Of a stretch of DNA of 64,000 bases, positions 1 to 64,000 are shown piece after piece. The notes under the pieces are model-generated. The model saw nothing but the letters and a program-made list of their open reading frames with translations. It was not told where the DNA came from and ran no database searches. Position numbers and translations under genes: made by a program. The number at the start of each line of letters is the position of its first letter. The first letter of the stretch is position 1. The DNA is from an uncultured Pelagibacteraceae bacterium (GTDB lineage Bacteria; Pseudomonadota; Alphaproteobacteria; Pelagibacterales; Pelagibacteraceae). The stretch covers positions 1-64,000 of the forward strand of contig CABXTC010000002.1 of NCBI GenBank assembly GCA_902515095.1, written 5' to 3'.

Positions 1-626
1 TATTTATCAAGCTAATTAATGGTCCAATAAACAAATCCAAAACTTTAAAAAGAAAATATTTAGGTATGACAGAATATATAGCAAATAACTTTAAGCATAA
101 AAATTTTGCAATGCTGATATATAATAAAGAATTATCTGTATGCCCAATAACTACTCATCTGCCATTAAAAAGCGTAACTAAAAAAATTACAAAAAATTTA
201 ATTAAGAAAAAAATTATAATTGTAAATGATTTTTTTAAAAAATTTTTAGGTATTAAACCAAGAATTGGGGTAGTTGGTTTAAACCCTCATTGTGAAAGTA
301 TCCTAAAATATAATGAAGATACTAAGATTATATATCCAGTTGTTAAGTCTTTAAAAAAAAAATTTTTAATTAAAGGTCCAATTCCATCGGATACAATATT
401 TTTAAAAAATAACAGAAGGAAATTTGATGTAATTATTGGAATGTACCACGATCAAGTTTTAACACCAATTAAAACTCTTTATGAATATGATGCTATTAAT
501 ATTACTATAGGATTACCTTTTTTAAGGGTTACCCCAGACCATGGTCCAAATGAAATTATGGTTGGGAAAAATAAATCTAACCCTACAAGTTTAATTAAAG
601 CAATCAGTTTTTTAGATAATAAATGA
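1..626 (+). CDS. pdxA: 4-hydroxythreonine-4-phosphate dehydrogenase, 3' part
   Basis: PdxA oxidises 4-phosphooxy-threonine in the DXP-dependent vitamin B6 pathway in the cytoplasm. The frame is open from base 3 and the gene begins outside the window, so about 207 C-terminal residues are seen. Recognisable pieces are INGPINKS near the left edge, GMYHDQVLTP in the middle and TPDHGPNE near the end. The histidines in the last two are the family's metal ligands. The TGA stop overlaps the rsmA ATG (ATGA), the usual pdxA-rsmA arrangement of proteobacteria. No damage is visible. Confidence 0.93.
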   Translation, partial: FIKLINGPINKSKTLKRKYLGMTEYIANNFKHKNFAMLIYNKELSVCPITTHLPLKSVTKKITKNLIKKKIIIVNDFFKKFLGIKPRIGVVGLNPHCESILKYNEDTKIIYPVVKSLKKKFLIKGPIPSDTIFLKNNRRKFDVIIGMYHDQVLTPIKTLYEYDAINITIGLPFLRVTPDHGPNEIMVGKNKSNPTSLIKAISFLDNK

Positions 627-1411
627 TAAAGGCAAAAAAAAGCCTGGGGCAAAATTTTTTAATCGATCAAAATATAATTAATAAAATAATAAATATTATA
701 GATATAAAAAATAAAAATGTTTTAGAGATAGGCCCTGGTACAGGAAATTTGACTTTGGAAATATTAAAAAAAAATCCGAAAAAAGTTATTTTAATCGAAA
801 AAGATACTAAATTAGCAAATATGCTTATAAAAAAATTTACTGATAATGTGAACGTAATTAATCAAGATGTCTTAAAAATAAATGAAAACATTTTATGCGA
901 TCAATCATTAATAGTTTTCGGTAATTTACCATATAATATTTCCACAGAAATTTTAAGCAAATGGATATTAAATTTAGATCAGAATAAAATTTGGTTTAAT
1001 CATCTTATTCTTATGTTTCAAAAGGAAGTTGCGGATAGAATAATATCTAAGTTTAACACTAAAGATTACGGAAGACTGTCAATTTTAGCAAATTGGAGAC
1101 TAAATATTAAAAAGATCTTTGATGTAAAAGCAACTAGTTTTCAACCAAAGCCAAAAGTAGAGAGTACTGTTTTGTTTTTTGAACCAAAAAAAAATTATTT
1201 TAAGTTTAAGAATCCAAAAAACTTAGAAAAAATTACAAGAATTTTTTTTATGCACAGAAGAAAAATGATTAAAAAACCTTATAAACAATTATTCAACAAT
1301 AACGAGAATATAGCTTCTAAAATGGGAATTGATTTAAATTTGAGACCCCAAAATCTTAATTTTGAAACTTATTACGAACTAACTGAAAAATATGAGAATT
1401 TAAGAAGTTAA
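623..1411 (+). CDS. rsmA: 16S rRNA (adenine1518/1519-N6)-dimethyltransferase
   Basis: RsmA (KsgA) uses SAM to dimethylate two adjacent adenosines in the 3'-terminal helix of 16S rRNA during small-subunit assembly. The 262-residue protein has the family start KKSLGQNFL (residues 5-13), the SAM-binding loop GPGTGNLT (37-44) and the catalytic NLPYNIS motif (101-107), followed by the small C-terminal domain. Length is normal. It is translationally coupled to pdxA by a 4-base overlap, and its last 12 bases overlap the convergent gmk gene, so the two mRNAs are complementary at their ends. Confidence 0.96.
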
Positions 1412-2032
1412 TTTTTCTACATGTTTTCTTATGTAGTCTAAATCATAATCTTTTGATCCATTAGTAATTTCAGCATTAATCAAATTTTTTATTCTAAGAT
1501 AGCATGTCTCTAAATTATCGTTAATTACAACATAATCATAGTTAATCCAGTGAAGCACATCTCTTTCAAACTGTTGCATTCTCTCTTCAACTATTAGTTT
1601 ATCTTTCATGTCTCTATTTGAAAGTCTATCAAATAAAATTTTTTTGCTTGGAGGTAAAATAAAAAAAGTAATTAATCTATAATCTAACTTTTTATTTCTA
1701 ATTTGATCTGCCCCTTGCCAATCAATATCAAATAAAACATTTTTTCCTTTATTTAGATTATCTATAATTGGAGTTCTTGTGGTTCCATAATAATTATCAA
1801 ATACTTTTGCATATTCTAAAAATTCTTGATTATTTATTAGTCTTTTGAATTCTTTATCATTTACAAAATAATAATCTTTATTAGATATTTCTCCGTCTCT
1901 AGGTTTTCGTGTTGTATGAGAAATTGAAATTTCGAAGTTGTCATTCTTTGAGAGCAAGTTTACTAACGTTGTTTTACCCGCTCCTGAAGGAGATGACAAT
2001 ATAACCATTGTCCCATCATTTTCTGAGGACAT
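1400..2032 (-). CDS. gmk: Guanylate kinase
   Basis: Gmk phosphorylates GMP to GDP with ATP. The 210-residue protein carries a P-loop SPSGAGKTT at residues 14-22, then the GMP-binding segment TTRKPRDGE and the conserved aromatic DYYFV. Length matches the family. It lies 10 bases after acpP on the same strand and may be the last gene of a fabD-fabG-acpP-gmk unit. The 3' end overlaps rsmA tail to tail. A second in-frame ATG at codon 9 lies just before the P-loop strand, but the longer start is preferred for normal length. Confidence 0.95.
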
Positions 2033-2042
2033 TTAAATTTTT

Positions 2043-2282
2043 CTAGTTAGCTTTACCTTCGATAAATTTAACTGCATCACCTACTGTTAAAATTTTTTCT
2101 GCTTCGCTATCAGAAATTTCTGAACCGAATTCTTCTTCAAAAGCCATGACTAATTCAACGGTATCTAAACTATCTGCACCCAAATCATCTATAAAACTAG
2201 ATTCATCTGTAACCTTTGCCTCATCAATTCCTAAATGATCTGCAACGATTTTTTTTACTTTGCTTGAAACATCTTCTGACAT
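2043..2282 (-). CDS. acpP: Acyl carrier protein
   Basis: AcpP carries acyl chains on a 4'-phosphopantetheine arm during fatty-acid synthesis. The 79-residue acidic protein has the universal GADSLD motif, placing the modified serine at residue 38, followed by the helix [12 protein letters not shown]. An AGGATC element just before the ATG is a plausible ribosome binding site. It follows fabD and fabG, the classical fab cluster order. Its separate promoter-like -10 box suggests extra transcription over the upstream genes, which would suit an abundant protein. Confidence 0.97.
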
Positions 2283-2286
2283 ATTG

Positions 2287-2303
2287 ATCCTTTTTTTATT
2301 ATA
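2287..2303 (-). promoter_or_regulatory. Possible acpP promoter -10 and ribosome binding site
   Basis: On the minus strand a perfect TATAAT (2303-2298) is followed by an A-run and GGATC (2291-2287) before the acpP ATG. The predicted leader is only about 9-10 bases. No convincing -35 box lies 17 bases upstream, so this is a weak call resting on the -10 match and the need for high acpP expression. Confidence 0.35.
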
Positions 2304-2332
2304 AATCGTTATTAGTTCAATTACTTAGATTG

Positions 2333-3070
2333 TCAAGCCATATACATGCCTCCATTTACATGCAATGTTTCTCCATTAATGTAATCAGATTGATTAGATG
2401 CTAAAAAAAGAACTGCGTTAGCTATATCTTCTGGCTCTCCTAATCTGGCGGAAGGTATTTTGGAAATAATAATATCCTTAAATTTTTCATCAATCTTGTC
2501 CGTCATTGCTGTTTTAATAAAACCTGGAGATATACAGTTTATATTAATATTCTTTTTGGCATATTCTATTGCTAGGCTCTTTGACATGGCCACAATTCCT
2601 GCCTTTGATGCGGTATAATTTGATTGTCCTAAATTTCCAGTATGACCTACTACAGATGAAATATTTATGATTTTTCCTTTTTTATTTTTAAGCATCTTTT
2701 TAATGGCAAACTTGCACATTAAAAAAGTTGACGTAAGGTTGATATCTATCACCTTTTTCCATTCATCTAGGCTCATTCTAATTGCTAAATTGTCCTGAGT
2801 AATTCCTGCATTATTTACAATACAGTCAAGACTAGCACCGAGCTCTTTTGATGCATCCTCAATGAAATTTTCTATGCTCTCACTTTGAGAAATATCAAAA
2901 CTCAATATTTTGACATTGTTAAATGTCTTTTTTATTTTTTCTAATTTTTCAATATTGGTGCCTGATGCTAAAACATTTGCTCCATTTTCATACATCTTTT
3001 TGATTATTGAATTACCAATTCCACCTGTAGCTCCTGTAACAATTATATTTTTATTTTTTAAATCATTCAT
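2333..3070 (-). CDS. fabG: 3-oxoacyl-ACP reductase
   Basis: FabG reduces 3-oxoacyl-ACP with NADPH in the fatty-acid elongation cycle. This 245-residue short-chain dehydrogenase shows the cofactor loop TGATGGIG (12-19), NNAG (86-89) and the catalytic Ser139, Tyr152 and Lys156 in ISSVVG and YTASK. Its start overlaps the fabD stop by 4 bases, and acpP follows 50 bases downstream. That setting makes FabG far more likely than a generic SDR, and the ending NGGMYMA is typical of FabG. Confidence 0.96.
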   Translation of the reverse strand: MNDLKNKNIIVTGATGGIGNSIIKKMYENGANVLASGTNIEKLEKIKKTFNNVKILSFDISQSESIENFIEDASKELGASLDCIVNNAGITQDNLAIRMSLDEWKKVIDINLTSTFLMCKFAIKKMLKNKKGKIINISSVVGHTGNLGQSNYTASKAGIVAMSKSLAIEYAKKNININCISPGFIKTAMTDKIDEKFKDIIISKIPSARLGEPEDIANAVLFLASNQSDYINGETLHVNGGMYMA

Positions 3071-3993
3071 ATTTTCAAACTTTCTATATCTGATTGATTG
3101 TTAATAGAAGAGATTTTTACATTTTGATCTATTCTTTTGACTAATCCAGTTAAAACTTTTCCAGGTCCAATTTCTATAAAATGTTTTACCCCATAATTAA
3201 TCATATTAATGATGCTTTCTCTCCACCGAACTCTTTTTTCAATTTGGCTTATAAGAAGATTTTTTAAATCTCCCACATCTTGGATCTCATCTGCAGTAAC
3301 ATTTGATATCAATTTATTTCTAGATTCTTTGAAATCAATTTTATTTAACTCTTCTTTCATTACCCCTGTTGCTTTAGCCATCATATCACAATGAAAAGGC
3401 GCACTTACAGGTAATTTAATATTTTTAATTTTTATATTTTTTAAAAAAACACTTATCAATTCTAAATCGTTATTCCTACCACTCAAAACTATTTGACCGT
3501 CGGAATTATCATTTGCAATCTGGGCTTTAAAATTTTTTTCATTATCTTTTAAAATTTTTTCAATGTTATCAATTTTTGTTCCTAAGACAGCAAGCATACC
3601 TCCCTCACCTTTCGGAACAGAATTTTGCATAGCCTCTCCTCTTGCTCTTAATATCTTAATTGTTTTATCAAAATCTAAATATCCCGCACATGATAATGCT
3701 GAATATTCTCCTAGTGAGTGGCCAGCAAAATATTCTGCCTCATTTAAATCTATATTAAATTCTTCTTTAACTACTTTAAATATTGAATAACTTACCAAAA
3801 ATATTGCAGGCTGGGTATTTGCTGTAAGATTTAAATTTTCTTTTGGACCATCTAATATTATTTTTGAAATATTAAGATTTAATGTATCGTCTGCTTTCTG
3901 AAATAATTTTTTTACAATCTCGTATTTATCAAAAAATTCTTTTCCCATTCCGACTATTTGGGAACCTTGACCTGGAAAAATTACAGAAAACAT
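3067..3993 (-). CDS. fabD: Malonyl-CoA:ACP transacylase
   Basis: FabD transfers the malonyl group from CoA to ACP to supply elongation. The 308-residue protein has GQGSQ near the N-terminus (8-12), the nucleophile motif GHSLGEYS with Ser93, and the catalytic His201 in SAPFH. Length is normal. It is the first gene of the minus-strand fabD-fabG-acpP(-gmk) unit. The 86-base gap to the divergent rpsF must hold promoters for both directions. Confidence 0.95.
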   Translation of the reverse strand: MFSVIFPGQGSQIVGMGKEFFDKYEIVKKLFQKADDTLNLNISKIILDGPKENLNLTANTQPAIFLVSYSIFKVVKEEFNIDLNEAEYFAGHSLGEYSALSCAGYLDFDKTIKILRARGEAMQNSVPKGEGGMLAVLGTKIDNIEKILKDNEKNFKAQIANDNSDGQIVLSGRNNDLELISVFLKNIKIKNIKLPVSAPFHCDMMAKATGVMKEELNKIDFKESRNKLISNVTADEIQDVGDLKNLLISQIEKRVRWRESIINMINYGVKHFIEIGPGKVLTGLVKRIDQNVKISSINNQSDIESLKI

Positions 3994-4041
3994 TTAAAAA
4001 TAAATTAATTCTTGTTTTTTTTACTGTTGTAATTGAAGGTT

Positions 4042-4047
4042 TATAAT
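4042..4047 (+). promoter_or_regulatory. Possible -10 box for the rpsF operon
   Basis: A perfect TATAAT lies 32 bases before the rpsF ATG in the divergent fabD/rpsF gap, which predicts a leader of about 25 bases. The region 17 bases further upstream is T-rich without a good TTGACA match, so the call is tentative. Confidence 0.35.
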
Positions 4048-4079
4048 AGTATATCCTCACTTTTTATTAAAGAATAAAT

Positions 4080-4436
4080 ATGAATTTATACGAACATACA
4101 ATTATAGCTAGACAAGATACTTCTCCTGCTGAACTTAAGCAATTAACAGAAAAATATTCAAAAATCGTAGAAAAAAATGAGGGTGAAATTGTGAAGACAG
4201 AGAATTGGGGACTTCTTAATTTATCTTATTTAATTAAGAAAAATAGAAAAGGTAGTTATATTCATTTTAAGATTAAAGGTAATGGTAAGGTCATTGAACA
4301 ACTGGAAAAAAATGAGGCTATTGACAAAAAATTGTTAAGACATTTAACCGTAAAAGTAAAAGATTTTGATCTTGATACTAATTATTTCATAAAAAAAGAT
4401 GATAATGAAAAAATTTCAAAAAAAGAAAGAGATTAG
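4080..4436 (+). CDS. rpsF: 30S ribosomal protein S6
   Basis: S6 binds 16S rRNA as a heterodimer with S18 in the platform of the small subunit. The 118-residue protein begins MNLYEHTIIARQD, the typical first strand, and contains NWGLLNLSYLIKKNRKG and the tail VKVKDFDLD. It opens the rpsF-rpsR-rplI operon. The charged C-terminal tail (KKDDNEKISKKERD) is the usual unstructured extension. Confidence 0.96.
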   Translation: MNLYEHTIIARQDTSPAELKQLTEKYSKIVEKNEGEIVKTENWGLLNLSYLIKKNRKGSYIHFKIKGNGKVIEQLEKNEAIDKKLLRHLTVKVKDFDLDTNYFIKKDDNEKISKKERD

Positions 4437-4445
4437 ATAACTACT

Positions 4446-4718
4446 ATGCCAAAAAAACAAAGTGGAAATAGAAAAAATAAACAAAGCAATTTTGCTAAAC
4501 TTAGTATTTTTCAACCTAATAAATATAAGTTTAAAAAGACTTGTCCACTTTCTATTAAAGGTGCACCAAAAGTAGACTACAAGAATATAAAGCTTCTAAA
4601 AAAATATGTTTCTGAAAATGGTAAAATACTTCCGTCAAGAATTACAAATGTTTCACAAAAAAAACAAAGAGAACTATCCGTATCAATTAAAAGGGCAAGA
4701 AATTTAGCATTACTCTAA
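4446..4718 (+). CDS. rpsR: 30S ribosomal protein S18
   Basis: S18 partners S6 on the small-subunit platform. The 90-residue protein has the conserved core with [22 protein letters not shown] split around residues 45-65, followed by [17 protein letters not shown]. It sits 9 bases after rpsF, and its final base is the first base of the rplI ATG (TAATG), so S18 and L9 are translationally coupled. Confidence 0.96.
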
Positions 4719-5176
4719 TGAAGGTTATATTACTAGAAAATTTAAAACGAATTGGATCTATTGGAGAAGTGATAGATGTAAAAAGAGGCTTTGCTAGAAA
4801 TTTTTTAATTGCTAATAAAAAGGCTCTTTATGCCTCTAAAGAAAATATTAAAGAAGTAGAAAAAATTAAATCAGAGCTTTCAAAAAAAGATAATGAAAAA
4901 AAACAAGATGCTAAAAAAATCTCAGAAAAAATTAATAAAAAATTATACAGTGTGAAAAAGCTAAGCACAGAAAATAATGAATTATATGGTTCGGTAAAAC
5001 CAACTGAAATATCAAAATTAATTTTTGAAAATAGTAAAATAGAAATTAAACCATCAATGATACAGCCCGTGAAAGAAATCAAATCTTTGGGAAAATTTGA
5101 AGTAAAAATTTCTTTGCACTCTGAAGTTGATGCTGAAATTACTATCGCAGTTGAAACAGCAGACACAATTCAATAA
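4718..5176 (+). CDS. rplI: 50S ribosomal protein L9
   Basis: L9 binds 23S rRNA at the base of the L1 stalk. The 152-residue protein has the N-terminal signature [16 protein letters not shown] followed by VKRGFARNFL (residues 22-31), then the long Lys-rich connecting helix and a C-terminal domain ending EITIAVETAD. Length is normal. It is the third gene of the rpsF operon. dnaB follows after 66 bases, the gene order seen in many bacteria. Confidence 0.96.
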   Translation: MKVILLENLKRIGSIGEVIDVKRGFARNFLIANKKALYASKENIKEVEKIKSELSKKDNEKKQDAKKISEKINKKLYSVKKLSTENNELYGSVKPTEISKLIFENSKIEIKPSMIQPVKEIKSLGKFEVKISLHSEVDAEITIAVETADTIQ

Positions 5177-5242
5177 TTATACAATTTCATCCACAGCTTT
5201 TTTTTAAATTTAAAATTTTATCTATTGTTGTAAGATACAGAC

Positions 5243-6661
5243 ATGGAAAATAACTTAAGTGTCGTAAAAGAAAATTTTAAAGAATTACCAAATAATATTG
5301 AGGCAGAACAGTCTGTTATTGGCTCAATTTTAGTAACAAATGAAATTTTTGACGAAATCAATACTATTATTTCAAATGTAAATTTCTATGATCCGATGCA
5401 TCAAAAAATTTTTAATGCGATTGAAAGTATGATTTACAAAGGGATGCTTGCAAATCCTATCACTTTAAAAAATTATTTTGAAAACGAAAAAGATGAACTT
5501 AATATTCCAGAATACTTAGTCAAAATAACAAAATTTTCGACGTCAGTAAGGCAGGCTATAGAGTATTCTAAAATAATATACGACATGTTTGTTAGGAGAG
5601 AACTAATAAAAATTTCAGAGCAGATAATTGACAATGCAAAAGAAAATGACCTGGATAATAGTGGTCAAAATATTATTGAGAATTCAGAAAAGCTTCTCTA
5701 TGATTTAGCTGAGAAAGGAACATTTAGCTCTTCTCTAATTAAATTTGATGATGCTATGAAACAAACCATTGAAATGGCATCAGCAGCTTATAAAAATGAA
5801 GGTGGAATAGTAGGAGTGCCTACTGGACTAAGAGACTTAGATGATAAACTAGGAGGTCTTCATCAATCTGACTTAGTCATTATTGCTGGTAGACCATCAA
5901 TGGGTAAAACCTCACTTGCAACTAATATTGCTTTTAATGCAGCTAAAAATATTCAAGATAATGGAAAAAAATCATCAATAGCTTTTTTTTCACTAGAGAT
6001 GTCCTCAGAACAACTCTCAACAAGAATTATATCTGAGCAAGCAAGGATTGGTTCAAATGATATAAGAAGGGGTAGAATTTCAGATGAGCAATTTGATCAA
6101 TTTTTAGAAACTTCTAAAAACATTTCAGAACTCCCTTTGTTTATTGATGAAACTCCAGCAATAAGTATTGCAGCAATGAGTAATAGAGCAAGAAGAATTA
6201 AAAGACTTTACGGCTTAGACTTAATTGTTGTTGATTACATTCAGCTTATGAAGGGGTTATTCAATAATAAAGACGGAAGAGTTCAGGAAATTTCTCAAAT
6301 CACTCAAGGTTTAAAAGCTATTGCAAAAGAGCTGGGTGTACCCGTGCTTGCCTTGTCACAATTATCAAGACAAGTCGAGCAAAGGGATGATCACAAACCT
6401 CAACTTGCTGATTTAAGAGAGTCTGGTTCAATTGAGCAAGATGCTGATGTCGTAATGTTTGTTTACCGAGAAGGATATTACCTTCAAAGAAAAGAGCCAA
6501 GAGAAGCGACAGTTGAGCATGCGGAATGGCAGGCAAAAATGAATGAGGTTGCTCATTTAGCAGAAATTATCATAGGTAAACAAAGACATGGTCCTATTGG
6601 CAAAGTGACGCTTGAGTTTGAAGAAAGATTTACAAAATTTAAAGATACTCAAAATAATTAA
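5243..6661 (+). CDS. dnaB: Replicative DNA helicase DnaB
   Basis: DnaB is the hexameric 5'-3' helicase that unwinds DNA at the replication fork and binds primase. The 472-residue protein has the N-terminal all-helical domain beginning PNNIEAEQSVIGSIL, the linker, TGLRDLDDKLGGL (194-206), Walker A AGRPSMGKTS (215-224), Walker B LIVVDYIQLM and the LSQLSRQVEQR arginine-rich motif. No intein is present, which is worth noting since DnaB often carries one. It follows rplI and precedes the exporter gene by 22 bases. Confidence 0.97.
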   Translation: MENNLSVVKENFKELPNNIEAEQSVIGSILVTNEIFDEINTIISNVNFYDPMHQKIFNAIESMIYKGMLANPITLKNYFENEKDELNIPEYLVKITKFSTSVRQAIEYSKIIYDMFVRRELIKISEQIIDNAKENDLDNSGQNIIENSEKLLYDLAEKGTFSSSLIKFDDAMKQTIEMASAAYKNEGGIVGVPTGLRDLDDKLGGLHQSDLVIIAGRPSMGKTSLATNIAFNAAKNIQDNGKKSSIAFFSLEMSSEQLSTRIISEQARIGSNDIRRGRISDEQFDQFLETSKNISELPLFIDETPAISIAAMSNRARRIKRLYGLDLIVVDYIQLMKGLFNNKDGRVQEISQITQGLKAIAKELGVPVLALSQLSRQVEQRDDHKPQLADLRESGSIEQDADVVMFVYREGYYLQRKEPREATVEHAEWQAKMNEVAHLAEIIIGKQRHGPIGKVTLEFEERFTKFKDTQNN

Positions 6662-6683
6662 TTTACAATATAATTAAAGGTTA

Positions 6684-9068
6684 ATGATTTCTAATCTATA
6701 CCAAAATTTAATATTAAAAAATCCTAAGTCAGTTTTTGTCATTTTATTAATTACACTTCTAAGCTTTGGCTATTACTCAAAAGATTTCAGGCTTGATGCT
6801 TCCTCGGAAACATTATTGATTGAGGGTGATCCAGACCTTGAATACTTAAAAGAAGTTACAAATAGATACGGTTCAAAAGAATTTCTAGTTTTAACTTATA
6901 CACCAAATGAAGATATGGTAGCTGATAGCTCCATTAACAATCTTTTAAGTTTAAAATATAAACTTCAAAGCCTTGATTGGGTTCATAGTGTTGTTACTCT
7001 TTTAGATATACCGCTATTGGACAATTCTGATGCACCTCTCCAAGAAAGACTTATAAATTTCAAAACACTTAAAGATGAAGGTGTGGATAAAGAAAGAGGT
7101 TTCAAAGAAATTTTAGCAAGTCCTGTTTTTAGAAATTTTGTAATTAGTGAGGACGGTAAGACAAGTGGAATAATTGTGAATATTAAAGAAAATAAAAAAT
7201 TAAAGGATATTGAAAACAAATCTTTTAAAGAAATACAAGTATTTAAAGATCAAATAAAAAAAAAAAATCATAAAAATATTTTAGAGATTAGAGAGGTAAT
7301 TAAAAGTTATGAGGATATAGGAAAGATTTATTTGGGAGGTATACCAATGATTGCTGATGACATGATGACTTTTATAAAAAGTGATATAATCGTTTTTGGC
7401 CTCGGAGTATTCCTGTTTATCATAGCAACATTATGGTTTGTTTTTAGAAATTTGATATGGATAATAGTTCCAATTAGTAGTTGTTTTTTTTCAGTTATAA
7501 TTATGATGGGTCTTCTAGGTCTTGTTGGCTGGAAGGTTACAGTAATTTCCTCAAACTTTATTGCATTGATGTTAATTTTGACTATGGCAATGAATATTCA
7601 TATGAGCACAAGATTTATACAATTAAGAAAATTTTATCCTAATAAAAATAATTACGAGATCATCTCTTTAACTACTAAAAAAATGTTCTTACCAATTCTT
7701 TATACTGCATTGACTACCATTATTGCTTTTCTATCTTTAATCTTTAGTGAAATAAAACCAATTATTGATTTTGGCTGGATGATGACTTTTGGTCTGATAA
7801 CTTCGTTTATAATAACATTTACTTTACTTCCGACTTTATTAGGTTTTGTTAAAAATAACGATACTCTAATTAAGGATGATGTTGACTCCAAAATAACATC
7901 TTTTTTGGCAAAGATTTCTCTTAACTTTAAAAATCTCATTTTTATAACTACTGGAATAGTAATTGTCTTAAGTATTGTCGGCATAAGTAAGTTAGAGGTT
8001 GAAAATAGTTTTATAAATTATTTTAGTAAAAAAACAGAAATTTACAAAGGTATGAAATTAATTGATGAAAAATTAGGTGGAACAACGCCTCTTGAGGTGA
8101 TTTTAAAATTTCCTGAAAAAAAAGAACAAAAAACAGAGGGAGATGATGAATTCGAAGATTGGGGTGAAGGTGAAAAAGATGATGAGAAGTATTGGTTCAC
8201 TAAAGACAAAATTGAAACAATTTCAAATATCCATAATTATCTTGATAGTCTTCCTGAAATAGGAAAAGTCCTATCATTTTCATCTATAGTAGAAGTTGCA
8301 ACTCAGCTTAATAACAATAAACCACTTGGAACTTTAGAAATGGGCGTTTTATATACTAAAATTCCTAGTAACATCAAAACTGAAATAATTGATCCTTATA
8401 TTTCTATAAAAGATAACGAGGCTCGAATAAGCTTAAGAATATTAGACTCTAAAGACGATCTTAAAAGGAATGAGCTAATAAAAAAAATAAATTATGATTT
8501 AAAAAATAAATTTAAATTAAATGAAGATCGATACAAATTAGCTGGGGTGCTAATCTTATTCAATAATTTACTTCAAAGTTTATTTAAATCTCAAATTCTT
8601 ACTTTAGGTCTTGTCATGATTGGAATTTTGACAATGTTTGTTATTTTGTTCAAAAATATAAAGTTATCATTAATAGGAGTTGTGCCTAACTTTATTGCAG
8701 CATTTTTTATTTTAGGAATTATTGGTATGTTAGAAATTCCTTTAGATATGATGACTATCACTATTGCAGCAATCACTATAGGTATAGCTGTTGACAACAG
8801 TATACACTATATTTACAGGTTTAAAGAAGAGTACATCAAAATTAATGACTATAAAAAAACTTTACAAACTTGTCACTCAACAGTTGGTATTGCAATCTTA
8901 AACACTTCGATAACAATAGTATTTGGCTTTTCTATATTAGTTTTATCTAAATTTATTCCCACAATCTATTTTGGAATTTTCACTGGGTTGGCAATGTTGC
9001 TAGCGATGATTTCTGTTCTAACTTTACTACCATCTTTGATATTAGTTTTTAAACCATTTGGAAAATAA
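6684..9068 (+). CDS. RND/MMPL-family membrane exporter
   Basis: This 794-residue protein has the RND layout. One N-terminal membrane helix is followed by a large periplasmic loop, then a block of about five helices (around residues 230-390), a second periplasmic loop (about 440-620) and a final block of five helices. AIDNSIHYIYRFKEE in the last block resembles the MMPL/patched-type signature. The acidic stretch EGDDEFEDWGEGEKDDE near residue 490 is an insertion in the second loop. Such proteins export lipids or hydrophobic molecules. The substrate cannot be told, and no membrane-fusion partner is adjacent. An AAAGG box precedes the ATG. Confidence 0.8.
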   Translation: MISNLYQNLILKNPKSVFVILLITLLSFGYYSKDFRLDASSETLLIEGDPDLEYLKEVTNRYGSKEFLVLTYTPNEDMVADSSINNLLSLKYKLQSLDWVHSVVTLLDIPLLDNSDAPLQERLINFKTLKDEGVDKERGFKEILASPVFRNFVISEDGKTSGIIVNIKENKKLKDIENKSFKEIQVFKDQIKKKNHKNILEIREVIKSYEDIGKIYLGGIPMIADDMMTFIKSDIIVFGLGVFLFIIATLWFVFRNLIWIIVPISSCFFSVIIMMGLLGLVGWKVTVISSNFIALMLILTMAMNIHMSTRFIQLRKFYPNKNNYEIISLTTKKMFLPILYTALTTIIAFLSLIFSEIKPIIDFGWMMTFGLITSFIITFTLLPTLLGFVKNNDTLIKDDVDSKITSFLAKISLNFKNLIFITTGIVIVLSIVGISKLEVENSFINYFSKKTEIYKGMKLIDEKLGGTTPLEVILKFPEKKEQKTEGDDEFEDWGEGEKDDEKYWFTKDKIETISNIHNYLDSLPEIGKVLSFSSIVEVATQLNNNKPLGTLEMGVLYTKIPSNIKTEIIDPYISIKDNEARISLRILDSKDDLKRNELIKKINYDLKNKFKLNEDRYKLAGVLILFNNLLQSLFKSQILTLGLVMIGILTMFVILFKNIKLSLIGVVPNFIAAFFILGIIGMLEIPLDMMTITIAAITIGIAVDNSIHYIYRFKEEYIKINDYKKTLQTCHSTVGIAILNTSITIVFGFSILVLSKFIPTIYFGIFTGLAMLLAMISVLTLLPSLILVFKPFGK

Positions 9069-9074
9069 ACTAAT

Positions 9075-9632
9075 ATGATAGAAAACACTCTGGAATTTAT
9101 TGGTGAAATTTTAAACTCAATTTCAGTAATTGATTTGATTTATACTTTGATTACCCTTCTTTCGTTAATTAAATGTTATAGCAAAGGTTTTGTATTAAGT
9201 ATTCTTTCAATGGCAAAATGGCTATTAGCATATGTCATAACTTTAATAATATTTCCTAGAACAAAACCGTATGTCAAAAATATAATTGATAATGAATACG
9301 TGCTTGATGTAGGACTTGGAATTACAATTTTCATTGTAGTTATATTCTTAATATTAATGATTAATAAAGGAATAAGTAATGCTATTAAATATACTGGGCT
9401 TGGAAGTTTAGATACCATATTTGGATTCTTTTTTGGTTTTATTCGAGCCTATATTATCTCCATATGTATATTTTCAGGTGTGCATATCGTGTATAATTAC
9501 GACAAATGGCCAATAAATTTAGACAAATCATACACCTTCCCATATCTTGAAAAAGGTAGTAATTATTTATTAAAAGTTTTTCCAAATGAAAAAGCATATC
9601 AAGATTCAAAAGAAAAAATTGAAGATCTATAA
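9075..9632 (+). CDS. cvpA: CvpA-family membrane protein
   Basis: A 185-residue protein with about four hydrophobic helices, starting with SISVIDLIYTLITLLSL-like sequence typical of CvpA (named for colicin V production in E. coli). FGFIRAYIIS and the Lys-rich tail fit the family. The molecular role is not settled. Its position directly before purF is the classical cvpA-purF arrangement and strongly supports the call. The 3' end overlaps the purF reading frame. Confidence 0.85.
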   Translation: MIENTLEFIGEILNSISVIDLIYTLITLLSLIKCYSKGFVLSILSMAKWLLAYVITLIIFPRTKPYVKNIIDNEYVLDVGLGITIFIVVIFLILMINKGISNAIKYTGLGSLDTIFGFFFGFIRAYIISICIFSGVHIVYNYDKWPINLDKSYTFPYLEKGSNYLLKVFPNEKAYQDSKEKIEDL

Positions 9633-11067
9633 TCCAAAATTAAAAGAGGAATGTGGTATATTTGGAATTAGTAATGTAAAAGATGCTTCAGCTCTTACGG
9701 CACTTGGATTACACTCACTCCAGCACAGAGGGCAAGAGGGTTGTGGAATAGTAACGTTTGATGGAGAAAAATATTATTCTGAGAAAAGGTTTGGATTAGT
9801 TGGCGACAACTTTAACAAAGAAAAAGTCCTGGATAAACTTAAGGGTAATTTTGCAATCGGTCATAATAGATACAGTACAACTGGAAATAACACATTAAGA
9901 AATATTCAACCATTCTTTGCGGACACAAATGCTGGTGGTATTGGAGTAGCTCATAATGGAAACTTAACAAACTCAATTTATTTAAGAAATAAACTTGTTG
10001 AAGAAGGAGCAATTTTTTACACAACTTCTGATACTGAAACAATTGTACAGTTAATTGCTAAATCAAAAAGATTAAAAACCATTGATAAAATAATTGATGC
10101 TATATTCCAGATTCAGGGTGGTTACGCATTAGTGATGCTTACTCAGAATTTGCTTGTGGGTGTGAGAGATCCTTATGGTATAAGACCCCTTGTAATTGGT
10201 AAATTAAAAAATAGTTACGTCCTCGCATCTGAAACTTGTGCTTTGGACATCATAGGTGCAAAATTTGTTCGGGAAGTTGATAATGGTGAAATTGTTTTAA
10301 TTGAAAATGATAAACTTCAAAGTATTAAACCTTTCCCAGTAAAGAAAATTAGACCTTGTGTTTTTGAATACATTTATTTTGCAAGACCAGACAGTATTCT
10401 TAATGGAAAAACTGCTTATGAACATAGAAAAAATTTAGGAAAGGAATTGGCAAAAGAAAACGATATAGATGCTGATATTATTGTTCCTGTTCCAGACTCT
10501 GGAAACGCTGCCGCCTTGGGATTTGCTCAACACTTAAATAAGAATTACGAGCATGGACTAATTAGAAATCATTATGTTGGAAGAACTTTTATTGAACCAA
10601 GTCAAAAAATAAGGAGTTTAGGAGTTAAGTTAAAACTTAACGCTAACCAAACTACAATAGAGAATAAAAAAATTATTCTTCTTGATGATTCATTAGTTAG
10701 AGGAACAACTTCACATAAGATTGTTAAAATGCTTTATGATGCAGGTGCAAAAGAAGTTCATGTAAGAATTGCATGTCCTGAAATTAGACATCCAGATTTT
10801 TATGGAGTTGATACACCCACAAGAAAAGAGCTATTGGCTGCAAATAAAAATAATGATGAAATATGCGAATACATCGGTGCTAAATCTTTAAAATTTTTAT
10901 CTATTGAAGGTATGTATCGAGCTATTGGATTTGAAAAAAGAAACGAAAATTATCCTCAATTAACTGATCATTATTTCACTGGAGATTATCCTGTAAAACC
11001 TATTGATGAATTAGGTGATAACAAAATAACTCAACTTTCTCTATTAAGCACAGCATCTAATAATTGA
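9586..11067 (+). CDS. purF: Amidophosphoribosyltransferase
   Basis: PurF makes 5-phosphoribosylamine from PRPP and glutamine, the first step of purine synthesis. The N-terminal glutaminase domain starts at the catalytic Cys of EECGIFGI (Cys23 from this ATG) and the PRTase domain carries the PRPP motif IILLDDSLVRGTT. The Cys must be exposed by removal of the preceding peptide. The ATG used here gives a 47-base overlap with cvpA. An in-frame TTG at 9619 would shorten the propeptide to 11 residues and the overlap to 14 bases. Neither start has a clear Shine-Dalgarno sequence. Confidence 0.94.
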   Translation: MKKHIKIQKKKLKIYNPKLKEECGIFGISNVKDASALTALGLHSLQHRGQEGCGIVTFDGEKYYSEKRFGLVGDNFNKEKVLDKLKGNFAIGHNRYSTTGNNTLRNIQPFFADTNAGGIGVAHNGNLTNSIYLRNKLVEEGAIFYTTSDTETIVQLIAKSKRLKTIDKIIDAIFQIQGGYALVMLTQNLLVGVRDPYGIRPLVIGKLKNSYVLASETCALDIIGAKFVREVDNGEIVLIENDKLQSIKPFPVKKIRPCVFEYIYFARPDSILNGKTAYEHRKNLGKELAKENDIDADIIVPVPDSGNAAALGFAQHLNKNYEHGLIRNHYVGRTFIEPSQKIRSLGVKLKLNANQTTIENKKIILLDDSLVRGTTSHKIVKMLYDAGAKEVHVRIACPEIRHPDFYGVDTPTRKELLAANKNNDEICEYIGAKSLKFLSIEGMYRAIGFEKRNENYPQLTDHYFTGDYPVKPIDELGDNKITQLSLLSTASNN

Positions 11068-11070
11068 TTT

Positions 11071-11628
11071 ATGAAAAAAGTAAGTTTTACAGAAATGAAA
11101 AATGGAACAAAAGAAGACTACCTTTTTTTAGATGAACACGAAAAAAATTTTGCTAGTAAGACAGCAGATAGAATATTAAAATTTATGTCTGGATTAACGG
11201 AAACCCTAGAGGGTTATCAAGTTTCTAGATTAGAACATTCACTTCAAAGTGCTACGAGAGCTTACAGAGAAGGTGAAAATGATGAGATGATCGTTGCTGC
11301 TTTAATACATGACATTGGTGATGAACTAGCCCCAATGAATCATTCGGAATATGCCGCCGCAATACTAAAGCCTTATGTGTCAGAAAAAACTCATTGGATA
11401 GTAGAGAAACATGGTGAGTTTCAAATGTTTTATTATGCCCATCACTTAGGAGGAGATAAGAATAAAAGAGATGAGTATAAAAATCATAAATATTACCAAG
11501 ATACAGTAGATTTTTGTGAGAAGTACGACCAAAATTCCTTTGATCCAAATTACAAGTCTTTACCATTAGATTTTTTTAAACCTTATGTAAAAAAAATCTT
11601 TTCAAGGAAACCATATTCTTCACTATAA
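11071..11628 (+). CDS. HD-domain protein, possible mixed-valent diiron oxygenase
   Basis: The 185-residue protein belongs to the predicted HD-phosphohydrolase group (COG4341-like). Candidate metal ligands are His56 (SRLEHSLQ), His80-Asp81 (LIHDIGDE), His91, His114 (EKHGEF) and Asp153 (KYDQNSFDP). The 24-residue spacing from the first His to the HD pair, and later histidines about 23 apart, match my recollection of PhnZ, an oxygenase that cleaves an aminoalkylphosphonate, rather than a nucleotidase. The substrate is unknown and no phosphonate gene is nearby. It sits 3 bases after purF, followed by gshA-gshB. Confidence 0.65.
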   Translation: MKKVSFTEMKNGTKEDYLFLDEHEKNFASKTADRILKFMSGLTETLEGYQVSRLEHSLQSATRAYREGENDEMIVAALIHDIGDELAPMNHSEYAAAILKPYVSEKTHWIVEKHGEFQMFYYAHHLGGDKNKRDEYKNHKYYQDTVDFCEKYDQNSFDPNYKSLPLDFFKPYVKKIFSRKPYSSL

Positions 11629-11652
11629 AATTTGGTAAATTGTTATCAAAAT

Positions 11653-12948
11653 ATGATTAATTCTAAAGAACATATAATTGAATACTTCAACTCTGGTATA
11701 AAAAGAAAAAAAGATTTCAAAATTGGTATAGAGCATGAAAAATTTCTATTTGATGGCAAAAACAACAAGAGGATTGATTATTCTAAAATAAAGGAGATGT
11801 TTTCAGCTTTAAATGAATTTGGTTGGAGTCCAATTAAAGAAAAAGAGAATATTATAGGCTTAAATAAAGGGAATAAGAATATTACTCTAGAACCAGGAAA
11901 TCAAATTGAGTTATCTGGTGAGAAACTAAATAATATTCATGAAGCATGTTCAGAATCTTATGATTATCTGTTTGAACTTAGACAGGTAACAAAAAAACTT
12001 GATATAAATATTATAAGCACCGGTTTTGATCCAATTTCAAAACTTAATGAAATACCAAATAATCCTAAACAAAGATACAAACTTATGACCAAGGATATGC
12101 CATTAGGCGGAGAACTAAGTTTAGATATGATGTATAGAACTTGCGGAACTCAATTAAATATTGATTATTTTTCTGAAGATGACTTTGTCAAAAAGTTTAA
12201 AGTAGTAAATTCAATTGTTCCTATTTCAATTGCTTTATTTGCTAATTCCTCAATAGTTGAAAAAAAAAAAAGTAATTACTTATCTTATAGATCAAAAGTA
12301 TGGCAAAATACTTCTCGTGGAGGACTTCCAAAATTATTTTTTGAAAATTTAAATTTTGAAAAATATGCTGATTTTGTTATGAATTTTCCAATTTTATTTC
12401 TTCAAGATAAACAAAACTATATCTCGGGTGCAAAATATAGCTTCAAAGATTTTATGAATGGAAAAATAAATGAAATATCAAATCGTCTTCCAACAGAAAG
12501 TGATCTATCTTTACACTTAAGCACTATTTTTACTGAAAATAGACTGAAAAAATATATTGAATTAAGGTCTATGGATACTTGTGGTTGGGATTGTCTTTGT
12601 GCGGGACCTGCATTATTTATCGGAATGTTATATGGAAATTTGGATGAGGTTCATAACTTAATCTCATCGTGGGATAAGGATAAAATAATTAATGCTTATC
12701 TGGATGCTCCTCAAAAAGGATTTAATACTCAGTTAATGGGTAAGGATCTTCTTCATTGGGCATCGACTTTATTAGAAATCTCAAAAGAAGGATTGGATAA
12801 CAGAGATATAATTAATAAAAGTGGAAAAAATGAAACTTTATTTTTAAATCACTTACAAAAAGTTATTGATAATAGAACAACAAATGCAGATCATATGATT
12901 AGTAAATTTTCTAAAAATGAAGATTTAAAAGATTTATATGACAAATAA
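11653..12948 (+). CDS. gshA: Glutamate-cysteine ligase, alphaproteobacterial/plant type
   Basis: GshA joins glutamate and cysteine to gamma-glutamylcysteine, the first and usually limiting step of glutathione synthesis. From the chosen ATG the protein has 431 residues. It has KIGIEHEKFLF near the start, LEPGNQIELSGE, MYRTCGTQLNIDY and YIELRSMDTCGWD, as in the plant and alphaproteobacterial class rather than E. coli GshA. A TTG seven codons upstream (11632) is an alternative start. It overlaps gshB by 11 bases, so the two glutathione genes are coupled. Confidence 0.92.
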   Translation: MINSKEHIIEYFNSGIKRKKDFKIGIEHEKFLFDGKNNKRIDYSKIKEMFSALNEFGWSPIKEKENIIGLNKGNKNITLEPGNQIELSGEKLNNIHEACSESYDYLFELRQVTKKLDINIISTGFDPISKLNEIPNNPKQRYKLMTKDMPLGGELSLDMMYRTCGTQLNIDYFSEDDFVKKFKVVNSIVPISIALFANSSIVEKKKSNYLSYRSKVWQNTSRGGLPKLFFENLNFEKYADFVMNFPILFLQDKQNYISGAKYSFKDFMNGKINEISNRLPTESDLSLHLSTIFTENRLKKYIELRSMDTCGWDCLCAGPALFIGMLYGNLDEVHNLISSWDKDKIINAYLDAPQKGFNTQLMGKDLLHWASTLLEISKEGLDNRDIINKSGKNETLFLNHLQKVIDNRTTNADHMISKFSKNEDLKDLYDK

Positions 12949-13864
12949 AATTGTTGCTATACAAGGAAATCACCCTTCTAAACTAAACCCAAAAACAGAT
13001 ACGAGTGTTTTTTTGGCTAATGAAATTCAAAGAAAAAAATACAGAATTTTTTATTTTGACCCAAAAGATTTATCAATTATAAATTCGAAAGTCATCGCAA
13101 AGGGTTTTTTTATAAAATTCAATTACAATGATAAAAAGTTTTATAAAATCTTAGAAAAACAAAAATTAGATCTTGTCAAATGTAAGTATATCCTAATCAG
13201 ACAAGATCCACCTTTCAACCTAGAGTATATTTCAACAACTTACATACTTGAAACAATTAAGCATAAAGTAAAAATAATTAATGATCCCACTTCAATTAGG
13301 AATATCTCTGAAAAACTTTATTCTGTTAGATATCAAAAGTTTATGCCAAATACAATTTTTACTCAGAATATTCAGGAGATTAAAAACTTTTTTAAAAAAA
13401 ATAAACATGTAATTTTAAAACCTATTCATAGTTTTAGTGGAAATGACATTTATTTACTCAATAAATTTAAGTTAAATTTTATAAAGAAATTTATCAAAAA
13501 GCATAATCATGTAATGTGTCAAAAATATTTATCTAAAATAAGTATTGGAGATAAAAGAGTATTTTTGATTAATGGAAAAATACGGGGTGTAATATCTAGA
13601 GTGCCAAAAAAAGGCTCATATCTAAGTAACATGAGTAAAGGTGCAACAGCAAAAAATATTCAATTAACAAAATTAGAAAAAAGAATATCCAGAATAATTG
13701 CTAAAGATTTAAAAAAACAACAAATTTATTTTGCTGGAATTGATTTTATCGATCAAAAACTTAACGGAGATATAAATGTTACATCCCCTACTGGATTGAA
13801 AACGTTATTTGATATTTCAAAAATTAATCTTGCTAAAACTTTTTGGAAAGATTTGAAGGCATGA
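12938..13864 (+). CDS. gshB: Glutathione synthetase
   Basis: GshB adds glycine to gamma-glutamylcysteine to form glutathione. The 308-residue ATP-grasp protein has the N-terminal domain, IRQDPPFNLEYI (substrate region), NDPTSIRNISEKL, VILKPIHSFSGNDI (ATP-binding strand) and the ending NVTSPTGLKTL, which matches the conserved NVTSPTG motif of bacterial GshB. Length is near normal. It overlaps gshA upstream by 11 bases and the next transporter by 4 bases. Confidence 0.93.
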   Translation: MTNKIVAIQGNHPSKLNPKTDTSVFLANEIQRKKYRIFYFDPKDLSIINSKVIAKGFFIKFNYNDKKFYKILEKQKLDLVKCKYILIRQDPPFNLEYISTTYILETIKHKVKIINDPTSIRNISEKLYSVRYQKFMPNTIFTQNIQEIKNFFKKNKHVILKPIHSFSGNDIYLLNKFKLNFIKKFIKKHNHVMCQKYLSKISIGDKRVFLINGKIRGVISRVPKKGSYLSNMSKGATAKNIQLTKLEKRISRIIAKDLKKQQIYFAGIDFIDQKLNGDINVTSPTGLKTLFDISKINLAKTFWKDLKA

Positions 13865-14721
13865 AAAATCTAACCGATCAACAAAAAGGGTCATTGCTTG
13901 CTTTCGTGGCTGTAATGTTTATAACGCCGGACTCTTTATTTATCCGACTTTCTAACATTGATACTTGGGGTCTTGTTTTTTATAGAGGAATAATTCCATT
14001 TATTACTGTTTTTTTTGGAATGTTGCTAATCTACAAATTAAATTTTTTTAATATACTTTTTTCAAGTGGCTACCATGGTATAATCTATGTAGCTACATTT
14101 AGTATTACTAATATTACTTTTGTAGTTTCTATTCAAAATACTAATGTAGCAAATACACTTGTGATGATAGCTACCGCACCAATGCTATCAGCTATACTGG
14201 GAGCAATTTTTTTAAAAGAGCCTCCTGATAAAAAAACGTGGATTTCAATAATTGTTACATTTATTGCGATTATTTATATTTTCTTTGACTCCCTTAAACT
14301 TGGAAATTTTTATGGAGATATTTTAGGATTTATTACTGCTATTGGTCTTGCTGTTGGCGCTGTAACAATTAGATCTGCTAAATCTAAAAATTTAGTACCA
14401 GCTGCAGTCGTAGGGAAGCTATTTGTTGCAACTTTTGCGTTATTTTTCATTGAAAGTTTCGTATTAATCGAGAGAGACTTAATTATTGTACCCTTAATGT
14501 GTATTCTTTGTGTGGCAATACCATTCGTTTTGGTGACTATTGCTCCAAGATTTATACCAGCTGCAGAGGTAAATCTTTTTTTTTTATTAGAGACAATTAT
14601 AGGACCAATATGGGTTTGGTTAATTATAAAAGAGCAACCTTCTATAGAAACATTACAAGGAGGAGCAGTCATAATCACAACAATCGCTATCCACTCATTT
14701 TTAAAGTTAAGGAAATCATAG
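13861..14721 (+). CDS. EamA/DMT-family transporter
   Basis: About 286 residues, hydrophobic throughout, arranged as two EamA repeats with ten predicted membrane helices. ATAPMLSAILGAIFLKEPPD and the later LETIIGPIWVWLIIKEQPS are the typical ends of the two repeats. The ATG here overlaps the gshB TGA (ATGA), and a TTG six codons upstream is less likely. DMT proteins move amino acids, nucleosides, sugars or drugs, and the substrate cannot be read from sequence. Coupling to gshAB suggests a thiol or amino-acid substrate, but that is inference. Confidence 0.82.
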   Translation: MKNLTDQQKGSLLAFVAVMFITPDSLFIRLSNIDTWGLVFYRGIIPFITVFFGMLLIYKLNFFNILFSSGYHGIIYVATFSITNITFVVSIQNTNVANTLVMIATAPMLSAILGAIFLKEPPDKKTWISIIVTFIAIIYIFFDSLKLGNFYGDILGFITAIGLAVGAVTIRSAKSKNLVPAAVVGKLFVATFALFFIESFVLIERDLIIVPLMCILCVAIPFVLVTIAPRFIPAAEVNLFFLLETIIGPIWVWLIIKEQPSIETLQGGAVIITTIAIHSFLKLRKS

Positions 14722-14740
14722 TTTCTGTCACAATTAAGTC

Positions 14741-14769
14741 TTGATTTACTTATACATGGCGGATAATTA
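14741..14769 (+). promoter_or_regulatory. Possible promoter of the MFS transporter gene
   Basis: TTGATT (14741-14746) and TAATTA (14764-14769) are separated by 17 bases in the short gap between the EamA and MFS genes. The start point would lie within about 5 bases of the ATG at 14780, giving an almost leaderless mRNA. No Shine-Dalgarno sequence is seen before that ATG. Confidence 0.4.
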
Positions 14770-14779
14770 GCACAAATTT

Positions 14780-16060
14780 ATGGATAAGGTTTTAAAGAAT
14801 TCTTGGGCATTGTTTTTAGGCATGGGCTTCATAATGATGGCTTATGGTTTTCAAGGATCCTTGCTTGGTGTAAGAGCTGTTCAAGAGGAATTTAGTTTAA
14901 CAGCAACTGGGTTTATGATGTCTGGTTACTTTGTTGGATATTTTATTGGTGCAGCAACAATACCTAATATAGTTTCAAGAGTAGGACATATTAGAGTATT
15001 TGCTGCTTTTGCTTCATTAGCATCATTAGTAATCTTAATTCATTCAATTTTAGTAAATCCATTTATTTGGTTTTTGTTAAGAGTATTAACAGGGATAAGC
15101 ATGGTTTGTATTTACACCGTAGCTGAAAGTTGGTTGAATGATAGATCAACAAATAAAAATAGAGGAAGTGTATTATCTATTTATATGGTCATATTGTATG
15201 GGTCTATGGGAGTTGGCATGTTTCTTCTTAATTTTAGTAGCCCAGAAAATTTTCAACCATTTATTTTAGTCTCAGTTATAACTTCAGCTGCCTTAATTCC
15301 TATTTTATTGACTAAAAAAAAACCACCTACTTTTAAGAAGATTAAAGCAATGAAACTTAAAGAACTTTATGAAGCTTCTCCTTTTGGAATGGTTAGTTCC
15401 TTTTTTTATGGGACCATCCAAGCAGCTTTATTTACTTTACTTGCAGTTTATGCAACTTCAATGAATTTCACCATATTGGAAATATCAGTAGTTACATTTC
15501 TTTTAGCAATTTCTGGAGCTATTTCGCAGTTTCCAGTTGGAAAAATATCAGATATGTATGACAGAAGAAAAGTAATCGTCTTTTCTACTTTTGGAGCAGC
15601 AATATTTGCCTTACTTGCAATTTTGGTTTCAAGACAAATGTATTTACCTGATGGGCTAGCAACAAGTAAATTTTGGTTTTATATATTTCTAATCCTTTTT
15701 TCTTTCTGTAGTTTACCGATGTTTTCTCAAATTTTAGCACACACAAACGACTATATTCCAAAAGAAAAGTTTGTTGCAGCAGGAGCAGGTCTTCAGTTTG
15801 TTTTTGGACTTGGTGCAATGAGTGGTCCTTTTTTATGCTCAATATTTATGGATATAGTTGGATCTAATGGTTTTTTTATTTTTTTATTTTTTTTCCACTC
15901 TTTAATAGGTTTATTTGGTATTTATAGAATGAGAGTAAGAGAAACAGTTGAGAATCCAGACTCTCAATTTGTAGCAATGCCTCAAACAATTACACCAGCT
16001 GGAATTGAACTTAACCCTACAACAGAACCTATAGAAGAACCAATTAAAGAGGAAAATTAA
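14780..16060 (+). CDS. MFS transporter
   Basis: A 426-residue protein with twelve predicted membrane helices in two halves. SDMYDRRKV after helix 8 is the second-half version of the MFS loop motif, and the first half has VSRVGHIRV in the matching place. The sequence resembles the YcaD/general MFS exporter group. The hydrophilic C-terminus (residues about 395-426, rich in Pro, Thr and Glu) is probably cytoplasmic. Substrate unknown. It has its own promoter-like sequence and converges on cmk with a 5-base gap. Confidence 0.82.
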   Translation: MDKVLKNSWALFLGMGFIMMAYGFQGSLLGVRAVQEEFSLTATGFMMSGYFVGYFIGAATIPNIVSRVGHIRVFAAFASLASLVILIHSILVNPFIWFLLRVLTGISMVCIYTVAESWLNDRSTNKNRGSVLSIYMVILYGSMGVGMFLLNFSSPENFQPFILVSVITSAALIPILLTKKKPPTFKKIKAMKLKELYEASPFGMVSSFFYGTIQAALFTLLAVYATSMNFTILEISVVTFLLAISGAISQFPVGKISDMYDRRKVIVFSTFGAAIFALLAILVSRQMYLPDGLATSKFWFYIFLILFSFCSLPMFSQILAHTNDYIPKEKFVAAGAGLQFVFGLGAMSGPFLCSIFMDIVGSNGFFIFLFFFHSLIGLFGIYRMRVRETVENPDSQFVAMPQTITPAGIELNPTTEPIEEPIKEEN

Positions 16061-16065
16061 AAAAT

Positions 16066-16701
16066 TTAGTTCAGTCTCTGTATATATTTGGTCATTTTTA
16101 ATAAGACTTGTTTTTTATTTAATTTATCTGTTCTTATTAAGATTGCATCTTTGACTTTAACTAAAGGACTATTCTTTCTTTTTTTATCCATTGTGGTTCT
16201 CTTGCTAAGAGATCTCTTTACATCTTTTAAAGAAACTTTCTTTTTAATATCAAGCCATCTTCTGTAGCTTGCAACTTTAATATTACATTTAAAGTAAAAA
16301 GCTAAATCATACTTGGGGTTTTTAGCTAATATTTTACTTGCAATATCTCTTCCTTCTACACAAATTTTTTTGTTGGTTTTGATCAATTTTTTTTGAAAAA
16401 CATTTATGATTTTTCTTACATTTTTATCTTTGGCTAAAATAGCAACGTGATTACTAATTTGTTCTGAATGTAAATTTTGCTTGGCTATACTCTTATATGA
16501 AATATTTTTAAATTTTTTTTTTAAAAAAATAACATTATTTTTTGGATCATTTTTAATGATTTCTTTGCTAGCATATCTATATAATAGTCCTGAATTTATA
16601 AGAGCTAATTTATATTTTCTAGAAATAAGTTTGGCTGCAGTGCTTTTTCCACTTGCTGACTCTCCATCGCAAGCGATTATTAATTTTTTAAAATTTTTCA
16701 C
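16066..16701 (-). CDS. cmk: Cytidylate kinase
   Basis: Cmk phosphorylates CMP and dCMP. The 211-residue protein has a P-loop ESASGKST (14-21), NSGLLYRYAS in place of the usual D-[ST]-GAMYR, VEGRDIAS (the GRDIGT motif) and a lid region with KKRKNSPLVKVKDAILIRTD, equivalent to DRxRxxSPLxxAxDAxxIDTS. The substitutions make it more divergent than most Cmk proteins. It is not next to rpsA here, the usual partner. No other nucleotide kinase fits the GRDIA motif as well. Confidence 0.85.
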   Translation of the reverse strand: MKNFKKLIIACDGESASGKSTAAKLISRKYKLALINSGLLYRYASKEIIKNDPKNNVIFLKKKFKNISYKSIAKQNLHSEQISNHVAILAKDKNVRKIINVFQKKLIKTNKKICVEGRDIASKILAKNPKYDLAFYFKCNIKVASYRRWLDIKKKVSLKDVKRSLSKRTTMDKKRKNSPLVKVKDAILIRTDKLNKKQVLLKMTKYIQRLN

Positions 16702-16876
16702 TAAACTTTAATAATATTTACATTTGTTTAATGCAAAAAAATTATGAATTTTCTTCATTTTTAAATGAAATAAATCGCTTATAGGTTGAAACTCAAAATA
16801 AGCACTATTTCATATATGCACCAAACTGAATTATTGAAAGTATTTCAAATATTTGTTTCTATCCATTTATAAAAAA

Positions 16877-17614
16877 ATGACTAAAAAAAAAATAAAACAA
16901 AAAAACTCTAAAAAGAATACCAGAATAGTTAAAATTACTAATCTTGCTCCAAAATCTTTTCTTAGCAGTGCATTTTCTACTTACAAAAAAAATAAAGAAC
17001 TTAATAAAATTAAAGCGATCAAACTTGAGAAATTAAAAGAAAAAAATCAAATTTTAAAAGATAGAAAAGATCTTAAAATCTGGGAGGAAAGACTTATTAA
17101 AGAGAGTAATAAATTAAAACTTAATGACGAAGAATTAAAATTAAAAGAAAAAGAAATTAAAATTAAAGAAGAATCCCAAAAACTAGAAGCTACAAGATTA
17201 GTTAAAAAAGATGAAGAGTTAATATTAATAAGTAAAGAATTAAGGGCCAAAGAAAAAGAGCTTAAATTGAAAGAGGAAACTCAAAATAGAAAAGATATTG
17301 ATTTAAAAGTCAGAGAAGAAGAACAAAAAAACTCTGAATTAAAAGAGAAGAGACGAAAAGAAAGAGTTCTTAAAATGATTAAAGAGGAAGAGGAAAAACA
17401 AAAAGAATTGGAGTATATCAAAATTAAAGAATGGGAAGAAAAATTTGATAGAGAACAAAAAGCAAAAGAACATAAAGAAAATTTAAGAGAAGAAAGACTT
17501 AGACAAAAAGAAATAGAAAAATCACAATCATTTGAAAAAAAAGAGAGTGCTGTAGATAATAATTTTTCTTCAGGGTTAGAAAATTTTAAAGTAGATGTAA
17601 CTAAAGAGAACTAA
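16877..17614 (+). CDS. Lys/Glu-rich coiled-coil protein of unknown function
   Basis: I do not recognise a family. From the ATG the protein has 245 residues. A basic N-terminal segment of about 35 residues (KKKIKQKNSKKN) precedes a nearly continuous charged region (about 45-225) of Lys, Glu and Leu with heptad-like spacing, predicting one long alpha-helical coiled coil. The repeated module resembles ELKLKEKEIKIKEE. No membrane segment or signal peptide is seen. A TTG eight codons upstream (16853) is an alternative start. The gene is alone on this strand and overlaps the convergent amidinotransferase gene by 4 bases. Confidence 0.6.
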   Translation: MTKKKIKQKNSKKNTRIVKITNLAPKSFLSSAFSTYKKNKELNKIKAIKLEKLKEKNQILKDRKDLKIWEERLIKESNKLKLNDEELKLKEKEIKIKEESQKLEATRLVKKDEELILISKELRAKEKELKLKEETQNRKDIDLKVREEEQKNSELKEKRRKERVLKMIKEEEEKQKELEYIKIKEWEEKFDREQKAKEHKENLREERLRQKEIEKSQSFEKKESAVDNNFSSGLENFKVDVTKEN

Positions 17615-18732
17615 TTTTTTTGCTTAGGAAAATAATCTTTTAAATCACCTTCTCTATATACATCAGCAGTACAACAATGTATTCCACCCCCAAAAGCATA
17701 AGCATCTCTTAAATCTACTGGAATAACTTCCATGCCTAATTTGTCAAGTTGTTCAGCTTGATAGATTTCACTTTTTTCAACGCAAACTGTTTTTGGATCA
17801 AGGACTAATATGTTCATCGATAACCATACTGATGAATAGCAGAGGGGTGGTGGTTCGTTATGTGCTGGTTGTGCACTATCTATTATTTCCCATCCATTAT
17901 CCTCAAATAATTTTTTTTGTTCTTTAGGTAGTCTTCTATGAGGATTATTAATGATAAGCCCTTCCCTAATTGGTGTAAAAGTTGCATCAATATGAATTGG
18001 ATAAGGATCTCCTGGAAAATTTACTGCATGAATTCTGTGATTTTTAAAATGTCTTTTAAGCCAATCAATTCCTTTTAAATTCGTCGTGAATCCATGCTGT
18101 ACAACTAGATCCTTACCGAATCTTAGAACATCTGCTGCATCAAATAGTGGCTCTTCCTCTGTTGTTACAAAAAATTTTTCCTCAGTCCATTGAAGTCTTT
18201 TTTGAATTCCAATCTTTTCAGATAAATAATCTTTATGATAATCTGCATTTGTCAACCTTGGTTTTGGAGCAGTTTCATGTCGCATATTTTTATCTTGCTC
18301 AAAATATTTTTGAATAAGAGGTCTATAGTTTAAATATTCAAACCATCTACATCTATAACTCATTGTAGCTTCCAGCATTTCGTTACCAACAGTAAGGATA
18401 ATGTCTCTTGCTGGCATACACCCAAACATACTATCAACTTCCCAATCAGGAGTAGAAATTTTTTGGTTATGATTTAAAGGTACAGGTCGATCAACCTTAA
18501 TTCCTCTTTTTTCTAAGAGTGATGCAAAGTTATTTAATAACTGATTAGCTTTATCAACAGTATCTCTTGAACGAGGTCCATGAGAACCTTTCATGTCTGA
18601 GTCTTCAGGAACCTTGGCATCTAAAGCTGGTTCTGGTGCAGGAATGCAGCAACCATCTGCTTTTCCGACGATTACGTGTTTAAGAGGATCCCACTCATTC
18701 CAACTATTTACAATAATTTTATCTTCACTCAT
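17611..18732 (-). CDS. Glycine amidinotransferase
   Basis: The 373-residue protein resembles vertebrate L-arginine:glycine amidinotransferase along its whole length, and the bacterial amidinotransferase group. Residues matching the catalytic triad are Asp in LFDAAD (198-201), His247 in PIHIDAT and Cys353 in GGGIHCC. NEWDPLKHVIVG (12-23) and VGNEMLEA (115-122) are also family marks. The likely reaction moves the amidino group of arginine to an amine, with glycine giving guanidinoacetate. The exact acceptor is inferred. It lies 8 bases after an EamA transporter on the same strand. Confidence 0.88.
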   Translation of the reverse strand: MSEDKIIVNSWNEWDPLKHVIVGKADGCCIPAPEPALDAKVPEDSDMKGSHGPRSRDTVDKANQLLNNFASLLEKRGIKVDRPVPLNHNQKISTPDWEVDSMFGCMPARDIILTVGNEMLEATMSYRCRWFEYLNYRPLIQKYFEQDKNMRHETAPKPRLTNADYHKDYLSEKIGIQKRLQWTEEKFFVTTEEEPLFDAADVLRFGKDLVVQHGFTTNLKGIDWLKRHFKNHRIHAVNFPGDPYPIHIDATFTPIREGLIINNPHRRLPKEQKKLFEDNGWEIIDSAQPAHNEPPPLCYSSVWLSMNILVLDPKTVCVEKSEIYQAEQLDKLGMEVIPVDLRDAYAFGGGIHCCTADVYREGDLKDYFPKQKN

Positions 18733-18740
18733 TTTTTCAA

Positions 18741-19646
18741 TTAGTTTAAGGCTATAAATCTTTTATTCCAGCGCATTATTAGACTGTAATAAATTAATGA
18801 GATAAAAAGAAAAAATCCACCTATAATAGTGTATGTGTCAGGTACTTCATTAATTCCAAAAATTGGTAACCATACCCAAAAAATTCCTCCAATTACCTCT
18901 GTCAAAGATAGCAAGGTTAATTCAGCTGCAGGAATAGCTTTAGAACCAATAGAATATAAAATTAAACCCATACAAACTAATATTCCATGAAGCGAGAATA
19001 ATGCACCATTATAACTTGTTGAAAAAAAAACTTGGTTAGTGCTTAGGAGCATTATAGATGCGATAACAAAACAAAAAAGACCTGAAAAGGCTACTGTTGT
19101 AAACTTTGGTGTTTCTGTTCTCCACCTCAAAGTAACTGAAAAGACTGAAAAACCAATCGACGAAAGCATTCCAAAAATAAAACCAATTACAGAATTAGAT
19201 CCAGAACTTCCGAAAGCCATAATTATGATGCCAACAGTTGCAATAAAAATTGAAATCCAAACATTTAATGAAATTTTTTCCTTAAGAAATAAAAAAGCTA
19301 GAAGTGCAGTAAAAAAAGGCATGGCTGCAAGACAAAGTAAAGTTATGGCTGCTGAGGTATTAGTAATTGAGTAAATAAAACTAATCATAGCAATACCTAA
19401 TCCTGTACCACCGATAATTCCTGAATAACCCATCTTTAGGTAATTTTTATAAAATTTAATTCCTTCTTCAAAATACAGATAAAGATTTAAAAGAATAAAA
19501 ATTGTCAATCCTCTTCCAAATATATATTGCCATGGCACTTGATTAGGATTATCCATATATCTCACTACAAGAGGTCCAAAAGACCATAAAATTCCAGCAA
19601 ACAAAACTACTGGCACTGCAATTTTTGGATTTTTTAATTCAAGCAT
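18741..19646 (-). CDS. EamA/DMT-family transporter
   Basis: A 301-residue protein with two EamA repeats and about ten membrane helices. The first repeat ends AAMPFFTALLAFLFLKEK and the second LSLTEVIGGIFWVWLPIFG. It is the first gene of a two-gene unit with the amidinotransferase 8 bases downstream, so it may carry a substrate or product of that enzyme, such as guanidinoacetate, arginine or a related amine. That link is inference from context only. Confidence 0.82.
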   Translation of the reverse strand: MLELKNPKIAVPVVLFAGILWSFGPLVVRYMDNPNQVPWQYIFGRGLTIFILLNLYLYFEEGIKFYKNYLKMGYSGIIGGTGLGIAMISFIYSITNTSAAITLLCLAAMPFFTALLAFLFLKEKISLNVWISIFIATVGIIIMAFGSSGSNSVIGFIFGMLSSIGFSVFSVTLRWRTETPKFTTVAFSGLFCFVIASIMLLSTNQVFFSTSYNGALFSLHGILVCMGLILYSIGSKAIPAAELTLLSLTEVIGGIFWVWLPIFGINEVPDTYTIIGGFFLFISLIYYSLIMRWNKRFIALN

Positions 19647-19804
19647 TTCTGAAGATTAGATCTAAAAATTTATAACTACAACAAAATTTGATAGCTTTTA
19701 CTAAAAAGTTTTATTGGATTGGTCCAATTAAAAATGATCAATAATTTGATTTTAAAATTTTATTTTCCATTTTAAGTTGTGTTCAGCCTATCTTTAATAA
19801 AGTC

Positions 19805-19831
19805 TTGATTGGATTTTATTTATTATATAAT
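19805..19831 (+). promoter_or_regulatory. Possible promoter of the IscU-like gene
   Basis: TTGATT (19805-19810) and TATAAT (19826-19831) lie on the plus strand with a 15-base spacer, slightly short. The ATG is at 19843, so the leader would be about 5 bases. The gap 19647-19842 also holds a short hairpin ATTGG/CCAAT near 19715 and must contain the promoter for the divergent transporter gene. I see no small gene in it. Confidence 0.4.
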
Positions 19832-19842
19832 TAAAAAATAAT

Positions 19843-20241
19843 ATGGATTTAGAAATATTAAATATCGCAGCTGACATTAAAAACAATAAAAATATAGAGA
19901 ATCGAACACATATTTCAAAATTGAAAAATTCTTTGTGTGGGGATGAAATGCAAATAGAACTAATTATTAAAAATGAAAAAATTTTAGATTTTGGTTATCA
20001 AGGAAAATCTTGTATATATTGCCAAGCATCAGCCAGTTTGTTGTCAAAAATTTCTATAAATAATAAAAAAGAAAAAATTAATAATTTATGTGATGAGGCT
20101 GAATTTTATTTTGATGATACCGTAAAAATTCCTGATGAGAGATGGATTCCCTTGAAAAAATTAATTAAAAAGAAAAATATCAATAAAAAAGATTGTATAT
20201 TATTACCTTTCAAAACCTTAAAAAGGATAGTATCAACTTAG
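19843..20241 (+). CDS. IscU/SufU-like iron-sulfur scaffold protein
   Basis: The 132-residue protein has the scaffold layout: SLCGDEMQIEL with Cys32 and Asp34, GKSCIYCQASAS with Cys57, and DCILLPFKTL with Cys118. These are the three cluster- or zinc-binding cysteines of IscU and SufU. An extra Cys60 sits in the second motif. The 20-odd residue insertion of SufU between the second and third Cys cannot be judged without alignment. It stands apart from any isc or suf operon in this window and is followed after 3 bases by an HPP-family gene. Confidence 0.78.
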   Translation: MDLEILNIAADIKNNKNIENRTHISKLKNSLCGDEMQIELIIKNEKILDFGYQGKSCIYCQASASLLSKISINNKKEKINNLCDEAEFYFDDTVKIPDERWIPLKKLIKKKNINKKDCILLPFKTLKRIVST

Positions 20242-20244
20242 ATC

Positions 20245-20709
20245 ATGGGAAATCTTAAACAATCTTTTTTAGCTGGTCTATTTTCAATAATTACAATAGG
20301 AATTTTAACTTTTTTAACTTACAGAACTGAATTTGGAATATTTTTATTAGCCTCATTTGGATCATCAATGGTCCTGCTTTATGGATATCCTGAAAGTCCA
20401 TTTGCTCAACCAAAAAATGTTTTTTTTGGTCATTTGGTTACTGCCATAATAGGTTTAATTTTTTTACATTTTGTTCCATTGCCAATTTTTATAACTATAC
20501 CTTTGGCTGTTGGGTTTGGAGTTGGGTTAATGATCTTGTTAAATGTTACTCACCCTCCTGCTGGTGGTAATCCAATAATAGTCATTATTGGCAGCGTCTC
20601 ACTTGATTACTTGTTAAGTCCTGTGATATTAGGATCGATAATAATTATTATTTCTGCAATAATTATCAATAGATTTATTTTAAAAAAGTCTTACCCAAAT
20701 TCAAGATAA
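20245..20709 (+). CDS. HPP-family membrane protein
   Basis: The 154-residue protein has four predicted membrane helices and the motif THPPAGGNP, from which the HPP family takes its name, at about residues 108-116. An early GSSMVLLYGYPESPFAQPKN segment also fits the family. Some plant and cyanobacterial members transport nitrite, but that role is not shown for this short bacterial form. It lies 3 bases after the scaffold gene, so the two are probably cotranscribed. Confidence 0.82.
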   Translation: MGNLKQSFLAGLFSIITIGILTFLTYRTEFGIFLLASFGSSMVLLYGYPESPFAQPKNVFFGHLVTAIIGLIFLHFVPLPIFITIPLAVGFGVGLMILLNVTHPPAGGNPIIVIIGSVSLDYLLSPVILGSIIIIISAIIINRFILKKSYPNSR

Positions 20710-20777
20710 TTCATTTGCTAGGGAACTAAAAATAATGTTAGATGCCTAAAATAAATATTAAATACACAGGAGAATAA

Positions 20778-21977
20778 ATGAAAATATTATGCGTACTGTA
20801 TGATGACCCAAAAGGTGGAATGCCAAAATCATACGCACTTTCTGAATTACCAAAAATAGAAAAATATCCAGACGGAATGACTTTACCTTCACCTAAAGGT
20901 AGGGATTATACTCCAGGACAATTATTAGGATGTGTATCTGGTGAGCTTGGATTAAGAAAATTTTTAGAAAGTAATGGTCATGAGTTGGTTGTTACTAATA
21001 GTAAAGATGGAGATGGATGTGAAGCGGACAAACATATTGTTGATGCTGACATAGTAATTTCTCAACCATTTTTTCCATACTATTTAACAAAAGAAAGAAT
21101 TGCCAAAGCTAAAAATCTTAAAATGGCAATCACTGCAGGTATTGGTTCAGACCATGTTGATCTACAGGCTGCAATGGACAATAAAATTGATGTTGTAGAA
21201 GTAACATATTGTAACTCTAGATCAGTAGCTGAACATATTGTAATGATGATTGTTTCAATGGTAAGAGATTACCATAATCAACATAGAATTGTGAATGAAG
21301 GTGGCTGGAATATTGCTGATGCTGTTCAGAGGTCCTATGATGTTGAAGGTATGCATATTGGAACTGTGGCTGCTGGTAGAATTGGCTTAGATGCATTAAG
21401 AAAAATGAAACCGTTTGATGTTCATTTACATTATTTTGATAGACACAAGCTGCCCGATGCTATTGAAAAAGAATTGAATCTTACATTTCATGAGTCGGTA
21501 GAGTCAATGGTTAAGGTATGTGATGTGGTAACAATTAATTGTCCACTTCATCCTGAAACTGAAAACTTATTTGATGATGCGATGATAAGTAAAATGAAAA
21601 AAGGAGCCTATATTGTCAATACAGCTAGAGGAAAAATATGTAATCGTGATGCAATTGCGAAGGCATTAAAGAGTGGTCAATTAAGTGGTTATGCTGGAGA
21701 TGTATGGTTTCCTCAGCCTGCACCCAATGATCATGTATGGAGAAGCATGCCACATCATGGTATGACACCTCATACTTCTGGAACATCTTTAACAGCACAA
21801 GCAAGGTACGCGGATGGGGTAAGAGAGATACTTGAATGTTTCTTTGAAGGTAAAGAAATTAGAAATCAGTACTTGATTGTTCAAAACGGTCAGTTAGCTG
21901 GAATGGGTGCTCATTCTTATAGTAAAGGTACAGCAACTGGTGGTTCTGAAGAGGCTGCAAAATACAAAAAAAAATAA
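20778..21977 (+). CDS. NAD-dependent formate dehydrogenase
   Basis: This 399-residue enzyme oxidises formate to CO2 with NAD and no metal. Residues fall at the same numbers as in the well-studied Pseudomonas sp. 101 enzyme: Pro97, Ile122, Asn146, Arg284 (NTARGK), Gln313 and His332 (PHTSGTS), with Asp221 of the NAD-selecting site and the AAGRIG dinucleotide loop (198-203). A clear AGGAG site at 20768-20772 precedes the ATG. It would drain formate made from one-carbon or methyl oxidation to NADH. A 13-bp inverted repeat follows the stop. Confidence 0.95.
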   Translation: MKILCVLYDDPKGGMPKSYALSELPKIEKYPDGMTLPSPKGRDYTPGQLLGCVSGELGLRKFLESNGHELVVTNSKDGDGCEADKHIVDADIVISQPFFPYYLTKERIAKAKNLKMAITAGIGSDHVDLQAAMDNKIDVVEVTYCNSRSVAEHIVMMIVSMVRDYHNQHRIVNEGGWNIADAVQRSYDVEGMHIGTVAAGRIGLDALRKMKPFDVHLHYFDRHKLPDAIEKELNLTFHESVESMVKVCDVVTINCPLHPETENLFDDAMISKMKKGAYIVNTARGKICNRDAIAKALKSGQLSGYAGDVWFPQPAPNDHVWRSMPHHGMTPHTSGTSLTAQARYADGVREILECFFEGKEIRNQYLIVQNGQLAGMGAHSYSKGTATGGSEEAAKYKKK

Positions 21978-21990
21978 TTCTTAAAGATTA

Positions 21991-22030
21991 ATATTAAAGG
22001 TAGTCTGCTTAAAGTAGCTACCTTTAATAT
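21991..22030. repeat. 13-bp perfect inverted repeat after the formate dehydrogenase gene
   Basis: ATATTAAAGGTAG (21991-22003) and CTACCTTTAATAT (22018-22030) are perfect reverse complements around a 14-base loop. It begins 14 bases after the formate dehydrogenase stop and ends 37 bases before msrA. It could be a terminator or mRNA 3'-end hairpin, but no T-run follows directly; the nearest is about 17 bases on. Confidence 0.6.
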
Positions 22031-22067
22031 AATAGACTATTAGTGATTTTTTTGTTTATGATATTTG

Positions 22068-22643
22068 ATGAAATATCTTTTAATTATATTCCTTGTTCTC
22101 TTTAATTTTAATCACTCAAAAGCTGATAAAAAAGATAAAGCATATTTTGCTGGAGGATGTTTTTGGTGTGTCGAGGAGTCATTTGAAAAATTACAAGGTG
22201 TTGAAGAGGTAATCTCTGGTTATTCTGGAGGTACCACTGAAAACCCAACCTATAAAGAAGTAACGTATGGAAACACTGGCCACTTTGAGGTTGTAGAAAT
22301 AATCTATGATAAAAAAGTTATTACATATAAAGAGTTGTTAGATAATTTTTGGATTAATATCGATCCATTTGATGCTTTCGGCCAATTTTGTGACAAAGGA
22401 TATAGTTACAGATCAGTTGCATTTTACCAAACTGATGAAGAAAAAAGTTTAATAGAAAAAGACATGAGAGATTTAGAAAATAGATTTAATAAAAAAGTTG
22501 TGACTTATATAAAAAATTTTAAAAAGTTTTATAAAGCAGAAGAATACCATCAAGATTTTTATAAAGTTAAATTAGAAAGATATCTAAGATATAAAAAAGC
22601 TTGTGGAAGAGAAGAAATTTTAAAAAGAATTTGGAGTCAATAA
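22068..22643 (+). CDS. msrA: Peptide methionine (S)-S-oxide reductase, exported
   Basis: MsrA reduces the S form of methionine sulfoxide in proteins. The catalytic motif GGCFWC places the nucleophile at Cys31, with Cys34 nearby, followed by EESFEKLQGVEEV and the conserved YHQDFY. Residues 1-19 (MKYLLIIFLVLFNFNHSKA) form a signal peptide, so the enzyme is probably periplasmic. A TTG one codon upstream is possible, but the ATG is preferred. selO follows after 6 bases, giving a small redox unit. Confidence 0.93.
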   Translation: MKYLLIIFLVLFNFNHSKADKKDKAYFAGGCFWCVEESFEKLQGVEEVISGYSGGTTENPTYKEVTYGNTGHFEVVEIIYDKKVITYKELLDNFWINIDPFDAFGQFCDKGYSYRSVAFYQTDEEKSLIEKDMRDLENRFNKKVVTYIKNFKKFYKAEEYHQDFYKVKLERYLRYKKACGREEILKRIWSQ

Positions 22644-22649
22644 ATCTTT

Positions 22650-24104
22650 ATGAAGAATACTGTGAATTGGAATTTCGATAACACTTATTCAAGATTATCT
22701 AATGTATTTAAAGAACACATTGAACCTGTGGCTGTAAAGAATCCAGAATTAGTTTTAATGAATCAAGATTTGGCTAAAGAGTTAAACTTAGACTTTACCA
22801 ACATTGATAAAAATGAATTATCAGCTTTATTTACTGGAAATATCCTCCCTGAGGGAAGTAATGCTATTGCTCAGGCTTATGCTGGCCACCAATTTGGACA
22901 TTTCACAATGTTAGGAGATGGAAGAGCAGTTTTAATAGGAGAGCATTTAACAAGCAATAACAAAAGATTTGATGTTCAATTCAAAGGCTCTGGAAAAACT
23001 GCATTTTCTAGAAATGGCGATGGTAGAGCTGCACTAGGTCCAATGTTAAGAGAATATATAATTAGTGAAGCAATGCATAATCTAAATATTCCTTCAACGA
23101 GAAGTCTAGCAGTAGCTAAAACAGGTGAAGAAATAATACGAGATACTCCATTACAAGGAGCTATCTTAACTAGAATAGCTTCAAGTCATATTAGAGTTGG
23201 AACTTTTCAATATGTTGCAGCACGTAATAAAAAAGATGAGATGGAAATTCTATTAAATTATGTGGTTAAAAGACATTATCCAGAACTAATAAATTCAAAA
23301 AACAAAGCTTTAGATCTTTTAAATGTAATTATAGATAGACAAATTGATCTTGTAGTCAATTGGATGCGTGTTGGTTTTATTCATGGTGTTATGAATACTG
23401 ATAATATGACAATTTCTGGTGAGACAATCGATTATGGTCCCTGTGCATTTATGGATATATATGAACCAAAAACTGTTTTTAGCTCTATTGATAAGATGGG
23501 AAGGTATGCTTACTGTAATCAACCAGCTATTACAAAATGGAATCTTTCAAGATTTGCTGAGTGTTTAATCCCCTTAATTGATAAAGATGAAGATAAGGCA
23601 GTTAAAAGTGCAACAGAGTTAATTGATACTTTCGGCAGAAAATATGAGGAAAAGTGGTTAAAAATGATGAGAAATAAACTTGGATTATTAGGTGAAGATA
23701 ACAAAGATAAATCTTTAATTGTTGATCTACTTACTTGGATGCATCAAAATAAAGCAGATTATACAAATACTTTTTGTCATCTAATGAAGCTTAAAGAGTA
23801 TGATGACGACTTATATAAAGACAATAATTTTCAAAATTGGAAAAAAAATTGGGAAACTAGATTAAGCTCAAAGAATAATCATACAGAAAAATATATTAAA
23901 TTAATGAGAAGTGTAAATCCTCTTGTAATCCCCAGAAATCATAAAATTGAAGAGGCACTAGAAATGGCTAACAATAATAACCTTGAAATATTCCACAAAC
24001 TTTTAAAAATTTTGGAAAAACCTTATGTCCAGCAAGAAAACATTTTGGATTATATTAAAATGGGTGATACGACAAGGGAGTATATAACTTTTTGTGGTAC
24101 TTAA
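22650..24104 (+). CDS. selO: SelO-family protein (YdiU/UPF0061), protein AMPylase
   Basis: SelO is a pseudokinase-fold enzyme that transfers AMP from ATP to proteins in redox regulation. The 484-residue protein has YAGHQFGHFTMLGDGRA, FKGSGKTAFSRNGDGRAALG and VMNTDNMTISGETIDYGP, which hold the nucleotide- and metal-binding residues of the family. It ends FCGT. That Cys (482) lies where vertebrate SelO has selenocysteine and E. coli a cysteine. Placement after msrA fits an oxidative-stress role. Confidence 0.93.
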   Translation: MKNTVNWNFDNTYSRLSNVFKEHIEPVAVKNPELVLMNQDLAKELNLDFTNIDKNELSALFTGNILPEGSNAIAQAYAGHQFGHFTMLGDGRAVLIGEHLTSNNKRFDVQFKGSGKTAFSRNGDGRAALGPMLREYIISEAMHNLNIPSTRSLAVAKTGEEIIRDTPLQGAILTRIASSHIRVGTFQYVAARNKKDEMEILLNYVVKRHYPELINSKNKALDLLNVIIDRQIDLVVNWMRVGFIHGVMNTDNMTISGETIDYGPCAFMDIYEPKTVFSSIDKMGRYAYCNQPAITKWNLSRFAECLIPLIDKDEDKAVKSATELIDTFGRKYEEKWLKMMRNKLGLLGEDNKDKSLIVDLLTWMHQNKADYTNTFCHLMKLKEYDDDLYKDNNFQNWKKNWETRLSSKNNHTEKYIKLMRSVNPLVIPRNHKIEEALEMANNNNLEIFHKLLKILEKPYVQQENILDYIKMGDTTREYITFCGT

Positions 24105-24135
24105 ATCAAAAAAATTTTAAACAACAATTTATAAG

Positions 24136-25239
24136 CTATAAAACATATGGTTCTGGTCTTGCTTTTGAACCCAAAACTCTTTCAACTGCCATATTTGAAA
24201 TATCAATAGATTGATAAGACCCAGTGGTAATTAATTCAGTTAACGCTCTACCTATTCCTGGTGCTTGCATTAATCCTCTTCCAGTAAACCCAGTCGCTAA
24301 ATAAACATTTTCAAACTTTGGATGTTTTCCAACTACAGCGTTATTATCAAGTCGATTACAATCATAATAACCTGCCCATCCTCCAGTAAGTTTTAATTCT
24401 TCGAAAGCAGGAATTCTTTTTGCTAATGCAGGCCAGACTAGCTCCTCAAAATCATCCCAAGCAGGTTCAAGATCCTTTGCATCAAAAACAGATTTAGGTG
24501 ATCCGGCTAAATATTCTTTTCCCTCAGGTCGCCAATAAACTCCTGTTGTCAAATCTCCGGTCAATGGCATCTCTGGGATATGTTTTGGACATTTGACTCT
24601 AAAGACAGTGTGTTTTTGAGGTTCAACCGGAATATCCTCTAAGAGTTCCTTTGTCCAACATCCTGCAGCAGATATTATTGTTTTTGCATTAATTTCCGTT
24701 AAAGATTTAACTTCGCCTTTTATAAATTCCGCACCTTGCTCTACTGCCTTACTTTTAAGGGCTGTATGAAATAAGAAAGGATCAATCCATCCTTCACTTT
24801 TATTATCTGTAAATGTAGCTGTCTCTATACCTTCTTTATTTATATAGGGGAAAAATTTGTCTAATTCAGAACCTTTAATATTCTTAGTGCCTGCTTCACA
24901 GGCTTTGTGATTTTCTAGGGCCTTATATTGTTCCTCAGCATGTTCAGGACCAAACATTAACAGATATCCATTTGGGACCATACTTGCTGTGGGATTTGGG
25001 TTTTTTTCAGTTTTAAGTAATTCTGGTATTTGAAAAATGAACTCTCTAGCAAATTTTCCTAATAGTATATTTTCAGTTTGAAAAAATTGTCTTCTAAAAC
25101 CTCCAAGTGAAAGAGGAAAAGAAGCATTTTTGTAAGTTGGGTCTCTTTCGATTACTTTTACTTTTCTTCCCTCTTTAGATAAAAAATATGCAGTTGCTAC
25201 ACCAATTATACCTCCGCCTACAATTACAACATCATCCAT
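24136..25239 (-). CDS. FAD-dependent oxidoreductase, DAO/sarcosine-oxidase type
   Basis: The 367-residue protein starts with an FAD-binding GGGIIG loop (8-13) and has the DAO-fold landmarks SLGGFRRQFFQTEN (substrate and flavin region), AAGCWTKELL and the C-terminal ATGFTGRGLMQAPG. It resembles enzymes that oxidise N-methyl amino acids or other secondary amines, such as sarcosine or glycine oxidase relatives. The substrate is not determined. It lies 2 bases after tspO and converges on selO with a 31-base gap. Confidence 0.8.
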   Translation of the reverse strand: MDDVVIVGGGIIGVATAYFLSKEGRKVKVIERDPTYKNASFPLSLGGFRRQFFQTENILLGKFAREFIFQIPELLKTEKNPNPTASMVPNGYLLMFGPEHAEEQYKALENHKACEAGTKNIKGSELDKFFPYINKEGIETATFTDNKSEGWIDPFLFHTALKSKAVEQGAEFIKGEVKSLTEINAKTIISAAGCWTKELLEDIPVEPQKHTVFRVKCPKHIPEMPLTGDLTTGVYWRPEGKEYLAGSPKSVFDAKDLEPAWDDFEELVWPALAKRIPAFEELKLTGGWAGYYDCNRLDNNAVVGKHPKFENVYLATGFTGRGLMQAPGIGRALTELITTGSYQSIDISNMAVERVLGSKARPEPYVL

Positions 25240-25241
25240 AA

Positions 25242-25709
25242 CTAATTTAATATAAATAGATTAAAGTTTAGAAATAATGCAAAGCTTACCCAAAGTAAAT
25301 AGGGAATCATTAAGTATGAGCTCACTTTATTAACATGTTTGAATCTAAAAATAAGAATGACTATTAATAAAATTAAAATCATTAAATTTATCAAAGCTAA
25401 TGAGATATTATGAAAACCAAAAAATATTATACTCCAAGTTGTATTAAAGATTATGTGAATAAAGTAGATATATATTGTGCTCATATCTCTGTTTTTACTG
25501 TGCCAAAAAAACCAAATTGCCAGTGTCATCATCAAATATAATGTTGTCCAAACAGGTGCAAAAATCCAATCTGGTGGATTAAAGTTGGATTTTATCAGCT
25601 TTGAATACCAGGGTTCTTTAAAGTTAAAAGTCACTAAACCACCAATAAATGAAGCAGAAAATGTAATTATAAAGAATAGAATAAATGATAAAAATTTATT
25701 TTTAAGCAT
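25242..25709 (-). CDS. tspO: TspO/MBR-family membrane protein
   Basis: TspO proteins have five membrane helices and bind tetrapyrroles and sterols. In Rhodobacter TspO modulates photosynthesis genes. This protein of about 155 residues has NPPDWIFAPVWTTLYLMM, the conserved second-helix motif with PPxWxFxPVW, and NTTWSIIFFGFHN in the third. ATGs at 25727 and 25724 would add six or five residues. The later ATG is chosen because a TATAAT box lies within the longer version. It heads a two-gene unit with the oxidoreductase and diverges tightly from an SDR gene. Confidence 0.86.
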   Translation of the reverse strand: MLKNKFLSFILFFIITFSASFIGGLVTFNFKEPWYSKLIKSNFNPPDWIFAPVWTTLYLMMTLAIWFFWHSKNRDMSTIYIYFIHIIFNTTWSIIFFGFHNISLALINLMILILLIVILIFRFKHVNKVSSYLMIPYLLWVSFALFLNFNLFILN

Positions 25710-25713
25710 AAAA

Positions 25714-25719
25714 GTATTA
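25714..25719. promoter_or_regulatory. Near-symmetric -10 element between tspO and SDR genes
   Basis: The plus strand reads TATTAT and the minus strand ATAATA within GTATTATAC. The minus strand offers TATAAT (25720-25715) followed by six bases and the tspO ATG at 25709. The plus strand offers TATTAT 14 bases before the SDR ATG. Neither side has a clear -35 box, so this is an inference from spacing and symmetry. Confidence 0.35.
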
Positions 25720-25733
25720 TACATCACAATATA

Positions 25734-26495
25734 ATGAATAAAAAAACTATTTGGATTACAGGTGGGAGCACTGGAATTGGTAAAGCTCTAGCTTTAAAAT
25801 TTGCTGATAAAGGTTGGAATGTTGCTATTTCTGCAAGACGTGAGCATTTATTAAAAGAAATTTCAGATAAAAATGAAAATATAAGTGCTTTTCCATTAGA
25901 TGTAACTAACCAAAATAATTGTAAAGAAGTTTTTAATCAAATTCAAAATAAATTTGAAAATATAGATATATGTTTTTTTTCAACCGGTACTTGGAATCCA
26001 AAAAAAGAAAAAGATATTGATGTTGAACAAATTGAAAATGTTTTCAAAGTTAATTTTTTTGGAACTTTAAATAGTATAAAAGCTGTTGAAAATTATTTTA
26101 AAAATAAAAAAAGCGGAACTATTACTATAGTTTCATCAATAGCAGGTTATCGTGGGCTACCTAATTCAACTGGATATGGACCATCAAAGTCAGCTTTAAA
26201 TAATCTTGCTGAAAGTTTATATTTTGATTTTGGCAAGTCAAATGTTCGTGTGTGTTTGGTTTCACCAGGTTTTATTAAAACTCCTATGACAGATAAAAAC
26301 GATTTTAAGATGCCTTTTTTGAAAACTCCCGAATATGCTGCTGAAAAAATTTATGAGGGTTTGATAAATAAAAACTCATTTGAAATTCATTTTCCAAAAT
26401 CGTTGACTCTCATATTAAAAATTTTGAGTTTTTTACCAAACAAGATTTATTTTGGATTAATAGGAAAGCTAACAAAATACCAAAAAAAAAATTAG
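25734..26495 (+). CDS. Short-chain dehydrogenase/reductase
   Basis: The 253-residue protein has the SDR cofactor loop TGGSTGIG (10-17), DVTN, a catalytic serine in IVSSIAG and Tyr/Lys in STGYGPSKSA, followed by VCLVSPGFIKTPM. The C-terminal segment is Lys-rich and hydrophobic and may touch the membrane. Substrate unknown. In other proteobacteria an SDR of this type is found with the CFA-synthase, DUF1365 and COG2907 genes, which here lie 2-5 kb away on the other strand. Confidence 0.84.
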   Translation: MNKKTIWITGGSTGIGKALALKFADKGWNVAISARREHLLKEISDKNENISAFPLDVTNQNNCKEVFNQIQNKFENIDICFFSTGTWNPKKEKDIDVEQIENVFKVNFFGTLNSIKAVENYFKNKKSGTITIVSSIAGYRGLPNSTGYGPSKSALNNLAESLYFDFGKSNVRVCLVSPGFIKTPMTDKNDFKMPFLKTPEYAAEKIYEGLINKNSFEIHFPKSLTLILKILSFLPNKIYFGLIGKLTKYQKKN

Positions 26496-26533
26496 TATCT
26501 AAATTTAATAGAAATGCAAAAAGTAGGTAAAAA

Positions 26534-26589
26534 AGATAGCCCTTAAAAACCGGGAGCTAAAGATGGCTAAGAAGGACTATCTAAAATAG
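26534..26589 (+). ncRNA. Candidate structured leader with a short upstream reading frame
   Basis: GATAGCCCTT (26535-26544) pairs with AAGGACTATC (26572-26581), 9 of 10 positions, extended by one A-T pair. The loop holds GGGAG (26552-26556) and an ATG at 26563 that opens an 8-codon frame, MAKKDYLK, ending TAG at 26589. A competing short hairpin CTAT/ATAG overlaps the 3' arm. The G+C content is visibly above the surroundings. It could be a riboswitch-like leader, an attenuator or a small RNA. I cannot match it to a known class. Confidence 0.4.
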
Positions 26590-26644
26590 TATATCAAATC
26601 TGAAAAAAAAATGCATTAAAGAATTTTTTAAATATAAAGGATTT

Positions 26645-26941
26645 ATGAAAAAAAAAGGTCACAGGCCACTCACAAGGGTCAAAAATCCAGAGCCAAATAT
26701 TGAAGATCCAGATTGGGTCATTTGGGCAGCCTGGGCTGACAGGATCACTTTTGAAGAAATAGAAAAAAAAACTGGTTACAAAGAATCCGATGTAATTAGG
26801 AAAATGAGAAGATCTCTAAAACCTTCCTCATTTAGATTGTGGAGAAAAAGAGTAAATCAAAAAAGTATTAAGCATAGAAAAAAGTTTGAATATTCAAGAA
26901 AAAAAATAACTAGTAAAATTAAAAAAGGTGACTATCTATAA
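26645..26941 (+). CDS. TIGR03643/DUF2805-type small protein
   Basis: A basic 98-residue protein. WVIWAAWADRITFEEIEKKTG and ESDVIRKMRRSLKPSSF around residues 25-60 read like a helix-turn-helix unit, and SFRLWRKRV follows. This matches my memory of the TIGR03643 (DUF2805) family of unknown function, found mainly in marine bacteria. The Lys-rich C-terminus could bind nucleic acid. An AAAGGA site precedes the ATG. The structured region upstream may control it. grxC follows after 3 bases. Confidence 0.75.
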   Translation: MKKKGHRPLTRVKNPEPNIEDPDWVIWAAWADRITFEEIEKKTGYKESDVIRKMRRSLKPSSFRLWRKRVNQKSIKHRKKFEYSRKKITSKIKKGDYL

Positions 26942-26944
26942 TTT

Positions 26945-27202
26945 ATGAAAAAAATAACAATCTATACTGGTCCAATGTGTAATTACTGTGAGGCAGCAAA
27001 AAGATTGTTAACGAGAAATAATGCTTCTTATAACGAAATAAATGTTGCAACTATTGATGGTGCTATGGATGAGATGATTAAGAAAGCGAATGGTAAAAGA
27101 ACTATACCACAAATATTCTTTGATGATCAGCACATTGGTGGATATGATGAGGTAAGAGCACTAGAAAAGGAAAATAAACTTAAAGATTTATTAAATAATT
27201 AA
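26945..27202 (+). CDS. grxC: Glutaredoxin 3
   Basis: This 85-residue dithiol glutaredoxin reduces disulfides with glutathione. The active site is CNYC (12-15), followed by the conserved RTIPQIF with its cis-proline, then GGYDE for glutathione binding. Tyr in the third active-site position and the second Cys suggest a dithiol reductase rather than an iron-sulfur CGFS type. It overlaps the convergent DUF3833 gene by 4 bases at their stop codons. Confidence 0.93.
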   Translation: MKKITIYTGPMCNYCEAAKRLLTRNNASYNEINVATIDGAMDEMIKKANGKRTIPQIFFDDQHIGGYDEVRALEKENKLKDLLNN

Positions 27203-27747
27203 TCTTTTACGAAAACTACTGTTAATTCTGCAACTTTAATTCCAAACTTAGTCATCGTTGCTCGATTTATTGCAACACGATCATCTTGTTTAAAAATCCA
27301 ATCGTCAAAAGTAATTTTCATTTCTTTGCCCTTAACTGGTACTAACAAAACATATTCAAATTTAAAAGCTGATCCATATGAAAATCCTTTTGCTTTACCA
27401 ACAACATCTCCTGCTGTTCCTTCATAGTTATTGTCATCAATCTTTGTAATCTGCCATTGTCTAGTTTGAATTTCCCCATCATCCCAATTAAATTTTTCAT
27501 CAAGAATTAATTGTTTTCCATCCCATTTTCCATTTAAGTCAGCAGAAAATTGTCTGGTAACTTTTCCTGACCTATTTTGAAGCACACCCCATGCTTTAAC
27601 ATTACCAGACAAGTAATTTTCAATTATAAGTCTTGGTTCTTTATTTTTAAAATCTTCTGGGTTCATGGAACTATTTTTTGAACAGTTTGTAATTAAGAAT
27701 AGAAAAATTATCAATAAAATTGATTTAATATTTTTAATTTTGATCAT
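27199..27747 (-). CDS. DUF3833-family lipoprotein
   Basis: From the ATG the protein has 182 residues. A hydrophobic signal segment ends in the lipobox LITNC with the lipidated Cys at residue 22, so it should be membrane-anchored. The rest resembles DUF3833 with GKWDGKQLILDEKF, FNWDDGEIQTRQW and FDDWIFKQDD. Its function is unknown. It is the last gene of a set with a CFA-synthase-like enzyme, DUF1365 and COG2907, a grouping conserved in other proteobacteria. A GTG at 27756 is an alternative start. Confidence 0.78.
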   Translation of the reverse strand: MIKIKNIKSILLIIFLFLITNCSKNSSMNPEDFKNKEPRLIIENYLSGNVKAWGVLQNRSGKVTRQFSADLNGKWDGKQLILDEKFNWDDGEIQTRQWQITKIDDNNYEGTAGDVVGKAKGFSYGSAFKFEYVLLVPVKGKEMKITFDDWIFKQDDRVAINRATMTKFGIKVAELTVVFVKD

Positions 27748-27763
27748 AAGTCTCACTATAATT

Positions 27764-28942
27764 CTATTTATTTTGAAGTGAAAACTGAATTAAATCTATA
27801 TTTTTTGATTTAAAACCTGCTTCACAATAAGAAAGATAAAATTCCCACATTCTTTTAAAAGTTGAATCAAATCCTTGTTTTTTAATCAACTCCCATTTCA
27901 TATTAAATTCTTTTTTCCAAATAGCCAATGTACTTGAATAATGATCTGCATAAGACTCATAAGATTTAATTGTTAAGCCGTTATCAGAAACATATCTGTT
28001 AATACTTCCTTTATTAGGAAGAAAACCTCCAGGAAAAATATATTTTTGAATAAAATCTTGTTTATTTTTGTATCTATCAAAAAGCGTGTCATCAATAGTA
28101 ATTGCTTGAATGGCAGCACTTCCATTATTTGATAAATTATCTTTAATTGTTTTAAAATAACTTTCTAAATAATTTTTTCCCACCGCTTCTATCATTTCGA
28201 TAGATGCAATAGAATTATACTTATTTTTTAAATCTCTATAATCTTTGATTTCGATATTTACTTTTTCATTTAAACCACATCTGTAAATTCTCTCTTTAGC
28301 ATATTCAAATTGTTTTTTTGAAATTGTGATACAATCCAATTTTACATCATATTTTTTTCCAACATATTCAGCAAAACCTCCCCAGCCACAACCGATCTCT
28401 AAAACTTTATCACCTGAGTTTGGCCTAATTAAATCTATTAATTTTTGATACTTATTATTTTGAGCATCAGACAGATTCTTATTTTTTTCATCAAATATTG
28501 CACTTGAATAAGTTAATGTCTTATCTAACCACAGAGAGAAAAATTCATTTCCTAAATCATAATGCTTTGAAATATTTTCTTTACTTCGATTCTTGGTATT
28601 CTTTATAAAAAAATTTTTTACATAATTAATAAATGGCAAATCTAATAATCCTGAAAATTTATGAATTTGTTTAATGTTCCTAGCGGTAAACTCTATCAAA
28701 TTAGACAAATCATCACTTTCAAAATCATTTTTCATATAAGACTCTGCTAAACCCACACTTCCTCCTCTTATTAGATTGAAGGTAAAATTTGGGTTTTTGA
28801 TTCTTATACTTGCTTTTAAGGCTTCATTAGGATTACCGAATTTATAGCACTCACCATTGTGGTTAATGAGTTCTAAATATCCAAATTCTATTTTCTTTAA
28901 AATATTAAATACAATTTTATCTGAAAAATTATTTATGTTCAT
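27764..28942 (-). CDS. Cyclopropane-fatty-acyl-phospholipid synthase-like methyltransferase
   Basis: The 392-residue protein has the CFA-synthase layout: an N-terminal lipid-binding domain with GGSVGLAESYM, the HYDLGNEFF motif near 127, then the SAM-binding VLEIGCGWGGFAEY (around 180-193) and IEMIEAVG. Members add a methylene or methyl group from SAM to unsaturated phospholipid acyl chains. Next to DUF1365 and COG2907 the product may be a methylated or furan-type fatty acid rather than a cyclopropane. That is inferred from related clusters. The start overlaps the DUF1365 stop by one base. Confidence 0.88.
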   Translation of the reverse strand: MNINNFSDKIVFNILKKIEFGYLELINHNGECYKFGNPNEALKASIRIKNPNFTFNLIRGGSVGLAESYMKNDFESDDLSNLIEFTARNIKQIHKFSGLLDLPFINYVKNFFIKNTKNRSKENISKHYDLGNEFFSLWLDKTLTYSSAIFDEKNKNLSDAQNNKYQKLIDLIRPNSGDKVLEIGCGWGGFAEYVGKKYDVKLDCITISKKQFEYAKERIYRCGLNEKVNIEIKDYRDLKNKYNSIASIEMIEAVGKNYLESYFKTIKDNLSNNGSAAIQAITIDDTLFDRYKNKQDFIQKYIFPGGFLPNKGSINRYVSDNGLTIKSYESYADHYSSTLAIWKKEFNMKWELIKKQGFDSTFKRMWEFYLSYCEAGFKSKNIDLIQFSLQNK

Positions 28943-29703
28943 TAGCTTTCATATGTAATATTATTTTTTATATTAAGCTTTCTCTTAATGAACTTAATTC
29001 CTTTAGTCCACAATTTAAACGCTTCAAAATGTATCGCTGAAATTATCTTAAAGGTCATAAGTGGGTGTTTTAAGTATGATTTTAATAATTCTTTACTATT
29101 AAAATCTACTCTATTTCCATCTTGTGATGCATACAAAATTTTTTCATTTGTTTGATACTGATCTATAATAACTGATATTCTCTCGCCCGGTTTCAATATT
29201 CTAAAAAAATAATTACAATCCATCTCAATAAATGGTGAAACATGAAATTTTTTTGAACAATTATGCTGAAAAAGTTTTAGATCATCCTGAACCTTAAAAA
29301 TATATGTATGTTGTTCACCAAATGTGTTTTTTACCTCGTATAAAATTGATATCAACTTTTCGCTTTTATTATAGATAAAAAAAACACTTAGAGGGTTAAA
29401 TACGTATCCAAAAATCCTTGGATAACATAAAAGTTTAATTCTAATGTCTTCAGAATTAATTTCATTTTCTTCAAGATTTCTTTTGACCCATTCAATCAAT
29501 GAAGATCCATCTCTATCTCCATGATCTCTTTCAAAAAAACTTATTAGATTAAAATTATTAAATGAAAAGAATTTAATATCTTTATCCAATTGTTCTAAAT
29601 CAGCTAAATCTATTAATAAAGAAAATACGCTATATTTAAAAAAATGAGATTTTGGTTTAAATCTTTTATGAATAACAGTGCCGTTATATATTGAACTATT
29701 CAT
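28942..29703 (-). CDS. DUF1365-family protein
   Basis: The 253-residue protein starts SIYNGTVIHKRFKPKSHFFKYSVF, the typical DUF1365 opening, and has FGYVFNPLSVFFIYN and HVSPFIEMDCNY. The biochemical function is not established as far as I know. The family travels with COG2907 flavoproteins and CFA synthases, so a role in membrane fatty-acid modification is likely. It overlaps the upstream COG2907 gene by 8 bases and the downstream CFA gene by one base. Confidence 0.87.
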   Translation of the reverse strand: MNSSIYNGTVIHKRFKPKSHFFKYSVFSLLIDLADLEQLDKDIKFFSFNNFNLISFFERDHGDRDGSSLIEWVKRNLEENEINSEDIRIKLLCYPRIFGYVFNPLSVFFIYNKSEKLISILYEVKNTFGEQHTYIFKVQDDLKLFQHNCSKKFHVSPFIEMDCNYFFRILKPGERISVIIDQYQTNEKILYASQDGNRVDFNSKELLKSYLKHPLMTFKIISAIHFEAFKLWTKGIKFIKRKLNIKNNITYES

Positions 29704-30934
29704 TTAATTCTTTAAGCATTTCAATTGATGATTTTATTCCATCCTCATGAAATCCATAACCAAAATAACTCCCACAAAACAATAAATTTTCTTTATTTTG
29801 GATGTTTTTTAAATTTTTTTGGTTGTTTAAAGCATTTTGATCAAAATAAGGGTGGGTAAAATTTATTTTTCTTAATATCTTATCCTCAGGAATTTGTTTA
29901 AATGGATTTAAAGATAAGAAAACATTTTTTTCAATTTTCAAATTTTGTAAAAGATTTAACCAATAAGAAAGAGAGCTTTTGTTTAAGTTATTAGGATCAA
30001 CAAATGAATTCCAAGATGACCAGGTTTTTCTATTTTTTGGCATTATATTTTCATCATAGTGTAAGACTGCCTGATTTCCTCTATATTTAAAATTTGATAA
30101 AATCTTTTTTTCTTGTTCGCTTGGGTTCTTTATCAAAGAAAGTGCCTCATTAGCATGAGTTGCTAAAACAACTTTATCATAATCAAAAAATTCATGATTT
30201 CCTCCATAATAAATTTGAACACCTGAAGAAATTTTTCTTACCGAGTTTATTTTGTAATTTTTATAGTGTTCACCACTGATATTCGATAAAACTTTATTTA
30301 CATAAGCTCTACTTCTTTGTTTTACCGTATACCATTGTGGTCTTTTACTTAGTTTAAATAACCCATGATTTTGAAAAAACTTCAAAAAAAAATTTATTGG
30401 CATTTTTCCAGCTTCATAAGGTGGCATAGACCAGATAGCTGAAACCATTGGTATAATGTGATAATTTATAAAACTTTTTGACCAATTTTTTTTTTGTAAA
30501 AATTCGTTTAAAGAAGTTTTTTGGTCTACGTCTGAAATTTTATCGCATAACTTATAAAATTTAAAAATATCAAAAAACATTTTGATAAATTCAACATTAA
30601 ATAAATTTGATTTATTTGCAAATAATCCTGCTAGACCCCTGCCACAGTATTCAAAATTCGTATTTTCTACTGAAACAGAAAATGACATATCACTTTTCTC
30701 TATTTCAACATCTAGTTCTTTAAAAAAATTAATTAAATTAGGATAAGTTTGGTAATTAAAAACAATAAAGCCAACATCGACAGAAATTTTTTTACCATCT
30801 AAAATAAAATCAACTGTATTTGAGTGACCACCAAAATGATCTTCTTTTTCAAAAAGATCTACATGGTGTTTTTTTGAAAGATAATATGCTGCACCTAATC
30901 CAGATATGCCTGAGCCAATTACAGCTATTTTCAT
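29696..30934 (-). CDS. COG2907-type FAD/NAD(P)-binding oxidoreductase
   Basis: The 412-residue flavoprotein starts MKIAVIGSGISGLGAAYYL, an FAD-binding Rossmann unit, and has FEKEDHFGGHSNTVDF, MPPYEAGKMP and, near the C-terminus, FCGSYFGYGFHEDGIKSS. It belongs to the amine-oxidase-like group COG2907, thought to act on fatty acyl chains with the neighbouring methyltransferase, perhaps as a desaturase. Only 3 bases separate it from the gcvP stop, so it may share the glycine-controlled transcript. Confidence 0.86.
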   Translation of the reverse strand: MKIAVIGSGISGLGAAYYLSKKHHVDLFEKEDHFGGHSNTVDFILDGKKISVDVGFIVFNYQTYPNLINFFKELDVEIEKSDMSFSVSVENTNFEYCGRGLAGLFANKSNLFNVEFIKMFFDIFKFYKLCDKISDVDQKTSLNEFLQKKNWSKSFINYHIIPMVSAIWSMPPYEAGKMPINFFLKFFQNHGLFKLSKRPQWYTVKQRSRAYVNKVLSNISGEHYKNYKINSVRKISSGVQIYYGGNHEFFDYDKVVLATHANEALSLIKNPSEQEKKILSNFKYRGNQAVLHYDENIMPKNRKTWSSWNSFVDPNNLNKSSLSYWLNLLQNLKIEKNVFLSLNPFKQIPEDKILRKINFTHPYFDQNALNNQKNLKNIQNKENLLFCGSYFGYGFHEDGIKSSIEMLKELNE

Positions 30935-30937
30935 TTA

Positions 30938-33808
30938 TTAAGCTGCGTCTTCTTTGAATTCATCCATACTAGGGCAAGTACAAAAAATATTTTTATCACC
31001 ATAAACATTATCTACTCTAGCAACTGGTGGCCAAAATTTATTTGTCTTTAAAAATTTAGCTGGATAAGCAGCCTCTTCTCTTGAATATTTATGTTTCCAA
31101 TTATCAGAGGCCAGCTCAGTGTCAGTATGAGGAGCATTTTTAATTGGATTATCAATTTTATCAAACTTTCCAGTTTTAATAAGATTTATTTCTTCTTTTA
31201 TTTTAATTAGAGTATCACAGAATCTATCTAACTCTGATAAGTTCTCACTTTCTGTTGGCTCTATCATCATCGTTCCAGCTACAGGCCAAGACATTGTTGG
31301 TGCATGAAAACCAAAATCGATTAATCTTTTTGCAATATCTTCCTCTGTAATGCCTGTTTCTGTTTTGATTGATCTAATATCGATAATACACTCGTGAGCA
31401 ACATTACCATTTGAACCTTTGTATAAAATTGGATAATGATCTTTTAGTCTATCAGCAATATAATTTGCGTTCAGTATAGCAACCTTAGAAGCAAGTTTTA
31501 ATCCCTCGGATCCCATCATTTTTATGTACATCCAAGAAATTGATAAAATACTTGAGCTTCCCCATGGAGCAGCAGACACAGCTCCTATTCCTGTAGCAGG
31601 ACCACAATCTTTTACAACTGGATGATTAGGCAGATAAATTTGTAAGTGTCTTTTACACGCGATAGGCCCCATACCTGGTCCACCGCCACCATGGGGGATA
31701 CAAAATGTTTTATGTAAATTGATATGACAAACATCAGGACCAAAGTTTCCTGGTTTCGCTATACCAACTAATGCATTTAAATTTGCACCGTCCATATAAA
31801 CTTGTCCACCATGCTTATGAATTAATTCACATATCTCCATTATTTTTTCTTCAAACACACCATGCGTAGATGGGTATGTAACCATTAAGGCTCCTAAATT
31901 TTCTGAATGGAGTTCTGCTTTTTTCTTTAAATCATCAAAATCCACATTGCCTTCTTTATCACAGTTAACTACAACTACTTTCATCCCAACCATTTGTGCA
32001 CTTGCAGGGTTTGTTCCGTGTGCAGAACTTGGTATTAAACATATGTTCCTATTTTTATCACCTCTATCTAAATGATATTTTCTTATTACCATTAGTCCTG
32101 CATATTCGCCTTGGGCTCCTGCATTTGGTTGAAGTGAAACTCCCGAAAAACCAGTAATTGATCTTAACCAATTTTTTAGATCTGTGAATAATGTTCTATA
32201 TCCTTCCATTTGCTCAATAGGCACAAATGGATGTGGCTCCGCTAATTCTCTCCATGATATAGGTATCATTTCTGCAGTAGCATTTAATTTCATAGTACAC
32301 GAACCTAATGCAATCATTGTTCTGTTTAGAGCTATATCCTTGTCCTCTAACTTTTTAAGGTATCTAACCATTTCTGTCTCTGAACGATACGAGTTAAAAA
32401 CAGGATGTTCTAAATATTTTGAAGTTCTTAATAAACTTTTTGGTAGATTAGGTAAACTTACTGTAGGGTCTTCTTTTTTAATTGACTCTGCTGCATTAAA
32501 AATTTTTAATAGTTGATTTACTCTATAAACGTTCTTTCTTTCATCAAAAGAAACCGCTAGCATTTCAGGGTTAACTTTTCGTATATTAACTTTTTGATTT
32601 AAAGCATTTTTATAAATTTGATCAGTCTTTTCTTTGGTAATAATTGTAACAGTATCAAAAAAATTATCAGAATATATCTCATAGCCAGATTGTTTTATTT
32701 TATCAGCAAAATTTTTTGCTAATTGAGATACTCTTTCAGAAATATTTTTTATTCCATCTGGACCGTGATAGATAGCATATGCTGCTGAGACTATGGCTAA
32801 CAATGCTTGTGCGGTACAAATATTACTTGTAGCTTTATCTCTTCTAATATGCTGCTCTCTAGTCTGTAGTGACAATCTATAAGCCTTATTTCCATGTCTA
32901 TCTACTGAAACACCAACTATTCTACCTGGCATAGATCTTTTGTATTCATCTTTTGTTGCAAAAAATGCTGCATGTGGTCCTCCGTAACCCATTGGAATAC
33001 CAAACCTTTGAGAACTGCCAACTGCAATATCAGCACCAAGTTCCCTAGGTGTTTTTAACTTAGCTAGTGCAAGAAGATCACAAGCTAAAATTGCTTTACC
33101 ATTTCTTTTATGAATTTTGCTTATTGCCTCACTAGGATCTCTAATATCACCTAAGGTTCCAGGGTACTGTAAGATTCCACAAACAATATCTTCTTTTAGT
33201 TTTTCTAAAACTTTGTCTTCGTTTCCAACAAGAACTTTTAGACCCATAGGCTCTGCTCTAGTTTTTATAACCTCGATTGTTTGAGGATGACAATTTTCTG
33301 AGACAAAAACTAAATTACTATCACTTTTGTCAAGTCTATAACTTAAACCCATAGCTTCTGCCGCTGCTGTACCTTCATCAAGTAAAGATGCATTTGCAAT
33401 ATCCATTCCTGTAAAATCAACAATCATTTGTTGAAAGTTTAAAAGCATTTCTAATCTTCCTTGTGCTACCTCTGGCTGATAAGGTGTATAAGAAGTATAC
33501 CAACCTGGATTTTCTAATATATTTCTTAAAATTACATATGGTGTGTAAGTTCCATAATAACCCATACCAATAAAGTTTGAGTAAATATGATTTTTTTTTG
33601 AAATTGCTTTCAATTTTCTTAAAGCTTCATATTCTGAATTTGGTTCTCCAATATTTAGTTCGCCCTTGAACTGTATCTTTTCTGGAACAGTATTATCAAT
33701 TAAATCATTCAATGATTTATAGTTTAACTTTTTTAACATTTTTGATTGATCTTCCTCAGAAGGACCAATGTGTCTTTTAATAAAATCTTTTTCAGAATTA
33801 TGTAACAT
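30938..33808 (-). CDS. gcvP: Glycine dehydrogenase (decarboxylating), P protein
   Basis: GcvP decarboxylates glycine and passes the aminomethyl group to lipoyl-GcvH. The 956-residue protein is the fused homodimeric type. FIGMGYYGTYTPYVI (79-94) lies in the N-terminal half, and the PLP lysine is Lys700 in HINLHKTF, followed by the glycine-rich PHGGGGPGMGP loop. Length is normal for the full-length form. It overlaps gcvH by one base and ends 3 bases before the COG2907 gene. Confidence 0.97.
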   Translation of the reverse strand: MLHNSEKDFIKRHIGPSEEDQSKMLKKLNYKSLNDLIDNTVPEKIQFKGELNIGEPNSEYEALRKLKAISKKNHIYSNFIGMGYYGTYTPYVILRNILENPGWYTSYTPYQPEVAQGRLEMLLNFQQMIVDFTGMDIANASLLDEGTAAAEAMGLSYRLDKSDSNLVFVSENCHPQTIEVIKTRAEPMGLKVLVGNEDKVLEKLKEDIVCGILQYPGTLGDIRDPSEAISKIHKRNGKAILACDLLALAKLKTPRELGADIAVGSSQRFGIPMGYGGPHAAFFATKDEYKRSMPGRIVGVSVDRHGNKAYRLSLQTREQHIRRDKATSNICTAQALLAIVSAAYAIYHGPDGIKNISERVSQLAKNFADKIKQSGYEIYSDNFFDTVTIITKEKTDQIYKNALNQKVNIRKVNPEMLAVSFDERKNVYRVNQLLKIFNAAESIKKEDPTVSLPNLPKSLLRTSKYLEHPVFNSYRSETEMVRYLKKLEDKDIALNRTMIALGSCTMKLNATAEMIPISWRELAEPHPFVPIEQMEGYRTLFTDLKNWLRSITGFSGVSLQPNAGAQGEYAGLMVIRKYHLDRGDKNRNICLIPSSAHGTNPASAQMVGMKVVVVNCDKEGNVDFDDLKKKAELHSENLGALMVTYPSTHGVFEEKIMEICELIHKHGGQVYMDGANLNALVGIAKPGNFGPDVCHINLHKTFCIPHGGGGPGMGPIACKRHLQIYLPNHPVVKDCGPATGIGAVSAAPWGSSSILSISWMYIKMMGSEGLKLASKVAILNANYIADRLKDHYPILYKGSNGNVAHECIIDIRSIKTETGITEEDIAKRLIDFGFHAPTMSWPVAGTMMIEPTESENLSELDRFCDTLIKIKEEINLIKTGKFDKIDNPIKNAPHTDTELASDNWKHKYSREEAAYPAKFLKTNKFWPPVARVDNVYGDKNIFCTCPSMDEFKEDAA

Positions 33809-34188
33809 TATGTTGTGGTCTCCTTTGCAAACTTATCGTAGTCATCTTTGTTCATTAAAGAGTCCATTTCAGATTTATCTTTAATCTTAAGTTTAAAGAA
33901 CCAGGCAGAATTTTCTGGATCTTGATTTATTTTTGATGGATCATCCACAATTTCTTGATTTGTATCTACAACTTCACCGCTCACTGGAGTATAAACATCA
34001 CTTGCGGCTTTAGTAGATTCCACAACTCCTGCTGTTCCATCTTTTTCAACATTAGAGCCTTTTTCAGGTAATTCTGTAAACACAATATCTCCTAACATTT
34101 CTGTTGCATGCTTTGTTATACCAATCGTTGCTACATCACCTTCTAATTTTATCCATTCGTGTTCTTTAGAATATTTAACTTCGCTCAT
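33808..34188 (-). CDS. gcvH: Glycine cleavage system H protein
   Basis: GcvH carries the aminomethyl intermediate on a lipoyl arm between the P, T and L proteins. The 126-residue protein has the lipoylation motif [11 protein letters not shown] with Lys60, and starts with [18 protein letters not shown], the typical first strands. Its start shares one base with the gcvT stop and its stop shares one base with the gcvP start, so the three genes are tightly coupled. Confidence 0.97.
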
Positions 34189-35291
34189 TAGTTGGCTCCT
34201 TTCACATAACTTTTTTTATAAAATGGTAAATTACAAATACTAGCTGCATGTTTTTTGCCTCTCACCTCCAAAAATACTTTAGTATCTTTTTTTGAAAATT
34301 CATTTTCTACATAACCCATTGCTACAGGTCCATTTACACTTGGTCCAAATGTGCCACTTGTAATTTCTCCAATATGAACATCTAATTGATTAAATATCTT
34401 TGTTTTTTCTCTAGCAATTATTCTTCCCTCAGGTTTAATTCCAACTCTAATTTTACTAACTCCATTATTTAGTTGTTTAATGATTATATCAGAGCCTATA
34501 AAATCTCCCTTGGATATTCTTTCCTTTGAAATTGCCCATTTTAAATTTGCTTCCACTGGAGTTTTATCTTTATCAAGATCATGACCATATAAACATAAAC
34601 CAGCTTCCAATCTCAAGGTATCCCTTGCTCCTAAACCTATTAACTTGGATCCTTTGTTGATCAATTCTCTGGTTAATTTATCTACAAAATCATTTGGGAT
34701 TGATATCTCAAAACCATCTTCACCTGTATACCCAGATCGAGTGATATAGACTTTGTGATCTTGAAATAAAAACCAGTTTCCTGACATAAAATTAAGATCT
34801 TTTACTCCATCAATAACATCGTTTAGGATTTGTGGTGATTTAGGACCCTGAATTGCAATTAAAGATCTGTTTTCATCTAAAACCATTTTGTACTTTTCCT
34901 CCAGTAATTCCTTTAAAATTTTAAAATCATCATCTTTACATGCTGCATTAAGGATTATTAAAAAACCTTCATTTGTTTTTGTTATAATTAAATCATCGTG
35001 TATCCCAGCATCTTTATCCATTAAGAAGCTATATTTTGAGTGATTTAATTTTAAATTTTTCAAATTTAAGGGAAAGATTTTTTCTAAATCTTTAATTAGG
35101 TCTTCACCGCCATAAATAAATAACTGACCCATATGAGAAACATCAAAAATACCAGAATGACTCCTTGTGAATTTATGTTCCTCTACTATACCCTTAGAAT
35201 ATTGAATAGGCATTTGATAGCCTGCAAATTCAACAAACTTTGCTCTGTTTTCTTGATGCAATTGGTACAACGGTGTTTTTTTTATATTCAT
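34188..35291 (-). CDS. gcvT: Glycine cleavage system T protein (aminomethyltransferase)
   Basis: GcvT releases ammonia and transfers the methylene group to tetrahydrofolate. The 367-residue protein begins [13 protein letters not shown] and has [10 protein letters not shown], the [11 protein letters not shown] folate-site motif and [12 protein letters not shown]. The N-terminus matches the family exactly, so this ATG is secure. It is the first gene after the tandem glycine riboswitch, and its ATG lies inside the P1 helix of the second aptamer. No clear Shine-Dalgarno other than AGAG, which is also in that helix. Confidence 0.97.
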
Positions 35292-35454
35292 ATTAACTCT
35301 TTGTACCCATCTGTATATTTGCCTGAGAGTTTTGCTCCTTCGGCGAGAATTAAATCTCTTTCCAGAGTTAATATGTTACGGTCCTTTTTACCTGAGAGAT
35401 TCCTGGGTGGTTGCTCCTTCGGCGCTACGATATTCTGTAGTCTCTCCCGTAAAA
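35289..35454 (-). promoter_or_regulatory. Tandem glycine riboswitch controlling gcvTHP
   Basis: On the minus strand two glycine aptamers lie head to tail. Aptamer 1 (about 35454-35376) starts with GGGAGAGAC, has GCGCCGAAGGAGCAA and CTCTCAGG, and closes with P1 TTACGG/CCGTAA. Aptamer 2 (35375-35289) has CTCTGGAAAGAG, CGCCGAAGGAGCAA and CTCTCAGGC. These are the family's conserved cores. The P1 of aptamer 2 is a perfect 12-bp pairing, CATATTAACTCT with AGAGTTAATATG, and the last three bases are the gcvT ATG. Almost no linker separates the aptamers. Confidence 0.93.
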
Positions 35455-35456
35455 GA

Positions 35457-35485
35457 ATAATCTTACATGTGCATGAAAAAGTCAA
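35457..35485 (-). promoter_or_regulatory. Promoter of the gcv operon
   Basis: TTGACT (35485-35480) and GATTAT (35462-35457) are 17 bases apart on the minus strand. The start point would fall at about 35450, at the first bases of aptamer 1. The -35 box overlaps the stop codon of the upstream EamA gene, consistent with extreme compaction. Confidence 0.6.
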
Positions 35486-36360
35486 TCAGAAACAATTTTT
35501 TTTCGCCCATTTAAAAGTGAATTAAACTGAATTAATACAGCAAAAAGTATAATTGCACCTCCTATTAATCCAAACATTGATGGTCTTTCACTTACAAATA
35601 GAAAGGCCCAAATCGGACCAAGTACAGATTCGGAAAGCATAATTATTCCAACCGTAGCAGAGGGAGTTGTTCTTGCTCCAATTGTAATAAATATAAAACC
35701 AAAACCAACTTGAAAAAAACCAGCTAGAAAACCTAAAAAAATGTCATGAGGTGATATCATTATTTTAGTTGAGAGCAAAAACCCGAATAAACATGAACAT
35801 ACGCCAGCTACAAATTGAGCTGGAACCATGTCTACAGTTGGATATTTTCTTATTATTATAATTAAAATTGCAAAAACTATTGGCATTGAAAATGCTGCTA
35901 GGTTTCCAGATAATTCACCTGGTGTGAGTGAATTTCCAACCATCAACAAAACACCTGTCATTGCTAAAATTATTGAAATTAAAGTTGTTGTGCTTATTTT
36001 TTCTTTTAAAAAAAAATACCCAAAGACAGAAAGAAATAATATTTGAAGTGAAATGATAAAATTAGTATTTGCAACTGTCGTATTATACATTGCAAAAACA
36101 TAACCACAGAAACCAATAGATAATATTACTCCACCAAAAAATCCTGGCAAACCTGAAACATAGAATGATTTTAAAGTTTTACCTTTATAGCTAATAATTA
36201 AGAAAGCTAAAATAGTAAGAGAAAAAAATAAAGATCTCCAAAATAAAATTTGCCATAAAGTTGCACCCTCAAAAGATTTTACGATTAATCCACCAAAACT
36301 TAAGCTTAAGGCACCTAAAAATATTAATAATGGTCCTGGTAAATTCTTGATTATATTCAT
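35482..36360 (-). CDS. EamA/DMT-family transporter
   Basis: A 292-residue protein with two EamA repeats and about ten membrane helices. It begins PGPLLIFLGALSLSFGGLIVK. The first repeat ends LQILFLSVFGYFFLKEK and the second MLSESVLGPIWAFLFVSERPS. Its start overlaps the pxpC stop by 4 bases, placing it in a pxpB-pxpC-eamA unit. It may therefore carry 5-oxoproline or a related compound, as an inference from context. The last bases hold the -35 box of the gcv promoter. Confidence 0.82.
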   Translation of the reverse strand: MNIIKNLPGPLLIFLGALSLSFGGLIVKSFEGATLWQILFWRSLFFSLTILAFLIISYKGKTLKSFYVSGLPGFFGGVILSIGFCGYVFAMYNTTVANTNFIISLQILFLSVFGYFFLKEKISTTTLISIILAMTGVLLMVGNSLTPGELSGNLAAFSMPIVFAILIIIIRKYPTVDMVPAQFVAGVCSCLFGFLLSTKIMISPHDIFLGFLAGFFQVGFGFIFITIGARTTPSATVGIIMLSESVLGPIWAFLFVSERPSMFGLIGGAIILFAVLIQFNSLLNGRKKIVSD

Positions 36361-37298
36361 TTAAATTGTGAAATTAAATTTTGAGTTTCCATTTCATACA
36401 ACTTAAATAAAGTTTCTGCATCAGATAATTCTATTTCTTGAAATTTAATTTTTGATCCTGGTGATAATTGAACTAATTTGTCATAGTCAGCACTAATAAC
36501 TACTCCAATTTTAGGATATCCTCCTATTGTTCCATGATCCGACAGCATTATAATTGGATTTCCATCAGCAGGAATTTGAATTACACCCTTAATTAGTCCC
36601 TCTGACCTTATATTTGTTTCAACAATATTTTTGATCTTTGGGCCCTCTAATCGCATTCCCATCCGATCAGATAATTTCGAAACAGTAAATTCTTTATCAA
36701 AAAATATTTTTTTTCCTTCATCAGAAAAATAATCAAAATTTGTCCCTTTGATTACTCTTATTTTCTCAATTCGAGTATTTATATAATTTATTTTTTTTTT
36801 AACTTGGTTTGAATTGATATTCAAAATATCTATTTTTTGATTATTTTGTAATTTTTTACCATTGTTAGAACCAATACTCGCTTTTGTATTTATCGAGTAG
36901 CTCCCCCACTGTGATTTTAAATCAAATTCGGCGCTAATGGCTAAATAGCCATAGACAGATTTATTTGTTGACACAATGTCTATTTGATCTCCATCTTCAA
37001 TAGTATAACTTTCATAGCAATTTCCTTCGATTACACTTTTTTTTTTAATTAATTTAAATATTACATCTCCCGTAATTACAAAGCTTATTTTATCACCTAT
37101 ATATTTTATCAAAGGACCTTGATATGCAAATTCAATAACTGGCTTGTCAGTTTCATTTCCTATCAAGCTATTAGCTAAAAAATAATTTCTTTTATCCATG
37201 GCTCCGCTAAACGGAATACCTATATGATAAAGATCATTTCTACCATTATCTTGAAATGTTGTATTGATTCCTGCTCTAATTATTTCAAAACTATTCAT
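36357..37298 (-). CDS. pxpC: 5-oxoprolinase subunit C
   Basis: PxpC is one of three subunits of the ATP-dependent prokaryotic 5-oxoprolinase that opens 5-oxoproline to glutamate. From the chosen ATG it has 313 residues, starting MNSFEIIRAGINTTFQDNGR, with GIPFSGAMDKRNYFLANSLIGN, SDRMGMRLEG and ADGNPIIMLSDHGTIGGYPKI. Related domains occur in allophanate hydrolase and urea carboxylase. Here pxpA next door supports the oxoprolinase role. It overlaps pxpB by 8 bases. An upstream in-frame ATG at 37340 is rejected. Confidence 0.9.
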   Translation of the reverse strand: MNSFEIIRAGINTTFQDNGRNDLYHIGIPFSGAMDKRNYFLANSLIGNETDKPVIEFAYQGPLIKYIGDKISFVITGDVIFKLIKKKSVIEGNCYESYTIEDGDQIDIVSTNKSVYGYLAISAEFDLKSQWGSYSINTKASIGSNNGKKLQNNQKIDILNINSNQVKKKINYINTRIEKIRVIKGTNFDYFSDEGKKIFFDKEFTVSKLSDRMGMRLEGPKIKNIVETNIRSEGLIKGVIQIPADGNPIIMLSDHGTIGGYPKIGVVISADYDKLVQLSPGSKIKFQEIELSDAETLFKLYEMETQNLISQFK

Positions 37299-37965
37299 TA
37301 TAATTTTTATAATCCTCAACAGATATTTGATTGAAAACAACTGTATCTCCAGGAGAAATTAAATTTGGATTTTTATCTTTTAAATTATCAAATATTCGAA
37401 CTGGAGTATTTCCAATTATATTCCATCCACCAGGACTTTCAAAAGTATAAATATTAGCAAACTGTTCTGTTAAACCAACTGATCCTTTTGGAACTTTTAC
37501 TCTGGGGGTCTCTAATCGATTAGCTCTCATCGTTTTGTCAAGATCTCCGAGAAAAGGCATTCCAGCTATAAAACCTGTCATATAACAAAAGTATTCTTTA
37601 TCAAAAAAATTTTCATAAATTTTATCCCTCTTAAAAGAAAGTTTTTTTTCTAATCTTTCAATATCTAATGAAAAAGATCCCTCACAACAAACTGGTATTT
37701 CAATTTTTTTTGAAATTTGATTGGATGTTTCATTAACTTCTAGATTTTCAATTTCTTTTTTTATTGCTTTGAAATTAGTCATCCTTAAATCAAAGGAAAT
37801 AATCAGTTTGTTGTAAGATGGAGCTAAATTAATAATTCCTTGAATATTTTTTTCTTTGATATCTTTAAAATATTTGACCACTTTGGAGTTTGTTTCTTTA
37901 TTTACTTCCTTACCAAAATCGCAATATAAAGCTGCGTCACCAAGATTTGATATATTTTTTATCAT
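37291..37965 (-). CDS. pxpB: 5-oxoprolinase subunit B
   Basis: PxpB (KipI family) partners PxpC. The 224-residue protein has LGDAALYCDFGKEV near the start, IPVCCEGSFSLDIERLE in the middle and GFIAGMPFLGDLD, TPRVKVPKGSVGL and SPGGWNIIGNTPV later, all family marks. It is the first gene of the minus-strand pxpB-pxpC-eamA unit. The divergent pxpA starts 28 bases away. A TATAAC element lies five bases before its ATG. Confidence 0.91.
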   Translation of the reverse strand: MIKNISNLGDAALYCDFGKEVNKETNSKVVKYFKDIKEKNIQGIINLAPSYNKLIISFDLRMTNFKAIKKEIENLEVNETSNQISKKIEIPVCCEGSFSLDIERLEKKLSFKRDKIYENFFDKEYFCYMTGFIAGMPFLGDLDKTMRANRLETPRVKVPKGSVGLTEQFANIYTFESPGGWNIIGNTPVRIFDNLKDKNPNLISPGDTVVFNQISVEDYKNYNE

Positions 37966-37970
37966 GCCAT

Positions 37971-37978
37971 GTTATACT
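37971..37978. promoter_or_regulatory. Shared -10 region between pxpB and pxpA
   Basis: GTTATACT reads TATACT on the plus strand (37973-37978) and TATAAC on the minus strand (37976-37971). The minus box is 5 bases from the pxpB ATG, predicting a leaderless or nearly leaderless mRNA, and the plus box is 15 bases before the pxpA ATG. No good -35 box is seen on either strand. Confidence 0.35.
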
Positions 37979-37993
37979 TCAACTATTAATACT

Positions 37994-38767
37994 ATGGAAA
38001 TTAATATCAATTGTGATTTAGGTGAAAAATCAAAACACCATTCAAATAAATATGATCCCCATTTGCTTGAGATAGTGAATTCAGCAAATATTGCTTGTGG
38101 TTATCATGCGGGTGATGAGGAAACAATGAATCAAGTCATTGAAATTTCTAAGATAAATGGAGTGAGTATTGGAGCACATCCATCTTTCAATGATCCAGAA
38201 AATTTTGGGAGAGAGCGAATGAATTTATCATCTTCTGAGATAGAAAAATTGATAATTGATCAATATGAAATTCTTCAAACAATTTCATCCAACCATGGTG
38301 AAAATGTAACTCATATAAAGCCACATGGTGCTTTAAATAATATGGCATGTGAGGATATTGATTTAGCAACAACATTGGCAAAAGTGATAAAAAAAATAAA
38401 TCCACAGTTGATTTATTTGGTACCAACGGGATCTAAAATGGAACAAGCTGCTAAAAAGTTAGATATGAAAATTGCTTGTGAAATATTTGCAGACAGAAAT
38501 TATGAAGATGATGGAAATCTTGTATCAAGAAAAAAACCTCATGCTTTGATTACCGACCCAGAACAAGCAAAAAAACATGTATTAAAGATGGTACAAACTC
38601 AGTCACTTAATTGTCACAGTGGGAAACAAATACCTTGTGAAATTGATTCTGTATGCATACATGGGGATAACTTTAGTTCATTAGAAACAGCTAAATCAAT
38701 TAGAAATAATTTAATTGATAATGGACTTACACTTAAAACTTTAAATAAAATGAGAAAATTTATATGA
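37994..38767 (+). CDS. pxpA: 5-oxoprolinase subunit A
   Basis: PxpA (LamB/YcsF family) completes the 5-oxoprolinase complex with PxpB and PxpC. From this ATG the protein has 257 residues, starting MEININCDLGE, the conserved family opening, followed by NSANIACGYHAGDE, GAHPSFNDPENFGR and VKPHGALNN-like THIKPHGALNN. Length is normal. It diverges from pxpB and overlaps the next gene by 4 bases. 5-Oxoproline forms by glutamine cyclisation and from glutathione turnover. Confidence 0.92.
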   Translation: MEININCDLGEKSKHHSNKYDPHLLEIVNSANIACGYHAGDEETMNQVIEISKINGVSIGAHPSFNDPENFGRERMNLSSSEIEKLIIDQYEILQTISSNHGENVTHIKPHGALNNMACEDIDLATTLAKVIKKINPQLIYLVPTGSKMEQAAKKLDMKIACEIFADRNYEDDGNLVSRKKPHALITDPEQAKKHVLKMVQTQSLNCHSGKQIPCEIDSVCIHGDNFSSLETAKSIRNNLIDNGLTLKTLNKMRKFI

Positions 38768-39255
38768 TAAAAAAACTTTTAATTTCTATAGTTGTTTCAA
38801 TATTTTTAGTTTCAAACTCATTTGCAGCTGGCTCTAGTGATAGTGGCTCTTCAAAAACTAAAACTCAATATGATATGGCTGTTACCCATATTAAAGCAGC
38901 AAAGAAATTCGAGGAGAAAGATAAATTAGAAAAAGCAAAAAAAAGTTATAAGAAAGCACAAAAATTATTAGTTCAATCGAATAAAAAATTTCCAAATAAA
39001 GCAAATACACTTAATTATTTAGGTTTTACTACAAGAAAACTTGGTGATTACGAAAATGGAGAAAAATATTATTTAAAAGGCTTACAGATTGATCCAAAGC
39101 ATAAAGGTATTAATGAATACCTTGGTGAATTGTATGTAGCAACAAATAGACATAATCTTGCAATAGAAAGACTTGAAGTATTAAAAGGATGTAATTGTAG
39201 AGAATATGATGATTTAAAAGCTATCATTGCTGGTGAAAAAGTTTCAAAATATTAA
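38764..39255 (+). CDS. Exported TPR-repeat protein
   Basis: A 163-residue protein with an N-terminal signal peptide ending near residue 21 (SNSFA|AGSS). A Ser-rich linker and a helical segment (AAKKFEEKDKLEKAKKSYKKA) follow, then two TPR units around residues 75-140, with NYLGFTTRKLGDYENGEKYYLKGLQIDP split across them and NEYLGELYVATNRHNLAIERL. TPR proteins bind other proteins, and the partner is unknown. It starts inside the pxpA stop (ATGA), so it is probably cotranscribed. Confidence 0.78.
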   Translation: MIKKLLISIVVSIFLVSNSFAAGSSDSGSSKTKTQYDMAVTHIKAAKKFEEKDKLEKAKKSYKKAQKLLVQSNKKFPNKANTLNYLGFTTRKLGDYENGEKYYLKGLQIDPKHKGINEYLGELYVATNRHNLAIERLEVLKGCNCREYDDLKAIIAGEKVSKY

Positions 39256-39282
39256 TTACTAATAATAGACAACAGAATTTGA

Positions 39283-39296
39283 ACAATTATAATTGT
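39283..39296. repeat. 14-bp palindrome before the TerC-family gene
   Basis: ACAATTATAATTGT is a perfect palindrome in the 60-base gap between the TPR gene and the TerC-family gene, followed by ATTTTAAAAT. It could be an operator or a weak transcription end. Chance occurrence is possible in such AT-rich DNA. Confidence 0.35.
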
Positions 39297-39315
39297 ATTT
39301 TAAAATAATATTACA

Positions 39316-39927
39316 TTGTTAGAAGAATCACTCATACTCTTACAGATCATTTTTATTGATATTATCTTAGCTGCAGATAATGCGATTATAATCGGTTTAA
39401 TTGCTGCTAACTTCGTACCTAAAAATAGAAAATTGATTATTTTTTGGGGTGTAGTTGGTGCACTCGTTTTTAAAGTTTTATTTGCAATTTTTGCAACTTA
39501 CCTTTTCCAATTTTATTGGATAAAAATTATTGGTGGTCTTCTTTTAATCTGGATTGTTAATGACTTAAGAAAAGATTTATTTGAAATAAAAAAAGTTAAA
39601 TCACCTACTAAAAAATCAAAGGAACCATCGTTTATTAAAAGTATCTATAAAGTCCTTTTTGCAGATATAACTATTAGTTTTGATAATGTTATTGGGGTTG
39701 TGGGCGCCGCTAAAGGTAATTTTGGTTATATGATGTTTGGACTTATTTTGTCAGTGATTCTAACTGGTGCGCTTGCAACTTATCTAGCAAATTATATCCA
39801 AAAACATCTTTGGATAGCTTATATAGGATTAGGTTTTATTTTACTTGTTGCTTTACAGTTGATTATTGGTGGATTAAATGATTATGGTGTTTTATCAATT
39901 AATGAAACATTCAAAAAATACTTTTAA
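39316..39927 (+). CDS. TerC-family integral membrane protein
   Basis: The 203-residue protein has about seven membrane helices and the two acidic family motifs, DIILAADNAIIIGL (15-28) and DITISFDNVIGVVGA in the middle, which form the probable metal site. It resembles YjbE/TerC proteins linked to tellurite resistance and to manganese or other metal export. The start is a TTG at 39316, since the first acidic motif lies only 16 residues in and no ATG precedes it. No manganese riboswitch is seen upstream. Confidence 0.84.
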   Translation: MLEESLILLQIIFIDIILAADNAIIIGLIAANFVPKNRKLIIFWGVVGALVFKVLFAIFATYLFQFYWIKIIGGLLLIWIVNDLRKDLFEIKKVKSPTKKSKEPSFIKSIYKVLFADITISFDNVIGVVGAAKGNFGYMMFGLILSVILTGALATYLANYIQKHLWIAYIGLGFILLVALQLIIGGLNDYGVLSINETFKKYF

Positions 39928-39936
39928 TCAAAAAAA

Positions 39937-40794
39937 TTGCCACTTAAACACTTATTCATTTTAATTTTCATAATGATAGCCCATGGAAGTGCGTTTCCAG
40001 TAGCTAAGTTGGCTCTTAACAATTCTGTTCCACCCATTTTAATGGCTTCATTAAGAATGGGATTAGTCTTTATATTGCTACTTCCTTTCTGGCGATTTAG
40101 ATTTCCGAATAAAAAGTTTTTTAAACCGTTAATATTATTTTCAATATCAATGGGTGTTTTAGTTTATGTATTTATGAATCTCTCATTGTTTTATTCTTCA
40201 ATTATTGCCCCTATAATTTTAGGATCTCAGCTTGCTATACCATTTGGTATACTTGCAAGTGCCTTTTTATTAAATGAAAATATAAGTAGAAATAAATGGA
40301 TTTTAATTTTCACATCTTTTCTTGGAATAGTCATAATTTTTTTTGACCCAAAATTAACAGAAAATTATTTAGGTCTATTTTTTGCTAGTCTTATGGCTTT
40401 GTTTTTTGGATTAGCACAAGTTTATTCTCGACAACTAAAAGAGTTACCAATAAGTACAATAAATGTCAGCACTGGTATTTTTGGTTTTATTATACTTATA
40501 ATTATTTCAATATTTATTGAGGGTAATCTTCAAGAAAATATCAAACAAATAAATTTTGAGTCATGGATGCTCATTTCTTACCAGGCAGTTATAGTATCTT
40601 TATGTGCACACTTACTGATGTTTTATCTTTATAAATTTTATACTGTTGGTAAGATTTTTCCATTTTATTCTCTCTTTCCGATATTTGGAATAATTCTTAC
40701 ATATCTAGTTTTTGGTGAAGTACCCACTATTTTGTTCATATTGGGAGGCATAATAGTAATTACTTCAGTGTTTTTTTTACACAAAATTAAATAA
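39937..40794 (+). CDS. EamA/DMT-family transporter
   Basis: A 285-residue protein with two EamA repeats and about ten membrane helices. HGSAFPVAKLAL in the first helix and LLNENISRNKW and VFGEVPTILFI at the repeat ends are typical. The TTG at 39937 is taken as the start because the first ATG would cut the first helix. It lies 9 bases after the TerC-family gene. Substrate unknown. It is one of five such transporters in this window. Confidence 0.8.
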   Translation: MPLKHLFILIFIMIAHGSAFPVAKLALNNSVPPILMASLRMGLVFILLLPFWRFRFPNKKFFKPLILFSISMGVLVYVFMNLSLFYSSIIAPIILGSQLAIPFGILASAFLLNENISRNKWILIFTSFLGIVIIFFDPKLTENYLGLFFASLMALFFGLAQVYSRQLKELPISTINVSTGIFGFIILIIISIFIEGNLQENIKQINFESWMLISYQAVIVSLCAHLLMFYLYKFYTVGKIFPFYSLFPIFGIILTYLVFGEVPTILFILGGIIVITSVFFLHKIK

Positions 40795-40802
40795 TTTCCT
40801 TA

Positions 40803-40830
40803 TTGCAACTTTTTATAAATCAGATTTAAT
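40803..40830 (+). promoter_or_regulatory. Possible livK promoter
   Basis: TTGCAA (40803-40808) and TTTAAT (40825-40830) are 16 bases apart, with the livK ATG at 40868. The leader would be about 30 bases and contains an ATTGTTAACAAT palindrome and an AAGGATAAT ribosome binding site. Confidence 0.4.
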
Positions 40831-40843
40831 TTGGTTTTTAAAA

Positions 40844-40855
40844 ATTGTTAACAAT
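40844..40855. repeat. 12-bp palindrome in the livK leader
   Basis: ATTGTTAACAAT is a perfect palindrome located just before the AAGG ribosome binding site of livK. It may be a repressor operator for the amino-acid transport gene. The AT-rich context makes chance possible. Confidence 0.35.
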
Positions 40856-40867
40856 AAAAGGATAATA

Positions 40868-42058
40868 ATGAGAAAATTAATTATAGCTGCTTTTATGTTT
40901 GTATCGAGTTTTGGATCAAACGTGATGGCAGATGGACACTCAATTAAAATGGGGATTATCTTGGGATTTACTGGTCCTATTGAATCTCTAACACCTGCTA
41001 TGGCAGCCTCTGCTGAATTAGCTTTTAAGGAAGCTTCAGATTCAGGGTCGCTATTAGGTGGAAAAAAAATTAAACCAATTAGAGCAGACTCGACTTGTGT
41101 AGACTCGGCAGCAGCAACAGCGGCAGCGGAAGGAGTTATTTCACAAGGTGTTGCAGCTATAATGGGTGCTGACTGTTCAGGTGTAACTGGAGCGATAGCT
41201 TCAAACGTTGCTGTACCAAATGGTGTGGTAATGATTTCACCATCAGCCACATCTCCAGGATTAACTTCTATAGATGACAAAGGGTATTTCTTCAGAACTG
41301 CTCCATCTGATGCTAGAGGTGGTCAAATTTTAGCTGATATTACTAAAGATAGAAAAGTTAAAAGTGTTGCAATCACTTATACTAACAATGACTATGGAAA
41401 AGGTTTAGCAGATGTTTATAAAGCAGCTGTTGAGGGTCATGGTATTAAAGTAACTACTGTAACTGCTCACGAAGATGGTAAAGCAGACTACTCTTCTGAA
41501 GTAGCAACTCTTGCTTCAGCAGGTGGTGATGCAGTAGCTGTAATTGGATACCTTGATCAAGGTGGAAAAGGTATTATTCAAGCATCATTAGACTCTGGTG
41601 CATTTGATAAATTTATTTTATCTGATGGTATGATCGGTCAGTCTTTAGTTGATGCATTTGGAAAAGACTTGAAAAAATCTTTTGGTTCGATGCCAGGTTC
41701 AACTGGTAAAGGTGCTGGAGTATTCGGTAAAGTAGCAAAAGCTGCTGGTATCGATAGTTCAGGTCCTTACACAGGTGAGTCTTATGATGCAGCTGCTTTG
41801 ATTGTTTTAGCAATGCAAGCAGGTGGATCAGCTGATAGAGCATCAATTGCAAAAAATGTAATGGATGTTGCTAACGGCCCTGGAACAAAAATATACCCAG
41901 GCGAACTTAAAAAAGGTTTAGATTTATTAGCTAAAGGTAAAAAAGTTGACTACGAAGGTGCAACTGGAGTAACTTTTACTAGCGTCGGTGAAGCTGAAGG
42001 TTCTTTCTTAGAACAAGAAATCAAAGGCGGAAAATTCAAAACTAAAAAACAAAGATAA
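40868..42058 (+). CDS. livK: Branched-chain amino acid-type ABC transporter substrate-binding protein
   Basis: The 396-residue protein starts with a signal peptide ending about residue 22 (NVMA|DGHS) and has the periplasmic type I fold: KMGIILGFTGPIESL, GADCSGVTGAIASN, ISPSATSPGLT and VAITYTNNDYGKGLADVYK. It binds an amino acid or a related small molecule for the LivHMGF membrane complex. The ligand may be wider than leucine, as these proteins vary. A strong AAGG site precedes the ATG, and a strong terminator follows. The membrane and ATPase genes lie convergently downstream. Confidence 0.9.
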   Translation: MRKLIIAAFMFVSSFGSNVMADGHSIKMGIILGFTGPIESLTPAMAASAELAFKEASDSGSLLGGKKIKPIRADSTCVDSAAATAAAEGVISQGVAAIMGADCSGVTGAIASNVAVPNGVVMISPSATSPGLTSIDDKGYFFRTAPSDARGGQILADITKDRKVKSVAITYTNNDYGKGLADVYKAAVEGHGIKVTTVTAHEDGKADYSSEVATLASAGGDAVAVIGYLDQGGKGIIQASLDSGAFDKFILSDGMIGQSLVDAFGKDLKKSFGSMPGSTGKGAGVFGKVAKAAGIDSSGPYTGESYDAAALIVLAMQAGGSADRASIAKNVMDVANGPGTKIYPGELKKGLDLLAKGKKVDYEGATGVTFTSVGEAEGSFLEQEIKGGKFKTKKQR

Positions 42059-42072
42059 TTTATCTTTAAAAG

Positions 42073-42113
42073 ATTAAACCCCTGGCATTTTAAAATGCTG
42101 GGGGTTTTTTTTT
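42073..42113 (+). terminator. Intrinsic terminator of livK
   Basis: ACCCCTGGCATT pairs with AATGCTGGGGGT around a TTAA loop, followed by nine T residues (42105-42113). It starts about 20 bases after the livK stop and is the clearest intrinsic terminator in the window. The other strand has a poor T-run. Confidence 0.92.
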
Positions 42114-42183
42114 AAAAAAATAAATATTTATCAGCCATATATAAGGCCCAAGCTATTGCAGCACCTGTAATAATATATTTCAT
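42112..42183 (-). CDS. 23-residue hydrophobic small protein after livM
   Basis: The minus strand encodes MKYIITGAAIAWALYMADKY and LFF, then TAA. The ATG is 4 bases after the livM stop, close enough for translational coupling. Residues 4-16 could form a short membrane helix. There is no Shine-Dalgarno sequence, but many genes here lack one. The stop lies at the edge of the livK terminator, so a livM transcript could contain the frame. It is too short to judge by composition. Function unknown. Confidence 0.4.
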   Translation of the reverse strand: MKYIITGAAIAWALYMADKYLFF

Positions 42184-42187
42184 AATT

Positions 42188-43558
42188 TTATTTTATTTCT
42201 ATTTTTTCAGGAAGTATACCTTTTGGTCTATATCTCATAATTAATAATAGGCCTATTCCCATCATCAAAAATCTAAAATACGGTACACTTTCAATTAAAT
42301 GAACTTTTAAAAAATGAGTATCGTCTAAACCTGCAGTTGTTAGATTTACCAAATATAATCCAATTGGCGCAGCCTCGATCCATAAGAACCAAACCACAAA
42401 GCCTCCAAGAATTGCACCAAAATTATTTCCACTTCCTCCAACTATAACCATAACCCAGATTAGAAATGTGTATCTCATTGGTCTGTAACTTCCTGGAGTA
42501 AATAATCCATCTTGAGTTACTAACATCGCCCCAGCAATTCCTACAATGGCTGAGCCTAAAACAAATATCAAAAGATGTTGCTTAACAACATTTTTACCCA
42601 TAGCGTTAGCTGCCTCCTCATTATCTCTTATAGCTCTCATCATTCTTCCCCATGGAGAATAAAGTGCCTTTTGAGTTAAAATTAATAGAATGATCACAAC
42701 TATTAAAAATAGCCCTGAATAACAAAGTTTTACAAAAACTGATGATCCTTCAATTACAAACTGATTAAGAGCAGATTGTCTTTCAGCAAAATCTGAAATT
42801 AAATTCAATTTACTAGAGTTAAATTTTTCAACTAGATTAATGAACCAATCTGTTTGTTGTAAATCTACTTCGTAAGGTGCAGGACGTTTTAATCCAATTA
42901 CATTTTTAACTCCTCTTGTTAGCCAATCTTCATGCTTAATAATTGCAATTACAATTTCAGATATTAATAAGGTTGCTATCGCTAAGTAATCAGCTCTTAA
43001 ACCTAAAGCAACTTTACCTATAACAAATGCTAATCCACCGGCAAATAAAGCTCCAACTATCCAAGAAAAAATAATTGGGAGACCAAGTCCACCTAAAAAA
43101 CCTGTTTTTGCTGGATTTACCTCTTCAATTGCCTCAATACCAGGCTCAGATACAAATCGTATTATGATAATTCCTGAGATGATAATTGTAGCAATAATAT
43201 AAGTTCTTATTTTCGATTTTTCATATTTCTTTAAAACGTATCTGACAGCTAATACCATTCCGATAATAAGAAATAGACTAAACAAAATATTCGAACCACC
43301 TGCACTCCAAGCTTCTTGAACTGGATTAACAGAAATTAAAACTGCTGCCAAACCACCTAATGCAGTGTATCCCATTATTCCAAAGTTAATTAAGCCAGCA
43401 TAGCCCCATTGAATATTAGCACCCATTGTCATGACGGCTGAAATTAAACAAAGATTAAATATTGATAGAGCAATATTCCAAGACTGAAATATACCCACAA
43501 GAATAATTAACCCCATCATTATACTGTAAGCCGCTATTACATTTAAATTTTTTCTCAC
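42188..43558 (-). CDS. livM: Branched-chain amino acid-type ABC transporter permease LivM
   Basis: The 456-residue permease has NIQWGYAGLINFGIMGYTALGG-type sequence near residue 50, the LivM mark LGLRADYLAIATLLISEI, the EAA-like SPWGRMMRAIRDNEEAANAMG, and GGSGNNFGAILGG. Two stretches are longer than in most LivM proteins: about 20 extra residues in the early part, and a hydrophilic segment (about residues 220-270, KRPAPYEVDLQQTDWF onward) between helices. It overlaps livH by 4 bases. It is the last large gene of the livG-livF-livH-livM unit. Confidence 0.92.
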   Translation of the reverse strand: MRKNLNVIAAYSIMMGLIILVGIFQSWNIALSIFNLCLISAVMTMGANIQWGYAGLINFGIMGYTALGGLAAVLISVNPVQEAWSAGGSNILFSLFLIIGMVLAVRYVLKKYEKSKIRTYIIATIIISGIIIIRFVSEPGIEAIEEVNPAKTGFLGGLGLPIIFSWIVGALFAGGLAFVIGKVALGLRADYLAIATLLISEIVIAIIKHEDWLTRGVKNVIGLKRPAPYEVDLQQTDWFINLVEKFNSSKLNLISDFAERQSALNQFVIEGSSVFVKLCYSGLFLIVVIILLILTQKALYSPWGRMMRAIRDNEEAANAMGKNVVKQHLLIFVLGSAIVGIAGAMLVTQDGLFTPGSYRPMRYTFLIWVMVIVGGSGNNFGAILGGFVVWFLWIEAAPIGLYLVNLTTAGLDDTHFLKVHLIESVPYFRFLMMGIGLLLIMRYRPKGILPEKIEIK

Positions 43559-44574
43559 AACACCTTCCCTTTAAATATTCCTGATGGTCGATAGAGTAAT
43601 ACAATGACTAATATTGAAAATGATACTGCAAATTTATAATCAGTCGAAAGTAATTGGACTAAACCACCAGGTTCCATACTCTCAGGTAAAACATACATAA
43701 AAAATTTTCTATATGCATATGTTAACAGTATTTCAGAGAAAGCAATTACATAGCCTCCCAGAAAGGCTCCAAATGGATTACCAATGCCGCCCACAATAGC
43801 TGCAGCAAATATTGGCAGCATGTTATTAAAATATGTAAAAGGTTTAAAACTTTTATCCAACCCATATAAAGCTCCACCAATAGTTGCTAGGATCCCAGCA
43901 ATAATCCAAGTAATCATAACAATCTTCTTAGGGTCTATTCCTGAAAGTAAGGCTAAATCCTCATTATCAGAATATGCTCTCATACTTTTTCCTGTCTTAG
44001 TTTTATTTAAAAACCAAAAGAGAGTTGAGACTAAAATTAATGTTACAATAATAGTTAAGACTTGGGTTGATTTTATTGCAAGACCTTCGTTTAATCCTGT
44101 CATTTCCTTAAATTCTCCAGCTTTAATTATAAATTTTTCTCCATCAAAAAACCTTCTATCTGAAGGACCAATTACAATTCTTACTACAGCTTGAGTAACA
44201 AACATCACACCAATACTAACCATTGCTAATTGCACTGGTGGGCTTTTATTTACTCTGTAATATTTAAAAACAAATTTATCTATTAAAAGCATGTAACAAA
44301 TCATGAATATTATAGCGAAAGGAATTGCTAAAAGAGCCGTTGGTAAAACACCTAGACTAATACCTAAAGATTGAAAATACCAAGTGAATAAAATTGTAAA
44401 CATAGTTCCAAAAGACATCATGTCTCCAGTTGCAAAGTTAGCAAATCGTAATATTCCATAAATTAAAGTAACAAAAATTGCTCCAAGTGCTAATTGAGAT
44501 CCATATGCTAAAGCAGGGACAAAAATATAATTTAATAAAAGTATAATTGCATTTACAAAATCCATATTAACCAC
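43555..44574 (-). CDS. livH: Branched-chain amino acid-type ABC transporter permease LivH
   Basis: The 339-residue permease has about eight to nine membrane helices with GAIFVTLIYGILRFANFATGD, KTKTGKSMRAYSDNEDLALLSGID (EAA-like loop) and FAAAIVGGIGNPFGAFLGGYVIAF, all LivH marks. It pairs with LivM to form the channel. It overlaps livF by 8 bases and livM by 4, so the set is translated as a unit. Confidence 0.93.
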   Translation of the reverse strand: MVNMDFVNAIILLLNYIFVPALAYGSQLALGAIFVTLIYGILRFANFATGDMMSFGTMFTILFTWYFQSLGISLGVLPTALLAIPFAIIFMICYMLLIDKFVFKYYRVNKSPPVQLAMVSIGVMFVTQAVVRIVIGPSDRRFFDGEKFIIKAGEFKEMTGLNEGLAIKSTQVLTIIVTLILVSTLFWFLNKTKTGKSMRAYSDNEDLALLSGIDPKKIVMITWIIAGILATIGGALYGLDKSFKPFTYFNNMLPIFAAAIVGGIGNPFGAFLGGYVIAFSEILLTYAYRKFFMYVLPESMEPGGLVQLLSTDYKFAVSFSILVIVLLYRPSGIFKGKVL

Positions 44575-45274
44575 CTAAAAAAGAGCTTCTTACTCTTGGG
44601 TCATTTAGTAATTCTTTACCAGTACCAGAGTATCGATTCTCACCTGTTACTAAAACATAGCCTCTATCAGAAATATTTAATGCCTGTTTCGCATTTTGCT
44701 CAACCATTAAAATTGCTACATTAGTTCTTTTTACTTTTATAATATGATCAAATAATTCATCCATCACTATAGGTGAAACACCAGCGGTTGGTTCATCTAA
44801 CATTAGTACAGAAGGCTTGATCATAAGCGCTCTACCTAATGCAACTTGTTGTCTTTGTCCTCCTGATAATTCACCAACCAATTGATTTCTTTTTTCTTTA
44901 AGAATTGGAAATAAGTCAAAAATCTCATCAATAATTTTTTTAAATTCATTGTTAATAAGGAAAGCACCCATCTCTAAATTTTCCTCAACTGTCATGCCTG
45001 CAAAAACATTTTTTGTTTGGGGCACAAATGAAATTCCTTCCTTCACTCTGTCTTGAGGAGAAAGTTTTGAAATATTCTTTCCATTAATTATTACTGTGCC
45101 AGATTTTAGATTTAACAAACCTAACATTGCTTTCATTGCTGTAGATTTTCCAGCTCCATTAGGTCCAAGGATAGATACTATTTCTCCTCTTTCAACATTC
45201 ACAGAACATGAATTAATTATATCTGGTCCATTACCATACCCACCAGTCATGTTATTACCCTCAAAAAATGCCAT
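44567..45274 (-). CDS. livF: Branched-chain amino acid-type ABC transporter ATPase LivF
   Basis: The 235-residue ATPase has Walker A GPNGAGKST, signature LSGGQRQQVALGRA, Walker B LMLDEPTAG with SPIVMDELF, and the H-loop region replaced by MVEQNAKQAL, which is typical of LivF. Length is normal. It starts 1 base after livG and overlaps livH by 8 bases. Confidence 0.94.
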   Translation of the reverse strand: MAFFEGNNMTGGYGNGPDIINSCSVNVERGEIVSILGPNGAGKSTAMKAMLGLLNLKSGTVIINGKNISKLSPQDRVKEGISFVPQTKNVFAGMTVEENLEMGAFLINNEFKKIIDEIFDLFPILKEKRNQLVGELSGGQRQQVALGRALMIKPSVLMLDEPTAGVSPIVMDELFDHIIKVKRTNVAILMVEQNAKQALNISDRGYVLVTGENRYSGTGKELLNDPRVRSSFLGG

Positions 45275-45275
45275 T

Positions 45276-46061
45276 TTAATTATCCTTTAATTTTGAACCC
45301 CTACCTAAATAACTTTCTATAACTTTTTCGTCTTTTTTTGCATCTTCAACTGAACCTTCGAAAAGAACTGAACCTTCTGCCATTACAATTACTGGATCAC
45401 ATAATCTTCCTATAAAATCCATATCGTGTTCAATCATACAAAAAGTGTAACCTTTTTCTCTATTGAGCTTCTCAATAGCTGTTCCAAGATCCTTTAGTAA
45501 AGTTCTATTAACACCAGCACCTACCTCGTCTAACAAAACTAATTTTGCATCAACCATCATTGTTCGACCTAGTTCTAATAATTTTTTTTGCCCTCCAGAT
45601 AAATTTCCAGCCAATTCGTTTTTCAAATGACCAAGATTAAGAAAATCAACAACCTCCATAGCTTTTTCTTTAATTTGAATTTCTTCTTTTGCAACTAATG
45701 AAGGTTTTAAGAAAGCATTCATTAATTTTTCTCCAGATTGATTTCCTGGAACCATCATTAAGTTCTCTAAAACAGATAAATTTGTAAATTCATGGGCTAT
45801 TTGAAAAGTTCTCAGTAATCCCTTCGAGAATAACTCATAGGATGGGACATCAGTAATATTTTCATTATTAAACATAACACTGCCAGCAGAAGATTTTAAA
45901 TTCCCAGCGATAAGATTAAATAAAGTAGTTTTGCCAGAACCATTTGGTCCTATTATACCTGTTATAGTGCCTTTTTTAATTTTCAACGAGCAATCAGAAA
46001 CTGCAGCTAAACCACCAAAATATTTTGATAAGTTTTTTATTTCTAAGATATTTTCTTGCAT
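45276..46061 (-). CDS. livG: Branched-chain amino acid-type ABC transporter ATPase LivG
   Basis: The 261-residue ATPase has Walker A GPNGSGKTT, LRTFQIAHEFTNLSVLENLM (LivG mark), signature LSGGQKKLLELGR, Walker B LVLLDEVGAGVN and the histidine in MIEHDMDFI. The Walker B region reads DEVGAG where most LivG have DEPxAG, a mild change. It is the first ATPase of the unit and follows proC by 12 bases. Confidence 0.93.
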   Translation of the reverse strand: MQENILEIKNLSKYFGGLAAVSDCSLKIKKGTITGIIGPNGSGKTTLFNLIAGNLKSSAGSVMFNNENITDVPSYELFSKGLLRTFQIAHEFTNLSVLENLMMVPGNQSGEKLMNAFLKPSLVAKEEIQIKEKAMEVVDFLNLGHLKNELAGNLSGGQKKLLELGRTMMVDAKLVLLDEVGAGVNRTLLKDLGTAIEKLNREKGYTFCMIEHDMDFIGRLCDPVIVMAEGSVLFEGSVEDAKKDEKVIESYLGRGSKLKDN

Positions 46062-46073
46062 TACTCTATTAGA

Positions 46074-46832
46074 TTACAATCTCTTATGAATATTTTTAAG
46101 TGATTTTTCTAATAATTTATAATATCCAGATTTTTTAAGCTCATTCACACCTTGCCAATTAAGACCTCCTGGTGTTTGCTCATCTACTAAATGTTTTAAA
46201 GGTTTAGATGCATTAGCCGATGCTAACTGAGCTAAAGCTGAATATAAATAAGTGACATATTTTTGAGCATCTAATTTATTTACTTTTTTTCTTATAAGCC
46301 ATTTTGAAAGTACATTTAACAATTCGTAAAATGAAGCCATCGTTCCTGAAATCACCCAAAAATTTTTTGATAGTTTTTCATTTCTAATTTCAATAGTTGT
46401 GCCTATTTTATTAAATAGATTTTTTACTTTTTTATTTTTAGGAAATATAGCAATAGGTCCTTTTCCCAAACTTATAGGAGGCATTGGAATTGCTTTAACT
46501 AAATCTAATTTTATTTTAATCAATTTCTTTAATTTTGAATAACTCAATGTAGACATAAAACTTACCACAATTTGATTCTTTTTAAATTTAAGGTCAGGTA
46601 AAATTTTTTCACCTACGCTTGGTAAAGTACCAAGGAACACCCAATTTGAATTATCAATTACTGCTTGATTATTTTTTGCTATGATAATTTTTTTATATTT
46701 TCTTTTTAAATATTTTGCTTTTTTTTTATTTCTTGGAGAAATTATAATTTTTTTATATTTAATTTTTGAATTACTTATTCCAGCTATAACATCTGAAACG
46801 ATATTGCCTGTTCCTATAAATCCTAAGATCAT
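46074..46832 (-). CDS. proC: Pyrroline-5-carboxylate reductase family protein
   Basis: The 252-residue protein starts MILGFIGTGNIVSDVIAGI, an NAD(P)-binding loop, then ISPRNKKKAKYL, KAIPMPPISLGKGPIAI (like the VRxMPNTPxxxGxG region) and TPGGLNWQGV (like TPGGTT). ProC makes proline from pyrroline-5-carboxylate. The sequence is divergent, so it could act on another imine. It is followed by livG after 12 bases, which suggests cotranscription with the transporter. The start lies 90 bases from the outer-membrane gene's end. Confidence 0.72.
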   Translation of the reverse strand: MILGFIGTGNIVSDVIAGISNSKIKYKKIIISPRNKKKAKYLKRKYKKIIIAKNNQAVIDNSNWVFLGTLPSVGEKILPDLKFKKNQIVVSFMSTLSYSKLKKLIKIKLDLVKAIPMPPISLGKGPIAIFPKNKKVKNLFNKIGTTIEIRNEKLSKNFWVISGTMASFYELLNVLSKWLIRKKVNKLDAQKYVTYLYSALAQLASANASKPLKHLVDEQTPGGLNWQGVNELKKSGYYKLLEKSLKNIHKRL

Positions 46833-46871
46833 AGTTTAAATTACCTTAATGGAAGGTTTGTTTGAACAAAA

Positions 46872-46901
46872 AAAAAGGCTGGTGATCAAACCAGCCTTTT
46901 T
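46872..46901 (-). terminator. Terminator of the outer-membrane protein gene
   Basis: AAAAAGGCTGGT (46872-46883) and ACCAGCCTTTTT (46890-46901) form a perfect 12-bp hairpin with a 6-base loop. Its flanking A- and T-runs let it work on both strands. On the minus strand it follows the outer-membrane protein stop by about 20 bases and ends in a long T-run. It insulates proC from that gene. Confidence 0.92.
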
Positions 46902-46921
46902 TAATTTTAATTTAGCTAAAA

Positions 46922-47611
46922 TTAGAATGATTTTCCAATTTTAAAAGAAGCAATTGCACCGTACATTTCTGTAACTTCAACTTTTTTGCTGGAGTCAACT
47001 GTACTTTCTGCATTTACATCATCGTATTCTGCAACTGAAGCTTCAATTCTAGCAAACACTCCGTTATCAGCTTTGTATTGGTAACCCAATCCAACTGTAT
47101 AACCAGTAGTATCTACATCATTATATGCAGATCCAGTTCCTAATGATTCTTGCGTTGCCACATCTACCATCACGTAACCTAACTTTAGATATGTACCAAA
47201 TGGCATGTTAAGATTAGCATATATAGTAGTATGATCTTTAAAAGTTGCTTTAACTGTGTTGTTTAATCCACTTCCGTTTTCACCACTTCCACTTTGTTGA
47301 ACGTTTAAGTTCTCTGGAGTAGTTACATCTTCTGCAAACATCTCAACACCTAATGACACTACATCATTTAATGCATACTCAATAAATGCACTATTAACGT
47401 CTTCTTTAAAAGCACCATCTTCTTCAGTAATATCTTCTTGAGTTGTGGATGCACCACTTCCTGTCATGGTCTCTTTACCAGAACCCATAAACGCTGAAGT
47501 ATTCAATGAAACACCAACTGAAATACCTTCAATTGCTGAAGCAGATTGAACTCCGATGAATGACACAAAAGATATCGCTAAAATAGCTATTTGTTTTCTT
47601 AAGTTTTTCAT
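46922..47611 (-). CDS. Outer-membrane beta-barrel protein
   Basis: From the ATG after a good GAAGGAAA site the protein has 229 residues. The signal peptide runs to about residue 26 (GVQSASA|IEG). The rest alternates hydrophobic and polar residues, as in beta strands, with acidic loops (TQEDITEEDGAFKED) and the closing strand AIASFKIGKSF, whose terminal Phe is the usual barrel-assembly signal. It looks like a small porin or OmpW/OprF-type barrel of about 8 strands. Specific function unknown. An upstream ATG at 47668 is rejected because it adds a non-signal tail. Confidence 0.78.
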   Translation of the reverse strand: MKNLRKQIAILAISFVSFIGVQSASAIEGISVGVSLNTSAFMGSGKETMTGSGASTTQEDITEEDGAFKEDVNSAFIEYALNDVVSLGVEMFAEDVTTPENLNVQQSGSGENGSGLNNTVKATFKDHTTIYANLNMPFGTYLKLGYVMVDVATQESLGTGSAYNDVDTTGYTVGLGYQYKADNGVFARIEASVAEYDDVNAESTVDSSKKVEVTEMYGAIASFKIGKSF

Positions 47612-47842
47612 AAGTTTTCCTTCGTAACTTAAATTAATATATATTAATGAAGACTCTAATATCATCATTTGATTAGATTTTGAAATTTAAATCCTTTCTA
47701 TTTAGATTTTTACAGGATTGTTGCAAAATTATCACAAAAAAACTATTGAATATAATGGCTTTTTGAACCTAAATTATATCTTAGGTTGAATTATTAGATT
47801 TTAAGAAATTTTGATCAAAAAAATTAATATGAGCATATTTTA
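47612..47842. other. Intergenic region between barrel gene and msrB
   Basis: These 231 bases contain the barrel gene's leader. On the minus strand TTGCAA (47715-47710) followed 16 bases on by TAAATA is a possible promoter. A 7-bp hairpin AACCTAA/TTAGGTT (47766-47787) lies after msrB and has no T-run. I see no further gene or RNA. Confidence 0.4.
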
Positions 47843-48214
47843 CTAAATTTTGCTTTTAAAGACTAGGCAAACACCGTTATTACAGAATCTTTTGCTGGTG
47901 GGCTCTGGTCCATCATCAAATATATGACCATGATGAGCATCACAATTTTTACAATGATACTCTGTACGTGGATAACCAAGTAAATGATCTGTTTTAGTTT
48001 CAAAAACGCCAGGCAATGATTGAAAAAAAGATGGCCAGCCAGATCCACTTTCGTACTTAGTTTCGGATGAAAATAATTTTGCGTCACAATTGGCACAATG
48101 ATAAGTTCCATCACGTTTTTCATTATTTAATTCACTTGAACCTGGAGCTTCAGTTCCATCCTCAAACATAATTAGTTTTTGTTCGACAGTTAAATCTTTA
48201 TTTTTTTTATTCAT
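47843..48214 (-). CDS. msrB: Peptide methionine (R)-S-oxide reductase
   Basis: MsrB reduces the R form of methionine sulfoxide. The 123-residue protein has zinc-binding CANC (40-43) and CKNC (88-91), SGSGWPSF (57-64), and the catalytic Cys111 in KRFCNNG. The ending CNNGVCLVFKSK differs from the usual CxNSxxLxF, and the extra Cys116 is unusual and might act in resolving. Unlike msrA here it has no signal peptide, so it is cytoplasmic. It is the last gene of the dadA-to-msrB unit. Confidence 0.93.
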   Translation of the reverse strand: MNKKNKDLTVEQKLIMFEDGTEAPGSSELNNEKRDGTYHCANCDAKLFSSETKYESGSGWPSFFQSLPGVFETKTDHLLGYPRTEYHCKNCDAHHGHIFDDGPEPTSKRFCNNGVCLVFKSKI

Positions 48215-48218
48215 TTTC

Positions 48219-49112
48219 TTAAATCAGTTTAGCACAAGATTGATGCAAAAAAGAGTGTAATTCGACAAGTTTTTTAAAATCTCTATTATAACCGCCACCC
48301 AAAACCCCACATAAAGGAATCCCTTTTGAAAAAAAATTTTGTGTTACAATTTCATCTCTGATCCTAACTCCTTCATCAGAAATTTTGAGTTTTCCTAAAC
48401 GGTCATTAAAGTGAATATCTACTCCAGCTATATAAAAAACAAAATCAAAATTTTCTTCATTTAATTGAGCTAAATAATATTTTAAAACTTTTAAATAATC
48501 ATGATCTTGCATATTGTCATTAAGTTCCACATCAAGATCACTTGTTGATTTTTTTAATGGATAATTTGTTTTTGAATGCATACTGAAAGTAAAAACATTT
48601 TTATTTGTCTTAAAGATATCAGAATTTCCGTTTCCTTGATGGACATCAAGATCTAATATTAAAATTCTTCCAGCCAAACCTCTTTCGAGTAAATATTGTG
48701 CTGCTACAGCTACATCATTAAAAACACAATAACCAGCTCCACTATCAAAATTTGCATGATGACTTCCGCCAGCAGTATTACAAGCAATACCATAATTAAT
48801 TGCAAGTTTAGAAGCTAGCACAGTACCTCCAGTTGCGATTAAAGATCTTTGAACAACGCTATCAATTAATGGAAAACCAATTTTTTTAATTGCATTTTTA
48901 TCTAAAGTTTTATTTTTAATTTGTCTAATATAAACTTCGGAATGAGCTCTTTTTAATGTTTCATCAGAACAGGGATAGGGTGTATGAAATTTATTTACTA
49001 CTTTTTCTTTTAATAAATAATCTGCTAATTCTCCAAATTTATTTATTGGGAACCTATGATCATCATTAATTTTTGCAAAATAATCTTTATGGTTAACAAT
49101 TGGAAGTTCCAT
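48219..49112 (-). CDS. Histone-deacetylase-family amidohydrolase
   Basis: The 297-residue protein has the HDAC fold motifs: the paired histidines of GGSHHAN (118-119), the zinc ligands of LDLDVHQGNGN (Asp156, His158), and the later AGVDIHFNDRLG. Bacterial members remove acetyl groups from small amines, such as acetylpolyamines, or from proteins. The substrate is unknown. It resembles the class IV-like short bacterial group rather than AcuC. It lies between fkbM (2 bases) and msrB (4 bases). Confidence 0.85.
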   Translation of the reverse strand: MELPIVNHKDYFAKINDDHRFPINKFGELADYLLKEKVVNKFHTPYPCSDETLKRAHSEVYIRQIKNKTLDKNAIKKIGFPLIDSVVQRSLIATGGTVLASKLAINYGIACNTAGGSHHANFDSGAGYCVFNDVAVAAQYLLERGLAGRILILDLDVHQGNGNSDIFKTNKNVFTFSMHSKTNYPLKKSTSDLDVELNDNMQDHDYLKVLKYYLAQLNEENFDFVFYIAGVDIHFNDRLGKLKISDEGVRIRDEIVTQNFFSKGIPLCGVLGGGYNRDFKKLVELHSFLHQSCAKLI

Positions 49113-49114
49113 AA

Positions 49115-49849
49115 TTAATCAAAAGATACATTTTTAAAGATTGAATTTACACCTATCTTTTTTAAATATTTAAAATTATTTCTTTTTAATATTTGATGTA
49201 TCTTTTTACTTTTATTTTTTGAAATTTTATTGTGATCCAAAATTTCTATACAAATTAAGTTTATTTTGAACTTTTTAAAGTTAATACTTTTAATAACCTC
49301 GTACTCTAATCCTTCGAGATCAATATTTAAAAAATCTACTTTATTAAATCTATATTTCTTTAAAATATTGTTAATATTCTCTGTCTTTATTTTTTTTTCT
49401 TTAAAGTCTTTATTTTGAAATAAAAAATTCTTTTTCAAGAATTTTAAATGATTTAAATCTAAAGTATTTAGTGGAGATAAATCATCAACGAAGTACATTT
49501 TTTTTGAAGTTCTTTTGTCGCTAATAGCACAATTAATATTGATATCTTTAGATCTAAAAAAATTGAATAATTCAATTGTAATTGGATTTAGATCAACATT
49601 TATTCCCCTCCAGTTTTTCTTATAAAATCGAAATGTGTTATTGTCTCTTGTTGGATGAAAACATCCCAAATCAACAAATTTTCCTCTATAATTATTTTTA
49701 AAAAAACTATGTAAATATATATCCTCATTAAATTGAGAACCGCCCTTAAGGTATTTGAAATTCCTCAAATATATATTGTAAAAAAGGTAAATTTTTCTTA
49801 AGAAATTATTTCTAGAATTTAGCAGAAATTTTAAACTTCTAGGCCTCAT
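49115..49849 (-). CDS. FkbM-family methyltransferase
   Basis: The 244-residue protein has the FkbM pattern: FVDLGCFHPTRDNNTFRFY (SAM-binding strand and loop), NLNPITIELF-like VDLNPITIELFNFF, and VDFLNIDLEGLEYEVIKS near residue 190. FkbM proteins methylate hydroxyl or carboxyl groups of glycans and natural products. The gene is richer in Lys, Asn and Phe than its neighbours, which may reflect drift or transfer. The first 35 residues are basic. It overlaps the dehydrogenase gene by 4 bases. Confidence 0.8.
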   Translation of the reverse strand: MRPRSLKFLLNSRNNFLRKIYLFYNIYLRNFKYLKGGSQFNEDIYLHSFFKNNYRGKFVDLGCFHPTRDNNTFRFYKKNWRGINVDLNPITIELFNFFRSKDININCAISDKRTSKKMYFVDDLSPLNTLDLNHLKFLKKNFLFQNKDFKEKKIKTENINNILKKYRFNKVDFLNIDLEGLEYEVIKSINFKKFKINLICIEILDHNKISKNKSKKIHQILKRNNFKYLKKIGVNSIFKNVSFD

Positions 49850-50796
49850 TTAAGAAGCCTGATAGGTTTGTTATTTACACACGACTCAAGAGCTTCAATC
49901 ATTTGATTGTAGTAAATATTATAATTTTCTGCAGTTACATAACCAATATGTGGGGTTAATAAAGCATTAGGTAAAAATCTCAATTTGTTATTTTCTGCAA
50001 GGGGTTCTTTTTCAAACACATCTATGCCAGCTCCTGCAATTTCATTAGTTGATAAAGCAACGATTAAATCATCCTCATTTACAATTGGACCTCTTGAAGT
50101 GTTAATTAAAAATGATGTTTTTTTCATTTTATCTAATTCTTTCAAAGTAATACAATTTTTATATCGTTCCCCCCCTTGTACATGAATAGTTAAAAAGTCT
50201 GAATTTTTAATAAGGTCTTCTTTGGAACATGGAAGTACATCTAGTTCTTTACAAATATCTAAATTTAAATTTTCACTCCATGCCATTACTTGCATACCAA
50301 AAGCCTTGCCAATTTTTGCAACTTGCGATCCTACTTTACCCAGTCCTATTAATCCTAAAACTTTTCCTTTCAACTCGACTCCAACAGTCGTTTGCCAGTA
50401 ACCTTGATACATATTATCAATTTCTTCTTTTAAATTTCTTGCAAGTCCAAGTATCAAAGCCCAGGTTAACTCAGGTGTTGGGTTTATATTACTTTCTGTT
50501 CCACAAACAATAATACCTTTTTTTTTTGCTGCATCTAAATCAATTGACTTATTTTTTAAGCCACTTGTAATTATAAATTTTAATTTACTTAAATTTTCTA
50601 TCAAATTTTTTGTAATTGGAGTTCTCTCTCTCATAATCAGTAAGGCCTCAATATCAGCCAATTTATCAAGTGCGTCTGCTTCATCCTCAAATGGTTCACT
50701 AAAAATTCTGATTTCATATTTTCCTGATAGTTTCTCAAGATCAACAAATTGTTGAGAAACATTTTGATAATCGTCTAAGATAGCTACTTTAAGCAT
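49846..50796 (-). CDS. D-2-hydroxyacid dehydrogenase
   Basis: The 316-residue protein has the NAD loop GLIGLGKVGSQVAK, NTSRGPIVNEDDL with the catalytic Arg, and the Glu and His of GIDVFEKEP and LTPHIGY. It belongs to the D-lactate/phosphoglycerate dehydrogenase superfamily and acts on a 2-hydroxy or 2-keto acid. It lacks the ACT domain of many SerA proteins. The substrate cannot be told. It overlaps the EamA gene by 8 bases and fkbM by 4. Confidence 0.85.
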   Translation of the reverse strand: MLKVAILDDYQNVSQQFVDLEKLSGKYEIRIFSEPFEDEADALDKLADIEALLIMRERTPITKNLIENLSKLKFIITSGLKNKSIDLDAAKKKGIIVCGTESNINPTPELTWALILGLARNLKEEIDNMYQGYWQTTVGVELKGKVLGLIGLGKVGSQVAKIGKAFGMQVMAWSENLNLDICKELDVLPCSKEDLIKNSDFLTIHVQGGERYKNCITLKELDKMKKTSFLINTSRGPIVNEDDLIVALSTNEIAGAGIDVFEKEPLAENNKLRFLPNALLTPHIGYVTAENYNIYYNQMIEALESCVNNKPIRLLK

Positions 50797-51682
50797 TTTT
50801 AATTTCCTTATTTGATAAAAATAAACCTATTATAATTAAAATTGCTCCAATCAAGTGAAAAAAATTAAATTTTTCATCATAAAAAAGTATTGCCATTATT
50901 GTGCTAAACAATGGAATCAAAGATAAGAAAATTCCTGCTCTATTCGCTCCGATAATGGAAACAGCACCTGCCCAACAATAGTAAGATCCTATACTTGGAA
51001 AAAGAGCTAAAAATATTAAAGTATAGACTAAATTACTATCAAACTTAATTAATTGTCCATTAGAGTACTCATATAAAAATTGTGGAAGAACACTTATTAA
51101 CCCAAATGTACAAATAACATGGACTAAAGTTAATAACGGTAGAGTAAATTTTTTTTTCTTTAGGAGGGTTGAGTAAACTCCCCAAGTAATGACACCTCCT
51201 ATCATTATCAAATCTCCTTTGTTAAAATTTAGTGAAAGTAAAATATCTAGTTTGAGCCTAGTAATAATCGCCAAAATACCACACACCGAAATAATAAGAC
51301 CTAAAATTTGAAATTTATTAGTTTTTTCAACTTTAAATAAAAAACAAAGTAAAATTATTATAGCTGGGATGGCAGTATTAAAAAGAGATGCATTAATTAC
51401 CTGAGTATAAATTAATGACAAGTAAGTAAACGAGTTAAATAAACCAACACTTGTAAATCCCAAAAAAAATAATAGAGGTAAATTATTTAAAATTGTATCT
51501 TTATATTTTATAACCTCTTTGTAAGTAAAAGGTAATAATATAATCCAAACAAGTGACCAGCGATAAAATACTAAAGATAAAGGCGGTATCTCAACCAAAA
51601 AGGCATACTTTCCAACCATAAAATTACCTGCCCAAAATAAAGTTGCACATACCAGCATTATGTATGCTCTGGTATTTTGCAT
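50789..51682 (-). CDS. EamA/DMT-family transporter
   Basis: A 297-residue protein with two EamA repeats and about ten membrane helices. It starts YIMLVCATLFWAGNFMVGKY with the FWxxxF helix-1 motif, and has ASLFNTAIPAIIILLCFLF and LSLIPLFSTIMAILFYDEK at the repeat ends. It lies 4 bases after dadA and overlaps the dehydrogenase gene, so it may carry a D-amino acid or keto acid. That is inferred from context. Confidence 0.82.
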   Translation of the reverse strand: MQNTRAYIMLVCATLFWAGNFMVGKYAFLVEIPPLSLVFYRWSLVWIILLPFTYKEVIKYKDTILNNLPLLFFLGFTSVGLFNSFTYLSLIYTQVINASLFNTAIPAIIILLCFLFKVEKTNKFQILGLIISVCGILAIITRLKLDILLSLNFNKGDLIMIGGVITWGVYSTLLKKKKFTLPLLTLVHVICTFGLISVLPQFLYEYSNGQLIKFDSNLVYTLIFLALFPSIGSYYCWAGAVSIIGANRAGIFLSLIPLFSTIMAILFYDEKFNFFHLIGAILIIIGLFLSNKEIKNA

Positions 51683-51686
51683 CTTA

Positions 51687-52928
51687 CTAATTAAATCTTG
51701 TTGAGCTATAAGGGTCTAGATTAAGATTTGTATTTTCTTTAGCTATCATTCCAGATACAATTTTTCCAGATATTGGTCCCAATGTCCAACCTAAATGATG
51801 GTGCCCAAAACAATAAAATACATTTTTATGATTTTTTGAAGGACCCATTACTGGTAAAAAGTCCGGTAAAGTTGGTCTAAATCCTAACCATTCATCCTCA
51901 TGATCAGGCAATTCTCCAAGCAAATATTTCGCATTATTAATTAAATTTTTTACACGAGATTTTGAAAGAGGATTTTCTAAACCTCCAAATTCAACTGTTC
52001 CCACTACCCTCAATCCTTGTTCCATTGGAGTGATACCAAAACCTCTATTAGAAAAAATAATAGGTCTTTGTAAAAGATGATCACAATCTTTAAAATGAAC
52101 ATGATAACCTCTTTCAGTATCAAGAGGTATTTTTTCATTTAAATTATCAGTTAATTTTTTTGAAAAAGCTCCACATGCTATCACAACTCTATCAAATAAA
52201 AATTTTTCAGTTTCAGATTTTAGTATTGGTTGTTGATCCTTGAATTCAATATTTTTCACATCTAGTTTTTTAAATTCTCCACCTTTTTTAAGAAATAAAT
52301 CAAAAAGTTTTAAAAGAATCTTTTTTGGATTTCTTGCATGTCTAGCATAAGGATAATAGACTCCAGCATGGTAAATAGGTTTAATGTTTGGTTCTAGATC
52401 GTGAATTTCTTTTTTATTTAACAATTGTTGCTTTACCCCTAATTCGTTTCTAACATTAATTTCTAATTCCCTACTTTTTAAATCTTTATCATTCCAGATA
52501 TAAAGAATTCCTTTGTTTTCCACCAACCCATCAATATTAATTTCATCAAATAATTCATCATAAGCTGGTAAGGCTAAATCTAAAATTTGATGCATATTTT
52601 TTGCAGTATGCATCATCTTACTCTTTGATGTGTTTAGTATAAATTTCATAAACCAAGGAATCATCTTTGGTAAATAATTCCATTTAAGAGCAAGTGGACC
52701 TGTCGTGCTCAATAGCATGGCTGGTACATCCAACAAAACATCAGTTCTATTTAAAGATAATGAGGCATAAGGAGAAAAATGACCAGCGTTTCCATATGAT
52801 GCTGTTGGACTTCCAGGATTCTCTTTATCAAAAATAGTTACCTTAAATCCTTTTTTTTGTAAAAATAAAGCATTTGAAATTCCCTGAATTCCAGCTCCGA
52901 CTATGCCTACTTTAAGTTTACTGTCCAT
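51687..52928 (-). CDS. dadA: D-amino acid dehydrogenase-like flavoprotein
   Basis: The 413-residue protein has the FAD loop VGAGIQGISNALFL, DKENPGSPTASYGNAGHFSPYA (the DadA family mark around residues 35-55), GYHVHFKD, and the C-terminal YCFGHHHLGWTLGPISGKIV. DadA oxidises D-amino acids to keto acids and passes electrons to the membrane chain. Substrate range is unknown, and related proteins act on hydroxyproline. It is the first gene of a six-gene minus-strand unit. Confidence 0.84.
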   Translation of the reverse strand: MDSKLKVGIVGAGIQGISNALFLQKKGFKVTIFDKENPGSPTASYGNAGHFSPYASLSLNRTDVLLDVPAMLLSTTGPLALKWNYLPKMIPWFMKFILNTSKSKMMHTAKNMHQILDLALPAYDELFDEINIDGLVENKGILYIWNDKDLKSRELEINVRNELGVKQQLLNKKEIHDLEPNIKPIYHAGVYYPYARHARNPKKILLKLFDLFLKKGGEFKKLDVKNIEFKDQQPILKSETEKFLFDRVVIACGAFSKKLTDNLNEKIPLDTERGYHVHFKDCDHLLQRPIIFSNRGFGITPMEQGLRVVGTVEFGGLENPLSKSRVKNLINNAKYLLGELPDHEDEWLGFRPTLPDFLPVMGPSKNHKNVFYCFGHHHLGWTLGPISGKIVSGMIAKENTNLNLDPYSSTRFN

Positions 52929-52977
52929 TTATAGACTATACAACAAAATGTAAATTAGATTAGGCGACAAATTATAC

Positions 52978-54105
52978 TTATGCAATTGATTGATCGCTAT
53001 GGGTTTTTGCACTCATAACAATTCCAAATCCTATCATTGTTGCTAGCATTGATGATCCACCATATGACATTATAGGAAGAGGTGAGCCTACAATAGGAAG
53101 TAAACCAAGAACCATGCTCATATTTATGACAATATAAATAAAAATTGATGTTCCAAAACTGTAACAGAATAGTTTTGCAAAATAGCTTCTTGAAAGTGCA
53201 CCAATTCTTATCACGCGATATATAATCAATGCATAAATTAGTAGTAATATCACTGATCCAATAAAACCAAACTCCTCTGAGTATAATGTAAATATAAAAT
53301 CAGTATGTTTTTCTGGAAGAAATTCTAAATAGCTTTGTGTACCTTTTAAAAAACCCTTTCCAGTGATACCTCCCGATCCTACTGCTATTTTTGACTGTAT
53401 AATTTGGTATCCAGCCCCAAGAGGATCCCTATCTGGATTTAGGAAAGTTAAAACTCTAAGTTTTTGATAGGGTTTTAAAAACGAAATAATAATAGGCAAA
53501 GAAATGATTGATAATAAACAAGAATAAAAAAAATACTTATGATTTAATCCTGCAAACCATAAAACAACTATCCCACTAATTGCTATAAGCAGAGATGTAC
53601 CTAAATCAGGCTGTATAATCACTAAACTCATCGGAACAAAAATAATTATTAGAGATAAGCAAACAGCGTAAAACGAGTTTACATGTTGTGTTTTCATCCT
53701 ATGAAAATATTTTGCCAAACATAGTATTATAAAAATTTTCATTAATTCAGATGGCTGAATATTCAAAAAATAAAGATCAATCCATCTTTTTGATCCAGAA
53801 GCTGTAATTCCAAAATTAATTGTCCAAATTAACATGCCTAAAATAATCGCGTAAGAAAAATAACCCAGAGAAAACCAAAACTTAATATTTATAAATGAAA
53901 TTGTTATCATCATTAAGAAGAAGATAATAAATTTAATGAAATGACTTCTTGTATGAAATAAAACTTCACCTCCATCAGTTGAATACATCGTTGCAAGACT
54001 GATAAATCCCAATATTAATATACAAGATAAAAGCACATAATCTAAATTACCCACTTTCCGAAGAATATTATTTTGATTATTAAATCTTGTATATTGATAC
54101 ATCAT
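52978..54105 (-). CDS. rodA: Rod-shape SEDS peptidoglycan glycosyltransferase RodA
   Basis: RodA polymerises glycan strands with PBP2 in lateral wall synthesis. The 375-residue protein has about ten membrane helices and the SEDS marks IQPDLGTSLLIAISGIVVLWFAGL, GSGGITGKGFLKGTQSYLEFLPEKHTDFIF and LPIVGSPLPIMSYGGSSML. It overlaps mrdA by 4 bases. Two ATGs are adjacent (54105 and 54102). It is the last gene of the mreB-mreC-mreD-mrdA-rodA set. Confidence 0.96.
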   Translation of the reverse strand: MMYQYTRFNNQNNILRKVGNLDYVLLSCILILGFISLATMYSTDGGEVLFHTRSHFIKFIIFFLMMITISFINIKFWFSLGYFSYAIILGMLIWTINFGITASGSKRWIDLYFLNIQPSELMKIFIILCLAKYFHRMKTQHVNSFYAVCLSLIIIFVPMSLVIIQPDLGTSLLIAISGIVVLWFAGLNHKYFFYSCLLSIISLPIIISFLKPYQKLRVLTFLNPDRDPLGAGYQIIQSKIAVGSGGITGKGFLKGTQSYLEFLPEKHTDFIFTLYSEEFGFIGSVILLLIYALIIYRVIRIGALSRSYFAKLFCYSFGTSIFIYIVINMSMVLGLLPIVGSPLPIMSYGGSSMLATMIGFGIVMSAKTHSDQSIA

Positions 54106-55976
54106 ATATTTAAATATTTTTTAGTATCATGGTTTTTTCTTATTTCGTGTCTATCAATAATCATTTTAAATAATTCTTTAGCCAAAGGTGCTGCTACAGT
54201 TCCCCCGGAACCACCATGTTCAATTATAATACTAAGAGCGTATCTTGGACTCTTATAAGGTCCAAAAGCTATATACAATGCATGATCTCTTTCCTCATAA
54301 GGAATTTCAAAAGTTTTAAGATCTAGCTCACGGTCTTTCTCTGTTATTTTTTTAACCTGTGCTGTTCCAGTCTTACCAGCAAATTGATATTTAGGATCAT
54401 CAATCCGAGATCTATAAGAAGTTCCTCTAACTTCATTTGTAGAGCTAAACATTGCTTCTTGAATGATCTTGATATTTTTAGATTTTTTATACAAAGGAGA
54501 AAATTTATCTTCTTGTTGTTTATCAATATTAGCAACTATATTTGGATAAATTTTATGTCCACCATTAGCAATTTGAGAAGTCATCAAACACAATTGAATT
54601 GGTGTAGTTTGAATAAAACCTTGACCTATTCCTGTAATAATAGTTTCACCAAGCAGCCAGTTTTTTCCTAAAACATTTTTTTTCCAGGTTGTATTTGGAA
54701 TAAGACCATTTTTTTCATTATCAAAATAATCTTTAAAAACTTTTTTTCCTAAACCAAATTTTTTGGCAGTTTCACTTAATCTATCCACCCCCAATCTTCT
54801 TGCGACTTCATAAAAATATGTATCACAAGATTGTTTCATACCTTCTCTTAAATTTACAAATCCATGTCCTTCTTTTTTCCAGCAATGATAAGTTTGTCCA
54901 TATAATTCCAATGGATTTTTATGTCCTTTACAATGAACTGTAAAATCAGGATTTATAACTTCATTTTCTAAAGCTGATAATGCCACGATTGGTTTGATTG
55001 TGGATCCTGGAGAATAATTTCCTGATAAAGATTTATTTACCAAGGGTTTCATTGGATTGTTTCTAATAAGTTGCCATTCATCCTGGCTAATTCCAAACAC
55101 AAAAGAATTTGGGTCAAATGATGGTGAAGAGTGCATAGCAATTATTGCTCCAGTATAAATATCCATAACACAGATAGACCCTGCCTTTTCTTCTAATAAT
55201 TGATTAGCTAACTCTTGAATTTTGGTATCAATAGTTAGTTTAATTGTTTGTCCCTTGTCACCTTTTTGGTAAGCTAATTGACTAATTCTTCTTCCATAAG
55301 CGTTTACTTCATATCTTTCAACAGAGTTTGATCCAATTAATTTTTTTTCAAAAGATTTTTCTAAACCTGTTTTTCCCACCTTTAATCCAGGCACAAATTT
55401 TTCTTTGATATTTTCATTCGTTAAAATATCATTTTCATTTGCCTGACTTACATAACCCAAAACATGTGTAAAGTTTTCTTTATATGGATAATCTCTTGAT
55501 ATTGAGATTACTGGTTTCACTCCATTTAAGTCATAAAGATGATTATTTATTTTAGAAAATTTTTCCCAATTTAAATTATCAGCTACAATGAGTGTTTCCC
55601 AGGGCTTAATCTCATTTTTTTTTTTTAAAATTTTATTAAATTGTTTATCAGTTAATTCTAATAATTCTTTAACTCTAAAAATTACATATCTAAAATCTTC
55701 AACTTGCTCTGGTATGATGTGAAGCTGATAAGCCTCAAAATTTCCTGCAATAGTATTTCCAAAATAATCTTTAAACTCCCCTCTAATTGGAGGTAACTTC
55801 CACTCTCTAATTCTATTTTTATCTGAAAGAGTTAAATATTTCTTATTTTCTTTTACCTGTAAAAAAAATAATCTACTTACTATTCCACCTAAAATAATTA
55901 TCTTAGCTGTCGCAAGAATAAACATTCTACGATTTAAAGAATTTAGTTTTGTTACATTGTCGCTTAAATTAATCAT
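54102..55976 (-). CDS. mrdA: Penicillin-binding protein 2 (elongation transpeptidase)
   Basis: PBP2 cross-links peptidoglycan with RodA during side-wall growth. The 624-residue protein has an N-terminal membrane helix, the dimerisation domain, and the transpeptidase domain with the catalytic serine in STIK (325-328), the SCD-like CDTYFYE and the KTGTAQ motif. Length is normal. It overlaps rodA by 4 bases and mreD by 8 bases. Confidence 0.96.
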   Translation of the reverse strand: MINLSDNVTKLNSLNRRMFILATAKIIILGGIVSRLFFLQVKENKKYLTLSDKNRIREWKLPPIRGEFKDYFGNTIAGNFEAYQLHIIPEQVEDFRYVIFRVKELLELTDKQFNKILKKKNEIKPWETLIVADNLNWEKFSKINNHLYDLNGVKPVISISRDYPYKENFTHVLGYVSQANENDILTNENIKEKFVPGLKVGKTGLEKSFEKKLIGSNSVERYEVNAYGRRISQLAYQKGDKGQTIKLTIDTKIQELANQLLEEKAGSICVMDIYTGAIIAMHSSPSFDPNSFVFGISQDEWQLIRNNPMKPLVNKSLSGNYSPGSTIKPIVALSALENEVINPDFTVHCKGHKNPLELYGQTYHCWKKEGHGFVNLREGMKQSCDTYFYEVARRLGVDRLSETAKKFGLGKKVFKDYFDNEKNGLIPNTTWKKNVLGKNWLLGETIITGIGQGFIQTTPIQLCLMTSQIANGGHKIYPNIVANIDKQQEDKFSPLYKKSKNIKIIQEAMFSSTNEVRGTSYRSRIDDPKYQFAGKTGTAQVKKITEKDRELDLKTFEIPYEERDHALYIAFGPYKSPRYALSIIIEHGGSGGTVAAPLAKELFKMIIDRHEIRKNHDTKKYLNI

Positions 55977-56475
55977 CTAAACTTTTTAAATACCTCTTAA
56001 AAAATATTGAAAAAATTATATAAAAAAGAAATGTGAAAAAATTGTTTACTATAAAAAGTGTGATATCTAATTCATATGAAAAAAATAAGAATAAAATAGA
56101 ATAATTAATGGAGTTGATAAGGCTAATTATAAATAGAAAATAAAACCAATCCTTAATTAAATTTGGACTAATTGTAATATTTCTAAGATATGAAGCAAAT
56201 ATACAAATTAGTATGTATGATAAAGAGCTCAAACCCAAAGGTAAACCGACAACTGTATCATTTACTAATCCAGCTAAGAAAACAAATAAATAATCAAATC
56301 GGTTATACGCTTTTAAAGCAAACCAAAAAATAAGTATAAAAGGAAAATTAAAAGAAAAGTAATCTATATTTAAATAATTTAAATCAAACTCATTGAATAC
56401 AGATATAAATAATATGAGTATTGGTAGCCTAATATATATCTTATACAATAAATTTTTCTTTTGAAATCTAATCAC
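55969..56475 (-). CDS. mreD: Rod-shape determining protein MreD
   Basis: MreD is a small integral membrane partner of MreC, RodA and PBP2. The 168-residue protein has about five to six hydrophobic helices and LVNDTVVGLPLGLSSLSYILI, a segment typical of MreD. It is weakly conserved overall, so the call rests on position between mreC and mrdA plus topology. It overlaps both neighbours by 8 bases. Confidence 0.85.
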   Translation of the reverse strand: MIRFQKKNLLYKIYIRLPILILFISVFNEFDLNYLNIDYFSFNFPFILIFWFALKAYNRFDYLFVFLAGLVNDTVVGLPLGLSSLSYILICIFASYLRNITISPNLIKDWFYFLFIISLINSINYSILFLFFSYELDITLFIVNNFFTFLFYIIFSIFFKRYLKSLDD

Positions 56476-57688
56476 TTTTCTTTCCCCTTTGCATTATGCA
56501 CTTTCTATATTCTGGGGTACCTACTTTGAAACCAGTGCTAAAAAGTTTTTTTGATTGACACTTTGAGCTATAAATTAAATTTAATCTTAAAAATTCGTAC
56601 TCTTCTTTGTCTAAATCGTGCTTTTGAATAACATTTTTTTGAAAATCGTTTTCTGCTTTTAATATTTCAATTTGTTTGTTCAATTCGTTAGTTAAAGTAT
56701 TTAATTCTTTGTTTTCCTCTATAAATTTAGTGTTACTATCTTCTAAAATTTGCAATTCATCGCTTATCAAGTCTAATTTTATTTGCTCAGTATTTGAAGA
56801 AACCTCTGTTTGATCATTTTCTTCAGTCACTACAGATGACGGCATTAACTCATCAATCTCTGCAAAGACATATTTTAATTGAGTAAAATCACTGTAAAAG
56901 TTAATAAAAATTTTTTCATCTTTATTTTTTGAATCAATAGTTCCAACGGGAATTCCACTTTTGAAAATTGAGCCAGTTCCTGATGTGTATGCAATTCCTT
57001 TATCATCTATTTTGTTTATTAGATCGTTTTTGATATATTTAATTTCACCTCTTTTATCTCCATTTCCAGCAACAATTGCTTGAACATTCCCAGGTGTAAT
57101 AGAAACAGGAATATTTGAATTTAAATCTGTTAATAACAATACTCTTGAATTTGTATAATTTACCTCGATTACTCTACCAACAAGGTAACTTCGATCATAA
57201 ATATTTGTTCCTATCTTTATTTTTTCCTTACTTCCTTTGTTGATTACAATTGATCTTAGAAAAGGACTTTCATGATCAACGATTACTTTTGCTAAAATTT
57301 TGTTTGAAGTAAAAGCATAACCATCAATAAGGCTTTTTAATTCTTCATTCTCACTTTTAACAATTTTACTTGAAATATTTTCAGATTTTAGTTGATCTAA
57401 CTCTTCTTTGGTTATTTTGAACTCACTATAATAGTTAGTATATTCTCTTAAATTAACATATGAAGATTTTATAAAATTTTCTGGAACAGATATAATGAAC
57501 GATGATCGGTAAACTATTTCTTTAATAAATGATTTGGTCAATGTGATAGCTTTTAAATTAAAGCTAGATAAAACAATTATTACAATTGAAAAAAAAACTA
57601 ACGTTAATAAAGAAAATTTTTGTTGGGTGCTTTTTTTTAAAAAAGCAGATCTAATTGCAATTATAAAATCATCTCTGCTTGAGGCCAT
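56468..57688 (-). CDS. mreC: Rod-shape determining protein MreC with C-terminal extension
   Basis: MreC links cytoplasmic MreB to periplasmic wall enzymes. The 406-residue protein has a membrane helix near 25-45, a coiled coil (about 70-120) and the beta domain with AKVIVDHESPFLRSIVINKGS and VGRVIEVNYTNSRVLLLTD. Beyond about residue 290 there is an extra coiled coil and a tail with two Cys, CQSKKLFSTGFKVGT and PEYRKC, absent from E. coli MreC as I remember it. It lies 5 bases after mreB. Confidence 0.92.
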   Translation of the reverse strand: MASSRDDFIIAIRSAFLKKSTQQKFSLLTLVFFSIVIIVLSSFNLKAITLTKSFIKEIVYRSSFIISVPENFIKSSYVNLREYTNYYSEFKITKEELDQLKSENISSKIVKSENEELKSLIDGYAFTSNKILAKVIVDHESPFLRSIVINKGSKEKIKIGTNIYDRSYLVGRVIEVNYTNSRVLLLTDLNSNIPVSITPGNVQAIVAGNGDKRGEIKYIKNDLINKIDDKGIAYTSGTGSIFKSGIPVGTIDSKNKDEKIFINFYSDFTQLKYVFAEIDELMPSSVVTEENDQTEVSSNTEQIKLDLISDELQILEDSNTKFIEENKELNTLTNELNKQIEILKAENDFQKNVIQKHDLDKEEYEFLRLNLIYSSKCQSKKLFSTGFKVGTPEYRKCIMQRGKKSD

Positions 57689-57693
57689 CTTTC

Positions 57694-60305
<2,612 letters not shown>

Positions 60306-60325
60306 ATAAATATTTTGGTAAATGA

Positions 60326-60353
60326 AATATACAACCTATCGTTTAGATTGCAA
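60326..60353 (-). promoter_or_regulatory. Possible leuA promoter
   Basis: TTGCAA (60353-60348) and TATATT (60331-60326) are 16 bases apart on the minus strand in the 86-base gap between ilvC and leuA. The ATG is at 60305, giving a leader of about 15 bases. No attenuator hairpin or leader peptide is seen. Confidence 0.45.
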
Positions 60354-60391
60354 AATAAAATAACTACTTTAACCCAATTTGGAACTATATT

Positions 60392-61417
<1,026 letters not shown>

Positions 61418-61434
61418 TTATCTCCTTTATAATT

Positions 61435-61983
61435 TTATTTAAATGTATCTGCACCTCTAGTCATTGCAATAGCCCCTGTTCTTGAAGTGCTTGTAAGACC
61501 ATGGGGTTTTAATTTTTTACTCATCATATCAATTTCTCTTCTTAAAGCAGTTATTTGAACAACAACTGATTTACTTGTTTTGTCTAAAATTATAGGATTA
61601 AATTTTTTACATTCTTTGAGGCACTTTTCTATCTTTTTTTTTTGTGCAACAATTTTAAGTAATGCCATCTCTTTAAATATAACGTTTTTATCTTCTCTTT
61701 TGAAGTCTGCAACTTTGTGGACTGGAACTAGTTTTTTCAACTGAAGTTTAATTTGATCAATAACTTGTGGAGTTCCTGTTGTTACAATTGTAATTCTTGA
61801 AATATTTTTTGTTGCATCAACTTCAGCAACCGCTAGAGATTCGATGTTATAGCCTCTGCCAGAAAATAATCCAACTACTCTTGCCAAAACACCAGCCTCA
61901 TTATCAACCCAAACAACGAATATGTGTTTGTCTATTTTACCTTTTTTGGTGGGTATGCTGTATGCTGACTTTGGAGTTGACAT
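61435..61983 (-). CDS. ilvN: Acetolactate synthase small (regulatory) subunit
   Basis: The regulatory subunit binds valine through ACT domains and controls the large subunit. The 182-residue protein has the ACT core VWVDNEAGVLARVVGLFSGRGYNIESLAV and the second domain starting KEMALLKI, and ends with GAIAMTRG. Length is normal (IlvH/IlvN type). Its ATG shares a base with the ilvB stop. Confidence 0.96.
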   Translation of the reverse strand: MSTPKSAYSIPTKKGKIDKHIFVVWVDNEAGVLARVVGLFSGRGYNIESLAVAEVDATKNISRITIVTTGTPQVIDQIKLQLKKLVPVHKVADFKREDKNVIFKEMALLKIVAQKKKIEKCLKECKKFNPIILDKTSKSVVVQITALRREIDMMSKKLKPHGLTSTSRTGAIAMTRGADTFK

Positions 61984-63749
61984 TAAACTAATGATTTCCC
62001 CTTACCAGTAATCTTGTTTCCTTCTTTATCATTTGGACCTAAAATCATCTGATTGTGAGGCTTTCCAGAAGGTATCATTGGAAAGCAATTTTCCTTAGGA
62101 TCTACATGACAATCAAATATAACTGGACCTTTATAATCAATCATCTCCTTAATTTTTTCATCCAATTCATCAGGATTATCAGCTTTAATTCCTTTGCACC
62201 CATAAGCCTCAGCCAATTTAACAAAATCGGGTAAAGCCTCAGAATAACTTTCTGAGTAATTTTTTTCATGAAGAAGCTCCTGCCATTGTCTAACCATTCC
62301 CATATACTGATTGTTTAAGATGAATATTTTTATTGGTAAATTATATTGAACAGCTGTAGACATCTCTTGCATTGTCATCAATACTGATGCTTCACCAGCA
62401 ATGTCTATAACAAGTTTATCTGGATGGGCAATTTGAACACCCACTGCTGCTGGAAGACCATAACCCATAGTTCCTAAACCGCCAGATGTCATCCACCTAT
62501 TAGGTTTACTAAATTTATAATGTTGTGCAGCCCACATTTGATGTTGGCCTACCTCAGTTGTAATAAATGTATCTTGATTTTTTGTTAGTTCATATAACCT
62601 TTTTACAGCATGCTGAGGTTTGATCTCTTTATTGCTATTAACAAAACCTAGAGAGTCTTTTGTTCTCCATTTTTGAATTTGTTCCCACCACTTTGAAATT
62701 TTTTGTTTGTTTGAATCTTTTAATCCATTTGGTTTCGTATTCATTTTTTTGATAGCTGATCTCATTACCTCGTTAACATCTCCAACTATTGCAAGATCTA
62801 CTTTTATTATTTTATTTATCGATGAAGGATCAATATCAATATGAACTTTTTTTGATTTTGGAGAAAATTCATCAATCTTACCTGTAATTCTATCATCAAA
62901 TCTTGCACCTATATTAATTAACAAATCACAATCATGCATTGCATTGTTTGCTTCATAAGTTCCATGCATTCCTAGCATTCCAATAAATTGATTATCATCA
63001 CCTGGGAACGCACCTAAGCCCTGTAAGGTTGATGTAATTGGGAAACCAATTAATCTTACAAACTCTTTTAGAGTTTCACTGGCCTCGGGACCCGAATTTA
63101 TTACTCCACCCCCACTATAAACAACTGGTTTTTTTGCTTTTGAAATTAAATCAATTAATTGATTAATTTCATTTTCAGAGAATTTATTATGTGATTTTCC
63201 ATTTAGTTTTTTTTCTTTTTTAAATTTTTTATAATTAGTTTTTCCAAATTGTATATCTTTAGGTATATCGATTAATACAGGTCCTGGTCTTCCAGTTGTT
63301 GCTACTTTAAAAGCCTCATGCATAACTTTAGATAAATCTTTAATATCTTTGATTAACCAATTATGTTTGGTGCATGGTCTTGTAATCCCAGTTGTGTCAC
63401 ATTCTTGAAATGCATCTGTTCCTATTAAATGTGTAGGTACTTGACCAGAAATACAAACTAAAGGAACTGAGTCCATATAAGCATCAGTTAATGCTGTAAC
63501 AACATTAGTGGCGCCTGGTCCTGATGTTACTAACACAACACCAGGTTTACCTGATGATCTTGCGTAACCCTCTGCTGCATGGCCCGCTCCCTGTTCATGT
63601 CTCACTAATATATGTTTAATCGATGAATGATTTTTAAGTTCATCATAAATTGGAAGAACTGCTCCACCAGGATAACCAAAGATAAATTCAACATCTTGAT
63701 CCTCAAGACATTTAAATACAATTTCCGCACCAGTAAATAATTTAGACAT
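61983..63749 (-). CDS. ilvB: Acetolactate synthase large subunit
   Basis: The catalytic subunit makes acetolactate or acetohydroxybutyrate from pyruvate with thiamine diphosphate. The 588-residue protein has the ThDP glutamate Glu52 in VRHEQGAGHAAEGYAR, FAD-linked central domain motifs including GMLGMHGTYEANNAM, and GDGS-like metal binding as IAGEASVLMTMQE in place of DGSFxM. That last segment differs (GEA) from many homologues (GDG). It is the first gene of ilvB-ilvN-ilvC, with a promoter just before the ATG. Confidence 0.95.
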   Translation of the reverse strand: MSKLFTGAEIVFKCLEDQDVEFIFGYPGGAVLPIYDELKNHSSIKHILVRHEQGAGHAAEGYARSSGKPGVVLVTSGPGATNVVTALTDAYMDSVPLVCISGQVPTHLIGTDAFQECDTTGITRPCTKHNWLIKDIKDLSKVMHEAFKVATTGRPGPVLIDIPKDIQFGKTNYKKFKKEKKLNGKSHNKFSENEINQLIDLISKAKKPVVYSGGGVINSGPEASETLKEFVRLIGFPITSTLQGLGAFPGDDNQFIGMLGMHGTYEANNAMHDCDLLINIGARFDDRITGKIDEFSPKSKKVHIDIDPSSINKIIKVDLAIVGDVNEVMRSAIKKMNTKPNGLKDSNKQKISKWWEQIQKWRTKDSLGFVNSNKEIKPQHAVKRLYELTKNQDTFITTEVGQHQMWAAQHYKFSKPNRWMTSGGLGTMGYGLPAAVGVQIAHPDKLVIDIAGEASVLMTMQEMSTAVQYNLPIKIFILNNQYMGMVRQWQELLHEKNYSESYSEALPDFVKLAEAYGCKGIKADNPDELDEKIKEMIDYKGPVIFDCHVDPKENCFPMIPSGKPHNQMILGPNDKEGNKITGKGKSLV

Positions 63750-63755
63750 TAATGC

Positions 63756-63783
63756 AATCTAGCTGAAGTTGTGCTATGGTCAA
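63756..63783 (-). promoter_or_regulatory. Promoter of the ilvB operon, predicted leaderless
   Basis: TTGACC (63783-63778) and TAGATT (63761-63756) are 16 bases apart on the minus strand. Six bases separate the -10 box from the A of the ilvB ATG, so the start point should be at or next to that A. No Shine-Dalgarno sequence precedes the ATG. The strong -35 makes this the best promoter call besides gcv. Confidence 0.5.
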
Positions 63784-63800
63784 GACTAAGTCGAAGAAAT

Positions 63801-64000
63801 CTAAATTTTTTTTAAAAGCTTGTTCAAACCATCTGGATTAATTTTGATCCAATCTTTCATGTTTCCTCGAGCCCAGGTGCTCTGCCTTTTGGCATATTGT
63901 CTTGTCTTTATTGATATTTTCTCGATTAGTTGTTCAGTTTGAATTTTTTTTTCAAGATATTGCTTAATCTCACTAATTCCAATCGCTTTGCTCAAGCTTT
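63801..64000 (-). CDS. miaA: tRNA dimethylallyltransferase, 3' part
   Basis: MiaA adds a dimethylallyl group to A37 of tRNAs reading UNN codons. The visible C-terminal part has IGISEIKQYLEK and the family mark TRQYAKRQSTWARGN, ending in KLLKKI. The frame stays open to the right edge, so the gene starts outside the window. A TTG in the frame at 63995 is an internal leucine codon, not a start. It is upstream of ilvB by 51 bases on the same strand. Confidence 0.92.
   Translation of the reverse strand, partial: SLSKAIGISEIKQYLEKKIQTEQLIEKISIKTRQYAKRQSTWARGNMKDWIKINPDGLNKLLKKI

Follow-up and report, generated by a model that had tools for sequence, protein, structure and literature searches.

A hairpin RNA of SAR11 bacteria as a probable trans-encoded antisense RNA of a polycationic micro-protein gene

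The loop of RNA-OUT, a stem-loop antisense RNA of about 70 nt from IS10, pairs with the translation start of its target mRNA. IstR-1, which acts on tisB, and other trans-encoded type I antitoxin RNAs form a near-perfect pairing of about 20 nt with the mRNA of one very small protein, and Hfq-dependent trans sRNAs cover the Shine-Dalgarno sequence and the start codon of mRNAs from other loci. The element treated here belongs to the rhtB RNA family. Meyer et al. (2009; PMC2704228) used G+C content to rank the intergenic regions of SAR11; among their less well supported motifs is the rhtB RNA (Rfam RF01814), a bulged hairpin found in SAR11 and in marine metagenomes. The text of that paper on the motif notes the lower stem as an inverted repeat, mentions a U-run in about half of the examples, suggests that the motif may have a regulatory function, may be a terminator or may be an inverted repeat in DNA, and gives no target. 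It is the sole paper with the term "rhtB motif" that was found by a name search of open-licence PMC papers; in the passages searched, the main texts of PMC5069720 and PMC3840354 do not name rhtB. Within the open-licence PMC literature, as distinct from subscription papers, no earlier target or transcript study of RF01814 was found. We analysed one copy of this element in its genomic context; the window is the whole stretch of 64,000 nucleotides of Pelagibacteraceae DNA. What is known is the element, and what is new is its target, the evidence for the pairing and its interpretation as an antisense RNA that acts in trans.

The hairpin, its strand and its promoter

Comparison of the whole window with Rfam (cmscan) gave two matches, namely RF01814 and a glycine riboswitch (RF00504, 65 bits, 35369-35459, minus strand). 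The former covers the model in full length and lies above its gathering score. The features of the locus are as follows:

26517-26599, minus strand: match to Rfam RF01814 (rhtB RNA), full model 1-83, 81.3 bits, gathering score 55, E 1.2e-14
26535-26581, minus strand: 47-nt hairpin with an outer stem of 10 bp, an inner stem of 4 bp (AGCC/GGUU) and a 13-nt loop AUCUUUAGCUCCC, according to the pairing in the alignment
26588-26596, minus strand: extended -10 promoter element TGATATACT of the RNA gene, of the form TGnTAnnnT, 5' of the hairpin
26529-26534, minus strand: run of six U directly 3' of the hairpin, by its sequence a probable intrinsic terminator
26552-26570, minus strand: antisense stretch UUAGCCAUCUUUAGCUCCC (loop and inner 5' arm), complementary at 18 of 19 positions to GGGAGCUAAAGAUGCCUAA, which lies outside the window (G000:C3:91774-91756)
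26645-26941, plus strand: gene of a TIGR03643 / DUF2805 protein (TIGR03643 90.6 bits, PF10985), a divergent neighbour and not the proposed target
25734-26495, plus strand: short-chain dehydrogenase gene (PF00106), a convergent neighbour in the usual place of rhtB

The initial annotation had proposed a structured, conserved and hitherto undescribed RNA in a G+C-raised SAR11 intergenic region, and had suggested the comparison with Rfam. Its structural claim is upheld by the RF01814 match and by the genus-wide spread of the element; its claim of novelty fails because RF01814 had already been published by Meyer et al. (2009; PMC2704228).

For the analysis of the structure we read 84 loci of the element, chosen by a loop word within three substitutions together with the left arm, and these contain 30 distinct hairpins. 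In the alignment of the 30 hairpins 99.3% of the 416 stem cells (10 + 4 pairs) are paired and five pairs have changed on both sides; none of 500 shuffles came as high in pairing, double changes or covariation, and 15 of 500 reached the observed number of further pair types. Thus the covariation and the stem conservation by which the initial annotation wanted to be judged are present; the short frame that it named alongside them is unconserved, measuring from 2 to 28 codons over the 84 loci and merely 2-3 codons in 30 of them.

The strand follows from the non-canonical cells. Read on the minus strand, the distinct hairpins contain 38 G.U cells (28 from a single inner pair, 10 from the outer stem), no A.C and three U.U mismatches; therefore a plus-strand reading makes 38 mismatches and gains no pair. 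The folding z of the 56 nt is -3.77 on the minus strand versus -1.82 on the plus strand. Additionally, the extended -10 element TGnTAnnnT is found on the minus strand in 77 of the 84 loci, where it ends 6-9 nt 5' of the hairpin, and 200 letter shuffles of the upstream sequence gave it in 6 loci on average and in 13 at most. The RNA was thus assigned to the wrong strand by the initial annotation. Further 5' of the -10 element, at a fixed distance in the same 77 loci, we observe a conserved AATGCAT word with A- and T-tracts (about 26610-26619 in the window), which is possibly a -35 variant or the site of a regulator. A T-run of at least five within 12 nt 3' of the hairpin is present in 32 of the 84 loci only. 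Judged by its sequence, the element is a minimal RNA gene that consists of an extended -10, the 47-nt hairpin and, in part of the loci, a terminator. Its predicted product of about 53 nt would extend from 26581 to 26529, the 5' end near the hairpin foot being deduced from the position of the -10 element.

The letters between 26534 and 26589 agree with their first description: GATAGCCCTT ... AAGGACTATC is present, as are GGGAG at 26552, the ATG at 26563 that opens MAKKDYLK and, further upstream, the ATG at 26514 with its 10-codon frame; the alternative CTAT/ATAG hairpin is visible too. The nine of ten stem pairs counted on the plus strand are borne out, and on the minus strand all ten form, the A.C there being a G.U. 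GGGAG and ATG are the mirror image of the loop of the minus-strand RNA. In summary, the earlier observation is partly confirmed and its interpretation partly supported.

The complementary gene start beside carD

The genome of the window, which is 92.6% complete, was searched with the plus-strand word GGGAGCTAAAGATGGCTAA at up to three mismatches. Two places were found, the element itself and C3:91756-91774 on the minus strand, with one mismatch, and the reversed control word gave no place in this genome at the same threshold. The second place comprises the Shine-Dalgarno sequence, the spacer and the start of a 25-codon Lys/Arg/Ala gene, and the locus reads in order TTGACA, a palindrome ACGAATCA/TGATTCGT, GGGAG, CTAAAG, ATG, MPKRRKKAKKAKKKAKKKAKKRRRR, a hairpin with T-runs and the convergent carD. 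In 76 target loci of the genus, chosen for having such a frame, the frame is 20-30 codons long. TTGACA occurs within 110 nt upstream of the start in all 73 loci with enough sequence, both palindrome halves (CGAATC and GATTCG) occur in 71 of these 73, and a 3' hairpin with a T-run follows in the 21 target loci displayed. With its promoter word, palindrome, Shine-Dalgarno sequence, frame and 3' hairpin the target looks like a real gene. The palindrome ACGAATCA-loop-TGATTCGT stands just 5' of the ribosome-binding site of the micro-protein in L002 1453-1600 (G000:C3) and in other genomes; it could be a 5' stabiliser or an operator.

The gene is not confined to the genus. A covariance model of the start region (R2), which is A-rich and short-calibrated, matches 203 of the 247 family genomes at E 0.01, and the frame is present in 16 of the 17 target loci read outside the genus. 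Two versions of the micro-protein had no match in Pfam or NCBIfam. The model R2 did not find the target start in four of the 76 genus genomes (G004, G292, G334 and G375), which are 94-96% complete and all carry the RNA. Also, at least 23 of 104 RNA-bearing genomes, mostly less complete assemblies, show a single site, and a 24th (G043) has only a poorly matching second one. Because the target start was not found in some RNA-bearing genomes, we hold our confidence in the antisense reading at 0.80.

Eight weaker sites with two or three mismatches, part of those listed, were considered as further targets and rejected, as their frames of 5-42 codons are unlike ordinary gene starts. In a viral collection 17 contigs contain the 17-mer, 16 of them before a frame of at least 40 codons and one before 2 codons. 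By eye none of them has the hairpin or the polycation, hence the plus-strand word seems to be simply a good ribosome-binding site there.

The pairing between the two loci was read in 30 genomes over 17 core columns, that is 510 cells, of which 503 pair (500 Watson-Crick, 3 G.U) and seven are mismatches. Four of the seven are an uncompensated C.C at codon 2, where the codon is CCU; they come from four of the 30 read pairs, our own genome included, and many more rows of this CCU sub-group (TAGGCATC) stand in the site listings beyond the 30. The other three are at core columns 1-2 in G125 and G351, both at column 2 and one also at column 1. A matched change is seen at core column 7, the spacer base before the ATG, which is C:G in most genomes and U:A in some. 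Among the 69 genomes of the target tree for which both alleles are available (39 canonical RNA alleles were taken from the site listings), 13 are variant at both loci, 56 are canonical at both loci and none is mixed. Over all 399 genus genomes the variant word was found in 16, at both loci in 13 and at one place in three (G508, G066 and G458). In G508 and G066 the RNA was not found and TIGR03643 is missing too, so that at most one genome of the 399, G458, could be discordant.

The number of independent matched changes is small. In the tree of the target locus (76 loci) column 7 changes four times, three of these changes are forced and a single clade is rejected. A small tree of the RNA flank (TIGR03643 and glutaredoxin, 181 columns) gave one change of the RNA allele, with a support of 70 for the variant clade. 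Because of this conflict longer regions, up to 20 kb in length, surrounding the two loci were taken from 40 genomes (39 rows for the RNA region) and analysed with FastTree. The RNA-region, target-region and joint trees have three changes each, and the starred branches force three, two and three of them, respectively. A sign test on the three matched pairs gives p 0.25, as three pairs cannot reach significance; three matched events are few.

The spacer of the mRNA adds to this picture. In the 76 genus loci it is CTAAAG in 59, CTAAAA in 15, TTAAAG in one and unparsed in one, whereas 14 of the 16 loci read in other genera have some other spacer, nine different ones in all, of which five occur in the seven g2 loci. 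Two CTAAAG cases lie outside the genus: G163 (g13, 69% complete, RNA not found) and G210 (g9, 6% contaminated, with a genus-like protein). The target start is therefore held nearly constant where the RNA exists. The G210 locus itself (G210:C29:41589-41692) has a genus-type start region with a 41-residue version of the micro-protein, and is possibly a foreign contig.

The predicted loop-target duplex has an energy of -28.8 kcal/mol here and of -26.1 to -38.1 kcal/mol in eleven other genomes; the best of 63 ORF starts of the window reaches -16.0, and the best of 1000 shuffled loops -25.6, so that none of the 1000 is as low. In silico, then, the RNA is complementary to the mRNA of another locus at its translation start, and the pairing is kept by matched changes in the 69 genomes, as would be expected of a trans-encoded antisense RNA. 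We regard its strand, its structure, the complementarity and the upkeep by matched changes as supported at the level of sequence comparison.

Distribution, neighbours and competing explanations

In 118 of the 151 genomes of the genus, many of which are 50-90% complete, RF01814 scores above the cut-off. In the family draw of 247 genomes it was found in 73, namely 71 of the 76 genus genomes, one genome each of g11 and g14, and none of the remaining 169. Our own model R1, run on 38 genomes, found the RNA in none of the 11 genomes of other genera besides g11 and g14, with one weak match (E 0.07), and no such element lies 5' of TIGR03643 in seven genomes of g2, g3, g4, g5, g9 and g12. Seven genus genomes without a found RNA were checked for TIGR03643, which is lacking in six and partial in one; assembly gaps may therefore explain the absent RNA. 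Weak RF01814 matches in g2 and g4 (G306, G191, G243 and G366) were rejected as target starts, since none has such a start, and in a third weak match, on C10 of our own genome, no hairpin or loop match was seen. A 3.2-kb contig filed under a Cytophagales MAG (L290, JAPYTU010000121.1) carries the RNA word and is possibly misbinned SAR11 DNA.

One might argue that the hairpin acts on rhtB in cis, as a leader or attenuator before the start of that gene, and that its loop has some other meaning. The name of the family and Meyer et al. (PMC2704228) suggest so, as does the U-run in about half of the examples in their text; an RhtB/LysE gene (PF01810) follows 3' and in the same direction in 58 of the 84 loci, and in G082 its ATG comes 12 nt after the hairpin. 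However, the association with rhtB gives the family its name and is not part of its model, and the hairpin is kept without a found rhtB in the window and in 25 other loci (with one RhtB query; two of the 26 are cut by a contig end). Of the 82 loci with enough sequence, 24 have the RNA but no rhtB within 1.5 kb. The window's copy is not placed 5' of rhtB on its strand: no rhtB was found within 1.5 kb of it in this genome, and the next gene is convergent. Moreover, a cis leader leaves the complementarity to a distant mRNA and the matched changes unexplained. Thus we consider it unlikely, and note that the hairpin may have a second, cis role in the genomes that bear rhtB.

A pair resembling a type I toxin-antitoxin system, in which the RNA silences a harmful small peptide, would account for the short peptide and for a trans antisense RNA over its ribosome-binding site, as is familiar from IstR/TisB. 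Yet genera without a found RNA also retain the peptide gene, similar in sequence, and the peptide is polycationic, unlike a toxin of the membrane type, which makes this explanation very unlikely. It could also be that the shared 18-mer is the DNA or RNA site of one protein at both loci, with no pairing between two RNAs: the conserved word does occur twice in one genome, and the lower stem is an inverted repeat, as PMC2704228 remarks of the motif too. But the word runs from the Shine-Dalgarno sequence to codon 2 at one locus and is a hairpin loop of the complementary strand at the other, the matched change would require about three switches of the protein's site, and the changes at core column 16 (3 of 30) are compatible with G.U, although those at columns 1-3 are not; we regard such a site as highly improbable. 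The initially annotated alternative, in which a regulatory micro-frame sits in a plus-strand leader of the TIGR03643 gene, has in its favour a well-spaced GGGAG and ATG and the most constant neighbour of the element (in 79 of 84 loci TIGR03643 lies on the 5' side of the RNA and points away from it), but can practically be dismissed, given the G.U to A.C count, the folding z, the promoter on the other strand and the unconserved micro-frame, which we rejected.

The proposed mechanism and its relation to known systems

We propose that the element is a trans-encoded antisense RNA which acts without Hfq and prevents translation of the polycationic micro-protein, and give this a probability of roughly 0.8 from the sequence comparisons. 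A self-contained gene on the minus strand would yield an RNA of about 53 nt, which starts at the hairpin foot and here ends in the U-run. The loop and the inner stem would act as the trans-acting seed of a duplex of about 18 bp, which takes in the Shine-Dalgarno sequence, spacer, AUG and second codon of a single mRNA, and would thereby keep the 30S subunit off the mRNA of the 20-30-codon Lys/Arg/Ala protein beside carD. The most straightforward consequence would be that 30S subunits fail to bind, because the loop stretch covers just these parts of the mRNA. The stem would serve as scaffold, as protection and, where a U-run follows, as terminator. Hfq (PF17209) was found in none of 11 SAR11 genomes (G000 and ten others) by a search in which five of 14 controls gave a signal; no Hfq should be needed, since the pairing is long and SAR11 seems to be without it.

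We infer the transcription of the RNA, a repression of the mRNA, as against its destabilisation or activation, and the role of the polycation, which probably binds nucleic acid. The mRNA gene is kept in genera without a detected RNA, hence it can do without control by the RNA. A more tentative idea, which we hold less likely than not, is that one genus has gained a hairpin RNA of about 50 nt, the entire loop of which is antisense to the start site of one mRNA, and that this RNA sets the level of a polycation of 20-30 residues coating nucleic acid, in the nucleoid or in an RNP. If true, it would be a genus-wide switch on the state of the chromosome or the ribosome in the regulator-poor SAR11 bacteria, which are among the most abundant cells of the sea. 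With the antisense reading RF01814, whose function has stood unstated since 2009, gains a single conserved target, and this in the dominant bacteria of the surface ocean; the finding suggests control by trans RNA base pairing in a lineage without a found Hfq, and it draws attention to a gene beside carD, retained in much of the family, that encodes a polycationic micro-protein.

The nearest known relative is the rhtB RNA itself, with which the element shares the hairpin, the conserved loop, the SAR11 host and, in the published description, the place between a hypothetical gene and rhtB; compared with the text of PMC2704228 on the motif, a target mRNA with matched changes is added here, and the window's copy has no rhtB next to it. 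The antisense RNA proposed here resembles Hfq-dependent trans sRNAs in covering the Shine-Dalgarno sequence and the start codon of a distant mRNA, and differs from them by a lineage with Hfq in 0 of 11 genomes, by a longer pairing and by one target at no more than three mismatches in 19. To IstR-1/tisB it is similar in being trans-encoded and in its long, near-perfect pairing with one micro-protein mRNA; contrastingly, the peptide that it targets is a polycation, and relatives in which no RNA was detected have kept it. With RNA-OUT of IS10 it has in common a stem-loop antisense RNA whose loop is directed against a translation start. However, RNA-OUT is encoded opposite its target within a transposon, whereas the Pelagibacter RNA is encoded in the chromosome far from its target.
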